DNA of 42,972 bases from a virus. The notes beneath the pieces were generated by a model that made no database searches, was not told the origin of the DNA, and was given only the letters and a program-made list of their open reading frames with translations. Shown piece by piece: positions 1 through 42,972 of this stretch. Both the position numbers and the translations under genes were made by a program. The stretch's first letter is position 1. Each line of letters opens with the position of its first letter. The stretch spans positions 1 to 42,972 of IMG/VR virus record IMGVR_UViG_3300009507_000003, one strand, 5' to 3'.

Positions 1-123
1 ATCCTGAAAAGCGCCTATATGATACAGCAAAGCAAACCGAAGGGAATGAGAGCCGTGGATACGAAGACGATGATGCGCCTGATTACGCCAACGCTGCTCG
101 AAAAGTCGTCGAAGCAATTAAGC
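1..123. repeat. Left copy of 123-bp terminal direct repeat
   Basis: Bases 1-123 are identical to 42850-42972. The repeat lies in the middle of an open frame, and joining the two ends restores one continuous gene. It is most simply the overlap left when a circular or terminally redundant genome is assembled from short reads. A true physical terminal repeat, as in T7, cannot be excluded but would oddly lie inside a gene. Confidence 0.95.
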
Positions 124-1202
124 AAAGAGACGGACTGGGACCTCTTAGCGGAGATGGACGCGGAGGACGAGGGCCAGCCGGTCCCAATGCAGGACAATCC
201 TTCGACCAAGACCTCTCCCAGCAAGGGAATACTGGAGTCCTAGCGACCCCTCCTGCACAGCCGCCACAACCGCAATCCCCATTCAACATGAAGTCGCTCG
301 TCAACAAGATGCTCGGCTCCCAGCCTGTTACACCCGATCAGGTGAAGGCACAGCTTCCCTTTGTTCGCCCTGCATTTGAGATTGGCAAGGCCGGTACAAA
401 GTACGCTGACGGCATCCAAGACATCGATGCCGCTTTGCAACTTAGTAAAGCTCTTAACGTCAGTGTTCGTCTTTTCGACAGTCAGCAAGAGATGTTTGAC
501 GACATGGGCCGCCCACTGACAGAGAATGCTAGAGGCATCAGAGGTGCTTACTCCGATATAGGTCGCACTGTATGGGGCATGAACGCTGGTGCTCAAGCTG
601 AGACGCTTGGTGACGTCAACGACCTCTATGCACTGACCACTGTTTTGCATGAGCTTGGTCACGCAGTGGCTAAAGACAGCGGCTTTGAAAGCGTCATTGA
701 GCGCATGATGCAAGACAACTCAGAATACAGCGACAGTGTCCGCAAGCGCGTCTACAAAGAGATCGACAATATCCAAAAGAACATTGATCTTTACGTTGAG
801 AATAACCCCAAACAAAGACGACCTGTTCGTCGGATCATGGCGGCACTACAGGCCCGCAAAGACGACCCTACACAGACGCCCCGCGTCAATCGTTTCTTGG
901 ACTATATAAACCAAGCAGACGAGCGGGCTGTCGATCCCGTGCTCTTGTACTTTGTAAACCCCCGTCTGGCAAAAGCCGTTGCACCAACCACCTCACAACT
1001 GGTCAAAGAGAACCTCAACGCCTCGGGCAACCCAGACTTGAAGCTCCACGCCTACCCCTTCGCAACCATAGTCGCCGTCGTACTAGCCATGATGCTCAAC
1101 GGACGCGCCGAGGAAGAGGAAGAAGAGAAGCAACGCCAGCAAATGCCTGCGGGCGCATTGTCACCCCAAGCCGGTGCGTTGTCACCACAGCAAGCCGCGT
1201 AA
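1..1202 (+). CDS. C-terminal part of giant virion protein (metallopeptidase domain); continues from 39129
   Basis: This is the last 400 codons of the 1640-residue protein that begins at 39129, split by linearisation of a circular genome. The frame is open from base 3 with no start needed. Residues about 1457-1461 are HELGH within LTTVLHELGHAV, a zinc-metallopeptidase HEXXH motif, and a downstream Glu near residue 1548 (DERAVDPVLLYF) could be the third zinc ligand. This arrangement resembles the metallopeptidase domain of phage polyvalent proteins. A short hydrophobic stretch and a Glu-rich tail with a duplicated AGALSPQ motif end the protein. It probably travels in the capsid, is injected with DNA and could cleave a host or virion protein; substrate unknown. 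The ATG at 288 could look like the start of a separate gene, but nothing breaks the frame before it. Confidence 0.85.
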   Translation, partial: PEKRLYDTAKQTEGNESRGYEDDDAPDYANAARKVVEAIKQRDGLGPLSGDGRGGRGPAGPNAGQSFDQDLSQQGNTGVLATPPAQPPQPQSPFNMKSLVNKMLGSQPVTPDQVKAQLPFVRPAFEIGKAGTKYADGIQDIDAALQLSKALNVSVRLFDSQQEMFDDMGRPLTENARGIRGAYSDIGRTVWGMNAGAQAETLGDVNDLYALTTVLHELGHAVAKDSGFESVIERMMQDNSEYSDSVRKRVYKEIDNIQKNIDLYVENNPKQRRPVRRIMAALQARKDDPTQTPRVNRFLDYINQADERAVDPVLLYFVNPRLAKAVAPTTSQLVKENLNASGNPDLKLHAYPFATIVAVVLAMMLNGRAEEEEEEKQRQQMPAGALSPQAGALSPQQAA

Positions 1203-1272
1203 CAATCCCAAACCCCCTTCTTAAAAACACCTCATTGGGATTACTTTGTAAGCTAACAAGGAGAGCACCCTT

Positions 1273-1605
1273 ATGCGTATTACCGCACTCGATTTCGTTG
1301 ACATCCTCAAGCAGCTAGAGTGGTTGCGCGGAGCGTCCCTGTCAGGCCCCGACAAGTTGTCGATCTACAAAGAGATGGAGGCTTCGTTGCCACCTGATCA
1401 ATTATGTGGAGCGGCACAGCAATCACTTAGGATCGTTAGACAGGAGCTAGCCAATGGGCGCACCCAAGAAACCCCGAGCCAAGGCGGCAAAAGACGACCT
1501 AAAGTATCCAAAGAAGTCCACTCCGAAAAAGAACCATTACTTCAGCAATCTGATGAAAACGCCAGAGGGCCGCGCACTAAGAAAGCAATGGTCAAACAAG
1601 CCTAA
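1273..1605 (+). CDS. Small protein of unknown function upstream of TerS
   Basis: A 110-residue protein that I do not recognise. A good Shine-Dalgarno (AAGGAG, about 1259-1264) precedes the ATG. The N-terminal 60 residues look like a compact helical domain; the C-terminal 50 are basic, polar and probably disordered. The last 152 nt overlap the TerS gene in another frame, so only the N-terminal part is encoded in its own DNA. It is the first gene after the giant virion protein and before the packaging genes, so a packaging accessory role is possible. Confidence 0.6.
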   Translation: MRITALDFVDILKQLEWLRGASLSGPDKLSIYKEMEASLPPDQLCGAAQQSLRIVRQELANGRTQETPSQGGKRRPKVSKEVHSEKEPLLQQSDENARGPRTKKAMVKQA

Positions 1606-2011
1606 GAAGAACTCAGGCAGGCCGGTCGGTGTAGTCGATGGCTACACGGCAGAACAGCTAGTGCCTATCAGAGAAAAGGCCCGCAAAGAAGCAGAGAGAA
1701 TAGTGGCTATTATGAGCGAACAATTCGACGTTGATGACTTCGGCAAGGAGGCCTTGCAAGCTGCTGTCGCCATCATGCGTGAGCCCGCCCAGAACCGCGA
1801 CAAGCTTACGGCTGCACGTCTGGTCTTAGACTTCACAAGATCGAAGCCAGCGGCCAGCGTAGAGGTCACTGTCGGCAAAGCTGAGAGCTTCTTGTCATCG
1901 CTACTCATCGAGCACGATGGGCCACAGGATGACGAGCAGCTACAGCTAGAAGAGAGCAACGATGACATTAGACCCAAAATTGGTAGCAGTGAGGAAACGC
2001 CTGCTGAATGA
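1454..2011 (+). CDS. terS: Probable terminase small subunit
   Basis: A 185-residue protein placed directly before the large terminase, which it overlaps by 50 nt. AGGAG at 1442-1446, seven bases from the ATG, supports the start. The N-terminus is very basic (MGAPKKPRAKAAKDD), followed by a GRP-type motif, a helical central region with a repeat-count pattern typical of phage TerS (KLTAARLVLDFTRSKPAA) and an acidic tail. Small terminases bind the packaging site and load the large subunit onto DNA. The assignment rests on position and general character rather than a diagnostic motif. A homeodomain-like phage protein is the alternative. Confidence 0.65.
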   Translation: MGAPKKPRAKAAKDDLKYPKKSTPKKNHYFSNLMKTPEGRALRKQWSNKPKKNSGRPVGVVDGYTAEQLVPIREKARKEAERIVAIMSEQFDVDDFGKEALQAAVAIMREPAQNRDKLTAARLVLDFTRSKPAASVEVTVGKAESFLSSLLIEHDGPQDDEQLQLEESNDDIRPKIGSSEETPAE

Positions 2012-3539
2012 CTACAGCTTCTATGCTCAGTCAGCACTAAAGATCCGCACCAAGGCGGGCGAGATTGCCCCGTTAAAACTGAACAACGCTCAGACCATTT
2101 TAAACGATGCTGTCGAGCAACAGATGGCGTCTGAAGGCAAGGTCCGCATTATTATACTGAAGGCCCGACAGCAGGGTCTCAGCACTTACACAGGCGGTTA
2201 CTTGTACTTCAGCGTCAGCCAGCGAAACGCCAGCAAAGCAATGGTCATCACGCACCATTCGGACAGCACCCGCGCCCTCTTCGATATGACCAAGAGGTAT
2301 CATGAGAACTGTCCTGAGATACTAAAGCCCCACACCAAGTATAGCTCCCGACGCGAACTGAGCTTCGACGTGCTCGACAGCTCCTTTGTTGTCGCTACAG
2401 CGGGCGGGGAGAGCATTGGTCGGGGTGAGACCTTGACCCATGTCCACGCATCTGAGCTTGCCTTCTGGCAGAAGTCTACGGCCTTGGAAAATTGGAATGG
2501 TCTTACGCAAGCGGTGCCCAACACAGCGGGCACGGCTATCTTTGTGGAGAGCACAGCCAATGGTATCAGTGGCATCTTTTATGACCTCTGGAAGGGTGCT
2601 GTTGATGGTACTAATGGGTACGTGCCGGTGTTTATTCCGTGGTTTACAGACCCCGATTATCGTGAGCCCGTCCCAGACAACTTCGAGCGTACTCCCGACG
2701 AGATTGACTTAGCCACCGAGTATGACCTCGATGACGGACAGCTTATGTTTCGCCGACGCAAGGTCGCGCAGAACGGCCTCGACCTATTTCGTCAAGAATA
2801 CCCGAGCTACCCAGACGAGGCGTTTCTGACAACTGGTCGCCCCGTGTTTAACCCCGACAAGCTTTTGTCGCGCCTGTCATACACCGAGGAGCTGCAGCAA
2901 CGACTGGCGCTAGAGGGCGGCGAATGGCTCGACAACGCTCGGGGAGAGCTTTCGATCTACCGGCCACACCAAGACGGCGAACAGTACGTGATTGGCGCCG
3001 ACGTCAGTATGGGCGTCAGAGGCGGTGACTACTCCTGCGCTCAAGTGCTCGACAGTAAGAAACGGCAGGTCGCTGTGTGGCGAAGCCATGTGCATCCCGA
3101 CTACTTTGCGACTGTGCTGGCTGCGCTCGGGGAATACTACAATGAGGCGCTCATCATAGTCGAGAATAACTCCCACGGTATCCTGACGTGTACGCGGCTT
3201 GGCAAAGACATGAACTACCCCAACTTTTACACCGAGACACAGATTGACAAACTCACAGATCGAGAGACCACCAAGCTCGGTTTTACAACGACGAGCAAGA
3301 CCAAGCCTTTGATCATCGATCAACTGAGGGCCGCGCACCGCGACGATGAGCTTGAGCTAAACTGCAAGGTCACCATCCGAGAGATGCTCACATACGTGGC
3401 GACTGAGACCGGCGCAATGGAAGCCGAGTCTGGCTGCTACGACGACTGCGTCATGGCGCTGGCCCTTGCCAATCACGTACACGAAGGCGCTTGGGAACCG
3501 ATTGAATCGACCGACAACTTCTACATAGAAATGGTATGA
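1962..3539 (+). CDS. terL: Terminase large subunit (packaging ATPase/nuclease)
   Basis: A 525-residue DNA packaging motor. The N-terminal ATPase carries a Walker-A-like KARQQGLST at residues 67-75 and a downstream HVHASELAFW segment in the Walker B region. The C-terminal RNase-H-like nuclease shows the expected acidic residues: Asp347 in GADVSMG, Glu in VENNSHG, and Asp494-Asp495 in YDDCVMAL. Length is normal for the family. The ATG at 1962 lies inside the end of terS and is preceded by a purine-rich AGAGAG, which suggests translational coupling. It docks on the portal encoded immediately downstream. Confidence 0.93.
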   Translation: MTLDPKLVAVRKRLLNDYSFYAQSALKIRTKAGEIAPLKLNNAQTILNDAVEQQMASEGKVRIIILKARQQGLSTYTGGYLYFSVSQRNASKAMVITHHSDSTRALFDMTKRYHENCPEILKPHTKYSSRRELSFDVLDSSFVVATAGGESIGRGETLTHVHASELAFWQKSTALENWNGLTQAVPNTAGTAIFVESTANGISGIFYDLWKGAVDGTNGYVPVFIPWFTDPDYREPVPDNFERTPDEIDLATEYDLDDGQLMFRRRKVAQNGLDLFRQEYPSYPDEAFLTTGRPVFNPDKLLSRLSYTEELQQRLALEGGEWLDNARGELSIYRPHQDGEQYVIGADVSMGVRGGDYSCAQVLDSKKRQVAVWRSHVHPDYFATVLAALGEYYNEALIIVENNSHGILTCTRLGKDMNYPNFYTETQIDKLTDRETTKLGFTTTSKTKPLIIDQLRAAHRDDELELNCKVTIREMLTYVATETGAMEAESGCYDDCVMALALANHVHEGAWEPIESTDNFYIEMV

Positions 3540-3540
3540 A

Positions 3541-5571
3541 ATGAAAACCAAGGACTATAAAAAGCTGGATGACGATGGCATTGTCGTGATACTCGACGCC
3601 AACATTCGCCGCAGCGTTGGTTACTATGACAGCCAGATCAGCCGTGAGCGGAAGAAGGCAGTCGATTACTACAACGCCACCTTGCCCAAGAAAGCCCACG
3701 ACGGCAACAGCAGCTATGTATCAATGGACGTTTACGATGCCGTCGAGTCGATGAAAGCACAGCTTCTTGAGACCTTTGCGGCTGGGAATAAAACGGTGCG
3801 CTTCAGCCCGCAGAATGGCGATGACGTGCAAATGGCCGAGGTCTGCACAGAGTACACCGACTACGTCGCTCATCGTCAGAACGACCTATATAAAGTAATG
3901 TCGGACGCCATCCACGACGGCCTCATTGCCCGCGCAGGCATCGTCAGGGTCTACTGGAAAGAGCAGACCGAGAGCCATCTGGAGTATGTCGAGGACCTTA
4001 CCGAGGATGAGCTAGACGCCGTGTTGGCGCAGGAAAACACAGAGATCGAAGAGATCGAAGAAAGCCTCGGCTTTTACTCGGGTGACATCCGCGTGACCCA
4101 AGATACATCACAGGTTGTCATTGAGAACGTCGCCCCCGAAGAGTTTCTCATTGAGCCCCAAGCCAAGGGCGACCTCGATGACGTATTGTTCTGCGCCCAC
4201 CGCTCAACGAAGACCATCACCGAGCTTCGGCAAATGGGCTACGACGAAGATAAAATCGATGAAATCGGTGACCACGAAGACACTGAGATGGAAACAGACC
4301 CAGAGCTTCTGGCACGGCATGAAGAGGTAGGCTCAGATCGAGGCTTCGGTGCTGCTGGCTACCAAGATCAGGTGCGGGCCGTAACCTGCTACGAGTGCTA
4401 TACTATGATGGACATTGATGGCACAGGCGAAGCTGAACTATACCGGCTCGTCAAAGCTGGCAATGTCCTTCTTGAGAAAGAAAAGGTCAACCGCAAGCCT
4501 TTCGTTGTCTTTACCCCACTGCCGATACCGCATTCATTCTGGGGCAACAACTTCGCCTCCAAAGTAGTGCCCATCCAGAACGCCCGCACGGTGCTTACAC
4601 GGTCTATTCTTGACCACGCGATGATCACCAACAACCCGAGATATGTCGTGACTAAGGGCGGCGTTACCAATCCTCGCGAGATCATCGAGGGCCGTGTCGG
4701 TGGTATCATCAACGTCACCCGACCTGACGCTATTGTGCCCATGCAGCAGGCTCCCTTGAACCCGTTTATATTCAATACTATCAAGATGTTAGACGAGGAC
4801 AAGGAGGACACGACGGGCGTTAGCAGGCTGTCACAAGGCACAAACAAAGACGCAGTCAGTAAGCAAAACTCAGCAGCTATGGTTGAGCAGCTTGCGACCA
4901 TGTCGCAGCAACGTCAGAAGATCATCGCCCGAAACTTCGCAAACAACTTCCTGCGGCCGCTCTATCAGCTTGTGTATCAACTGTGCGTTGAGAACGAGAC
5001 TGACGAGAAGATCGTTGAATTGGCAGGCGACTACGTGCAGATCAGCCCAGCGCAATGGGCATCTAAGCGCGATGTGACCGTCGAAATGCACCTCGGATAC
5101 GGCGAACAAGAGCAGGAAGCGCAGAAGTATCTCGCGCTGCATGGCCTGATGTCTCAGGACCCCACACTCAGCCAGATGTACCAAGCGCCAAACCAGTACA
5201 AGCTCATGTCGCACGTCATGGAGAACAGCGGGATTAAGAACGTCGCTGATTACCTGACGCCACCAGATCAGATACCACCGCCAGGGCCCGACCCGATGCA
5301 AGAAATGCAGATGCAAATGCAACAGCAGCAAATGCAAATCCAAGAGCGTCAGACCGCTTTGGCTGAGGCCAAGCAGCAAATGGACGCGCAGATGGCACAG
5401 ATGAAACTTCAGCTAGACCAGATGAAAGCACAGCAATCGTTTGCCATGCAATCTGACAACCTAGACCTGAAAGAAAGCCAGCTAGATCATAAGGTTATGG
5501 TCGATACAGCCGAGCTAGAGATTGCGAAGACAGCAGATGATGTCCGAGCGATAGCCTCGCCCACAGGCTAA
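3541..5571 (+). CDS. Portal protein
   Basis: A 676-residue protein starting one base after the terL stop, in the usual place for the dodecameric portal through which DNA is packaged. The N-terminal half (ERKKAVDYYNATLPKK, SSYVSMDVYDAVESMKAQ) and the central ILDHAMITNNPRY and KEDTTGVSRLSQG segments match podovirus-type portals. Residues about 585-650 form a Gln/Met-rich coiled coil with repeated QMQMQ runs, probably the barrel or crown facing the capsid interior. It is longer than the T7 portal (536 residues), one of several signs that the head module is not T7-derived. Confidence 0.88.
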   Translation: MKTKDYKKLDDDGIVVILDANIRRSVGYYDSQISRERKKAVDYYNATLPKKAHDGNSSYVSMDVYDAVESMKAQLLETFAAGNKTVRFSPQNGDDVQMAEVCTEYTDYVAHRQNDLYKVMSDAIHDGLIARAGIVRVYWKEQTESHLEYVEDLTEDELDAVLAQENTEIEEIEESLGFYSGDIRVTQDTSQVVIENVAPEEFLIEPQAKGDLDDVLFCAHRSTKTITELRQMGYDEDKIDEIGDHEDTEMETDPELLARHEEVGSDRGFGAAGYQDQVRAVTCYECYTMMDIDGTGEAELYRLVKAGNVLLEKEKVNRKPFVVFTPLPIPHSFWGNNFASKVVPIQNARTVLTRSILDHAMITNNPRYVVTKGGVTNPREIIEGRVGGIINVTRPDAIVPMQQAPLNPFIFNTIKMLDEDKEDTTGVSRLSQGTNKDAVSKQNSAAMVEQLATMSQQRQKIIARNFANNFLRPLYQLVYQLCVENETDEKIVELAGDYVQISPAQWASKRDVTVEMHLGYGEQEQEAQKYLALHGLMSQDPTLSQMYQAPNQYKLMSHVMENSGIKNVADYLTPPDQIPPPGPDPMQEMQMQMQQQQMQIQERQTALAEAKQQMDAQMAQMKLQLDQMKAQQSFAMQSDNLDLKESQLDHKVMVDTAELEIAKTADDVRAIASPTG

Positions 5572-5597
5572 GGTACTACCCCAAGGAGAGCAAAACT

Positions 5598-5870
5598 ATG
5601 ACCGAAGAAGAACTTGTCGCACAAGGCGACGAGGCAGAGCAGCTATTGGCAAGCCCTGCATTCAATGCCTGCGTTAACACGTTAGTCGAAGGGACGTTCA
5701 CCACCTACGTCAATTCGGACCCAGCAGACGATGCAGGCCGTGAGACCAACTACCGCCACTATCGCGCACTAGTAGACGTGGCAAACACACTTAAACAATG
5801 GGTGTCGATCCGCGATGAAATCAACGACCGCACCATAGATCAAGACGACAACCGTCGAGAGGAAACGTAG
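5598..5870 (+). CDS. Small acidic protein between portal and scaffold
   Basis: A 90-residue acidic helical protein with a clear AAGGAG 12 bases before the ATG. Proteins of this size and character (a start like MTEEELVAQGDEAEQLL) commonly sit between portal and scaffold in marine podoviruses, but I know no function. The gap to the scaffold gene is 4 nt, so the two are probably co-translated. It may help head assembly. Confidence 0.7.
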   Translation: MTEEELVAQGDEAEQLLASPAFNACVNTLVEGTFTTYVNSDPADDAGRETNYRHYRALVDVANTLKQWVSIRDEINDRTIDQDDNRREET

Positions 5871-5874
5871 GACC

Positions 5875-6924
5875 ATGACAGACGTCCAAGCACACGAAGA
5901 ACCTCAACCCCGTAGCCTCGATTCAGATGATGCTGCGGACGCCATTCTAAGCCGTTGGGAGGACGCGGAAACGCTATCCGACGAAGGTGAAGAGGCAACG
6001 GACGACCCTCGCAACGAAGACGAAGATGAGACACTAGAGGATACGTCTGACGAAGATCAGGATGACGAGACCGAGCAGACCGACGAAGAGGACGACGAGG
6101 ACCCCGACGACGAAGAACCCGAGACCGATGAAGCCGACGAAGAGGTAGAGTTGTCAATAGATGACGATACTCAAGTCGAAATCATTGTGGACGGTGAAAC
6201 GCAGCGGGTATCTATCGCAGCTCTAAAACGTTTGCACGGCCAAGAAGCCAGCCTGACCCGTAAGTCTCAAGACCTCGCTGCCCAGCGCAAAGAGGCCGAC
6301 GCTGCCTTCCAGAAGGCAAACATCAGTTATCAAACGCTTCTCGAAAGAGCAGAAGCCCGAGCCAAGCCATACTCTGAAGTGGACATGCTAGTCGCAAGCC
6401 GCCAAATGGATGCTGACGATTTCGCAAAGCTCAGGTCCGAAAGCAAAGACGCAGAAGCCGACTTAAAGTTCTTACGTGAAGAGGCCGACGCCTTCTATCG
6501 CAGCGCCCAAGACCAGCAGAAAGTGCTGCATCAGCAGGCCGCGAGTGAGTGCGTCAAAGTCCTTCAAGCCCAAATGCCCGACTGGAGCAACGATGTCTAC
6601 AATGACATCAGAAGCTATGCAGTCAGCCAAGGGTTACCCAGTGAACAAGTGGATCAATACGTCGATCCGCAAGTAATAATGTTGCTCAACAAAGCCCGCC
6701 TCTACGACCAAACCAAAGCCACTGCTGAAACTAAAAAGCAGAAGGCCAAAGTTATCAGGGCCAAGGACAGTAACTCGGGTAAGAAGATACTTAGGTCAAC
6801 CAAATCACCAGCAAGAGAGGACAGCAAAGCTCGGAGAGTTGCGAAAGCTCACGACGTGCTGCGCTCAAAGACCGGTGATGCTGATGATATAGCGGAGGCC
6901 TTACTTGCTAGATGGGAAGCCTAA
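5875..6924 (+). CDS. Probable capsid scaffolding protein
   Basis: A 349-residue protein directly before the major capsid gene. Residues 1-100 are extremely acidic, mostly Asp/Glu. A short folded beta segment follows (VEIIVDGETQRVSIAALKRL), then long helical/coiled-coil stretches and a basic C-terminus ending in ALLARWEA. The motif AILSRWEDAE near residue 24 and the final EALLARWEA are similar, an internal echo. Scaffolding proteins guide prohead assembly and then leave. Order, helicity and charge pattern fit that role; there is no sequence signature that proves it. Confidence 0.8.
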   Translation: MTDVQAHEEPQPRSLDSDDAADAILSRWEDAETLSDEGEEATDDPRNEDEDETLEDTSDEDQDDETEQTDEEDDEDPDDEEPETDEADEEVELSIDDDTQVEIIVDGETQRVSIAALKRLHGQEASLTRKSQDLAAQRKEADAAFQKANISYQTLLERAEARAKPYSEVDMLVASRQMDADDFAKLRSESKDAEADLKFLREEADAFYRSAQDQQKVLHQQAASECVKVLQAQMPDWSNDVYNDIRSYAVSQGLPSEQVDQYVDPQVIMLLNKARLYDQTKATAETKKQKAKVIRAKDSNSGKKILRSTKSPAREDSKARRVAKAHDVLRSKTGDADDIAEALLARWEA

Positions 6925-6951
6925 CCCAACTACAACTAAGGAGGTAGCTCA

Positions 6952-7827
6952 ATGGCTACTTACACAACCTACAACCAAGTCGGTCAAGCCGAAGACGTTT
7001 CTTCGATTATCACCGACATAACTCCAACCGATACGCCCTTTACTTCTTTGATCAAGTCCGAGAAAACACATGCTCGGACGTTTGAATGGCAGGAAGATTC
7101 ACTTGCAGCAGCAGGCGTCAATGCCGCAATTGAAGGGGCAGATGCCACTATTGGTACTCTGACTGCAACCACCATGCGATCCAACACGTCGCAGATCCTT
7201 ACAAAGGCTTTCCAAGTTAGTGCGACAGCCGATGTCATTAAAACCTATGGCCGAGCTAAGGAAACCGCTTATCAACTTGGGCGTGTGCTCAAGGAAATGA
7301 AGCGCGATCAGGAGCGGGCCTACGTTGGTGTATCTCAAGCCGCCGTCACGGGCACAGCTTCGGCTGCGCGTAAGATGGCCTCAGTCGATCAAATGATCAC
7401 CGCTGCTACTGCTGCGGGTTCTGCTGCTCTGACTGAGACGCACATCCTCACTGCGGGCCAAGCTGCGTACGAAGCAGGATCGACCCCAGACGTGTTGATG
7501 ATCAAGCCTGCGGATGCGCTCATCGTAGCCAACTTCGCGGCTGCGTCAGGGCGCAATCGTGAGTTTGCTAGCACAAAGACGCTGGTGAATGTGATCGATA
7601 TCTATGTAGGTCCCTTCGGCACTTATAAGTGTGTGTTGAACCGCCATAGTCTCGCATCAGTAGCATGGCTGATTGACCCGTCGATGTTTAAGCAAGTAGT
7701 TCTGCGCCCTTACACGCGTACTCTGCTGGCGAAGACAGGCGACTCGGACAAGCACCAGATCGTCTATGAAGGCTCAGTGAAACACATGAGCTTTGCCGAT
7801 AGTCACAAGATCACTGGCCTTACCTAG
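6952..7827 (+). CDS. Major capsid protein, SU10/DUF5309-like
   Basis: A 291-residue coat protein with a strong AAGGAGG before the ATG, as expected for the most abundant virion protein. The N-terminus (EDVSSIITDITPTDTPFTSLI, then FEWQEDSLAA) is typical of the SU10-type major capsid family (DUF5309), which adopts the HK97 fold. The C-terminal part has VLNRHSLASVAWLIDPSMF and KHQIVYEGSVKH segments. A large hairpin terminator follows 33 bp downstream. T7 itself uses a different coat protein, so head and replication modules have different ancestries here. Confidence 0.88.
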   Translation: MATYTTYNQVGQAEDVSSIITDITPTDTPFTSLIKSEKTHARTFEWQEDSLAAAGVNAAIEGADATIGTLTATTMRSNTSQILTKAFQVSATADVIKTYGRAKETAYQLGRVLKEMKRDQERAYVGVSQAAVTGTASAARKMASVDQMITAATAAGSAALTETHILTAGQAAYEAGSTPDVLMIKPADALIVANFAAASGRNREFASTKTLVNVIDIYVGPFGTYKCVLNRHSLASVAWLIDPSMFKQVVLRPYTRTLLAKTGDSDKHQIVYEGSVKHMSFADSHKITGLT

Positions 7828-7860
7828 ACCTAGGCCCGTGTAAAACATTGAGGTCCGGCG

Positions 7861-7921
7861 GGACCAAGCAGACGAAGGTTGGCTGCTCTCCTTACTTCGT
7901 CTTCCCCGTCGGTCCTCTTTT
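7861..7921 (+). terminator. Rho-independent-type terminator after capsid gene
   Basis: GGACC (7861-7865) and GACGAAG (7871-7877) pair with CTTCGTC (7895-7901) and GGTCC (7911-7915), with an internal loop, and TCTTTT follows at 7916-7921. It lies in the 133-bp gap after the capsid gene, where T7-like phages also place a partial terminator to set the expression ratio between capsid and downstream genes. Confidence 0.75.
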
Positions 7922-7960
7922 CCAAACTCATTAGAGCAACAGCACAGAGCACCCCACAAA

Positions 7961-8275
7961 ATGACAAAAGATAATAAGCCCGCCCGCACCTTGTTGGGCG
8001 TTGAAACAGAGTATTTGCAAGAGGGCAACAATGTTACCTTTAAGCATACCCAAGAGATCACCCCCGCCTTCATGGATGACCTTAAAGACAGCAGAAACGC
8101 GAGTAGTGAAACCCGTGAAAAAGACTTCCAGCGTGTGGCTTCGATACCCGTGGTCGTCCATGAGCAATGGCTCAGAGAAGGCTTCGACCTCTACAAAGCC
8201 AGCGTCAAAGAGATCACCAAGCGTTTGCGTGACCAGTCTCTGGATTACTTTATGGCGACGGATAAAAGGAACTAG
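7961..8275 (+). CDS. Conserved-looking small protein of unknown function
   Basis: A 104-residue soluble protein with no membrane segment and mixed charge, ending just before the adaptor gene (3-nt gap). It is the first gene after the post-capsid terminator. The ribosome-binding site is weak (AGAG). Small proteins at this position are regular in marine podoviruses and could be head-completion or assembly factors; I cannot name the function. Confidence 0.7.
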   Translation: MTKDNKPARTLLGVETEYLQEGNNVTFKHTQEITPAFMDDLKDSRNASSETREKDFQRVASIPVVVHEQWLREGFDLYKASVKEITKRLRDQSLDYFMATDKRN

Positions 8276-8278
8276 CCC

Positions 8279-8887
8279 GTGAATAAAGGTGCCCTCAGAA
8301 CACACTTCAAGGCCCTGCTGAACCGCAGCGATTGCCTAAACGCGCTCGCCGATACTTTCATCGATCAGGGCATCTCACGCATTCATCGCGTCCTTCGTAT
8401 TCCGTCGATGGAGGCCATCCAGACCTATGCGATCAGCAGTCAGACGGGGTCTATCGCCCTGCCTGCGACCGCTCTGGAGGTCATCGACATCTACCACAAC
8501 AACAGCGCCCTGACGCGAGTACCTCTGCATGAGATGCTCGCGATGAAAGCCACCGGCCAAGCAGGCACTGCGCTGCACTTTACTCAGCAAGGCACCACGA
8601 TCCTGCTGTTCCCCGAGCCGCCCAGTGGCACGGTCCACGTCAGCTACTACGGCCCGTTTGCAGCCATGACAGCAGACAGCGATGAGAACGCTCTGGCAGC
8701 TACGTCCAGTGATCTGATCATGTACGCGGCTCTGAGCTATGCAGGAGACTATTTCCTCGATGAGCGCGGCCCCATCTTCGAACAGAAGTACGGGCAGTTC
8801 CTCGCGGAAGAACAGGAGCAAGCCAACGAGGCCGCGCAGGCAGGGTCGATCCAAGTCATGCGGCCTAGCGCCATCTACGCGGACTAA
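8279..8887 (+). CDS. Head-tail adaptor (tail tubular A / gp4-like)
   Basis: A 202-residue protein starting at GTG, preceded by AAAAGGA. The helical N-terminus, a central beta-rich part (GSIALPATALEVIDIYHN, TTILLFPEPPSGTVHVSYYG) and a helical C-terminus with a YGQFLAEEQEQANEAAQ motif match phage adaptor proteins that bind under the portal and connect it to the tail (T7 gp11 and P22 gp4 roles). The position downstream of the capsid gene agrees. Confidence 0.75.
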   Translation: MNKGALRTHFKALLNRSDCLNALADTFIDQGISRIHRVLRIPSMEAIQTYAISSQTGSIALPATALEVIDIYHNNSALTRVPLHEMLAMKATGQAGTALHFTQQGTTILLFPEPPSGTVHVSYYGPFAAMTADSDENALAATSSDLIMYAALSYAGDYFLDERGPIFEQKYGQFLAEEQEQANEAAQAGSIQVMRPSAIYAD

Positions 8888-8889
8888 AG

Positions 8890-9096
8890 ATGCATGTGTT
8901 TGCGCTGCTCGTCTTCGTCGGCGGGGCCTCACTAGAGGGTCCTGCGATGCTCTTTGCCAGCCTCACAGCTTGTAACTACCACGCCCGAGAGATCGTCCGT
9001 CGCTACGGTCATCTGACGAGCCCCAAGCACTATGCGCTGGCCTACTGTGTGCCTCGCTTCCTTGAGAAACCCGACCAGCACAAGGTGTACAAATGA
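8890..9096 (+). CDS. Small hydrophobic-start protein, unknown function
   Basis: A 68-residue protein that begins 3 nt after the adaptor stop and overlaps the next gene by the ATGA type of junction, so it appears to be part of a coupled series. The first 25 residues are hydrophobic (MHVFALLVFVGG and beyond) and could be a membrane anchor or signal; the rest is basic and aromatic. No clear ribosome-binding site. Function unknown. Confidence 0.55.
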   Translation: MHVFALLVFVGGASLEGPAMLFASLTACNYHAREIVRRYGHLTSPKHYALAYCVPRFLEKPDQHKVYK

Positions 9097-9347
9097 CAAC
9101 TAAAAACGAATGGACGGGTGCAACCATAGTGCTGGCTCTCGTCGGGCAAGGTGCGGCTATTGTCTGGGCCGTCTCAGGCATGGTCAAAGACATCGAGGCC
9201 AACACAGTAGACGTACAACGCATGTCATCGCGTATGGCGGCTGTAGAGAGCACCAGCCACCATCAGGCAGTAACTATGGCCCGCATAGACGCAAATTTAG
9301 ATGCAATCCGAGACGCTATCGATCTCATGGTGGCCGCTAAATACTAA
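9093..9347 (+). CDS. Small membrane protein, spanin/holin candidate
   Basis: An 84-residue protein. Residues about 9-30 form one transmembrane helix (GATIVLALVGQGAAIVWAVSG) and the remainder is a polar, heptad-like helix. One N-terminal anchor followed by a periplasmic coiled coil is the layout of inner-membrane spanins and of some class II/III holins. It overlaps the preceding gene at ATGA and lies in the lysis region. Which of the two roles applies cannot be decided from sequence. Confidence 0.65.
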   Translation: MTTKNEWTGATIVLALVGQGAAIVWAVSGMVKDIEANTVDVQRMSSRMAAVESTSHHQAVTMARIDANLDAIRDAIDLMVAAKY

Positions 9348-9370
9348 GCATATAAATAAGGAACGAACCC

Positions 9371-9826
9371 ATGCCAGTGGCCGAGATATTGACCGGCATA
9401 GCTCTGATCAAAAGTGCAACAGAAGTAATATCAAAGACGCTGGGAGCAGCCTCGTCAATCTCATCGGTGGCAGGACAGATCGACGCCCTGTTCGAGGGAT
9501 CAAAACACCTTAAAGACGAAGAACGCAAAGCCCGCCAAAACGGCCAATCCATTACTGAAATCGTTATAAATCAACAGCTTGCCGCAGAGCACATAGCCGA
9601 GGTAAAGGCCTTGGTGATCGGACGATTCGGCTACTATGCGTGGCAGGAAATCCTTCAACTCAAGAAAGACCAACGCCTTGAGGAAAAAGCCCGCGCTGCT
9701 GCCAAGAAACGCCAGCAAGAAGAGACCCAAGAGCTTGTCGGCGACATGGCTGTCGTGGGCGGCTCAGTCCTGATTGGTATCCTCTGTCTCGCCATTGTGG
9801 CGACGGTGGCGCTGGCCCTCATTTAA
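9371..9826 (+). CDS. Membrane-anchored protein of lysis region, unknown function
   Basis: A 151-residue protein with AAGGA before the ATG. An Ala/Ser/Ile-rich amphipathic N-terminus is followed by a long charged helix (QLKKDQRLEEKARAAAKKRQ) and a strong C-terminal transmembrane helix (VVGGSVLIGILCLAIVATVALALI, about residues 127-151). It is a C-tail-anchored protein beside holin candidates and the endolysin, so it may modulate lysis or the virion. No family recognised. Confidence 0.65.
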   Translation: MPVAEILTGIALIKSATEVISKTLGAASSISSVAGQIDALFEGSKHLKDEERKARQNGQSITEIVINQQLAAEHIAEVKALVIGRFGYYAWQEILQLKKDQRLEEKARAAAKKRQQEETQELVGDMAVVGGSVLIGILCLAIVATVALALI

Positions 9827-9837
9827 GGAGAGAACAT

Positions 9838-10056
9838 ATGACTATAGAAGAAAGACAGCACATCAATGTGAAGGACTATCAGCTAGCACGTAGACGCATG
9901 TGTTACGTGGCTCTGTCGATGATGGTCGCAGCAACTATAGCCGTCATTGTAGACCCTGCCCGCATGGCTCAGGCCGATGCTCAGATGATGATGATGTATG
10001 GTTCTCTTAGTGCCCTCGTCGGGGCGTTCTTTGCTGTTGGACATAAAGAGGTATGA
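9838..10056 (+). CDS. Two-helix small membrane protein, holin candidate
   Basis: A 72-residue protein preceded by AAGGAGAG, with two hydrophobic segments (about residues 21-39 and 52-68) and a charged N-terminus, the size and topology of a class II holin. It overlaps the next gene by 4 nt. Holins make the membrane lesion that lets the endolysin reach the peptidoglycan. The neighbouring 114-residue protein is an equally good candidate. Confidence 0.6.
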   Translation: MTIEERQHINVKDYQLARRRMCYVALSMMVAATIAVIVDPARMAQADAQMMMMYGSLSALVGAFFAVGHKEV

Positions 10057-10397
10057 TCGGCGCAATAGTCTCCGCAGTAAGCGGGCTGGCGACGTCTTAC
10101 ATCGATGGCAAGACCGCGATCCAGAAGGCCAATGCAGAGATACGTCTCAAAAAGGCAACCAGCGAGACTGACTGGGAGCAGGCGGCAATCGAAGGTTCAA
10201 AGGACAGCCTTAAGGATGAGGTTTGGACCGGTGTTTTCGTCTTAATCCTGTGCGCTAATTTCGTGCCGTCGTTGCAGGAACATATGCGCGTTGGCTTTGC
10301 CAATCTTGAGACCTGTCCAGACTGGGTCAAATGGGGAATGTACGCAAGTATTTGCGCAAGCTTTGGCTTCAGGACGCTGCGAGGTTTTAGCAAATGA
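10053..10397 (+). CDS. Membrane protein, holin candidate (GTA-holin-like)
   Basis: A 114-residue protein with a charged helical middle (EIRLKKATSETDWEQAAIEGS, then KDSLKDEVW) and two C-terminal hydrophobic segments (VFVLILCANFVPSL and WGMYASICASFGF). The SWKDE-like motif before a membrane helix resembles three-helix holins of alphaproteobacterial gene-transfer agents. It starts inside the previous gene and ends in an ATGA overlap with the next. The family assignment is tentative; the membrane prediction is firm. Confidence 0.6.
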   Translation: MIGAIVSAVSGLATSYIDGKTAIQKANAEIRLKKATSETDWEQAAIEGSKDSLKDEVWTGVFVLILCANFVPSLQEHMRVGFANLETCPDWVKWGMYASICASFGFRTLRGFSK

Positions 10398-10540
10398 CCG
10401 CAAGCACCGTCGTTGTCCCCTTCCCCTCCCTAAATGATGTCGATGCCCAGTGGCTGGAGCTTGAGCGGCAAAGACGTGCTGTGCGTGAGCAACGCACTTT
10501 GATTAACCAACCAAGAGAGAGCAAAGACGATGACAATTGA
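10394..10540 (+). CDS. Short coupled ORF (48 residues) before endolysin
   Basis: An open frame of 48 codons from the ATG at 10394 to TGA at 10538-10540. It begins in an ATGA overlap with the upstream holin candidate and overlaps the endolysin start by 11 nt, so it fills the gap exactly. The product starts MTASTVVVPFPSLNDVDAQ and continues with a charged helix (LELERQRRAVREQR). No signal or membrane segment. Perfect coupling on both sides is the main support; the function is unknown. Confidence 0.5.
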   Translation: MTASTVVVPFPSLNDVDAQWLELERQRRAVREQRTLINQPRESKDDDN

Positions 10541-11063
10541 GAACTTCGATCACTGCCTTGAGATGTTACTCGAACACGAAGGCGGCTTCACCTCAGACCC
10601 CCATGACCGTGGAAATCGGGGAGGCGGCTCTACGATGCTGGGTGTGACTTCAGCGGTCTGGGAAAAGTGGACTGGCAAGCCTGCCGACCACGACACAATG
10701 CGGGCACTAGAACCCAAAGATATCGGCGAGATGTACCGTGCTTGGTACTGGGATGCAGTGAAAGCAGATGACCTCAAGGCAGGCTTAGACTGGGCCGCGT
10801 TTGACTGGTGCGTTAACTCAGGGGCCAAGCGCCCAAGCCGTGCGATGCAGAAGGCCTGCGGTGCCTCTCCTGATGGTGTCATTGGTCCCAAGACATTAGC
10901 CCTACTAGACAGAGAGGACGCCATGCTGACGATCAACAACGTACACAAGCAACGTGAGGCTTTCTATCGCCGCCTGAGCGACTTCGACCGCTTCGGCAGA
11001 GGATGGCTTCGCCGCAATGACGAGACCCGCGACCAAGCCCTCAAGATGGCTGCGGCTTCCTGA
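10530..11063 (+). CDS. Endolysin, GH108 N-acetylmuramidase
   Basis: A 177-residue peptidoglycan hydrolase. The N-terminal domain has the family signature LLEHEGGFTSDPHDRGN with the catalytic Glu as Glu17, then a GVT motif and WYWDAV. The C-terminal half has the peptidoglycan-binding pattern ACGASPDGVIGPKTLALL. AGAGAG upstream of the ATG supports the start. No signal peptide is apparent, so release should depend on a holin, for which two candidates lie immediately upstream. This replaces the T7 amidase (gp3.5), which is absent here. Confidence 0.9.
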   Translation: MTIENFDHCLEMLLEHEGGFTSDPHDRGNRGGGSTMLGVTSAVWEKWTGKPADHDTMRALEPKDIGEMYRAWYWDAVKADDLKAGLDWAAFDWCVNSGAKRPSRAMQKACGASPDGVIGPKTLALLDREDAMLTINNVHKQREAFYRRLSDFDRFGRGWLRRNDETRDQALKMAAAS

Positions 11064-11269
11064 TGTGGACCGCCATAGTGCTAGTCTGCACAGCCCTGCC
11101 GACCCCAAGCTGCGTGAGCGGCGGGGGCCCAGCTTTCGCGACCGAGGCCGAGTGCCAAGAGAACTTTGCCGAGGTCGGTCTGCCAACAATCATCCGCAAC
11201 TTCCCCAACAGCAAGATAGCAGGAGCCCGCTGCATTCTCTGGGGACCTGACACTGAACTATCAACATAA
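11063..11269 (+). CDS. Small secreted/cysteine-containing protein
   Basis: A 68-residue protein whose ATG shares one base with the endolysin stop. The hydrophobic start (MWTAIVLVCTALPTPSC) looks like a signal peptide, possibly a lipoprotein signal, and the rest contains paired cysteines (AECQENF, GARCILWG). Position after the endolysin suggests an outer-membrane spanin-like or accessory lysis role. Last gene before the terminator at 11284. Confidence 0.6.
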   Translation: MWTAIVLVCTALPTPSCVSGGGPAFATEAECQENFAEVGLPTIIRNFPNSKIAGARCILWGPDTELST

Positions 11270-11283
11270 CACTAAAGCCTAAG

Positions 11284-11307
11284 CACCGAGTAGTATCGGT
11301 GTTTTTT
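11284..11307 (+). terminator. Strong Rho-independent terminator ending late operon
   Basis: CACCGA (11284-11289), loop GTAGTA, TCGGTG (11296-11301), then six T (11302-11307). Perfect stem and T-run. It separates the lysis genes from the int/RNAP switch region. Confidence 0.93.
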
Positions 11308-11352
11308 CATTTCAGGCTGCGAGGGACATACCAAGCAACGACGTTAGTACGC

Positions 11353-11364
11353 ACGTTATAACGT
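11353..11364. promoter_or_regulatory. 12-bp palindrome abutting phage promoter, operator candidate
   Basis: ACGTTATAACGT is a perfect palindrome ending at 11364, directly against the first base of the phage-type promoter at 11365. Another ACGTTA lies at 11341. Position suggests a repressor or activator site; the cognate protein is unknown, the HTH protein at 18160-18372 being one candidate. Confidence 0.4.
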
Positions 11365-11389
11365 ACAACTTGGAATTGTGGGTACCGCT
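11365..11389 (+). promoter_or_regulatory. Phage RNA polymerase promoter candidate P1
   Basis: First of three copies of a 25-bp element: ACAAC, three variable bases, GAATTGTGGGTAC, one base, GCT. 21 of 25 columns are identical in all three copies (others at 15348 and 25990), each in an intergenic gap on the plus strand ahead of a gene block. This is the pattern expected of promoters for a T7-type polymerase. P1 differs most in the bases after GCT, so it may be the weakest. Confidence 0.7.
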
Positions 11390-11414
11390 GTTAGCACTAG
11401 ATTAAAGAAAACCC

Positions 11415-11443
11415 TTGCAATCAATGCAGCGCACGATTATCTA
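11415..11443 (+). promoter_or_regulatory. Host sigma70-type promoter candidate for int-rnap
   Basis: TTGCAA (11415-11420), 17-bp spacer, TATCTA (11438-11443). The phage polymerase gene has to be read first by the host polymerase, and this lies upstream of int and rnap. The minus-strand operon promoter at 19468-19496 has the same TTGCAA and spacing. Confidence 0.5.
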
Positions 11444-11467
11444 CGCAATTACAGGGCTGAGACCCAG

Positions 11468-11564
11468 TATACTAATGATGGGCGACAGGCCGCAAGGTGT
11501 GGCAGGGGACTGTAACTCCCTCGCGGAGACGCACGCAGCGGAAGTTGTTGAAAACATTAGTATA
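11468..11564 (+). other. tRNA(Tyr)-like partial cloverleaf between inverted repeats; attP candidate
   Basis: Three consecutive arms look like the central part of a type II tRNA. A D-arm-like hairpin has GCC (11489-11491) pairing with GGC (11501-11503). An anticodon arm has GGGGA/TCCCT (11505-11509/11517-11521) with loop CTGTAAC, giving a GUA (Tyr) anticodon. A variable arm has GCG/CGC closed by a GAGA tetraloop (11523-11532). No T-arm with TTCRA or a matching 7-bp acceptor stem follows, so it is not a functional tRNA. A 10-bp inverted repeat (TATACTAATG at 11468-11477, its complement at 11555-11564) encloses it. Lying just upstream of the integrase, it could be the attachment site acquired from a host tRNA gene. 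Confidence 0.45.
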
Positions 11565-11606
11565 TCTGGGACACTAGCCTTCACAAAGTGAATGGGAGTT
11601 CCAAAG

Positions 11607-12536
11607 ATGACTAACGACATCGCACGTAAATCAACCGTCACGATAGCTGACTTCGTTGCCACGCACTCACGTATCATTTGGGGCAACGGGCCGCACGAAA
11701 AGAGGTCCCTCGCGAAAATGCAGAGGTTCTGCGCGTTCTCGGATTATGGCAATCAACGGCTTGACTCTTTCCGATCTGAGCATCTCTATGAGTTTATGTC
11801 TCACATTGAAACTGAGCAGACGCCACTAAAGCCCAACGGGTGTAGCCCTGCGACCACGAATCGGTATGTCGCCTGTCTCTCTTCGGTATTTAGACACGCA
11901 GAAGAAATGGGTCTCATTCAACAGGCACCCCGCGTCAAGTTCCGCAAGATATCCAAACATGAGCAACACAAGCGCCGGTTCCTGAGTGATCGTGAGTTGG
12001 ACAAACTGCTCGAGTATCTGGGCAGCTTGGCACAACAATACCAATGGGTCCGAGAATTTGTGGTCATTGGTATTAACACAGGTATGCGCCTCGGTGAAAT
12101 ACGAAGCCTAGACGCTGACAACATCGAGCACGACGAGAATGGTGCTTGGCTGGTCTTGGAGAAAACCAAGAATGGCGATGACCGGCGGGTGCCAGCTAAC
12201 GACGCTGTGCTTGAGGCTCTCGAAAACCTTAGCAATGAGCCGTCGTGTCACTTTGAGAACCATCCGTTCTATTGTGTCATGGCAGCAGCACGTCAGGCAG
12301 TCGCACCAAATGACAAATCGTTTGTCTTTCACAGCCTTCGCCACACTGCGGCTAGTACGATGGCGAACGACCTACAGATCAACACTATATTAATCGCACG
12401 TCTCTTGGGCCACAAATCGCTCAAGACCACTGAGGGTTACGTGCATGTGAAGGGAGACGCGGCGGCAGACGTTGGCGCGGCTATGGGTAGAAGGTTTAGC
12501 AACAATAATAGCAACACAACAACTGGGAGTAAGTAA
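11607..12536 (+). CDS. int: Tyrosine recombinase / integrase
   Basis: A 309-residue site-specific recombinase. The N-terminal core-binding domain spans about residues 10-110 and the catalytic domain has all active-site residues: Arg161 (TGMRLGEI), Lys188 (EKTKNG), His242 and Arg245 (HSLRH), His269 (LLGHKS) and Tyr278 (EGYVH). I chose the ATG at 11607 because GGGAG lies 8 bases before it; the in-frame ATG at 11592 has no such site. It overlies no other gene and is followed 2 nt later by the RNA polymerase gene, so both are probably one transcript. Integrase before RNAP is known from temperate T7-like phages of marine alphaproteobacteria. Confidence 0.93.
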   Translation: MTNDIARKSTVTIADFVATHSRIIWGNGPHEKRSLAKMQRFCAFSDYGNQRLDSFRSEHLYEFMSHIETEQTPLKPNGCSPATTNRYVACLSSVFRHAEEMGLIQQAPRVKFRKISKHEQHKRRFLSDRELDKLLEYLGSLAQQYQWVREFVVIGINTGMRLGEIRSLDADNIEHDENGAWLVLEKTKNGDDRRVPANDAVLEALENLSNEPSCHFENHPFYCVMAAARQAVAPNDKSFVFHSLRHTAASTMANDLQINTILIARLLGHKSLKTTEGYVHVKGDAAADVGAAMGRRFSNNNSNTTTGSK

Positions 12537-12538
12537 CT

Positions 12539-15340
12539 ATGAATGATCTTAACGATTATCAGAGGACTGGTGACACAGCCAAGCAAGGCTGGTCGATGAA
12601 AGTCGAGGCTTGGGATGAGGCAAACATTGTGGCACCGGCGCACGAAGGAAGTGTAGGCCAAGGCAGCGTCGGCGTGGCACCAGTCTCATCGTGGCTCAAC
12701 CCAAACAAAGCCCCACCGGCCTCCCTCTTCGATCAGCAGATTGCACGGGAACAACAGATGGCCGATGAAGGTCACGACAGATACATCAGCAGGCAGGCAT
12801 CACAGGCAGGAGCGAAGTACGACGAAGACGGCAGCATTACAGGCGTCGCAGCGTACAGCAAAGCAAACGAACCCCACCGCATAATTGAAAACGCAGTCGC
12901 TGACGTTGCTCAGGCGATCCGAGACGCCTTGAAGGAAGCGGGCTCAGGCGCAGGCGCTCCACCTTTGTGGGTCAAGATTGTCAAAGAGATCGACAACCCC
13001 GAGACGCTGGCTTTCATAGGACTGTCTACAATGATGGACGCGGTTGGCTCACAGGGCTCACTCACGTCAGGCGTCGATAGCATTGGTTTCCGCATCAGCA
13101 AGGCCTTAGAACACCAAGCTTGGTGGGCAGGCTTCCTCGCCTATGACAAGGTTATGGCACGGCGGGTCGAGGCGCAGGTTACCAAAGCCCATTCGGCGCT
13201 GAGATACCGCCAGAAGGCCATCAGACACATTGCAACTAAAGAGGGCTACAAGCCGACCACGGCGCTGGCCTCACACACTAAGCTCAAGAAGAAGGACAGG
13301 GGCGTCGTAGGAACCTTTGTAGTCAATTGCGTACTCCGTGCCACTGACATCTTCGAGGTGACCAGCGAGTATGTGTCGGCGACGAAGGTCAAAAGGTTTA
13401 TTGATCTGACGCCCGAGGCTCGACAGCTCTTGGAGGACAACGACATGGACGCTCGGTGGATGGCCCCAGTATACCAGCCTATGGTCGTGCCGCCGATCCC
13501 GTGGACGACGTTTACCGATGGTGGCTACCTGACGGACCTTAGTGCAGGCGGTGACATCAACTTGGTACGCGGTGCTACCGGCGCTCAGAAACGCGCTGTG
13601 GAGGCCGACATGGCCGCTGGCGATCCTTCCTACGTGAGAGCCGTCAACGCGCTACAGGCCACGCCTCTGGCGATCAACGACACCGTTGTCGATGCCGTCC
13701 AGTGGTGCTGGGACGAGGCCAAGATGTTCTCTAATTTCCCAGCAGCCGAAGCACCTGCGCGACCTGTGCTACCTGACGATTACGAGGGTCTCAGTGACAA
13801 GGTGAAATCCCAGCACAGGGCAGGCCTTCGCAAGTGGCATCTTAAGCGACGTGAGGTCGTGGCAAACCGGCACTGTATGCAGAGCGACCTAAAGACTGCG
13901 CGTGAGATGCAAGGTTACGATGAGTTCTTCACCCCGTGGAACACTGACTTTAGAGGGCGCATGTATATGCTGTCCACGTTCAACTACCACCGAGCGGACC
14001 ATATCAAAGCAATGTTCCAGTTTTCCCGAGGCAAGGCAATCAAAGATCCGAAGTGGATCAAGGTTCACCTCGCTAACGTCGGTGACTTCGACAAGATCAG
14101 CAAGCAGAGCTTCGAAGACCGCGAGGCTTGGGTCGATGACAACCACGATCAATTGATTGCTTGCGCGTCGGATTTTAAAGCTAGCTTTGGTGACTGGAGC
14201 CGCGCAGATAAGCCTTTCCAGTTCTTGGCCGCAGTCGTGGCTTACAAAGAATACTGCGACCACGGTGCAGGATACGTTTGCTACCTACCTCCAAGCCTCG
14301 ATGGCACCAACAGTGGCACTCAGCACTATAGTGCCGCCACGCTCAATGAGGACGATGCTTTTCTCGTCAACCTCGTCCCAGACGATGCCTGCCAAGACGT
14401 CTATGGGGTCGTAGCCAAGGCCGTTGAGGCTCGGGTGCGCTGCGATCTACAAAGCGACAAGACGCTGCCCTATGCGCTCAAGACAGACAAGGACGGCAAC
14501 GTGGTCGAGCGCGGCTATACCCCGACGCTTGGGGACCTTGCAGCGATGTGGTTGGACTATGGCATCACTCGCAAGGTCTGCAAGCGAAACACAATGACCT
14601 TTGGCTATAGCTCCAATGCCAACGGTATGTACGACCAGCTCATGGAAGATTTCATGGTCCCTCTGGAGCGATCCGTTGCTTACGGTGAGTTATCTAAGCA
14701 CCCGTTCGGGGACGACCATGTGCAACGGGATGCTGCGAGGTACTTAGCGACCATTAACTATGAGACAATCAGAGAGACGCTGTCCTCAGTCTCAGGGGCT
14801 ATGGACTACATCCGCGCACTGTCGGAGGCCCTGAGCAAAGAGAACAAGGTTATGCGCTCGACATCGCCGTCTGGGTTTCCCGTGTTTCAAAGGTACCAAA
14901 AGACCAAGCGTATGAGGGTCAGGGTTTTCTTGTGGGACAGGGAAGCCAAGATCAACAAGCGCTCGCAGATCACGATGGTGCAGGACGTCGTCAACCAGAT
15001 CGACAGCAGGAAGGCATCAAATTCTGCCAGTCCTAACATCATTCACAGTTGGGATGCTGGGCACATGGCGCTTACGATCTGCGCTATGCTGGACGAGGGC
15101 ATCGAGGACTTCTTTATGATCCATGATAGCTTTGCCACACAGGCGGCTGACACAGACACGATGTATCACGTCGTGAGACAGGTGTTCGTCGATATCTACT
15201 CAGGTGACTGCGTCTTTGCTAAACTTGAGGCCGAGGTCCGCGAACAACTCAGCAATCCCGACGCAGCCTTAGCGGCACTGCCTGCCAAAGGAGACTTAGA
15301 CATACAGGGAGTCCTCGATAGTCGCTACTGCTTTAGTTGA
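12539..15340 (+). CDS. T7-like single-subunit DNA-directed RNA polymerase
   Basis: 933 residues, slightly longer than T7 RNAP (883). Conserved motifs are all present: SLDGTNSGTQHYSA with catalytic Asp588; the O-helix ITRKVCKRNTMTFGY with Arg678, Lys682 and Tyr690; and FMIHDSFATQAADTD with catalytic Asp863. GGGAG 10 bases before the ATG supports the start. It transcribes phage genes from phage-specific promoters; the three 25-bp elements in this genome are the likely targets. The gene is 2 nt after int and 67 nt before ssb, with promoter P2 in that gap. Confidence 0.97.
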   Translation: MNDLNDYQRTGDTAKQGWSMKVEAWDEANIVAPAHEGSVGQGSVGVAPVSSWLNPNKAPPASLFDQQIAREQQMADEGHDRYISRQASQAGAKYDEDGSITGVAAYSKANEPHRIIENAVADVAQAIRDALKEAGSGAGAPPLWVKIVKEIDNPETLAFIGLSTMMDAVGSQGSLTSGVDSIGFRISKALEHQAWWAGFLAYDKVMARRVEAQVTKAHSALRYRQKAIRHIATKEGYKPTTALASHTKLKKKDRGVVGTFVVNCVLRATDIFEVTSEYVSATKVKRFIDLTPEARQLLEDNDMDARWMAPVYQPMVVPPIPWTTFTDGGYLTDLSAGGDINLVRGATGAQKRAVEADMAAGDPSYVRAVNALQATPLAINDTVVDAVQWCWDEAKMFSNFPAAEAPARPVLPDDYEGLSDKVKSQHRAGLRKWHLKRREVVANRHCMQSDLKTAREMQGYDEFFTPWNTDFRGRMYMLSTFNYHRADHIKAMFQFSRGKAIKDPKWIKVHLANVGDFDKISKQSFEDREAWVDDNHDQLIACASDFKASFGDWSRADKPFQFLAAVVAYKEYCDHGAGYVCYLPPSLDGTNSGTQHYSAATLNEDDAFLVNLVPDDACQDVYGVVAKAVEARVRCDLQSDKTLPYALKTDKDGNVVERGYTPTLGDLAAMWLDYGITRKVCKRNTMTFGYSSNANGMYDQLMEDFMVPLERSVAYGELSKHPFGDDHVQRDAARYLATINYETIRETLSSVSGAMDYIRALSEALSKENKVMRSTSPSGFPVFQRYQKTKRMRVRVFLWDREAKINKRSQITMVQDVVNQIDSRKASNSASPNIIHSWDAGHMALTICAMLDEGIEDFFMIHDSFATQAADTDTMYHVVRQVFVDIYSGDCVFAKLEAEVREQLSNPDAALAALPAKGDLDIQGVLDSRYCFS

Positions 15341-15347
15341 GCAGAGC

Positions 15348-15372
15348 ACAACCATGAATTGTGGGTACAGCT
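15348..15372 (+). promoter_or_regulatory. Phage RNA polymerase promoter candidate P2, with leader hairpin
   Basis: Second copy of the 25-bp element (ACAAC...GAATTGTGGGTAC.GCT), in the 67-bp gap between rnap and ssb. The following CTACAG resembles the CTATAG start region of T7 promoters and of P3. A hairpin CAGAC/GTCTG (15374-15378/15385-15389) would lie at the very 5' end of the transcript, as in many T7 leaders. Confidence 0.75.
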
Positions 15373-15407
15373 ACAGACAACAAAGTCTGCGAAAGGAACC
15401 CACGATC

Positions 15408-15977
15408 ATGGCTACTAAGATAAACTTCCGTACAAACGAGGGTCGCGCTCGTTACCCTCGTTTGACGCAAGCTGACGACCTAGACGATAAGTTTAAAACT
15501 GGGCTAATCATGAGCCACGACGAAGCGGAGCCACTTATGGCTATGTGCGTCAAAGCTGGCGAAGAAGCCTTCGGTCCAAAGAACTCCGACAAACTTAAGA
15601 TGCCTTTTAAGGTGGACGAAGAGACTGGCGACGTAATCTTCACCATGAAGACTAAGTATGAGCCCAAGTTCGTCGATGCAAAGACCACTCCGATACACTT
15701 TGCTGATGCTCCTCAAATCTATAGTGGCTCAAGGCTCAAGTGTGTCGGTACTATTGGTGAGTGGGAGATGTCGAAGATCAATCGAGGCATCAACTTGAAC
15801 CTAAACAAAGTTCAAATCATCGAGCTAAGTGATGGTCAATATGATGATGAGGATGATGGACTTGACGAGGTCGAGGGTGGCTTTGTCGCTTCGAAGCCTC
15901 GTAGCAAGCCGTCGCCAACCAACGAAGACCTAGACGGTGATGACGTCCCATATGACGATGACCTTTCGGACTTCTAA
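15408..15977 (+). CDS. Single-stranded DNA-binding protein (gp2.5-like)
   Basis: 189 residues. Placement between rnap and endonuclease I, an OB-fold-sized N-terminal domain, and a very acidic tail ending DDDLSDF with a terminal aromatic residue all match T7 gp2.5, which coats ssDNA and contacts the polymerase and primase-helicase through that tail. The start is the ATG at 15408 with GAAAGGA upstream; an earlier in-frame ATG at 15354 lies inside promoter P2 and encodes an unrelated leader, so I reject it. The 3' end overlaps the endonuclease I gene. Confidence 0.82.
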   Translation: MATKINFRTNEGRARYPRLTQADDLDDKFKTGLIMSHDEAEPLMAMCVKAGEEAFGPKNSDKLKMPFKVDEETGDVIFTMKTKYEPKFVDAKTTPIHFADAPQIYSGSRLKCVGTIGEWEMSKINRGINLNLNKVQIIELSDGQYDDEDDGLDEVEGGFVASKPRSKPSPTNEDLDGDDVPYDDDLSDF

Positions 15978-16410
15978 GCAAGGCTCAGGCAAGCGAAGAA
16001 AGCCTAGCAATGGCATTAAGCATGGTTATCGCAGTGGTCTAGAGGCAAAAGTCGCCGACCAGATAACCCAAGCTGGATTGCCGGTTTTGTTTGAGACTGA
16101 CAAGGTCTCTTACGTCGTCCCACAAAGGAGTGCCAAGTACACTCCAGACTTCAAGCTGCTGAAGAAAGACGGCGGCTTTATCTACATCGAGACTAAAGGC
16201 ATTTGGACGGTCCAAGATCGACAGAAACATCTTCTGATCAAGGATCAATCGCCTGATCTCGACATACGCTTTGTGTTCAGTAACGAGAGGGCAAAGCTAT
16301 ACAAGGGTTCACCGACTACATACTCGGCCTACTGCGAGAAGCATGGGTGGAAGTATGCACATCGATGGATACCTGACGACTGGCTGGCCGAGTGTCAAAT
16401 GCCAGAATAA
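15958..16410 (+). CDS. Endonuclease I, Holliday-junction resolvase (gp3-like)
   Basis: 150 residues, close to T7 gp3 (149). It aligns almost along the whole length: YRSGLEAKVADQI, KYTPDFKLL, FIYIETKGIW, DRQKHLLIKDQ, DIRFVFSN, KLYKGSPTTY and CEKHGWKYA. The Glu, Asp and Glu-x-Lys residues (SGLE, TPDF, IETKG) are the nuclease active site. The enzyme resolves branched DNA and degrades host DNA. Several starts are possible in the overlap with ssb (15937 GTG, 15940, 15952, 15958); the shortest keeps the T7-like length. Confidence 0.93.
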   Translation: MTFRTSKQGSGKRRKPSNGIKHGYRSGLEAKVADQITQAGLPVLFETDKVSYVVPQRSAKYTPDFKLLKKDGGFIYIETKGIWTVQDRQKHLLIKDQSPDLDIRFVFSNERAKLYKGSPTTYSAYCEKHGWKYAHRWIPDDWLAECQMPE

Positions 16411-16418
16411 GCGAGAGC

Positions 16419-16450
16419 AAGGGGCTGCTGGGAAACTGGTGGCCCCTTTT
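16419..16450 (+). terminator. Hairpin terminator before primase-helicase
   Basis: AAGGGGC (16419-16425) pairs with GCCCCTT (16442-16448), and a TTTT run at 16447-16450 follows. It lies in the 66-bp gap between endonuclease I and primase-helicase. It may attenuate host-polymerase transcription or act as an RNA-processing stem. Confidence 0.65.
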
Positions 16451-16476
16451 ACTTTGTGTGGTTGGGAGACCGAGCT

Positions 16477-18111
16477 ATGACTATTGAGCAGTTAGAGAGC
16501 ACCAGCGAGTTTGTCGCCCACGTACCCTGCGAGGCGTGTGGTTCTCGCGACAACGCTGGTATCTACACCGATGGTCACACGTACTGCTTTGGCTGTGCCG
16601 AGCACGTCCAAGGAGACGCTGACAGTGGGTCTGTGGTGGCATCTCAGACCAAAGCTTTACTACCCCTGATCGAAGGCGAGTACAGGCCTCTCAGGGCCCG
16701 AGGATTAACCGAGGAAACGTGTCGCAAGTTTGGCTATCAGGTCGGCCTAAACAACCAAGGCAAGACGGTGCAAATCGCAACTTACCGAGATAGCGCAGGT
16801 CGCCCAGTCGCTCAGAAACTGCGTACCAAGGACAAGCAGTTTTCGGTTGTAGGCGCCGGCAAAGCAATGACCTTGTTTGGCAGTCACCTGTGGTCGAAGG
16901 GAAAGAAGATCGTGGTCTGCGAAGGTGAGATCGACGCCATGACCGTGTCGCAAATCCAAGGTCACAAGTGGGCCACGGTATCAATACCCAGCGGCTCACA
17001 GTCGGCGAAGAAATCACTCATGAAGGCGCTCGACTACCTAAGCAATTTCGATGAGATTGTGCTGATGTTTGACGCTGACGAGGCTGGGCAATCAGCGGCC
17101 CTCGACTGTGCAGAAGCTCTGCCTATTGGCAGCACCAAGATTGCCACGATGCCCGAAGGGTTCAAAGACCCAAACGAGTGTATGCTTGGCGGCAAAAGCG
17201 CTGAGATCATCAACGCCATCCACCAAGCAAATGACTTCCGTCCTGATGGCATTGTAAGCGCTAGTGATCTGCGAGATATCGTCGGGCAGGCAGATGCCAA
17301 GGCCGAGATCGAGTACCCATACACTAAGCTCAACGAAGTGCTCATGGGCATCCGCACGTCGTCATTGATTACGATAGCGGCGGGGAGCGGTGTCGGCAAA
17401 AGCACGCTAGTCCGAGAGTTCGCCTACGCGATCCACATGTCAGGCAAAGCTGGCCCAGTGGGCATGATGATGCTTGAGGAAACGACGAAGCGCAGCCTGC
17501 AAGGCCTCGTCGGGCTTCACATGAACAAGAACATCACCGTGGACCCAGACGCTGCGACCCGCGAAGAGATCGAGGCCAGCTTCGATGACTTGGTGAGCGA
17601 GAGACAGCTTTACTTCTTCGACCACTTCGGTGGCTCTGACCTTCAGGTGATCAGCAACCGCATAAGATATATGAACAAGGGGCTGGGCTGCAAGGTGATC
17701 TTCCTCGACCACATCAGCATCCTGATATCGGCAGCTACGGGCGGGGTCACTGACGAGCGCCGGTTGGTCGATCAGGTGATGAACGATCTGAGGGTCCTAG
17801 TGCAGGAGCTAGACATTGCCCTGTTCGTTGTGAGCCACCTGAGACGGCCACAGTCCGAGGCAGGCCATGAGGGTGGGGCTAAGGTCCAACTAAGCCAGCT
17901 ACGTGGCAGTCACGCGATTGCACAGCTTGCTGATGCCTGCATAGGCCTTGAGGTGGACGCCGATGATCCGACGTCTGGCTTGAGGAACTTGGTGGTGCTT
18001 AAGAACAGACACACCGGCCAAACGGGAAACGCCGGTACCCTGCGTTATGACAGAGATACCGGCAGATTGAGTGAAGTCGATGAGGCGTTTGATAGCGACG
18101 TGCCTTTTTAA
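16477..18111 (+). CDS. Bifunctional primase-helicase (gp4-like)
   Basis: 544 residues, similar to T7 gp4A (566). The N-terminal zinc finger has Cys18, Cys21, Cys37 and Cys40. The TOPRIM primase region has VVCEGEIDAMTV and VLMFDADEAGQ. The RecA-like helicase has Walker A GSGVGKST (residues 303-310), Walker B KVIFLDHIS and FVVSHLRRP. It unwinds the fork and makes primers for the phage polymerase. GGGAG 8 bases before the ATG at 16477 decides the start over an upstream GTG at 16456. Unlike in T7, a minus-strand operon separates it from the DNA polymerase gene. Confidence 0.95.
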   Translation: MTIEQLESTSEFVAHVPCEACGSRDNAGIYTDGHTYCFGCAEHVQGDADSGSVVASQTKALLPLIEGEYRPLRARGLTEETCRKFGYQVGLNNQGKTVQIATYRDSAGRPVAQKLRTKDKQFSVVGAGKAMTLFGSHLWSKGKKIVVCEGEIDAMTVSQIQGHKWATVSIPSGSQSAKKSLMKALDYLSNFDEIVLMFDADEAGQSAALDCAEALPIGSTKIATMPEGFKDPNECMLGGKSAEIINAIHQANDFRPDGIVSASDLRDIVGQADAKAEIEYPYTKLNEVLMGIRTSSLITIAAGSGVGKSTLVREFAYAIHMSGKAGPVGMMMLEETTKRSLQGLVGLHMNKNITVDPDAATREEIEASFDDLVSERQLYFFDHFGGSDLQVISNRIRYMNKGLGCKVIFLDHISILISAATGGVTDERRLVDQVMNDLRVLVQELDIALFVVSHLRRPQSEAGHEGGAKVQLSQLRGSHAIAQLADACIGLEVDADDPTSGLRNLVVLKNRHTGQTGNAGTLRYDRDTGRLSEVDEAFDSDVPF

Positions 18112-18113
18112 AA

Positions 18114-18150
18114 CCCAACTAGCAGAAACTTTTCTTAGGGTTGGGCTTTT
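18114..18150. terminator. Terminator between convergent transcription units
   Basis: CCCAAC (18114-18119) pairs with GTTGGG (18140-18145), followed by CTTTT (18146-18150). It sits at the meeting point of the plus-strand primase-helicase and the end of the minus-strand operon. Upstream AAAA on the plus strand gives a short T-run for the minus direction as well. Confidence 0.6.
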
Positions 18151-18159
18151 GACACTTAG

Positions 18160-18372
18160 TTAGGAGCGAGGCCACTCGGGCGGTCTGAAGCCGTAATCTG
18201 TGAGCCACGATAACACGCGACAGGCCACAGGGTTTGGTGGTCTACCGCCCTCGCCTTCCCCGTCGAACTCCCACTTGCGTACCGTCCGTTCTGACGTGTT
18301 TAGGACATGCGCTAACTGACGAACCGTGAGGCCCAGCGACCGCCGAGCCTCCTTGAATTGTGTGGGTGTCAT
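18160..18372 (-). CDS. Small HTH (XRE-type) DNA-binding protein
   Basis: 70 residues with one helix-turn-helix: TPTQFKEARRSLGLTVRQLAHVLN followed by the recognition helix TSERTVRKWEF. The C-terminus (ACRVLSWLTDYGFRPPEWP) resembles small chromosomal HTH proteins of Alphaproteobacteria. It is the last gene of a minus-strand operon opposed to the replication genes and overlaps the upstream gene at ATGA. It could be the lysogeny regulator or an autoregulator of the divergent operator at 19457-19486. It is too small for a lambda-type repressor with its own dimerisation domain. Confidence 0.85.
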   Translation of the reverse strand: MTPTQFKEARRSLGLTVRQLAHVLNTSERTVRKWEFDGEGEGGRPPNPVACRVLSWLTDYGFRPPEWPRS

Positions 18373-18623
18373 TGGCCTGTCAACCTCAGTGCTTCATCGT
18401 CAGCCTCATAAAAGCCGTCTTCAAGTTCTCTGCGAATAAAGCTGACAATGCCTCTAATGTGATCATCACGCCAGCACACAACAGTCGCTTGCGTTGTTGA
18501 CCAGCACATTTTAGGCGGGGCATCGAAGGTAATATCCCAGCCGCAAAGGCTATCGTGCGAAGCGTCAACCTCGACATTATGTGGGGCGCATATGGCCCGT
18601 AGCTTTTCGATGGTCTTGTTCAT
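18369..18623 (-). CDS. Small protein of minus-strand operon, unknown function (gene 4)
   Basis: 84 residues from the ATG at 18623, preceded by AGAGAAG; an upstream extension of the frame to 18692 has no support and overlaps the previous gene. Product features: MNKTIEKLRAICAPHNVEV, four Trp residues and an acidic helix (FIRRELEDGFYEADDEALRL). Both ends are ATGA overlaps, so it is translated together with its neighbours. No family recognised. Confidence 0.72.
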   Translation of the reverse strand: MNKTIEKLRAICAPHNVEVDASHDSLCGWDITFDAPPKMCWSTTQATVVCWRDDHIRGIVSFIRRELEDGFYEADDEALRLTGQ

Positions 18624-18808
18624 TGTGCGCTTCTCTTTGCAATGATCTTGACGCCACGAAAGTACCGGCGGCTGTCGTAGGGATGGTTCCAAGATAACTG
18701 GTCCGTCAGAAACTCCTTGATCTCATGTTTGGTCGGGAGGCCTTGAACTTCACCATCGTCATCCTCGTCGGCGACGTCGATGGTGATTTGGAAGGTGTAC
18801 TTGGTCAT
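18620..18808 (-). CDS. Small protein of minus-strand operon, unknown function (gene 3)
   Basis: 62 residues with AAAGGA upstream. Predicted mixed alpha/beta: a beta strand (YTFQITIDVADED), an acidic turn, a helix (KHEIKEFLTDQL) and a basic end (FRGVKIIAKRSAQ). It overlaps both neighbours at ATGA, the upstream context AGCACAATGA being repeated at the next junction. No function assigned. Confidence 0.72.
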   Translation of the reverse strand: MTKYTFQITIDVADEDDDGEVQGLPTKHEIKEFLTDQLSWNHPYDSRRYFRGVKIIAKRSAQ

Positions 18809-19002
18809 TGTGCTAATCCTTTCTGGTAAGCTTTGATCAGGGCGTCACGGCCCTTAAGTTCGGCGACAAGAAACTTGATCCGAAGAGCGGCGTGACCCAA
18901 GTCTTCGGCGGTCTGCTCGTAGCCGTCAGCTTCAAAGTCGTCGGCCAGAGTGTCGAGGTAATCAGCGTACTCTAGGTCGCTGGTTTGGGAAGTAGGTGTC
19001 AT
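18805..19002 (-). CDS. Small acidic helical protein of minus-strand operon (gene 2)
   Basis: 65 residues, mostly helical and acidic (YADYLDTLADDFEADGYEQ then HAALRIKFLVAELKGRDALI). TTGGAGA lies before the ATG. Both ends are ATGA overlaps. Its size and charge are those of small phage regulatory or anti-host proteins, but I recognise no family. Confidence 0.72.
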   Translation of the reverse strand: MTPTSQTSDLEYADYLDTLADDFEADGYEQTAEDLGHAALRIKFLVAELKGRDALIKAYQKGLAQ

Positions 19003-19427
19003 TGTGCTGTCTCCAAATCTTTAGCTAAGTAACTCGGTAGGTCTGCATCTGTGTAAACTTGGTTTCCAAACTGACCACCGAAGCTAAAATTAGAATTGAC
19101 TTTCTTTGCTTTGTTTTGAGCTTTACGCTTTGTTTCTGCCTCTACAATCAGGGCGATGTAGGACGTGTAGCGGGGGTAGTCTCCATATCCAAACTCGGCA
19201 GTATTTGCGTTCTCGCGCTTCTCGCCAATAATGTAATAGGTTTTCATAATATGCGGCTCTGCAACTTTCTTTGGCGCTTTAGTTTTAACTGCTGTCCACT
19301 CGTTACCTTGGCCCCGCACTTGGTTGCCCCATTCTTTAGCGGCTTGATAGACAGCGCCACGCTGGGTGCCTGCTTGGAATGTTCCACTTAGCTCAGTGGC
19401 TAGGTGTGTCACTTTGAAATATGCCAT
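18999..19427 (-). CDS. First gene of minus-strand operon, unknown function
   Basis: 142 residues, preceded by TGGAGA on the minus strand and by the promoter at 19468-19496. Composition is basic and aromatic, with two parts: an N-terminal region (MAYFKVTHLATELSGTFQAG, AAKEWGNQVRG) and a C-terminal region containing KRKAQNKAKK and FSFGGQFGNQVYTD. No membrane segment. Base composition is slightly more AT-rich than the neighbouring replication genes. I cannot assign a function; as leader of a counter-transcribed operon in a temperate phage it could be expressed in the prophage. Confidence 0.75.
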   Translation of the reverse strand: MAYFKVTHLATELSGTFQAGTQRGAVYQAAKEWGNQVRGQGNEWTAVKTKAPKKVAEPHIMKTYYIIGEKRENANTAEFGYGDYPRYTSYIALIVEAETKRKAQNKAKKVNSNFSFGGQFGNQVYTDADLPSYLAKDLETAQ

Positions 19428-19456
19428 CGTCGTTCTCCATGTGTGGACTTGATTGC

Positions 19457-19496
19457 CCTATGCACTACACATAGGCCCTCTGGGCCGACATTGCAA
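19457..19496 (-). promoter_or_regulatory. Divergent promoter/operator region for minus-strand operon
   Basis: Read on the minus strand, TTGCAA (19491-19496), a 17-bp spacer and TATGTG (19468-19473) form a plausible host promoter for the operon starting at 19427. Two inverted repeats overlap it. CCTATG-N7-CATAGG (19457-19475) covers the -10 and start. GGCCC-TCT-GGGCC (19474-19486) fills the spacer. Such palindromes are typical repressor sites; the HTH protein encoded in the same operon is the natural candidate. Confidence 0.55.
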
Positions 19497-19543
19497 CCCC
19501 CCTACGTAAAATAAATCACATTAATCTTGGGAGATTAGTTACG

Positions 19544-21340
19544 ATGAGCACTTATGCTTCGCGATCCAAGAGGTTTGCCTTCGACCTAGAGAGCAACGGC
19601 CTCCTCGACACCATCAACCGCATCCACTGCCTAGTCCTGAGCGACCTAGATACCGGCGTTGTCGAGAGCTTCGATAGCCGCGATCCAATGCGTCTACTCA
19701 AAGGCCTAAGCTACCTCCAAGACGCCGAAGAGATCGTCGGTCATAACATCATTGGGTACGACATCCCTGCCATCAAGATCGTGCATCCGACGTGGACGCC
19801 GCGAGGCAAAGTCACCGACACGCTGGTGCTCTCGCGCCTGATCCACGCCGACCTTATGGGTGAGGATGCTGTGGCACAACGCGGCAGCGAAGACTTCCCT
19901 AAGAGGCTCTGGGGCTCTCACAGCCTCAAAGCGTGGGGAATGCGGATCGGCAATTTCAAAGGTGACTACGACGGTGGCTGGGAGAAGTTCTCGGAAGAGA
20001 TGCTGTCGTACTGCGTCCAAGACGTCAACGTGACCGTAGAGCTGTATCATAGGCTGATGAGTGCCAATGCCTCGCCGGTCGCGGTGGACTTGGAGCATGA
20101 GTTGGCTGAGATCTGCTTTCGCATTGGTAACAACGGTTGGACCTTTGATCTGGGCAAGGCGGCGACTTTATATGCCAAGCTGGCAGGTAAGCGGCAAGAA
20201 CTGACGAAGTCTTTAGATACGTTGTTCCCACCTTGGGAGGTCGCCGAGACTTTCATACCAGCCCGAAATAACAAGACACGTGGCTACATCAAAGACGAGC
20301 CCTTCGAGAAAACAAAGATGGTCGAGTTCAACCCAAGCTCCCGACGCCACATAGAGAAGTGCCTTCGAGACAAATACGACTGGAAGCCCGCCAAGTTCAG
20401 TGGCGATGGTCACGCTGTCATAGACGACAAGATCTTGAGTGCCCTGACCGAGTATCCAGAGGCGCAAAAGCTGGCTGAAATGTTCATGTTGCAAAAGCGC
20501 ATAGGACAACTGGCCGAGGGCAAGCAGGCGTGGATGAAGCGCGTCGATAGCGATGGTCGCATCAGACATTCGATAGTCTCGGGAGGCACAATCTCTGGCC
20601 GCGCAAGCCACCGGTCGCCAAACCTTGCACAGGTGCCTGCCGCCCGTCTCCAGTACGGCCAAGAGTGCCGAGAGCTATTCACGGTGCCAGATGGCTGGCG
20701 GCTGCTAGGCAGCGATTTATCGGGGCTCGAATTGCGCTGTCTTGCCCACTACATTAACGATCCAGAGTTCACTTCTCACATCCTAGATGGCGACATCCAC
20801 ACGTACAATGCGAAGGCTTTCGGGGTAGATCGCCCAACGGCAAAATCAGTGGTCTACTCATTAATGTACGGTGGAGGCGATGCCCTCGTTGGTGCGCTTG
20901 CTGGCGGCAATGCCAAGCTCGGCAAGAAGCTCAAGGCCAACTATGGTCGAGAGGTGCCAGCGTTTGCTACGCTCCAGAAAGGCATCAGCAGGGCGTTCAA
21001 GAGACGTGGCTATCTGAAAGGCCTAGACCGGCGAAAGCTCATCATACGCGGTGGATCAGAGCACAAGTGCCTGTCCCAGCTACTCCAGTCAGCGGGGGCC
21101 ATCCTCTGCAAGAAGTGGGTCGCTCTGATCGACCACGAACTCCGAGACATCAGCGACCAAGCTTACATGGTCGGCTGGATACACGACGAGGTTCAAATCG
21201 CATGTAAAACACAGGAGGTCGCTGATCATGTCGGTGATATCACTCGAAGAGTGGCGCAAGAAGCAGGCGCTGCTTTCCAAACAAACATCCCCATCGAATC
21301 CGATTTTAGCGTTGGAAGAACTTGGGCTCACACCCACTGA
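19544..21340 (+). CDS. T7-like family A DNA polymerase
   Basis: 598 residues, shorter than T7 gp5 (704) but colinear. The 3'-5' exonuclease has Asp14/Glu16 (AFDLESNGL), HNIIGYDIPAIK, DTLVLSRLIHADL and YCVQDVNVT. The polymerase has NPSSRRHIEK, QKRIGQLAEGKQAW, ISGRASHRSPNLAQVPA, motif A GSDLSGLELRCLAHY with Asp391, motif B AKSVVYSLMYGGGD and motif C IHDEVQ with Asp548. GGGAG lies 10 bases before the ATG. The shortening suggests loss or reduction of insertions such as the thioredoxin-binding loop; processivity may work differently. Confidence 0.96.
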   Translation: MSTYASRSKRFAFDLESNGLLDTINRIHCLVLSDLDTGVVESFDSRDPMRLLKGLSYLQDAEEIVGHNIIGYDIPAIKIVHPTWTPRGKVTDTLVLSRLIHADLMGEDAVAQRGSEDFPKRLWGSHSLKAWGMRIGNFKGDYDGGWEKFSEEMLSYCVQDVNVTVELYHRLMSANASPVAVDLEHELAEICFRIGNNGWTFDLGKAATLYAKLAGKRQELTKSLDTLFPPWEVAETFIPARNNKTRGYIKDEPFEKTKMVEFNPSSRRHIEKCLRDKYDWKPAKFSGDGHAVIDDKILSALTEYPEAQKLAEMFMLQKRIGQLAEGKQAWMKRVDSDGRIRHSIVSGGTISGRASHRSPNLAQVPAARLQYGQECRELFTVPDGWRLLGSDLSGLELRCLAHYINDPEFTSHILDGDIHTYNAKAFGVDRPTAKSVVYSLMYGGGDALVGALAGGNAKLGKKLKANYGREVPAFATLQKGISRAFKRRGYLKGLDRRKLIIRGGSEHKCLSQLLQSAGAILCKKWVALIDHELRDISDQAYMVGWIHDEVQIACKTQEVADHVGDITRRVAQEAGAAFQTNIPIESDFSVGRTWAHTH

Positions 21341-21617
21341 GGTTGATGAGCAAATGGCGCACACAATGGCGATTTACATCGTCCTAGACCGCGCTCACCG
21401 GCGCAGTTTCTCAGTAAAATCTAGGTTCGCCAGAGAGGGTGCATTCTACGTCGCGATGACCGCGTCGGAGGCTTGGATAACTACGGCTGCGGATGAGCAC
21501 CCGAGCAATGAACAATGGGCCAACCACTGGGCAATTACAGAAGCAGGCATAAGAATGAAGAGGCAACTAGATGAAATACTCAGATCAATTACTAAGCCAG
21601 AAGATACTGCTGATTGA
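21228..21617 (+). CDS. Small protein overlapping polymerase 3' end, unknown function
   Basis: 129 residues. The start lies 113 nt inside the polymerase gene but has one of the best ribosome-binding sites in the genome (AGGAGG at 21213-21218, nine bases away). The N-terminus MSVISLEEWRKKQALL is a style common in phage accessory proteins; then comes a mixed alpha/beta region with TASEAWITTAADEHPSNEQW. It also overlaps the exonuclease start by 47 nt. Function unknown. Confidence 0.72.
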   Translation: MSVISLEEWRKKQALLSKQTSPSNPILALEELGLTPTEVDEQMAHTMAIYIVLDRAHRRSFSVKSRFAREGAFYVAMTASEAWITTAADEHPSNEQWANHWAITEAGIRMKRQLDEILRSITKPEDTAD

Positions 21618-22335
21618 CGCCGACCTTTACCTATACAGGGCCTGCGCTGCCGCCGAGGAGGAGGTAGACTGGGGCGACGATCTCTGGTCGCTACAGACTG
21701 ATCTCAAAGAGGCCAAGTCGATCTTCCAGAGGACGCTGCAAGACGTCTGCGAAACCCTCGATACCGCCAACTTTATCCTATGCTTCTCGGACCGCGAAAA
21801 CTTCCGCAAGGAGGTCCTGCATAGCTACAAAGGCGGTCGCAAGAAAGTGCGCAAGCCCACAGGTTACAAGGCAGCGGTCAAGTGGGCTCAAGACACCTAC
21901 ATGTGGCACTCAGAGCCGTTCCTCGAGGCCGATGACATCATGGGCATCCTTGCGACTGCGCCCGACAGTATGGGCATCATTGTTTCCGACGACAAAGACA
22001 TGCTGACCCTGCCTGCCAAGCTTTATCGCCCCGTCTCAGGAGAGCACCACGACATCTCAGTCGCCGATGCTGATCGGGCGTTTCTTACGCAATCTCTGAC
22101 TGGTGATTCGACCGATGGGTACATGGGATGCCCCCGCATTGGAGCAGTCACAGCCGCAAAAGTGCTGGGTCCTCACCCGACGTGGGATGCCGTGGTTGCC
22201 GCATATCTCAAAGCGGGGCTGACAGCCGCCGACGCCCTCCAGCAGGCGAGGTGTGCCCGCATTCTTCGTTACGACGACTGGGACCAAACGACATCAACAA
22301 TCAAACTATGGGAGCCACCGAGCCATGACACTTGA
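21571..22335 (+). CDS. 5'-3' exonuclease (gp6-like)
   Basis: 254 residues. Metal-binding acidic motifs of the FEN/T7 gp6 family are present: LIDADLYLYRA, LEADDIMGILA, VSDDKDMLTLP and GDSTDGYMGCPRIGAVTA, the last being the helix-three-turn DNA-binding motif. The protein removes RNA primers, degrades host DNA and helps concatemer formation. Position after the polymerase follows T7 order. The ATG overlaps the preceding gene by 47 nt. Confidence 0.9.
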   Translation: MKYSDQLLSQKILLIDADLYLYRACAAAEEEVDWGDDLWSLQTDLKEAKSIFQRTLQDVCETLDTANFILCFSDRENFRKEVLHSYKGGRKKVRKPTGYKAAVKWAQDTYMWHSEPFLEADDIMGILATAPDSMGIIVSDDKDMLTLPAKLYRPVSGEHHDISVADADRAFLTQSLTGDSTDGYMGCPRIGAVTAAKVLGPHPTWDAVVAAYLKAGLTAADALQQARCARILRYDDWDQTTSTIKLWEPPSHDT

Positions 22336-22876
22336 TCCATTATACATGCGCCAAAAACACAACAAACACTTCGGCGAGGGCGAGGCCCACCCGCTCAAGG
22401 GTGTCGTGCTGACGGGCTATTGGAAACACCTGTTTAGCTATCGCAATGTGAAGTCTAAGCAGGCCCCGATGACACGCGCCGAAGAGACCGTCTTTGGTCA
22501 ACTCATCGCAGCCCATGAAGCGGAGATTTACCGCCCTGAGCCTGAGCCACGGCACACGTTGACCGCAGTGACCAGAGAGGCCCGCCTGCCCGTCCACAAG
22601 GCCGCTCTGAGGACCTACGAGCACATGCTGCTCATGGATCATCTGGGCGACACCGTGCAGAACGTCGCCACCAGCCAGCTTTGCGTCAAACGTCACGTCG
22701 AACACATCTTCGACATCCTTAAAATGCGCGACTTCATTGAGCCTGCGATCACCGAGGGCATGTGGCGGCTCACGTCTAGAGGAAGGGCCAACTGCGGCCA
22801 CGTCATTGATGCCAAGGAGCGCGAAAGGGACGAGAGATACTTGCGTAACAAGCACGGGCTGGGACCGAAGAGATGA
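22325..22876 (+). CDS. Winged-helix-like small protein, unknown function
   Basis: 183 residues from the ATG at 22325 (GGGAG upstream), overlapping the exonuclease by 11 nt. The middle (YEHMLLMDHLGDTVQNVATS and HVEHIFDILKMRDFIEPAI) followed by MWRLTSRGRANC has the helix-helix-strand character of a winged helix with a C-terminal beta wing, so DNA binding is possible. I recognise no named family. The 3' end overlaps the next gene by 4 nt. Confidence 0.7.
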   Translation: MTLDPLYMRQKHNKHFGEGEAHPLKGVVLTGYWKHLFSYRNVKSKQAPMTRAEETVFGQLIAAHEAEIYRPEPEPRHTLTAVTREARLPVHKAALRTYEHMLLMDHLGDTVQNVATSQLCVKRHVEHIFDILKMRDFIEPAITEGMWRLTSRGRANCGHVIDAKERERDERYLRNKHGLGPKR

Positions 22877-23148
22877 GCAGTCATAGCAGCGGGGGAAGAC
22901 ACCCTGATCCAAGCCGCTTTGATCGAGAGCATTGGACCGTTGGTCACGTCACCTTTGAGATCGTGGCCCCTCACCCGAAGCAGCTTTGCTCAACCTTTGC
23001 ATTGATTGCGGGTGAGGCTCCAGAGGGCACTAAGCGCAAGCCACTATTCACTGGTGTAATCCACAAAGGCATGGGCACTCAGATGCGTCGGTTGGCTCAC
23101 CGCTTTGACGAATTAGAAGCGGAGATAATCAAAGATGAGCATCATTAA
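22873..23148 (+). CDS. Small protein of unknown function
   Basis: 91 residues, with a His/Ser-rich N-terminus, a beta-rich middle (WTVGHVTFEIVAPHPKQL) and a helical C-terminus (MRRLAHRFDELEAEIIKD). It starts at an ATGA overlap and overlaps the DUF3310 gene by 14 nt, so it is part of the coupled nucleotide-metabolism run. No function assigned. Confidence 0.68.
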   Translation: MSSHSSGGRHPDPSRFDREHWTVGHVTFEIVAPHPKQLCSTFALIAGEAPEGTKRKPLFTGVIHKGMGTQMRRLAHRFDELEAEIIKDEHH

Positions 23149-23374
23149 ATCACCGGATCACTATGCAAAGTGGGCCATCGAACCCATCGTTTTCATCATG
23201 GGTAACCAAATGAGTTTCTGGAGAGGCAACGTCATTAAGTACGTCGTCCGCGCCGGTTCGAAACATTACGTCGGCATGACCCAAGAAGAGTCCGAAATCA
23301 CAGACCTACACAAGGCCCGTCGGTATATCGACATGCGTCTTAATCAGCTAGAAGGCAAAGCAATCAATGGCTAA
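23135..23374 (+). CDS. DUF3310 family protein (T7 gp1.7-related)
   Basis: 79 residues. The pattern HYAKWAIEPIVFI, then FWRGNVIKYVVRAG and DLHKARRYIDMRLNQL is diagnostic of DUF3310, a short phage domain also found in T7 gp1.7, a nucleotide kinase. Whether this single-domain form is catalytic is not clear. The gene overlaps the ribonucleotide reductase start by 8 nt, consistent with a role in dNTP supply. Confidence 0.85.
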   Translation: MSIIKSPDHYAKWAIEPIVFIMGNQMSFWRGNVIKYVVRAGSKHYVGMTQEESEITDLHKARRYIDMRLNQLEGKAING

Positions 23375-25346
23375 TAACAACGATAACTACCTACCTACCG
23401 AGTTCCAGCGGTTTATCCACACTAGCCGCTATGCCAAGTTCATTGATGGCAAGCGTGAGACTTGGTCGCAGACCGTCGCTCGATACATAGACAACGTGGT
23501 TTATACCGAGCTTGGGGGTGACCCAGAACAGAACGCAATCATCGAAGAGCTTGAGCAGGCGATCTTGAGCTGTGAGATCATGCCATCTATGCGGGCTCTT
23601 ATGACTGCGGGGCCTGCGCTTGATCGAAGCAACATTGCAGGATTCAATTGCTCATATACGCCTATCGACCACCCGCAGACGTTCAGCGAAGTGCTCTATA
23701 TACTACTGAATGGCACAGGGGTTGGCTTTAGCTGTGAGCAGAAGTATGTCGATAGCCTGCCACAGGTGCCGCCGTTCATCATTGATGGTAGTGAGCTTAT
23801 CATTGTCGAAGACAGCAAAGAGGGTTGGGCCCACGCATATCAAGACCTCATCAATCTACTGTGGATGGGACGTCAGCCTGACTGGGACCTTTCACGGGTA
23901 CGCCCAGCCGGTGCCCCGTTGCGGACATTTGGTGGTCGTGCGTCGGGACCTGAGCCACTGGAGAAACTCTTCGACCACACAGTCAAGATATTCAAAGGCG
24001 CAGAAGGTCGCAAACTGACGCCTGTCGAAGTCCATTCGCTGATCTGCATGGTGGGCCAAGTGGTCGTCGTTGGTGGTGTGCGCCGGTCAGCTCTGATCAG
24101 CCTGAGCGACTTGGGCGACGAAGAAATGAGGGTGGCTAAGAGCGGCGAGTGGTGGAAGGACAACCAACACTTTGCTCTGGCGAATAACTCAGTGGCCTAT
24201 GAGCACACGCCTACGAGCACTGAGTTTATGGAAGAGTGGCTCAGTTTAGCTAAGTCAGGGAGCGGTGAGCGTGGCATCTTCAATCGCGAAGCAGCGCAAA
24301 GACATGCAGAGATGATAGGTCGCGACCACCGCAACGAGTTCGGCACAAATCCATGCTCGGAGATCGTGCTACGTGGGCAGGCCATTGACCCTGAGACAGG
24401 CAAAGGCATCCCAGCCACCGGCGGTCAGTTCTGCAACCTCACTGAGGTCGTTGTGAGAGCCACCGACACACCGGCTGACTTGGAACGAAAGATCAGGCTG
24501 GCAACGATCTTGGGTACCGTGCAGGCCACGCTGACGTCGTTTCCTTACTTGCGCCCAATATGGAAGGAGAACACCGAGAAAGAGGCTTTGCTCGGGGTAT
24601 CGCTGACTGGCATCATGGACAACCCGTACACCAATGGCATGAACGGCTACGGTCTCGGTGCCTTGCTTCGACACCTCCGCAACGTGGCTATCACGACCAA
24701 CCATCTGTGGGCCACAAAGATGGGCATTAACACGGCGGCGGCTGTCACCTGTGTCAAACCAAGTGGGACTGTGAGCAGCCTTGTTGACAGTGCCTCTGGA
24801 ATACACGCAAGGCACTCGCCATACTATGTGAGGACCGTGAGAGGCGACAACAAAGACCCAGTCACTCAGTTCATGAAGGCGTCAGGCTTTCCCAACGCTG
24901 CCTGTGTATACAATGGTAGTACCACGACGGTGTTCTCGTTCCCGATGAAAGCACCCGACAAAGCACTCACACGCCACGACATGACGGCCATTGAACAGCT
25001 AGAGATGTGGCTTGAGTATCAAACGAACTTCTGTTGTCACAAGCCCTCGATCACAGTGAGCGTGAGAGATCATGAGTGGCCCGAGGTTGGGTCGTGGGTA
25101 TGGAAGCACTTCGATCTCATGTCAGGCGTCAGCTTCCTCCCTCATTCCGACCACACCTATGAGCAGGCACCGTACCAAGATATCACTCCAGCGCAGTACG
25201 AGCGCCTGCTTGAGCATATGCCAAAGGGCGTGGACTGGTCCCGCTTGGCTGACTTTGAGAGGGGCATCGACAACACCACTGCCAGCCAAGAACTCGCGTG
25301 TACTGGAGGTGTCTGTGATGTCGTTGATATATCCTCAGCGGCTTAA
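23367..25346 (+). CDS. Class II (adenosylcobalamin-dependent) ribonucleotide reductase
   Basis: 659 residues, a monomeric-type reductase. Supporting segments are IMPSMRALMTAG, GFNCSYTPI, LLNGTGVGFSCE, GGVRRSALISLSD, NEFGTNPCSEIVLRG, GQFCNLTEV and AVTCVKPSGTVSSLVDSASG. The C-terminal redox pair Cys645/Cys650 (ACTGGVC) matches the reduction site of the Lactobacillus-type enzyme. It makes deoxyribonucleotides and needs vitamin B12 from the host but no oxygen or small subunit. Marine podoviruses often carry this class. The next small gene starts inside its 3' end. Confidence 0.93.
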   Translation: MANNNDNYLPTEFQRFIHTSRYAKFIDGKRETWSQTVARYIDNVVYTELGGDPEQNAIIEELEQAILSCEIMPSMRALMTAGPALDRSNIAGFNCSYTPIDHPQTFSEVLYILLNGTGVGFSCEQKYVDSLPQVPPFIIDGSELIIVEDSKEGWAHAYQDLINLLWMGRQPDWDLSRVRPAGAPLRTFGGRASGPEPLEKLFDHTVKIFKGAEGRKLTPVEVHSLICMVGQVVVVGGVRRSALISLSDLGDEEMRVAKSGEWWKDNQHFALANNSVAYEHTPTSTEFMEEWLSLAKSGSGERGIFNREAAQRHAEMIGRDHRNEFGTNPCSEIVLRGQAIDPETGKGIPATGGQFCNLTEVVVRATDTPADLERKIRLATILGTVQATLTSFPYLRPIWKENTEKEALLGVSLTGIMDNPYTNGMNGYGLGALLRHLRNVAITTNHLWATKMGINTAAAVTCVKPSGTVSSLVDSASGIHARHSPYYVRTVRGDNKDPVTQFMKASGFPNAACVYNGSTTTVFSFPMKAPDKALTRHDMTAIEQLEMWLEYQTNFCCHKPSITVSVRDHEWPEVGSWVWKHFDLMSGVSFLPHSDHTYEQAPYQDITPAQYERLLEHMPKGVDWSRLADFERGIDNTTASQELACTGGVCDVVDISSAA

Positions 25347-25527
25347 TCATAGCGACACGGTGCCCTGTCCCTCGTCGCAATGTGATCGGGGATACGAGGA
25401 GGGCGCACCTGTCTTCGACAGCTCGGGTGAGCCCAACGCAACGTACATCGTCTGTCCCACATGTCGTGGGATGGGCATCATAACGCGGACAGAGCTGCGC
25501 GAGTACATCATGGAGAGGCTTGGATAA
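25318..25527 (+). CDS. Small four-cysteine (zinc-ribbon-like) protein
   Basis: 69 residues from the ATG at 25318, which has a strong GGAGGT seven bases upstream and overlaps the reductase by 29 nt. CPSSQCDRGYEEG and CPTCRGMGII give a C-x4-C...C-x2-C arrangement with the Gly-rich surroundings of DnaJ-type zinc clusters. The upstream extension of the frame is reductase shadow. Coupling to the reductase raises the possibility of a redox or accessory role, which is only inference. Confidence 0.75.
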   Translation: MSLIYPQRLNHSDTVPCPSSQCDRGYEEGAPVFDSSGEPNATYIVCPTCRGMGIITRTELREYIMERLG

Positions 25528-25529
25528 CG

Positions 25530-25748
25530 ATGAATATCAAGAGAACATCGCCGGTGTCGGGGATCACACGCAACCTCGACATCGATGTGACGAAAGAACA
25601 ACTTGTGCGCTGGGAGGCTGGCGCACTTATCCAAGATGTCATGGTTCACTTGAGCGCGGCTGATCGTGAGTACCTTGTGTCGGGGATTACTGACGACGAG
25701 TGGCAACGCATGTTTACTGAGGATAAGCGAGGCATCGAGGCTGACTAA
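25530..25748 (+). CDS. Small conserved-type phage protein, unknown function
   Basis: 72 residues from the ATG at 25530, two bases after the zinc-ribbon gene stop. The pattern MNIKRTSPVSGITRNLDI, then TKEQLVRWEAGALIQDVM and REYLVSGITDDEW recurs in many phages near replication genes, but no function is known to me. It is the last gene before the 1-kb non-coding region. Confidence 0.75.
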   Translation: MNIKRTSPVSGITRNLDIDVTKEQLVRWEAGALIQDVMVHLSAADREYLVSGITDDEWQRMFTEDKRGIEAD

Positions 25749-25806
25749 TGAGCAAGCTGCTGAGTGCCTAATGAACAAATGACTGGCTAATGAGGAGGGT
25801 GAGGTG

Positions 25807-25899
25807 CGAGGGAAGGCTGGTCATCCACTAGGTGGACCGAAGACTCCGCTGAAGAGTAGACCTAGCCAACCCTCGACTATCCTTAGCTCTGTTCAGAGC
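25807..25899 (+). ncRNA. Structured RNA element candidate (bulged stem plus hairpins)
   Basis: CGAGGG (25807-25812) pairs with CCCTCG (25870-25875). After an AA/AA internal loop, GGCT (25815-25818) pairs with AGCC (25864-25867). Then, with one bulged T, GGTC (25819-25822) pairs with GACC (25859-25862). Inside are two small hairpins: TCCAC-TAG-GTGGA (25824-25836) and ACTC/GAGT (25843-25846/25854-25857). A third hairpin, GCTCT-GTTC-AGAGC, follows at 25886-25899. No T-run, so it is not a simple terminator. An RNase III processing site or a small structured RNA is possible. Confidence 0.45.
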
Positions 25900-25989
25900 C
25901 GCCGACATGCCTAAGATAATACCTCCGATGCCTAATTTCAAGGCACTTTGTGTCGCAGATATATAGCGCAACCTAGAGTATAACATAGC

Positions 25990-26014
25990 ACAACTCTGAA
26001 TTGTGGGTACAGCT
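25990..26014 (+). promoter_or_regulatory. Phage RNA polymerase promoter candidate P3 (late)
   Basis: Third copy of the 25-bp element (ACAAC...GAATTGTGGGTAC.GCT), followed by ATAGAT, so that CTATAG at 26013-26018 equals the start region of the T7 consensus promoter. It lies about 770 bp upstream of the first tail gene and would drive the late block. Confidence 0.75.
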
Positions 26015-26290
26015 ATAGATAAAGAGAAGACAGGGGTGGCGTCGCACCACATATGTTACCCTCGATAAGAGACAATAGATCGACAGACCTTGCTATGTTT
26101 GACTGGCTGATGAGGCTGATCAGACGTAGACTTGTGTGCTTAGACTTAGCTTCGGTGAGTACAACGATCTCCCACGTTGTAGTTGCTTTGATGGCTTGAG
26201 CACACGGTCTGTCGTTCTATTGTGTCTAAGTCTGGCGTCAGTACATCTTCTGCGAACAGCTAGAGATAAAGACAGAGATGACGCAGTGAC

Positions 26291-26336
26291 TAGAGATGAC
26301 GTGAGATGACGTGAGTTTACGTGAGATGACGTGAGT
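26291..26336. repeat. 10-bp-period tandem repeat array (GTGAGATGAC)
   Basis: Consecutive 10-base units TAGAGATGAC, GTGAGATGAC, GTGAGTTTAC, GTGAGATGAC and GTGAG(TTGCT) run from 26291. The period equals about one helical turn, placing equal bases on one DNA face. It lies about 280 bp downstream of P3 in non-coding DNA. A protein-binding array or an origin component is likely. Confidence 0.7.
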
Positions 26337-26608
26337 TGCTCGGACATCTTGGGCATCTGAGAAATCGAAGCAGGTAGTTGCTTCCGCTGGTATGATTGTT
26401 TGTCGATATAAACCAATGCGTTAGCATAGTATGAGGGACGCCGTGTCCCAATCCGTTCACTAAAGTTGACCACTTGGTCAGATAAGTTTTCCACTATGTG
26501 GAACTAATGTTCCTACCAGTGAACATAGCCTCATAACCGCGAGGGATATATTATCCCCCTCATCACATATGTAACAATATCAATGACTTAGATCAATGAC
26601 CTCGCATC

Positions 26609-26678
26609 GCGGGTCCCCTTTGCCCGCATTTGACCCCCCGTACCCCTGTAATCAATGTCGACTTCAAAAACAGGGGTA
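26609..26678 (+). other. Two hairpins before the late tail genes
   Basis: GCGGG (26609-26613) pairs with CCCGC (26623-26627), and TACCCCTGT (26641-26649) pairs perfectly with ACAGGGGTA (26670-26678) across a 20-base loop. Neither has a T-run. They could be leader stems or RNase III sites in the late transcript from P3. Confidence 0.5.
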
Positions 26679-26787
26679 AAGGGATCGTTGTTGTTGTTGT
26701 TGTTAGACCTCTTCGATCAGGGGTCCCCCACGAAAACATAAGCATCTCTGCCCCCTCGCCCTCGACCTCCAAGAAATGGAGCCACCT

Positions 26788-27672
26788 ATGGCCCTCGAAT
26801 CCGCGACATACATAAGCGACCTCAACGCAGCGAACCCCGCAGCCACGGACGGCCTCGCCCAAGCCGACGATCACTTTCGCATAATCAAGGGCGCAGTGAA
26901 GGCCACGTTCCCCAACGTCACAGGCGCTATCTCAGCCACCCACGGGGCCCTCGACGCCGCCGCCACGTTTGCCGGTGCCATCACCGCCTCAGTCGCTTCG
27001 ATCAACAACCTGTCCAACATAACTGCGACAGCCGACCAGCTTAATTCCACGTCCCTCATTGGCACCCTGCCTGTCGTTGGCACCCTCGCCCAAGGCAGCG
27101 TTGTCGTTGGTAACTCTAGCTCTGTCGCCACTGCAGTCACCCTCGGCACCAGCGGAACTGTGCTCACCTCGGATGGCACCGACGCTGCGTGGACAGCGCT
27201 CCCCGCCGTATCCAACTTCGAAGCTGGCATGGTTCAGATGTTCGCCAACACCACCGTACCCACGGGGTGGCTTGAGTGCGACGGTGCAGCAGTATCTCGG
27301 ACGACCTATGCCACCCTCTTTGCAGCCATTGGTACGGCCTATGGTGTCGGTAATGGCTCAAGCACGTTCACTTTGCCTGACATGCGCGGAGAGTTCCCAA
27401 GAGGCTGGGATAACTCCCGAGGTGTCGATAGTGGTCGTGGTATTGGTACCAGCCAAGGTGATCAGATGGAGGCGCACAACCACGCGCTACTAGGAAACTC
27501 TGGCGGTGCGATTCAGGTTCTATTTGGTGAATCAAATGTTATCGCAGGCATCCAGAACCTTGGTGGCACCTTCTCTAATCCAACAGCAACAATCCAAAAT
27601 ACTGGTGGCACAAGCAACAGCAGCGAGAATCGCCCAAGAAACGTCGCTCTCATGTTCTGCATCAAGGTGTAA
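26788..27672 (+). CDS. Tail fibre/collar-domain protein
   Basis: 294 residues from the ATG at 26788, preceded by GGAG six bases upstream; the frame is open to 26776 but that start lacks a site. N-terminal part MALESATYISDLNAANPAAT then DDHFRIIKGAVKATFPN is a marine podovirus fibre anchor. The Ser/Thr-rich middle looks like a fibre shaft. The C-terminal part has the phage collar domain: GWLECDGAAVSRTTYATLFA, STFTLPDMRGEFPRGWDN and MEAHNH. It probably sits at the tail periphery and takes part in receptor binding or fibre trimerisation. Confidence 0.85.
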   Translation: MALESATYISDLNAANPAATDGLAQADDHFRIIKGAVKATFPNVTGAISATHGALDAAATFAGAITASVASINNLSNITATADQLNSTSLIGTLPVVGTLAQGSVVVGNSSSVATAVTLGTSGTVLTSDGTDAAWTALPAVSNFEAGMVQMFANTTVPTGWLECDGAAVSRTTYATLFAAIGTAYGVGNGSSTFTLPDMRGEFPRGWDNSRGVDSGRGIGTSQGDQMEAHNHALLGNSGGAIQVLFGESNVIAGIQNLGGTFSNPTATIQNTGGTSNSSENRPRNVALMFCIKV

Positions 27673-27679
27673 CCTAGTC

Positions 27680-29332
27680 ATGCCTAATCTCCCTATACGT
27701 GGCCTCGGTGTCACAGGGGTAGTCACTGACGTCGAGCCATTTAACCTGCCCATCAACGCCTTCGACAGGGCCCTCAACGTTCGCTTTGCAGACGGCGCAA
27801 TCTCCCGTTCCCCCGTATTCCGCACATTGTTGTCGAGCGTATCCTTTGTGCCCGTGCTGGCCCACGGTATCTTCAGCTCCACCGGCTACGACAGTGTCCT
27901 CCTTGTCTCAGATCAGTTTAAGCTGCATGAGTATGCCAACGGCGCTCTGACAGACCGCTCTGGTGCTATAGGTGCCCTGAGTGCATCTGCCGAGGCCCCC
28001 GTCACAGCCACTGTGTTGTCGGATGTAACCTACGTGAACCGCGAGGACCGCGTCCCCGTCTTTCGCGGCCCCAACGGCACTGACTTCGCTGACCTAACCT
28101 TTTGGCCGAACAGCTACCGAGCCAAGGCACTGCGTACTTACGGCGATTTCTTGGTCGCTCTGAACACCACCGAGAGTGGCACCAGCTTTCCCAACCGCGT
28201 CCGCTTTAGCGACCTAGCTCTGCCTAACTCAATCCCGACCTCGTGGGACGAGAGCGACCCTACCAAGAGCGCAGGGACCAACGACATTATACAAATGGAG
28301 ACGCCAATCGTTGATGGCCTGTCGCTGGGGACCAACTTCATCATCTACAGCAACGACCAAGTCTGGCTTATGGAGTTTGTTGGCGGGGCGTTCATCCATA
28401 ACTTTCGCAAGATCTTCAGTAGCTGCGGCATCATTAGCCAGAACTGCGTAGTCGAAGTCCAAGGCAAGCATTTCGTGTTCGACACCGACGATATCTGGAG
28501 CCACGACGGCACCACCCGCGAGAGCCTCGTCGATGATCGCATAAGGGCCTACATCTTTGACGCCCTAGACAACTCAGCCACGCATCATTGCTTTACGTAT
28601 CATAATCACCCGCTGTCCGAGATATACTTCTGCTATCCAAGCTCCGACGATATGACCACTGATCGCCCAGCCTTTGCACCGGTCGGTGCCAACAGGGCCG
28701 CTGTGTATAACTATAGATACAATACGTGGTCGTTCATGGATCTCCCCCACGTAGTCTCAGCGACCACAGCTAACATAAACAGCGTTAGAACTTATGATAC
28801 AACTTCCCTCGTCTACGACACAGCAGGCGGCACCTACGCATCTCAGGACGCTGGCTTTGATCGCCACGCCATCATGGCCTCCATTGCCAACAACACAGAG
28901 GGCGTCAACGCTACAGGCAGGGCCATCACTGTGCCCAAGTTGTATGGCGTTGATCTCAGCGACAACGGCTCACTAAGTCAGCCCCTCGATCCCGTTGCCA
29001 CTGGGCAGCCGTTTGTCGAGCGTACAGGCATTGACTTGGATGAGGTCGAGATACCTCTCAGCGGCTACAAAGTCATCACAAAGATCACGCCACAGGTCGT
29101 CACAGCCAACACTGACAAGACTTTCGACTTCACATTTGGCTCTGCTCCACTTGCCCCTGACGTCCCAAACTATGGGCCCCTTCAGACGCTCGATACTAGC
29201 GTAGATTACAAGCTCGATACGCGACAGGGCGGCAGATACCTGAGCTACAAGATGACCGTCGCCGACGGTGACAACAAGGACTTCGCCCTGAGCGGCTTTG
29301 ATCTTGATGTTGTTGTGACTGGCCGTCGCTAG
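27680..29332 (+). CDS. Virion structural protein, probable tail-hub/neck (tubular B or stabilisation) protein
   Basis: 550 residues from the ATG at 27680, seven bases after the collar gene. The N-terminus MPNLPIRGLGVTGVVTDVEP then FNLPINAFDRALNVRFADG is characteristic of a structural protein of marine and other podoviruses. The rest is beta-rich with repeated strand-turn units (FVFDTDDIWSHDGTTRESLV, AAVYNYRYNTWSFMDLPH), as in beta-propeller tail-hub proteins such as P22 gp10 or T7 gp12. Exact placement in the tail is inferred. The frame is open further upstream but that is collar-gene shadow. Confidence 0.75.
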   Translation: MPNLPIRGLGVTGVVTDVEPFNLPINAFDRALNVRFADGAISRSPVFRTLLSSVSFVPVLAHGIFSSTGYDSVLLVSDQFKLHEYANGALTDRSGAIGALSASAEAPVTATVLSDVTYVNREDRVPVFRGPNGTDFADLTFWPNSYRAKALRTYGDFLVALNTTESGTSFPNRVRFSDLALPNSIPTSWDESDPTKSAGTNDIIQMETPIVDGLSLGTNFIIYSNDQVWLMEFVGGAFIHNFRKIFSSCGIISQNCVVEVQGKHFVFDTDDIWSHDGTTRESLVDDRIRAYIFDALDNSATHHCFTYHNHPLSEIYFCYPSSDDMTTDRPAFAPVGANRAAVYNYRYNTWSFMDLPHVVSATTANINSVRTYDTTSLVYDTAGGTYASQDAGFDRHAIMASIANNTEGVNATGRAITVPKLYGVDLSDNGSLSQPLDPVATGQPFVERTGIDLDEVEIPLSGYKVITKITPQVVTANTDKTFDFTFGSAPLAPDVPNYGPLQTLDTSVDYKLDTRQGGRYLSYKMTVADGDNKDFALSGFDLDVVVTGRR

Positions 29333-29367
29333 AAACATACATACATACATACTAAAGGACTAAACAA

Positions 29368-29772
29368 ATGTCAGCTATGTCAGACTACCTCGAAAATGAA
29401 ATCTTGGATTTAATACTGGGAACCGGAGACTTCGCCCTTCCATCAGCCCGCCAGACCGGCGGAGTATACCTTGGCCTGTCTATCGCCAGCATGGGCGACG
29501 ACGCCAGTGGCACAGAGCTTTCGGGCAATGGATACACCCGCGTTTTGGTGACCTTCGATGCTGCCAGCGGTGGCACTACGGACAACACTAGTGTCGTAGA
29601 TTTCCCCACCTGCACAGGATCTAACTGGGGCGCAGTGGAATATTGGTCCCTTTGGGATGCAGCCACAGGTGGTAATATGCTCCTGCACGGTGCCTTCACC
29701 AGTGCAAAGACCATTGAGGTCAATGATGTACTCAGGGTTGCAGCAGGCGACCTCGACATTACAGCAGCGTGA
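29368..29772 (+). CDS. Small virion/tail protein, MSAMSD family
   Basis: 134 residues: MSAMSDYLENEILDLILGTG, VYLGLSIASMGDDASGTELS, GNGYTRVLVTF, VEYWSLWDAATGGNMLLHGA and VLRVAAGDLDI. This domain is frequent in phage tail modules, where copies often accompany fibre genes; a decoration or fibre-attachment role is likely but unproven. AAAGGA precedes the ATG after an ACAT microsatellite. It is a paralogue of the next gene. Confidence 0.75.
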   Translation: MSAMSDYLENEILDLILGTGDFALPSARQTGGVYLGLSIASMGDDASGTELSGNGYTRVLVTFDAASGGTTDNTSVVDFPTCTGSNWGAVEYWSLWDAATGGNMLLHGAFTSAKTIEVNDVLRVAAGDLDITAA

Positions 29773-29781
29773 GTTAATTAC

Positions 29782-30954
29782 TTGAGCGCCATGAGCGATG
29801 TGCTGGAGCTGAAGTTCCTCGATCACATGCTCGGGGTGTCCTCGTACACAGCTCCCACCTCAGTATATCTTGGCCTGTCTACCGTAAATGGGGGCTTTGG
29901 CGAGGCAGGCACAGGGGCTGAGTCCTCTTTGGCTCGTCAGGCAATCACGTTCAGCGCCCCCAGCTTCTCGTCGATTGTTAACTCAGCCACCGTCGAGTTC
30001 CCAAGGCTGACAGGGTCTGCAGAAACTGTGTATGGCTGGGGCATCTGGGACGCGCAGAGCGGCGGCAACCTGCTTTACTATGGCAGCTTCCAGTCCTCGA
30101 CCGGCTTGAGCACCGGCGATGCCTTTGCCGTCCCACAAAGCAGTGTTAACATCAGTGTCTCGGGCGTCCTACAGCCCTACGCCTTCAAAGCTTGGCAAAA
30201 TCACTGCCTTCGCAACACAGCTTGGACAATGCCTACATCTCTGTATCTTGCGCTCGACCGGACGGGTGCCACAATTGGTCCTGCCTCGGCCTCGTTTTCA
30301 GTTCTAGGCGGTGGCACCTTCGATGAGCCCCGCTGGCACGATTGGAGCACAGGCACAGTCACGCAAAACAGCACGGGTACCGCTGATCAGCAGAACGCCA
30401 AAAGACGGGCAGGAGTGATCAATGGCTCAGGAGAGACCTTCGGGGGATACCAACGCTGTCGTATGGTCTATGACGCCGCCAGCAACGGATCTGCCAGCTT
30501 GAACTACTCAGTCACCCGCGACGATGGCTTGTGGGACAACGACCAAGCTCGGGACAGTAACTGGGATAGCACCAACAACCGGCGGCAAAACTGGGGCAAA
30601 ACAGAGTTACGCAAGTGGACCGACCGCGTCGAGTTTCCAATAGCGGGCAACGACTACCCCACAGTCGGCGCAGCATCCACGCCGCCTTATGGCAGCGGAG
30701 TCAGCTACAGCGCTTTGCACTCTTGGGCCGCTCTAGTGTGGTCTGGGGCTACGTCTAGCGTCGTCACATCCTCGTATACCCCGACCTCTGGAAAACACTT
30801 CGGAACAATCACAGGCTGGGGCATCTTCGACTCGGAGACCCCACAGACCGGTAATCTGCTGATGCGTGGCACCTTCGCCAGTAACATTGCCGCCACCGCC
30901 GCGAAAGACGTCGTCCGCATCCCCGCTTCGTCGTTCACAACGACAGCGGCATAG
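29782..30954 (+). CDS. Two-domain virion/tail protein, MSAMSD family (TTG start)
   Basis: 390 residues with two copies of the domain of the preceding gene. The first (residues 1-125) has VYLGLSTVNGGFGEAGTG and YGWGIWDAQSGGNLLYYGSF. The second begins near residue 133 (WQNHCLRNTAWTMPTSLYLAL), is interrupted by a 150-residue insertion (RWHDWSTGTV, NNRRQNWGKTELRKWTD) and ends GWGIFDSETPQTGNLLMRGTF. I keep the TTG start at 29782 because it restores MSAMSD, identical to the paralogue's start; the ATG at 29791 is the fallback. Probably a tail or fibre component. Confidence 0.75.
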   Translation: MSAMSDVLELKFLDHMLGVSSYTAPTSVYLGLSTVNGGFGEAGTGAESSLARQAITFSAPSFSSIVNSATVEFPRLTGSAETVYGWGIWDAQSGGNLLYYGSFQSSTGLSTGDAFAVPQSSVNISVSGVLQPYAFKAWQNHCLRNTAWTMPTSLYLALDRTGATIGPASASFSVLGGGTFDEPRWHDWSTGTVTQNSTGTADQQNAKRRAGVINGSGETFGGYQRCRMVYDAASNGSASLNYSVTRDDGLWDNDQARDSNWDSTNNRRQNWGKTELRKWTDRVEFPIAGNDYPTVGAASTPPYGSGVSYSALHSWAALVWSGATSSVVTSSYTPTSGKHFGTITGWGIFDSETPQTGNLLMRGTFASNIAATAAKDVVRIPASSFTTTAA

Positions 30955-30963
30955 GAATAAAAC

Positions 30964-32370
30964 ATGGTAAAGCTACTAGATCGCGTTAAGCAGGCCGTCT
31001 CAGGCACAGCGTCAAGCACGACTTTGGGCGCGGCGGCTGAAGGCTTCCGCACCTTCAACACCGCAGGCGCTGCAACGAATGACGTCTGTCGTTATGCCAT
31101 AGAAGATGACAGTGGCGCTTTTGAAATTGGCACTATCGTCATCAACTCTGCGACAACTGGCACTCGCACTGTCCAGATATCCAGCAATTCAAACGCCGAA
31201 CTGACTTTGACCGGCAATGCCGTTATCTTCGCCACCCTGTCGGCGGCGGATTTCGAAGCTAATCCAGCGCCAATTTGGACAACCACCCCGCCATCGTCTG
31301 TGACTTTGGCAACTGACGGGTCAACTGCTGTAACTCTCGCGGGAGTTGCTATCGACGAAGGGGGTTATCCAATACGATACTCATGGGACGGATTTGCTGG
31401 TGCAAGCGTATACTCTCCGTCATCCTTGCCCAGTCAATTGGCATCTGCCCCCACATTCGTCGGCGGCACGGCTTCCCTGATCGGGTCCAGCACGTCAAGC
31501 AATGCAGGCACTTTTAATTTTCGACTACGCGCATCTGACGGCGTAAATACTGCTGTCACGACCACAGCGGTTACGCTTGAGTTTCCTGTGACTATTGATA
31601 ATGTTACGTATGACAATGTTTCTTATAGTTTAAGCTCACAACAAAGTGGGCCTCGCTCAATTGCTTTCTCTCCAGACGGAACGAAGATGTTTTGTGTGGG
31701 AGATTCTGGCGATAGGATTGATCAATTTTCGCTTTCGACGGCTCACAGCCTAGCCCCCGCCTCTGTTGCCTATGACAACGTATCTTTCACCACTTCCAGC
31801 CAAGAGGGCAGCCCACAAGGTTTAACTTTTTCTCCAGATGGAAATAAGCTTTTTATCGTCGGATTATCCACTGACAGGATTCACCAATATAGTTTGACCA
31901 ATCCATTTTCTCTTGCAAGCGGAAACGTAAGCTATGACAACGTAAGTCTAGCCACAACTGGCGAGTCAAACCCGCGAAGTGTATTCTTTTCAACCGATGG
32001 GATGCGGGTTTTCATTGTCGGAAATAGCTCTGATAAGGTTCACGAATATGATCTTGCAGCCGCGTTTGATTTAACGAACACGACAAACAACACAGTCAAT
32101 TTCAGCGTCTCTTCGCAAGAAAATTACCCACACACAGTTGCTTTCAACCATACTGGTAAGAAAATGTTCGTCTGTGGGTCAACCAGCGACAAGGTACACC
32201 AATATAGTTTGACCAATCCATTTTCTCTTGCAAGCGGAAACGTAAGCTATGACAACGTATCTTTCACCACTGGGCTGTCTTATCCGTGTTCTGTCCGTTT
32301 TTCCGGAGACTATGCGAAAATGTACATTCTAAATTATTCTGACGATAAAATTTATCAATACAGTGTTTGA
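30964..32370 (+). CDS. Tail fibre / receptor-binding protein with beta-propeller repeats
   Basis: 468 residues. The N-terminal 100 residues (MVKLLDRVKQAVSGTASSTT, GFRTFNTAGA, ISSNSNAELTLTGNAVIFAT) are the anchor shared with the next gene. Residues about 105-205 form an Ig-like region ending in FRLRASDGVNT. From residue 215 on, about five repeats of roughly 50 residues have the core FSPDGTKMFCVGDSGDRIDQ and YDNVSF, a bladed beta-propeller of the YVTN/WD-like type. Two blades contain an identical 63-bp DNA segment. The distal half is clearly more AT-rich than neighbours, suggesting recent exchange. Likely the host-recognition tip. Confidence 0.8.
   Translation: MVKLLDRVKQAVSGTASSTTLGAAAEGFRTFNTAGAATNDVCRYAIEDDSGAFEIGTIVINSATTGTRTVQISSNSNAELTLTGNAVIFATLSAADFEANPAPIWTTTPPSSVTLATDGSTAVTLAGVAIDEGGYPIRYSWDGFAGASVYSPSSLPSQLASAPTFVGGTASLIGSSTSSNAGTFNFRLRASDGVNTAVTTTAVTLEFPVTIDNVTYDNVSYSLSSQQSGPRSIAFSPDGTKMFCVGDSGDRIDQFSLSTAHSLAPASVAYDNVSFTTSSQEGSPQGLTFSPDGNKLFIVGLSTDRIHQYSLTNPFSLASGNVSYDNVSLATTGESNPRSVFFSTDGMRVFIVGNSSDKVHEYDLAAAFDLTNTTNNTVNFSVSSQENYPHTVAFNHTGKKMFVCGSTSDKVHQYSLTNPFSLASGNVSYDNVSFTTGLSYPCSVRFSGDYAKMYILNYSDDKIYQYSV
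31882..31944 (+). repeat. 63-bp perfect direct repeat, copy 1
   Basis: Identical to 32197-32259 and in the same reading frame, 315 bp (105 codons, about two blades) upstream. It covers the blade segment HQYSLTNPFSLASGNVSYDN. Perfect identity at third codon positions means recent duplication or ongoing gene conversion. Confidence 0.95.
32197..32259 (+). repeat. 63-bp perfect direct repeat, copy 2
   Basis: Second identical copy of the segment at 31882-31944, lying in the last blade of the propeller. Recombination between the copies would delete or add exactly 105 codons in frame. Confidence 0.95.
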
Positions 32371-32409
32371 TGTCCAACTTTCTAAGCACACAACCTTGAG
32401 GATGCCTAC

Positions 32410-34137
32410 ATGACTAAATTTGCCAACAGAGCCAAAATGTCAATATCATCCACTGGCACGGGCAATGTCACGCTGAACGCTGCGGTTGCAGGGTACAGAA
32501 CCTTTGCAGCCGCAGGTATAGTCGATACGGACGTGATCAGGTACATAATCGAAGATGGCACGAGTTGGGAGATCGGAACTGGCCTGATGTCGAGCAGCGC
32601 AACTGTAATGGCGCGTACCGTCGAAGAAAGCAGCAATTCGAACGCCGCTTTGGACCTGACGAGCGCAGCTAAAGTTCTGATTGGCATTACCGCACAAGAT
32701 TTCGAGGCCAACCCAGCGCCACGCTGGACTACGACGCCAGCAAGCACGCTTAACCTTGCAACCGATGGCTCAACTGCCGTCACTCTGACAGGCGTTGCCG
32801 TAGACGAGAATTTCCCTGTTCGGTATAGCTGGGATGGCTATAGTGGTTCCACGATTTACGATGCCTCTTCGTTGCCACCACAGCTTGCGTCGGCTCCAGT
32901 AATCAACCAAAGTACAGGCGTAACCTCGTTGGTTGGGTCATCGACAGGCAGCAACGCGGGAACTTACTATCACAGATCGCGGGCAACTGATGGCATTAAT
33001 ACTCTGTGGTCTACGACTGCTATTAGTTTAGTGTTCATTGTAGAACTTAATTTTACCACTGCCTTCACAAAAACAGGCGCTAGTAATGGCGATAGATTTG
33101 GTTTCTGCACCGCAACAAATGGAACATACGCAGCGGCAGGCGCTCCATCAAAGTCTTCAAATAACGGAGCGGTCTATGTGTACAACGTCAGCAATGGCTC
33201 AGGATTAAGTAACTTTAGCCCACTAACTACAACAGCGGCTGACCTGTATTTTGGCGGGGCACTCGCTATGAGCGACACTCTGCTTGCTGTTTCAAGCTTG
33301 CCAAACACAACCACTGTAAACAAAGTACGGCTGTACACTTTTGCTAGCAGTACACCAGTATTAACGCTGTCATCAAGCTCAACGTCCACAACCGATACGT
33401 GGGGGCAAAGTATTGCCCTCAGTGGTAACTATTTGTTGATTTCCGACATCGCCAATTCCGCGGTCAAAGTTTACGCCGCAAATGATTTTGGCAGCTACAG
33501 CCGTGGTGATTTAATACGCACATGGACCCAAGGATCGGCTGGCACAGACACATTCGGTAATGTAGTTCGAGCGCACGGCGATGTCGCGATTATCACCAAC
33601 CGTGCATACAATCCTTCGTCTGCTGTAAATACTGGGCGAGCACACAGATATTCTCTCGCGTCAGGGAATGAAGTTACGTCTGGCGTATGGCCTATCACTG
33701 GCAACGCAGCAAATAGTTTATTTGGCATATCGGCGGCGCTCAACGGCACCTACGCCGCAATTCCTCAACAAAGACTATCTGATGGAACTTCTGACCCCAG
33801 TTGTACTATTGTAGACTTATCGACTAATGCAATTACCAACACGATTGATGCCACTTGTAATCAGTTGGCTTTTGCAGGCTCTCGCATTTTACTTTCAGAT
33901 GGGTTTTTAAACAGTCAGACGGGAAAAGTCGTAGCTTATGATATTGCAACAGGAGCCGCTTACAACCCCACTGGCTGGCCGCTGACCGGCACAGCAGGAG
34001 CTGACTATTTTGGTTACAAATTCACCCTTGCCAATTGTAGCGGGGATAACTTCTCGCAAGCAGACGGAGTTGTTCTAATCGGATCGGAGAGATACAGTGG
34101 TGGTGCATCTTCGGGCCGAATGTTGATTGTCAAATAA
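32410..34137 (+). CDS. Tail fibre / receptor-binding protein, paralogue with FG-GAP-like propeller
   Basis: 575 residues. The first 205 residues are a paralogue of the preceding gene (GYRTFAAAGIVDTDVIRYII, SSNSNAALDLT, DFEANPAPRWTTTPAS, FPVRYSWDGYSGSTIYD, HRSRATDGINT). After residue 215 the sequence changes to a different propeller with FG-GAP/integrin-like units: TGASNGDRFGFCTATNGTYA, AAGAPSKSSNNGAVYVYNV, DTWGQSIALSGNYLLISDI and AGADYFGYKFTLANCSGDNF. Same anchor, different tip. Either two receptor-binding proteins are built into one virion or one is an alternative form. The distal part is AT-rich like that of the previous gene. Confidence 0.8.
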   Translation: MTKFANRAKMSISSTGTGNVTLNAAVAGYRTFAAAGIVDTDVIRYIIEDGTSWEIGTGLMSSSATVMARTVEESSNSNAALDLTSAAKVLIGITAQDFEANPAPRWTTTPASTLNLATDGSTAVTLTGVAVDENFPVRYSWDGYSGSTIYDASSLPPQLASAPVINQSTGVTSLVGSSTGSNAGTYYHRSRATDGINTLWSTTAISLVFIVELNFTTAFTKTGASNGDRFGFCTATNGTYAAAGAPSKSSNNGAVYVYNVSNGSGLSNFSPLTTTAADLYFGGALAMSDTLLAVSSLPNTTTVNKVRLYTFASSTPVLTLSSSSTSTTDTWGQSIALSGNYLLISDIANSAVKVYAANDFGSYSRGDLIRTWTQGSAGTDTFGNVVRAHGDVAIITNRAYNPSSAVNTGRAHRYSLASGNEVTSGVWPITGNAANSLFGISAALNGTYAAIPQQRLSDGTSDPSCTIVDLSTNAITNTIDATCNQLAFAGSRILLSDGFLNSQTGKVVAYDIATGAAYNPTGWPLTGTAGADYFGYKFTLANCSGDNFSQADGVVLIGSERYSGGASSGRMLIVK

Positions 34138-36252
34138 ATGCTAGCCTTTTCCCCACTCACCGCTGGACCGCTCGCAGCCCTACCGGCGGCAACGGAGGCC
34201 AGCGGCACAGAGAGCGCCTACGTCACAGCGCCTTTGGGCGGGGTTGTTCTCGGCACGGATGGATCGACGTTTGTCGAGGGCTCTGCGTCAGGCGTAATCA
34301 CAGCCTCCGCTTCGGCTTCATTTGCCGTCACAGCTACAGCGGCCCAGCCAACAGTCATCCAAAGCTCTGTGGGATCAGGGTCTCTCGCAGTAACAGGCAC
34401 AGGTGTAGCCCGTGGGGTCTTCCACGCCCGCACTGACGCTCCCTCGACCACAGTATTCACTGTCACCGTCGCAAGCGGAACCAATGTCTATGGCAGCGGC
34501 AACAAGTACTTTATCAATGGTTCTATCGCCACCCCGCTGACCTTGTACGAAGGTAACACCTACCGCTTTGACCAGTCAGCCTCTTCTAATTCTGGGCATC
34601 CACTCAGGTTCTCTGCCACGGCTAACGGTACTCACGGAGGCGGCTCCGAGTATACAACCGGCGTTACCACAGCAGGCACAGCCGGTAACTCGGGAGCGTA
34701 CACAGAGATCACCGTCCCTGATGGTGGTCCGCCCCTGCATTTCTATTGTGCCTACCATGGCAACATGGGTAACTCTGCCGACACGCCAACTACGATAACC
34801 GCAGCCATCACAGGCACGGGCGTTTCTGGCCGCATAGCCGCCTCTGACACTGCCTCTGGGACCTTCGCAGTCACAGGTACGGCAGTTGCCACCTCAATCG
34901 AGGTTGTTCTCCTCACAAACGTCGATATCACTGCCACAGGAGCCGCTGAAGCAATACGAGTGCGCGGCCTCGACAGCACTACCGGCAACGATCTTGCGAT
35001 TACCGACGATGTACGTGCAAGCGCAGTATTTGGAGCTGTAGGCTCAGGCGACGTTGCTTCTACAGGTACCGGCGCAGCTTCTCGCATCCTCGGCATGGTT
35101 GGCTCTGGAACAGCAGCCATTACCGGCACTGCTCTTGTCCTGCCAGACCCTACGAACTACGGCAGCAAGAGCGTTGTTACCTCGACCACGAGTGCGGGTA
35201 CTACGTTTACAGGCACCGCGACCACTCCAGTCCGTATTCAATACGCTGTGGGCACCGGCGACCTAGTCGTCACAGGTACTGGGACGCCGACCGCAGTATT
35301 CTCCGCGCAAGCCTCTGGCACAGCCGCCATCACTGGCACTGCGCTCCACAACGCAGGGCAGAAGTATGTGCTGGGCTCTGGCGCAGTCAGCGTTGTCGGC
35401 AGCACCCCTCAGATACTCATAAGCGTCAGTGCGGTACCCGCCACCACGACAATCACAGCCTCGGCCACCGCTGCTCCTTACATCCGTCTTCGTCAACTTG
35501 ATGGCACTGCCGCCGATCCCGTCGTCACAGGCACCTGCGGCGAGGCCCTCCGCTTTCGCTTAGTTTATGGCGCGGGTGACGTCGCATCTACGGGCACGGG
35601 TATCACAAGTGCCATCCTCAGTGCTCAAGGTACCGGCGACACCGCTGCCACCTCTACAGCTACCGCAATCAAGATCCGCATTATGTCGCCATCCAGCGGC
35701 AGCATCGCCGTCACTGAAGCCTCAGAGGCGCTGCGTGTTCGGGGCTACATTGGATCAGCGACTGGCGCTGCTACTGCCACCGCTGTTGGCATCGTGCTCA
35801 CGCTCAAGTTTATGCAGGCTGCGTCCGACGTTGCTGTGACTGAGGTTTCCAATGTTCAGCGTGTACTGCCCAAGGTTGGCGCAGCGGCTATTGCGGCCAC
35901 GGCATCCAGCGACAATCGTGCAATCTTCTCACCCGCTGTCGATGGTAGGATCACCTGTGGATCTTTCGCTCAGATATTCCGCTCACAGACCTCAGAGCGT
36001 ACAGATGCAATTGTGCAAAGATACAGCCGTCGAGTGCTTCCGACAGGTGAACTTAGAGACACACTAGGCAACGAGTTCCAAAACATTGAAAGAACACTTT
36101 CATCAGTTACTGAAGCGACAATCTTACTTACCGATGTCGAGCCAGAAACCAAGCGCCGTGGCATGGTTCGCTATGCCGTTACGCCTTGGATACCCGTGGC
36201 GGGTCACAGCGGCCTTGTCGTTTACGACGGCAATACGTGGTCTGCAGTCTGA
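34138..36252 (+). CDS. Large repetitive tail/fibre protein with cupredoxin-like domain
   Basis: 704 residues, starting immediately after the previous stop. Residues about 105-212 form a cupredoxin-like domain: YEGNTYRFDQ, NSGHPLRFS with His154, GVTTAGTAGNSGAYTEITV, and FYCAYHGNMGN with Cys204, His207 and Met210. These are the four ligand types of a type 1 copper site with amicyanin-like C-x2-H-x2-M spacing. The domain recurs in marine phage structural proteins. The remainder is Ala/Thr/Gly/Ser-rich with repeated modules (GSGDVASTGTG, GSGTAAITGTAL, GTGDLVVTGTGT), probably a fibrous beta structure. A charged C-terminal 100 residues (LRDTLGNEFQNIERTLSS) may mediate attachment. Confidence 0.75.
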   Translation: MLAFSPLTAGPLAALPAATEASGTESAYVTAPLGGVVLGTDGSTFVEGSASGVITASASASFAVTATAAQPTVIQSSVGSGSLAVTGTGVARGVFHARTDAPSTTVFTVTVASGTNVYGSGNKYFINGSIATPLTLYEGNTYRFDQSASSNSGHPLRFSATANGTHGGGSEYTTGVTTAGTAGNSGAYTEITVPDGGPPLHFYCAYHGNMGNSADTPTTITAAITGTGVSGRIAASDTASGTFAVTGTAVATSIEVVLLTNVDITATGAAEAIRVRGLDSTTGNDLAITDDVRASAVFGAVGSGDVASTGTGAASRILGMVGSGTAAITGTALVLPDPTNYGSKSVVTSTTSAGTTFTGTATTPVRIQYAVGTGDLVVTGTGTPTAVFSAQASGTAAITGTALHNAGQKYVLGSGAVSVVGSTPQILISVSAVPATTTITASATAAPYIRLRQLDGTAADPVVTGTCGEALRFRLVYGAGDVASTGTGITSAILSAQGTGDTAATSTATAIKIRIMSPSSGSIAVTEASEALRVRGYIGSATGAATATAVGIVLTLKFMQAASDVAVTEVSNVQRVLPKVGAAAIAATASSDNRAIFSPAVDGRITCGSFAQIFRSQTSERTDAIVQRYSRRVLPTGELRDTLGNEFQNIERTLSSVTEATILLTDVEPETKRRGMVRYAVTPWIPVAGHSGLVVYDGNTWSAV

Positions 36253-36263
36253 CTAGGTCACCT

Positions 36264-36566
36264 GTGATCTCCCGCACGGGCGTATACACTGTGACATTGG
36301 AACAAGCGCATAGGCTTACCTTCATTCACTGCGATATTCACACGCGTTGGTCTGCATCGATCAAGCGCAGGCTTCAAGCTGACTTCAGCCGTCTACTACA
36401 GCTATCAGACGATCAAACATACTACACCTTGAGTGCTACCGACGATCACAAGCACCACAAGTTTCTGAGCCTTTTCGGGTTCACATATGCGGGCACAGTC
36501 CCCGCCGAAGGTGGCCTCAATCGCCACTTATTCAAACTACGGAGTACATACACAAATGGGCATTGA
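36264..36566 (+). CDS. gp13-like internal virion/GNAT-fold protein
   Basis: 100 residues from GTG at 36264 (TAGG upstream). The C-terminal part DHKHHKFLSLFGFTYAGTVP then GGLNRHLFKL lines up with the end of T7 gp13 (HIRFLKTIGAVFHEEYT... QLFTI), a small protein needed for virion assembly with an acetyltransferase-like fold; the middle (KRRLQADFSRLL) also fits. It is shorter at the N-terminus than gp13 (138 residues). The frame extends upstream to 36186 but that part is shadow of the fibre gene. It overlaps the next gene by 11 nt. Confidence 0.6.
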   Translation: MISRTGVYTVTLEQAHRLTFIHCDIHTRWSASIKRRLQADFSRLLQLSDDQTYYTLSATDDHKHHKFLSLFGFTYAGTVPAEGGLNRHLFKLRSTYTNGH

Positions 36567-37626
36567 TCCAGTTACCGCGCAACTTGGCGCAGCCGCCATT
36601 GGCGGGGCCGCAGGCATCTATGGTGCGAAGAAAGGTGCAGACGCTCAGGATCGTGCCACCGCAGCATCGATGGCAGGCTTCAATCAATACAAGCCCTACG
36701 TTGATGCCAACTTAGAAGGAGGGCAAACTGCCCTCGACGGCGTGCTAGCCGCAGGTAACTATGGCGGTCCTACCTACGCTGGTCCCAACGGTTTTCAGAC
36801 CAACACCGCGACGGCTATGGGTGGCGCTGGTGGCGCTATGATTAACCGTGGCGCAGGTATGATGGACCGCTACGCAGGCTTTGGCGACAACAGCCAAGGC
36901 ATCTATGGTCAATACAACGCAATGGCTAACGACGCCCGAAACACAGACCGCCTTGCAGTCGCCCAGCAGTATGCTCTCGATAACTCGCAGCCGATGATTG
37001 ACGCCGCCATGCGCGATGATCGTCGCAACCTGCAAGAAAACGTCCTGCCCTCAATAAACCAAGGTGCCAGCGCCTCGGGGAACACAGCGTCGAGCCGTGC
37101 CGGTGTCGCAGAAGGCATTGCCAACCGTGGCTACGATGACCGCAGGGCCGACGTAACAGCCGGTATTAATGACGCCTTTACCGCCCGCTCTTTGGGTCAA
37201 CAGAATACGCAGTTCAACCAACAAGGCTCTGCGTTACAAGGGGCAGGATCAGCCAACAACGCTATCCGCTCCGCATATTCTGAGGGCTTAAATACGATGG
37301 GCGAGGGTGCCAACTTCGGGATGAATGCTGGCAATGTTTTACAAGGCTACGACCAAGCTGCAATGGATGACGCCCGCGCCCGCTTCGAGGGCAACAGAGA
37401 CTTCGCGTTGAACCAGCGCAAAGATTACATGAGCACAATGCTCAACCGTTCGCCTAACAGCCCATCTTCGGTGCAGCCAAACAACTTCGATCCGACAATG
37501 TCCGGTATCTCTGGAGCTATGACAGGCTTTGGTTTCGCTAGGGACATGGGGTTTGGTAGTCCACAGACAGGGCACATAAGCGGGCCAATGACTAGTTCCC
37601 CCCGTCCTCAGCTACGTCCGTTTTAA
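36556..37626 (+). CDS. Internal virion / ejection protein (gp14-like)
   Basis: 356 residues from the ATG at 36556; the frame is open to 36487 but that part overlaps the gp13-like gene. A Gly/Ala-rich start (AAAIGGAAGIYGAKKGADAQ) gives a small membrane-active segment, followed by long Asn/Gln-rich helices (SNTASSRAGVAEG type) and a Pro-rich end. Position (after gp13-like, before two further large internal proteins), size and composition match the first ejection protein of podoviruses, which enters the outer membrane during DNA injection. Confidence 0.7.
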   Translation: MGIDPVTAQLGAAAIGGAAGIYGAKKGADAQDRATAASMAGFNQYKPYVDANLEGGQTALDGVLAAGNYGGPTYAGPNGFQTNTATAMGGAGGAMINRGAGMMDRYAGFGDNSQGIYGQYNAMANDARNTDRLAVAQQYALDNSQPMIDAAMRDDRRNLQENVLPSINQGASASGNTASSRAGVAEGIANRGYDDRRADVTAGINDAFTARSLGQQNTQFNQQGSALQGAGSANNAIRSAYSEGLNTMGEGANFGMNAGNVLQGYDQAAMDDARARFEGNRDFALNQRKDYMSTMLNRSPNSPSSVQPNNFDPTMSGISGAMTGFGFARDMGFGSPQTGHISGPMTSSPRPQLRPF

Positions 37627-37638
37627 GAGGGTAATCAG

Positions 37639-39114
37639 ATGGCTGCATTAAACAATCAACCCTTCATGGGTATGCGTAATTATTCTATGCCACCTGCGTT
37701 GGGTGGCTACGACCTAACCCCCGCACAGATACACGCCCGCGAAACAGGGACAGCGGAGGCGATGTTTACGGGTGCAGATGGTCGCTTGTACCCCGCCGGT
37801 CATCCAATGCTGACGCAGCAGAACACCTACAATTCTGACAACACTGACAGAACTGGTGGCTACACTCCAGATGCCAGAGCGGCACTGCTTGGCCCCACTG
37901 CCAACGACATAAGTGCAAACCGGCGTGGCTCAGTAATGATGAACCAAGACCCCGCCCGCTACTTGCCTGACGGCAGTTCTCTCGATGATGGCATGGGCAA
38001 TACTTACCGCCTAGATGGGGATGACAAAGACGCTGTCTTCCAAAGTCTAGTTAAGCGTTACCTTGACGAAGGCCTTGGAATGGACGCTGCAATCGCAAAA
38101 GCCGAAGAGCGCATGGCGATGGGTCCATTGGAATCAGGAGCCTTAAACGCCAAACAAGCTGGAACAGAAGTTTATCAGTTCATCGACGGTCTACGTGTCG
38201 GTGAACACGAAAAAGATGCCAGCCCCGCACTAGTACCCCCACAACAGCTCTTTGGTGACGACAAAAGCTACATTGACCCACCGTCTCAATCTGCCGCCCT
38301 CACCGACACTACCGCCCCCGCCACCGGCAACGGCAGCACAGGCCCCGTACTCAGACAGCCTACATCCAACACAGCCAGCAACGGCAACGCAGCCCGTCGC
38401 ATGACCGGCGGCTACACAGGCAACGCGAGAGGCTCAGGTCTCCCAGATATGCAGATTGGCCTCGGTGAGCGCATGATGCGTATGGGCATGGCAGGTTTGG
38501 CCGCAGGGGCACAAGGTCCTCTCGCTCAAATGGGCGCAATGACCGGCGCGTACAACGACGTCAACCAAGCCAACCGCCAAGCCGAGATGGGCACCTTTAA
38601 GATCGAGGAAGAGCGCAGGCAGGCACATGCTGCGCGTGTTGCTGCGTTGGCTGCGTCTAAGAACAAGGGCATGGGTGATATTAAAGACTACCAAGGTAAG
38701 AACTTTGGGTTCTACAATCGAGGCGTCGATGCCGAGCGTGTACTGGGTAAATTAGAAGAGCAAGGCACTGATTTCTGGAAGACTGTCGGGTCTAAGGTGC
38801 CGCTTTTTGGTAATAAGTTTGTCGGGGCAGAATACCGTCAATACGATCAAGCACGTCGCAACTTTGTAAACGCTGTTTTGCGCCGTGAATCTGGTGCTGT
38901 CATCAGTGATGCTGAATTTGAGAACGCCAATATCCAGTATTTCCCTGTCTTCGGGGATGGAGAGGCTGAAATTGCCCAGAAACGCGAAAACCGCAGGACC
39001 ACAATGCTCGGTATTCGTAGCGGGACAGGTTCTGCAATGCAGTTCACGTCTTCTTACCCGAGCAGCGGCACTGTCCAAGTAGGTGGCGCAACAATTACCC
39101 CCATCGCTGATTAA
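37639..39114 (+). CDS. Internal virion / DNA-injection protein (gp15/gp20-like)
   Basis: 491 residues. The N-terminal half is polar and Pro/Asn/Thr-rich; residues about 265-300 are Met/Ala/Gly-rich (MMRMGMAGLAAGAQGPLAQM). The C-terminal 150 residues carry a domain widespread in podovirus injection proteins: YRQYDQARRNFVNAVLRRES, GAVISDAEFENANIQYFPVF, GDGEAEIAQKRENR. It is presumably packed in the capsid and ejected before DNA. It starts 12 nt after the preceding gene and ends 14 nt before the giant protein. Confidence 0.72.
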   Translation: MAALNNQPFMGMRNYSMPPALGGYDLTPAQIHARETGTAEAMFTGADGRLYPAGHPMLTQQNTYNSDNTDRTGGYTPDARAALLGPTANDISANRRGSVMMNQDPARYLPDGSSLDDGMGNTYRLDGDDKDAVFQSLVKRYLDEGLGMDAAIAKAEERMAMGPLESGALNAKQAGTEVYQFIDGLRVGEHEKDASPALVPPQQLFGDDKSYIDPPSQSAALTDTTAPATGNGSTGPVLRQPTSNTASNGNAARRMTGGYTGNARGSGLPDMQIGLGERMMRMGMAGLAAGAQGPLAQMGAMTGAYNDVNQANRQAEMGTFKIEEERRQAHAARVAALAASKNKGMGDIKDYQGKNFGFYNRGVDAERVLGKLEEQGTDFWKTVGSKVPLFGNKFVGAEYRQYDQARRNFVNAVLRRESGAVISDAEFENANIQYFPVFGDGEAEIAQKRENRRTTMLGIRSGTGSAMQFTSSYPSSGTVQVGGATITPIAD

Positions 39115-39128
39115 TAGGACTACCCTAC

Positions 39129-42100
39129 ATGGCTAATTTCCAAGTTGAACTGCCCGATGGGCGCAAGTTCAAGGTCGAAGGCGTGGCTGACCCCGAGGCC
39201 GCGTATGCAGCCATAGAGCAAATGATGGCACAACAAGGCGGGCAACAGCAGCCCGCAGCCGCCCAACCCCAACAAGATGAACGCAGCTTTCCCCGCGCCA
39301 TTGCCGACGTCGGTGCATCTTTTGCGGGAGCCATTCCTAAAGCGGCAGGAGCTATGGCGTCTATCGGCTCACAGGTGCCTGTCCTAAACAAAGTTGCCGA
39401 CCCTATCGCTAAAAGCCTTATGAATGCCGGTGAGTTTGTCGATAAAGCTTTGTTGTCCGACTACCAGCAGAACATGAACACCGACATGGCCGATGCTGTT
39501 GCTAAATCAGCGATACAACTTGGCCCAGACGCCACGATCAGCGACCACATTGACAACATGAAGTCTCAAGGTGGCGCAGCGGCTGAGTTCATTATGAAGA
39601 ACCCAAGCCAAGCCCTCATGCTCACCAGCCAAGCCCTGCCCTACCTCGTTGGCGGCGGTATCATTGGTCGCGGCGTTGCCAAGCTGGCCCCGTCCACCGC
39701 TGGCGCAACCGCCGGTGCTATAGGCGAGGGCAGCATAGCCGCAGGCGCTGTGACTGGCGACATCATTGCCCAACTGGAAGCTGAAGGCATCGAAGGATAC
39801 ACCCCTGACCGCCTCGCTGCTTTGCCAGCCGGTGTGCTGACTGCCGTCATTGGCCGCATGGGCGCTAAGGTAAACACAAAGCTAGGTGGCGCGGACGCGG
39901 ACACTCTAGTTGCCGGTGGTGGCACAGGTGCTGCAACGCGAAGTCTCTCCCCCAAGGGCGCTGCAATCGGCGGTGGCGTAGAAATGGGCGAAGAGTTTCT
40001 TCAGTCCGCGCAAGAGCAGGCGTTTACTAACATTGGTACCGGCGACCCCATTAGTGACGAAGTCGGATCGTCTGCCGTCCAAGGTGCCGCTGCAGGCTTC
40101 GGTATGGGCAGTGTCATGGGCTCCAACGTGTTTAACCGCGACGGAAGCCCGCGCAATCCAACTGATCTGCAGATTGCCCAACGTGCCGCCGCTGCCGATG
40201 TTGCGAGGAGCCTCAGAAAGACAGCAGAAGACAACGAATATAACCTCGGCGACATTGATCCTACCTCTGGCTATGGCGCAAAGCAGGCTTTGGAAGATTA
40301 CCGGCGCGGGCAAGTCACTGGCATTGTAGAGCTTGTTTCTTTTCTCAAGCCGCAACTGAACCCGAAGCAAGCGCAGTCTCTTGAGCAGCTGTTGCAAGAC
40401 TACGTGCCCGCTAAATCTGGTATTACAGCAGCCAAGCGCAAGGTTTCAGCCAAGGTCACCACAGACCAGTTCGACGCCGTCAAGCGTCTTGTTGCTGGTA
40501 CTCCCGAGGGCGACACCCTTCTGCAAGAGCTTCAGAAGTCCAATATTGTCACCGACCTATTCAAAGACGGCATGAAGGGTGGCGTTTCCAAGTTCACCGA
40601 CCTCTTTAATCCGCTTATGACAGGTGGTCAGTCCTATGACCCTACCCGAGTTGGCAACGTGGTGGTCGGCGGTTTACCTTTGCTGTCCACCGGCGGTCAA
40701 AGTCTTATACCGCAGGCCGCTATCGTCCTCGGCGGTCAGGCCATCGACAAAGTTCTGGGTGGCAAGGGTGGCACCCGTCGCAAACTGGTCGAGCGTTTCG
40801 TCAAGCTTAACGAAGGCAACGACGGTCTAGGTAGACCCACAGGGCCGTCTTTGATCGCACAGGCACAGCAAGCCGAGCGGCAGGAAGAGCAAGAGGCTGA
40901 GAACTCTAGGATACGCAAGCAACAAAACACTGACGCTTTCAACAAGTTTGATGGTACTCAGTTTGATGGATCACCGCTTGGCACATTATACCTTGGAACA
41001 GGACTAAACCGAGCGGGCTTGGAAGCACTCCTTGCTCACATCGAGCAGCACTACAGCGACAGGCCTGCGGTGCCTCTGTGGATTGATGAAACGCGGCGGA
41101 ACCTTGCGGGCGAATATAACGACATTGATGGGATTAATGAGTGGATCGGGGCTTTAAACGGGGTGTTAAGCACAGACGCCCGTCTGGACTCACTTCGCGT
41201 AAACGACCCTGACGGCAACGACGCCAGCACACAACGCCGCCTCGCAGGCTTCGGCCCCTCTACGGCCCAGTCATCAGCAGGCACCGCCCAACAACAGCAG
41301 CCACAGGGCCGCAGTCCAGCCGAGCAGTCAGGGATCGATGACAACCGCGCTCAGTTAGAGAAACTGCGTCAGGGCCTCAAAGCAAACACAAGCCTGACAC
41401 CTGCCGAGCGCGGGAGACTGCTGACAGCTTTGGATACGCTTGAGTATAACCTTGGCAGTGACCCCGCAGTGGCGGCTATGGATGTCGTCAGCAAGCTCAA
41501 GTCAGACGGCATCAGCGAAAGCCTCATCAATCGACACATCATGCCTTACGTCGAGCGTGTGTTAAGACAGCAAGCCCGCAGTGGTCGTCGTCAGCAGCCC
41601 CCGACAAGCACCGGCGGCACTGATCTGGCGTTTGACGAGGACTTCGACGCATCGAAGCCTGCATTGACTGACAACGTCCCAACTGGCGAAGTTAGCGGCA
41701 CCCCACTAGAGAATAGCCTTGCCCGTTCTTTTGATTTCGCCCGCCGTAAGGTTTACACTAAGGGCCGCGATTTCAAGCTGGACCTGCAAGCCAAATCACT
41801 GGCATCGCAGAAGAGCGCAGGCATCGATCTGACACAGGTGAACCCAGAGAACATTGACCGTCTGGCTGACTTTGTTTACGCGGACGCCTTGGAAGCAATC
41901 AAAGACAACCAGAACGCCATTGGTTGGTATGATCGCACCGTTACCGAAGCAATAGAGACATTGGGCGAAGTTTACCCCGAAGTGCTTACAAGCCCAAAGA
42001 ACAAGCTCCAGTTTGTCTGGGCATTGGCTGTGACGTCAAACGGCCTCAAGGTGGACAAGAACTTTGAACTGGCCGCACAGGTCTATGAGACTTTGCAGCG

Positions 42101-42972
42101 CACAGGTCGCTTCCCAGACAAAGCAGGCATCGGTACCGCTGCCAAGGGTATAAACAGTGGTCTGAAAATGTACCACACGATGCTCGACAAGTTTGGCGGC
42201 GACCATGTACAGCTTGCGGACTTTATGAACTCACAAGTTCCTGTTCGTACAATAGAAAAAGAATACAAAGTTGATGTCACCGGCGAAGGCAAGGGCACCC
42301 TTGTTCGCGGTGCCTCTATCCTTGGGCCAAAGATCGGCAACGGCTTTTTTAGCAACCTATATGGCAACTTCGACGCTCTCACTATGGACCGCTGGCTTAT
42401 GCGGACTGTTGGTCGTTGGCGCGGTACTTTGGTTGTACCAAACCCTGCTATGGAAAAGAAGAAACGTGGCGAGATAAAAGACCTGATCAATGGCCTGTCA
42501 AATGCCGAGCGTCGGGTGCTTCGCAAGCTTTATTCTAAAGCGCCTGTAACTATAAAACCCAATATGTCTGTCGCGCAGTTGAACGCTTTTGCACAGGCTA
42601 CAGCCAAGCTGTCTATGGACCCAGCGTGGCGCGAGGTGCTTAACCTTTTAAGCCCTGAGATACGCAAATCGGGCAATGGCCTGTCGGGCTACTTAGACGG
42701 GCAACAGGAAGCTCCAAAAGGTGCCGCAGAGCGTGATTTTATCCGTGAGGTATTCACCCGCGCTCTTGGACGCCTACAGGACGAGCCAGCCATACGGCAA
42801 AACAGCAATCAACAGCTAACTATGAGTGACCTACAGGCCCTGTTGTGGTATCCTGAAAAGCGCCTATATGATACAGCAAAGCAAACCGAAGGGAATGAGA
42901 GCCGTGGATACGAAGACGATGATGCGCCTGATTACGCCAACGCTGCTCGAAAAGTCGTCGAAGCAATTAAGC
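39129..42972 (+). CDS. Giant polyvalent-type internal virion protein, N-terminal 1281 codons (continues at 1-1202)
   Basis: The frame starts at ATG 39129 (AGGA upstream) and stays open to the window end; with 1-1202 it gives 1640 residues. Residues 1-40 (MANFQVELPDGRKFKVEGVA) form a small start domain. Next comes a Gly/Ala-rich, membrane-prone region (residues about 55-330: QALPYLVGGGIIGRGVAK, AAAGFGMGSVMG), then helical stretches. At about residues 875-1255 lies a conserved polyvalent-protein segment (GWYDRTVTEAIETLGEV, TMDRWLMRTVGRWRG, DLQALLWYPEKRLYD). The metallopeptidase domain follows across the junction. Multi-domain proteins of this kind are injected with phage DNA; T7 gp16 is the positional equivalent but is not similar. 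Confidence 0.85.
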   Translation, partial: MANFQVELPDGRKFKVEGVADPEAAYAAIEQMMAQQGGQQQPAAAQPQQDERSFPRAIADVGASFAGAIPKAAGAMASIGSQVPVLNKVADPIAKSLMNAGEFVDKALLSDYQQNMNTDMADAVAKSAIQLGPDATISDHIDNMKSQGGAAAEFIMKNPSQALMLTSQALPYLVGGGIIGRGVAKLAPSTAGATAGAIGEGSIAAGAVTGDIIAQLEAEGIEGYTPDRLAALPAGVLTAVIGRMGAKVNTKLGGADADTLVAGGGTGAATRSLSPKGAAIGGGVEMGEEFLQSAQEQAFTNIGTGDPISDEVGSSAVQGAAAGFGMGSVMGSNVFNRDGSPRNPTDLQIAQRAAAADVARSLRKTAEDNEYNLGDIDPTSGYGAKQALEDYRRGQVTGIVELVSFLKPQLNPKQAQSLEQLLQDYVPAKSGITAAKRKVSAKVTTDQFDAVKRLVAGTPEGDTLLQELQKSNIVTDLFKDGMKGGVSKFTDLFNPLMTGGQSYDPTRVGNVVVGGLPLLSTGGQSLIPQAAIVLGGQAIDKVLGGKGGTRRKLVERFVKLNEGNDGLGRPTGPSLIAQAQQAERQEEQEAENSRIRKQQNTDAFNKFDGTQFDGSPLGTLYLGTGLNRAGLEALLAHIEQHYSDRPAVPLWIDETRRNLAGEYNDIDGINEWIGALNGVLSTDARLDSLRVNDPDGNDASTQRRLAGFGPSTAQSSAGTAQQQQPQGRSPAEQSGIDDNRAQLEKLRQGLKANTSLTPAERGRLLTALDTLEYNLGSDPAVAAMDVVSKLKSDGISESLINRHIMPYVERVLRQQARSGRRQQPPTSTGGTDLAFDEDFDASKPALTDNVPTGEVSGTPLENSLARSFDFARRKVYTKGRDFKLDLQAKSLASQKSAGIDLTQVNPENIDRLADFVYADALEAIKDNQNAIGWYDRTVTEAIETLGEVYPEVLTSPKNKLQFVWALAVTSNGLKVDKNFELAAQVYETLQRTGRFPDKAGIGTAAKGINSGLKMYHTMLDKFGGDHVQLADFMNSQVPVRTIEKEYKVDVTGEGKGTLVRGASILGPKIGNGFFSNLYGNFDALTMDRWLMRTVGRWRGTLVVPNPAMEKKKRGEIKDLINGLSNAERRVLRKLYSKAPVTIKPNMSVAQLNAFAQATAKLSMDPAWREVLNLLSPEIRKSGNGLSGYLDGQQEAPKGAAERDFIREVFTRALGRLQDEPAIRQNSNQQLTMSDLQALLWYPEKRLYDTAKQTEGNESRGYEDDDAPDYANAARKVVEAIK
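42850..42972. repeat. Right copy of 123-bp terminal direct repeat
   Basis: Identical to bases 1-123. Joining the copies makes the open frame from 39129 continue to 1202 without a break. Confidence 0.95.

Follow-up and report, generated by a model that had tools for sequence, protein, structure and literature searches.

A swappable, counter-transcribed small-gene cassette, probably of the acr-aca type, at a variable helicase–polymerase site of a T7-like phage

We found that five small genes, g1–g5, in a 42,972-base stretch of DNA (IMG/VR virus record IMGVR_UViG_3300009507_000003; hereafter, the window) probably constitute an acr-aca-type accessory cassette that is mobile, regulates itself, is directed against host defence and is located at a variable helicase–polymerase site. 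That this unit is an autoregulated, swappable cassette appears very likely, and we lean toward the view that its products counter host defence. A tentative further proposal, with the chances somewhat against it, is that at least one of g1–g4 is an anti-CRISPR. The window contains a T7-like replication region with a tyrosine integrase (11592–12536), a T7-type single-subunit RNA polymerase (12539–15340), an ssDNA-binding protein, an endonuclease, a primase-helicase (16456–18111) and a family-A DNA polymerase (19544–21340). All five genes are on the minus strand and are lodged between the last two genes, which are on the plus strand; including its promoter, the unit extends to ~19530.

A sequence-only reading of this DNA had described five minus-strand genes joined by four exact ATGA overlaps between primase-helicase and polymerase. 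The ORFs and junctions agreed with it, ATGA being present at 4/4 junctions of g1–g5, and the integrase, the HTH nature of the last gene (g5 matches Pfam HTH_3) and two promoter palindromes that it had noted were found as well. The string GCACAATGA was present at 3 of the 4 window junctions and at 6 of 20 distinct junctions at gene borders of sibling cassettes. This recurrence accounts for the exact ATGA overlaps and suggests that genes may have been exchanged via short homology. When compared with diverged homologues, dN was well under dS (dN/dS of 0.131/1.288 for g1, 0.115/0.621 for g3 and 0.164/1.042 for g5), and the ratio was <0.3 for each of g1–g5 that had a sufficiently diverged homologue, which indicates that g1–g5 encode real proteins under purifying selection and are not chance ORFs. 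Between the helicase gene and g5 (18112–18159), a hairpin CCCAAC...GTTGGG with a T run could be read from the sequence. It is present in relatives with an empty site as well, and is likely the terminator at the convergent end. When 12 kb spanning the unit were compared with GenBank phages at the nucleotide level, no match was obtained, and an Rfam search around the unit gave nothing above threshold.

The same reading had placed four of the proteins outside any known family. This was true of three, encoded by g2 (18805–19002, minus strand; 65 aa, acidic, pI 4.3), g3 (18620–18808, minus; 62 aa) and g4 (18369–18623, minus, with the ATG at 18623; 84 aa, acidic). It was not true of g1 (18999–19427, minus; 142 aa, basic), as the C-terminal half of its product is PHROG 25600 (function unknown; E 5e-20). 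Two beta-beta-alpha-beta units were predicted for g1 (pLDDT 77), and a search of the predicted structure against PDB revealed no fold match. The g1 C-terminal domain (KTYYIIG..NTAEFGYGDYP..TKRKAQNKAKK) was also widespread on its own in marine phages, including Lau218; g1 is a fusion of the PHROG 25600 domain with an additional N-terminal unit. A copy of g1 that is 98–99% identical occurs on the plus strand in L082/L083, directly followed by a different HTH gene (40%). Homologues of g2 (88–98%) were found in cassettes L100–L103, those of g3 in L106 and L123, where gene orders differ, and those of g4 in L144, immediately before the HTH gene, as well as in L123, where g3 comes next (g4-g3, versus g3-g4 in the window). 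Searches of g1–g4 against Pfam, PHROGs, NCBIfam and PDB showed no resemblance to a known anti-defence protein, a search for Acr homologues found none, and defence and toxin models gave no match.

Comparison with relatives revealed how variable this site is. In the near relatives L003, L004 and L006 (polymerase 81–91% identical), the helicase–polymerase gap was 68–70 bp and contained no cassette. Two of these carry the integrase (81% in L004 and 82% in L006), and no g5-family HTH was found throughout the L006 record (34.6 kb). Different minus-strand cassettes occupied the same site in L002 (80 aa, then HTH 97%), L005 (61 and 63 aa, HTH 74%), L100–L103 (for example, 209 aa, g2, 110 aa and HTH 99% in L101; 121 aa, g2, 110 aa and HTH in L102), L106 (77 and 73 aa, g3, 62 aa and HTH) and L108, and L023 retained only an HTH fragment. 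Also, the HTH gene and promoter were found in other backbones: beside terminase in L105 (HTH 94%), near integrase in L109 and in siphophage L144. Among 51 HTH loci, 91 upstream proteins with a median of 81 aa fell into 67 families, and the position directly before the HTH gene was taken by 32 different families in 42 loci. In this set, the HTH gene and its promoter appear as the constant part and the small upstream genes as the exchanged part. As with phage morons, the unit has its own promoter and is inserted between core genes, being present in some relatives and absent from others.

Several further features of these loci were observed. L002 has an extra 285-aa plus-strand gene at the helicase–polymerase site (L002:1884–2741), PAPS-reductase/adenine-nucleotide hydrolase-like by eye, which makes this site a wider hotspot. 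The commonest cassette gene belonged to a recurrent acidic family (MNISEIND... / ...QAGYGVFAYIEITAAMVQFE; L105:4591–5004), which also occurred in L108, L109, L110, L111, L123, L125 and L145, showed N-terminal domain swaps and matched no known family. Temperate Paracoccus phage Pkon1 has a homologous HTH mini-operon that is flanked by holin and amidase and distant from its annotated CI/Cro pair. In Pkon1 (beside holin) and in one bacterial genome, the HTH gene is preceded by a gene for a 62-aa protein (loci L242:1534–1934 and L235:3316–3713) that, judged by eye, likely spans the membrane and could serve exclusion or lysis control.

The last gene, g5 (18160–18372, minus), encodes a single Xre-type HTH domain of 70 aa (PHROG 14076/7950), a common type of small HTH, and is probably an Aca-like autorepressor. 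Its minus-strand promoter has a -35-like TTGCAA (19491–19496, read from the sequence) 17 bp before a -10-like TATGTG, the latter a poor fit to consensus (TATATT in relatives). The spacer between them holds the putative operator O1, GGCCCAGAGGGCC (19474–19486, minus), whose dyad was retained via compensatory changes in most relatives. Another palindrome, CCTATG-7-CATAGG (19457–19475, minus), overlaps the -10/start region; it was not favoured as an operator, as its dyad was not consistently conserved among relatives. The third base pair of O1 was C/G, A/T or G/C in relatives and tracked the recognition helix of the HTH. The window-type helix SERTVRKWE was found with half-site GGCCC in 4/4 cases, NERSVRRWE with GGACC in 3/3, NSDPRTVRRWE with GGGCC in 5/5 (omitting L122, where the site had been taken in the wrong register), and APQTIRKWE with GCGCC (GCGCC/GGCGC) in 2/2, namely Pkon1 and chromosome L242. 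In these loci the HTH is encoded some 200–2,000 bp downstream of its matching half-site, beyond unrelated genes. The mutual information between O1 and helix was reached by 0 of 20,000 shuffles, which ignore shared descent, and in a direct table restricted to unique helices, the association of helix position 9 with operator base 3 fell short of significance (p 0.09). We regard the class-wise match of helix and half-site as stronger evidence than the per-position table, and it suggests that the HTH very probably binds O1. Every Aca family's promoter has an inverted repeat within the core promoter (PMC9410906), as O1 is placed here between TTGCAA and TATGTG. Taken together, helix–operator tracking and the Aca promoters argue for autorepression of the operon by its HTH. 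Two HTH genes of the g5 family were close together, in tandem or neighbouring cassettes, in L122, L258 (DSS3P1_21/22) and G017 contig C166; a plasmid search with the HTH gave no match.

Upstream of g1 is a 5' leader, GGGCAATCAAGTCCACACATGGAGAACGACG (19428–19458, minus), with a possible short hairpin (19445–19458) and a Shine-Dalgarno sequence. It contains GGGCAATCAAGTCC, a variant of a 14-nt element, GGGCAATGA(A/C)GCCC, that is followed by 3–14 nt, a Shine-Dalgarno sequence and ATG. The element occurs before the first gene and often recurs ahead of internal genes lacking a separate promoter, with three copies in L106, and is present in Pkon1 too. We found 42 copies in 71 HTH loci (365 kb), all 42 upstream of the HTH gene and in sense, and 0 copies in 780 kb of control phage polymerase loci. 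As a general host feature it was rejected, since, among 397 genomes from the family to which a Rhodobacteraceae MAG belongs, the pattern was present in 12, and several of these matches had no obvious gene after them. Leaders with GGGCAATGACGCCC were repeated before successive genes at L106:2827, 3123 and 3410 and at L132:2299, 3626 and 4051 (L132 is a Rhodobacteraceae MAG contig), and the internal copies often had a GGGGCTTCGGCCCC hairpin ahead. As RNA, the element could fold into a hairpin of four pairs closing a six-base loop. The predicted stability was modest for leaders of sibling cassettes (z -2.2 to -3.2) and did not reach significance for the window leader, which has a G-U pair (z -0.25), so any role of the leader as RNA is a conjecture. 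Aca2 is reported to bind an RNA operator. A speculative and rather improbable extension is that GGGCAATGA(A/C)GCCC serves as an RNA operator to which the HTH protein itself binds. Because the leader travels before individual genes, a newly gained anti-defence gene would in that case come at once under the resident regulator, and cassettes would be plug-in arrays whose translational switch is portable.

Two links connect the HTH family with anti-CRISPRs, an operon match and a cassette gene. AcrIC9 is an experimentally proven type I-C inhibitor of Rhodobacter phage RcapNL, whose operon encodes an HTH that has been described as distantly homologous to Aca3 (PMC7391736). Our HTH profile matched this protein end to end (36 bits), and its best PDB matches were Aca3 (9vt3, 1.6e-5), Aca10 (7xi5, 1.8e-4) and Aca2 (7ezy, 8e-4). 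Besides, cassette L195 combines a g5-family HTH, promoter and leader with a protein having an AcrIC9-like C-terminal part (37% over 63 aa). The best PDB match of this domain was AcrIC9 at a weak E 4e-4, and none of 300 shuffled queries gave a match at E<=0.01. An HTH of Ruegeria phage DSS3-P1 was likewise matched end to end, with 58 bits; five Acrs were predicted in this phage, of which four share a directon with an HTH gene (PMC7391736), and this directon is likely the matched one. DSS3-P1 was also considered as a strictly lytic counter-example and dropped, as an integrase is annotated there.

Based on these data, we infer early expression and anti-defence activity of g1–g4. Upon phage entry, host RNA polymerase would transcribe g1–g4 from the sigma70-like promoter, independently of the phage RNA polymerase and opposite to it. 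The resulting burst of small proteins may counter CRISPR-Cas or another host defence. As the 70-aa HTH accumulates, it would bind the palindrome in the -35/-10 spacer and switch the operon off in the manner of Aca proteins. Swapping of upstream genes between phages would leave each phage with a different set.

A broader explanation is a general moron-type cassette, whose autorepressed small genes would commandeer or adjust the physiology of the host (takeover proteins, superinfection exclusion or lysis timing) and not be specifically anti-defence. Its architecture would be identical, and it is consistent with the missing functional match of g1–g4, with the small, predicted membrane protein that Pkon1 encodes beside its holin and ahead of the HTH, and with the mixed contents of the cassettes, some of whose genes resemble ordinary phage accessory genes (VRR-NUC, methyltransferase-like and LPD29). 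We consider it unlikely in view of the HTH kinship to the AcrIC9 operon and to Aca3, Aca10 and Aca2, and of the AcrIC9-like gene in L195. In addition, anti-defence loci typically show fast turnover of tiny genes under a single switch (PMC11065993).

The sequence-only reading itself had favoured a lysogeny-maintenance or prophage-expressed (moron or immunity) unit, with g5 as the phage repressor. Its moron part stands, as the unit is discrete, self-promoted, counter-transcribed and accessory. Lysogeny maintenance or immunity would fit the unit's own promoter and its counter-transcription too, along with the integrase, the HTH and the promoter palindromes, and is nevertheless very improbable. 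The operon was not constant in related phages: integrase-bearing L004 and L006 have the empty site, others have different cassettes, and the genes upstream of the HTH are freely exchanged. Moreover, g5 is a single domain encoded last in the operon, unlike a two-domain CI-type repressor divergent from cro, and its operator is specific to its own promoter. The Pkon1 homologue coexists with CI/Cro elsewhere in that phage, and neither this pair nor the RcapNL repressor was among the HTH-profile matches listed. Association of the HTH with the AcrIC9 operon likewise points to anti-defence rather than to lysogeny. Yet another type of unit, a type II toxin-antitoxin module in which g4 would be the toxin and g5 an antitoxin regulating its own operon, would explain the HigBA-like gene order and the fold comparison of g5, in which the HigA2 antitoxin was the top match, as close as Aca1. 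We rejected it as extremely improbable because the HTH has no constant partner next to it, the preceding gene differing in nearly every locus, and no window gene matches a toxin family.

The HTH, operator and 14-nt leader mark a large pool of tiny, exchangeable and nearly uncharacterised genes carried by alphaproteobacterial (largely marine) phages with T7-like and siphophage backbones. This pool is linked by homology to a proven anti-CRISPR operon and offers a simple sequence handle for discovery of anti-defence genes where few are known. It also raises the question of whether one HTH controls each swapped gene via the leader at the RNA level.

Among known systems, HigBA-type toxin-antitoxins share with the window an HTH encoded last and, probably, autoregulation through an operator dyad, but have the constant toxin partner that the window family does not have. 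In archaeal viruses, anti-defence genes with Aca8 (PMC11065993) are similar in that many small genes, unrelated to each other, are marked by a single conserved regulatory sequence; the window differs in having a bacterial sigma70-type promoter and operons rather than single genes. The AcrIC9 operon of RcapNL (PMC7391736, PMC10478522) is likewise in a counter-transcribed accessory position, and its small acidic gene precedes an HTH gene from the extended family of g5, whose product aligns with that of g5 end to end, including the C-terminal ..WPD. By eye, its promoter is laid out in the same way, with palindrome GTGCG-5-CGCAC after -35 TTGACT and then a hairpin GAGGC-GATGAT-GCCTC ahead of the ribosome site. 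However, g1–g4 include no AcrIC9 homologue, four genes precede the HTH in the window, and the operator and leader sequences differ. With acr-aca operons of Aca1–Aca10 (PMC9410906), the window shares small genes followed by a small HTH in one operon, a core-promoter inverted repeat and a constant regulator with variable partners; g5 is likened to Aca by its profile matches and assigned to no numbered Aca family. Unlike these operons, sibling cassettes repeat the leader at internal genes, and the window unit sits at a T7-like helicase–polymerase site. The unit is best described as a variant of the acr-aca kind, a counter-transcribed cassette that is swappable, very likely regulates itself and has a repeated leader, and its role is most likely anti-defence.
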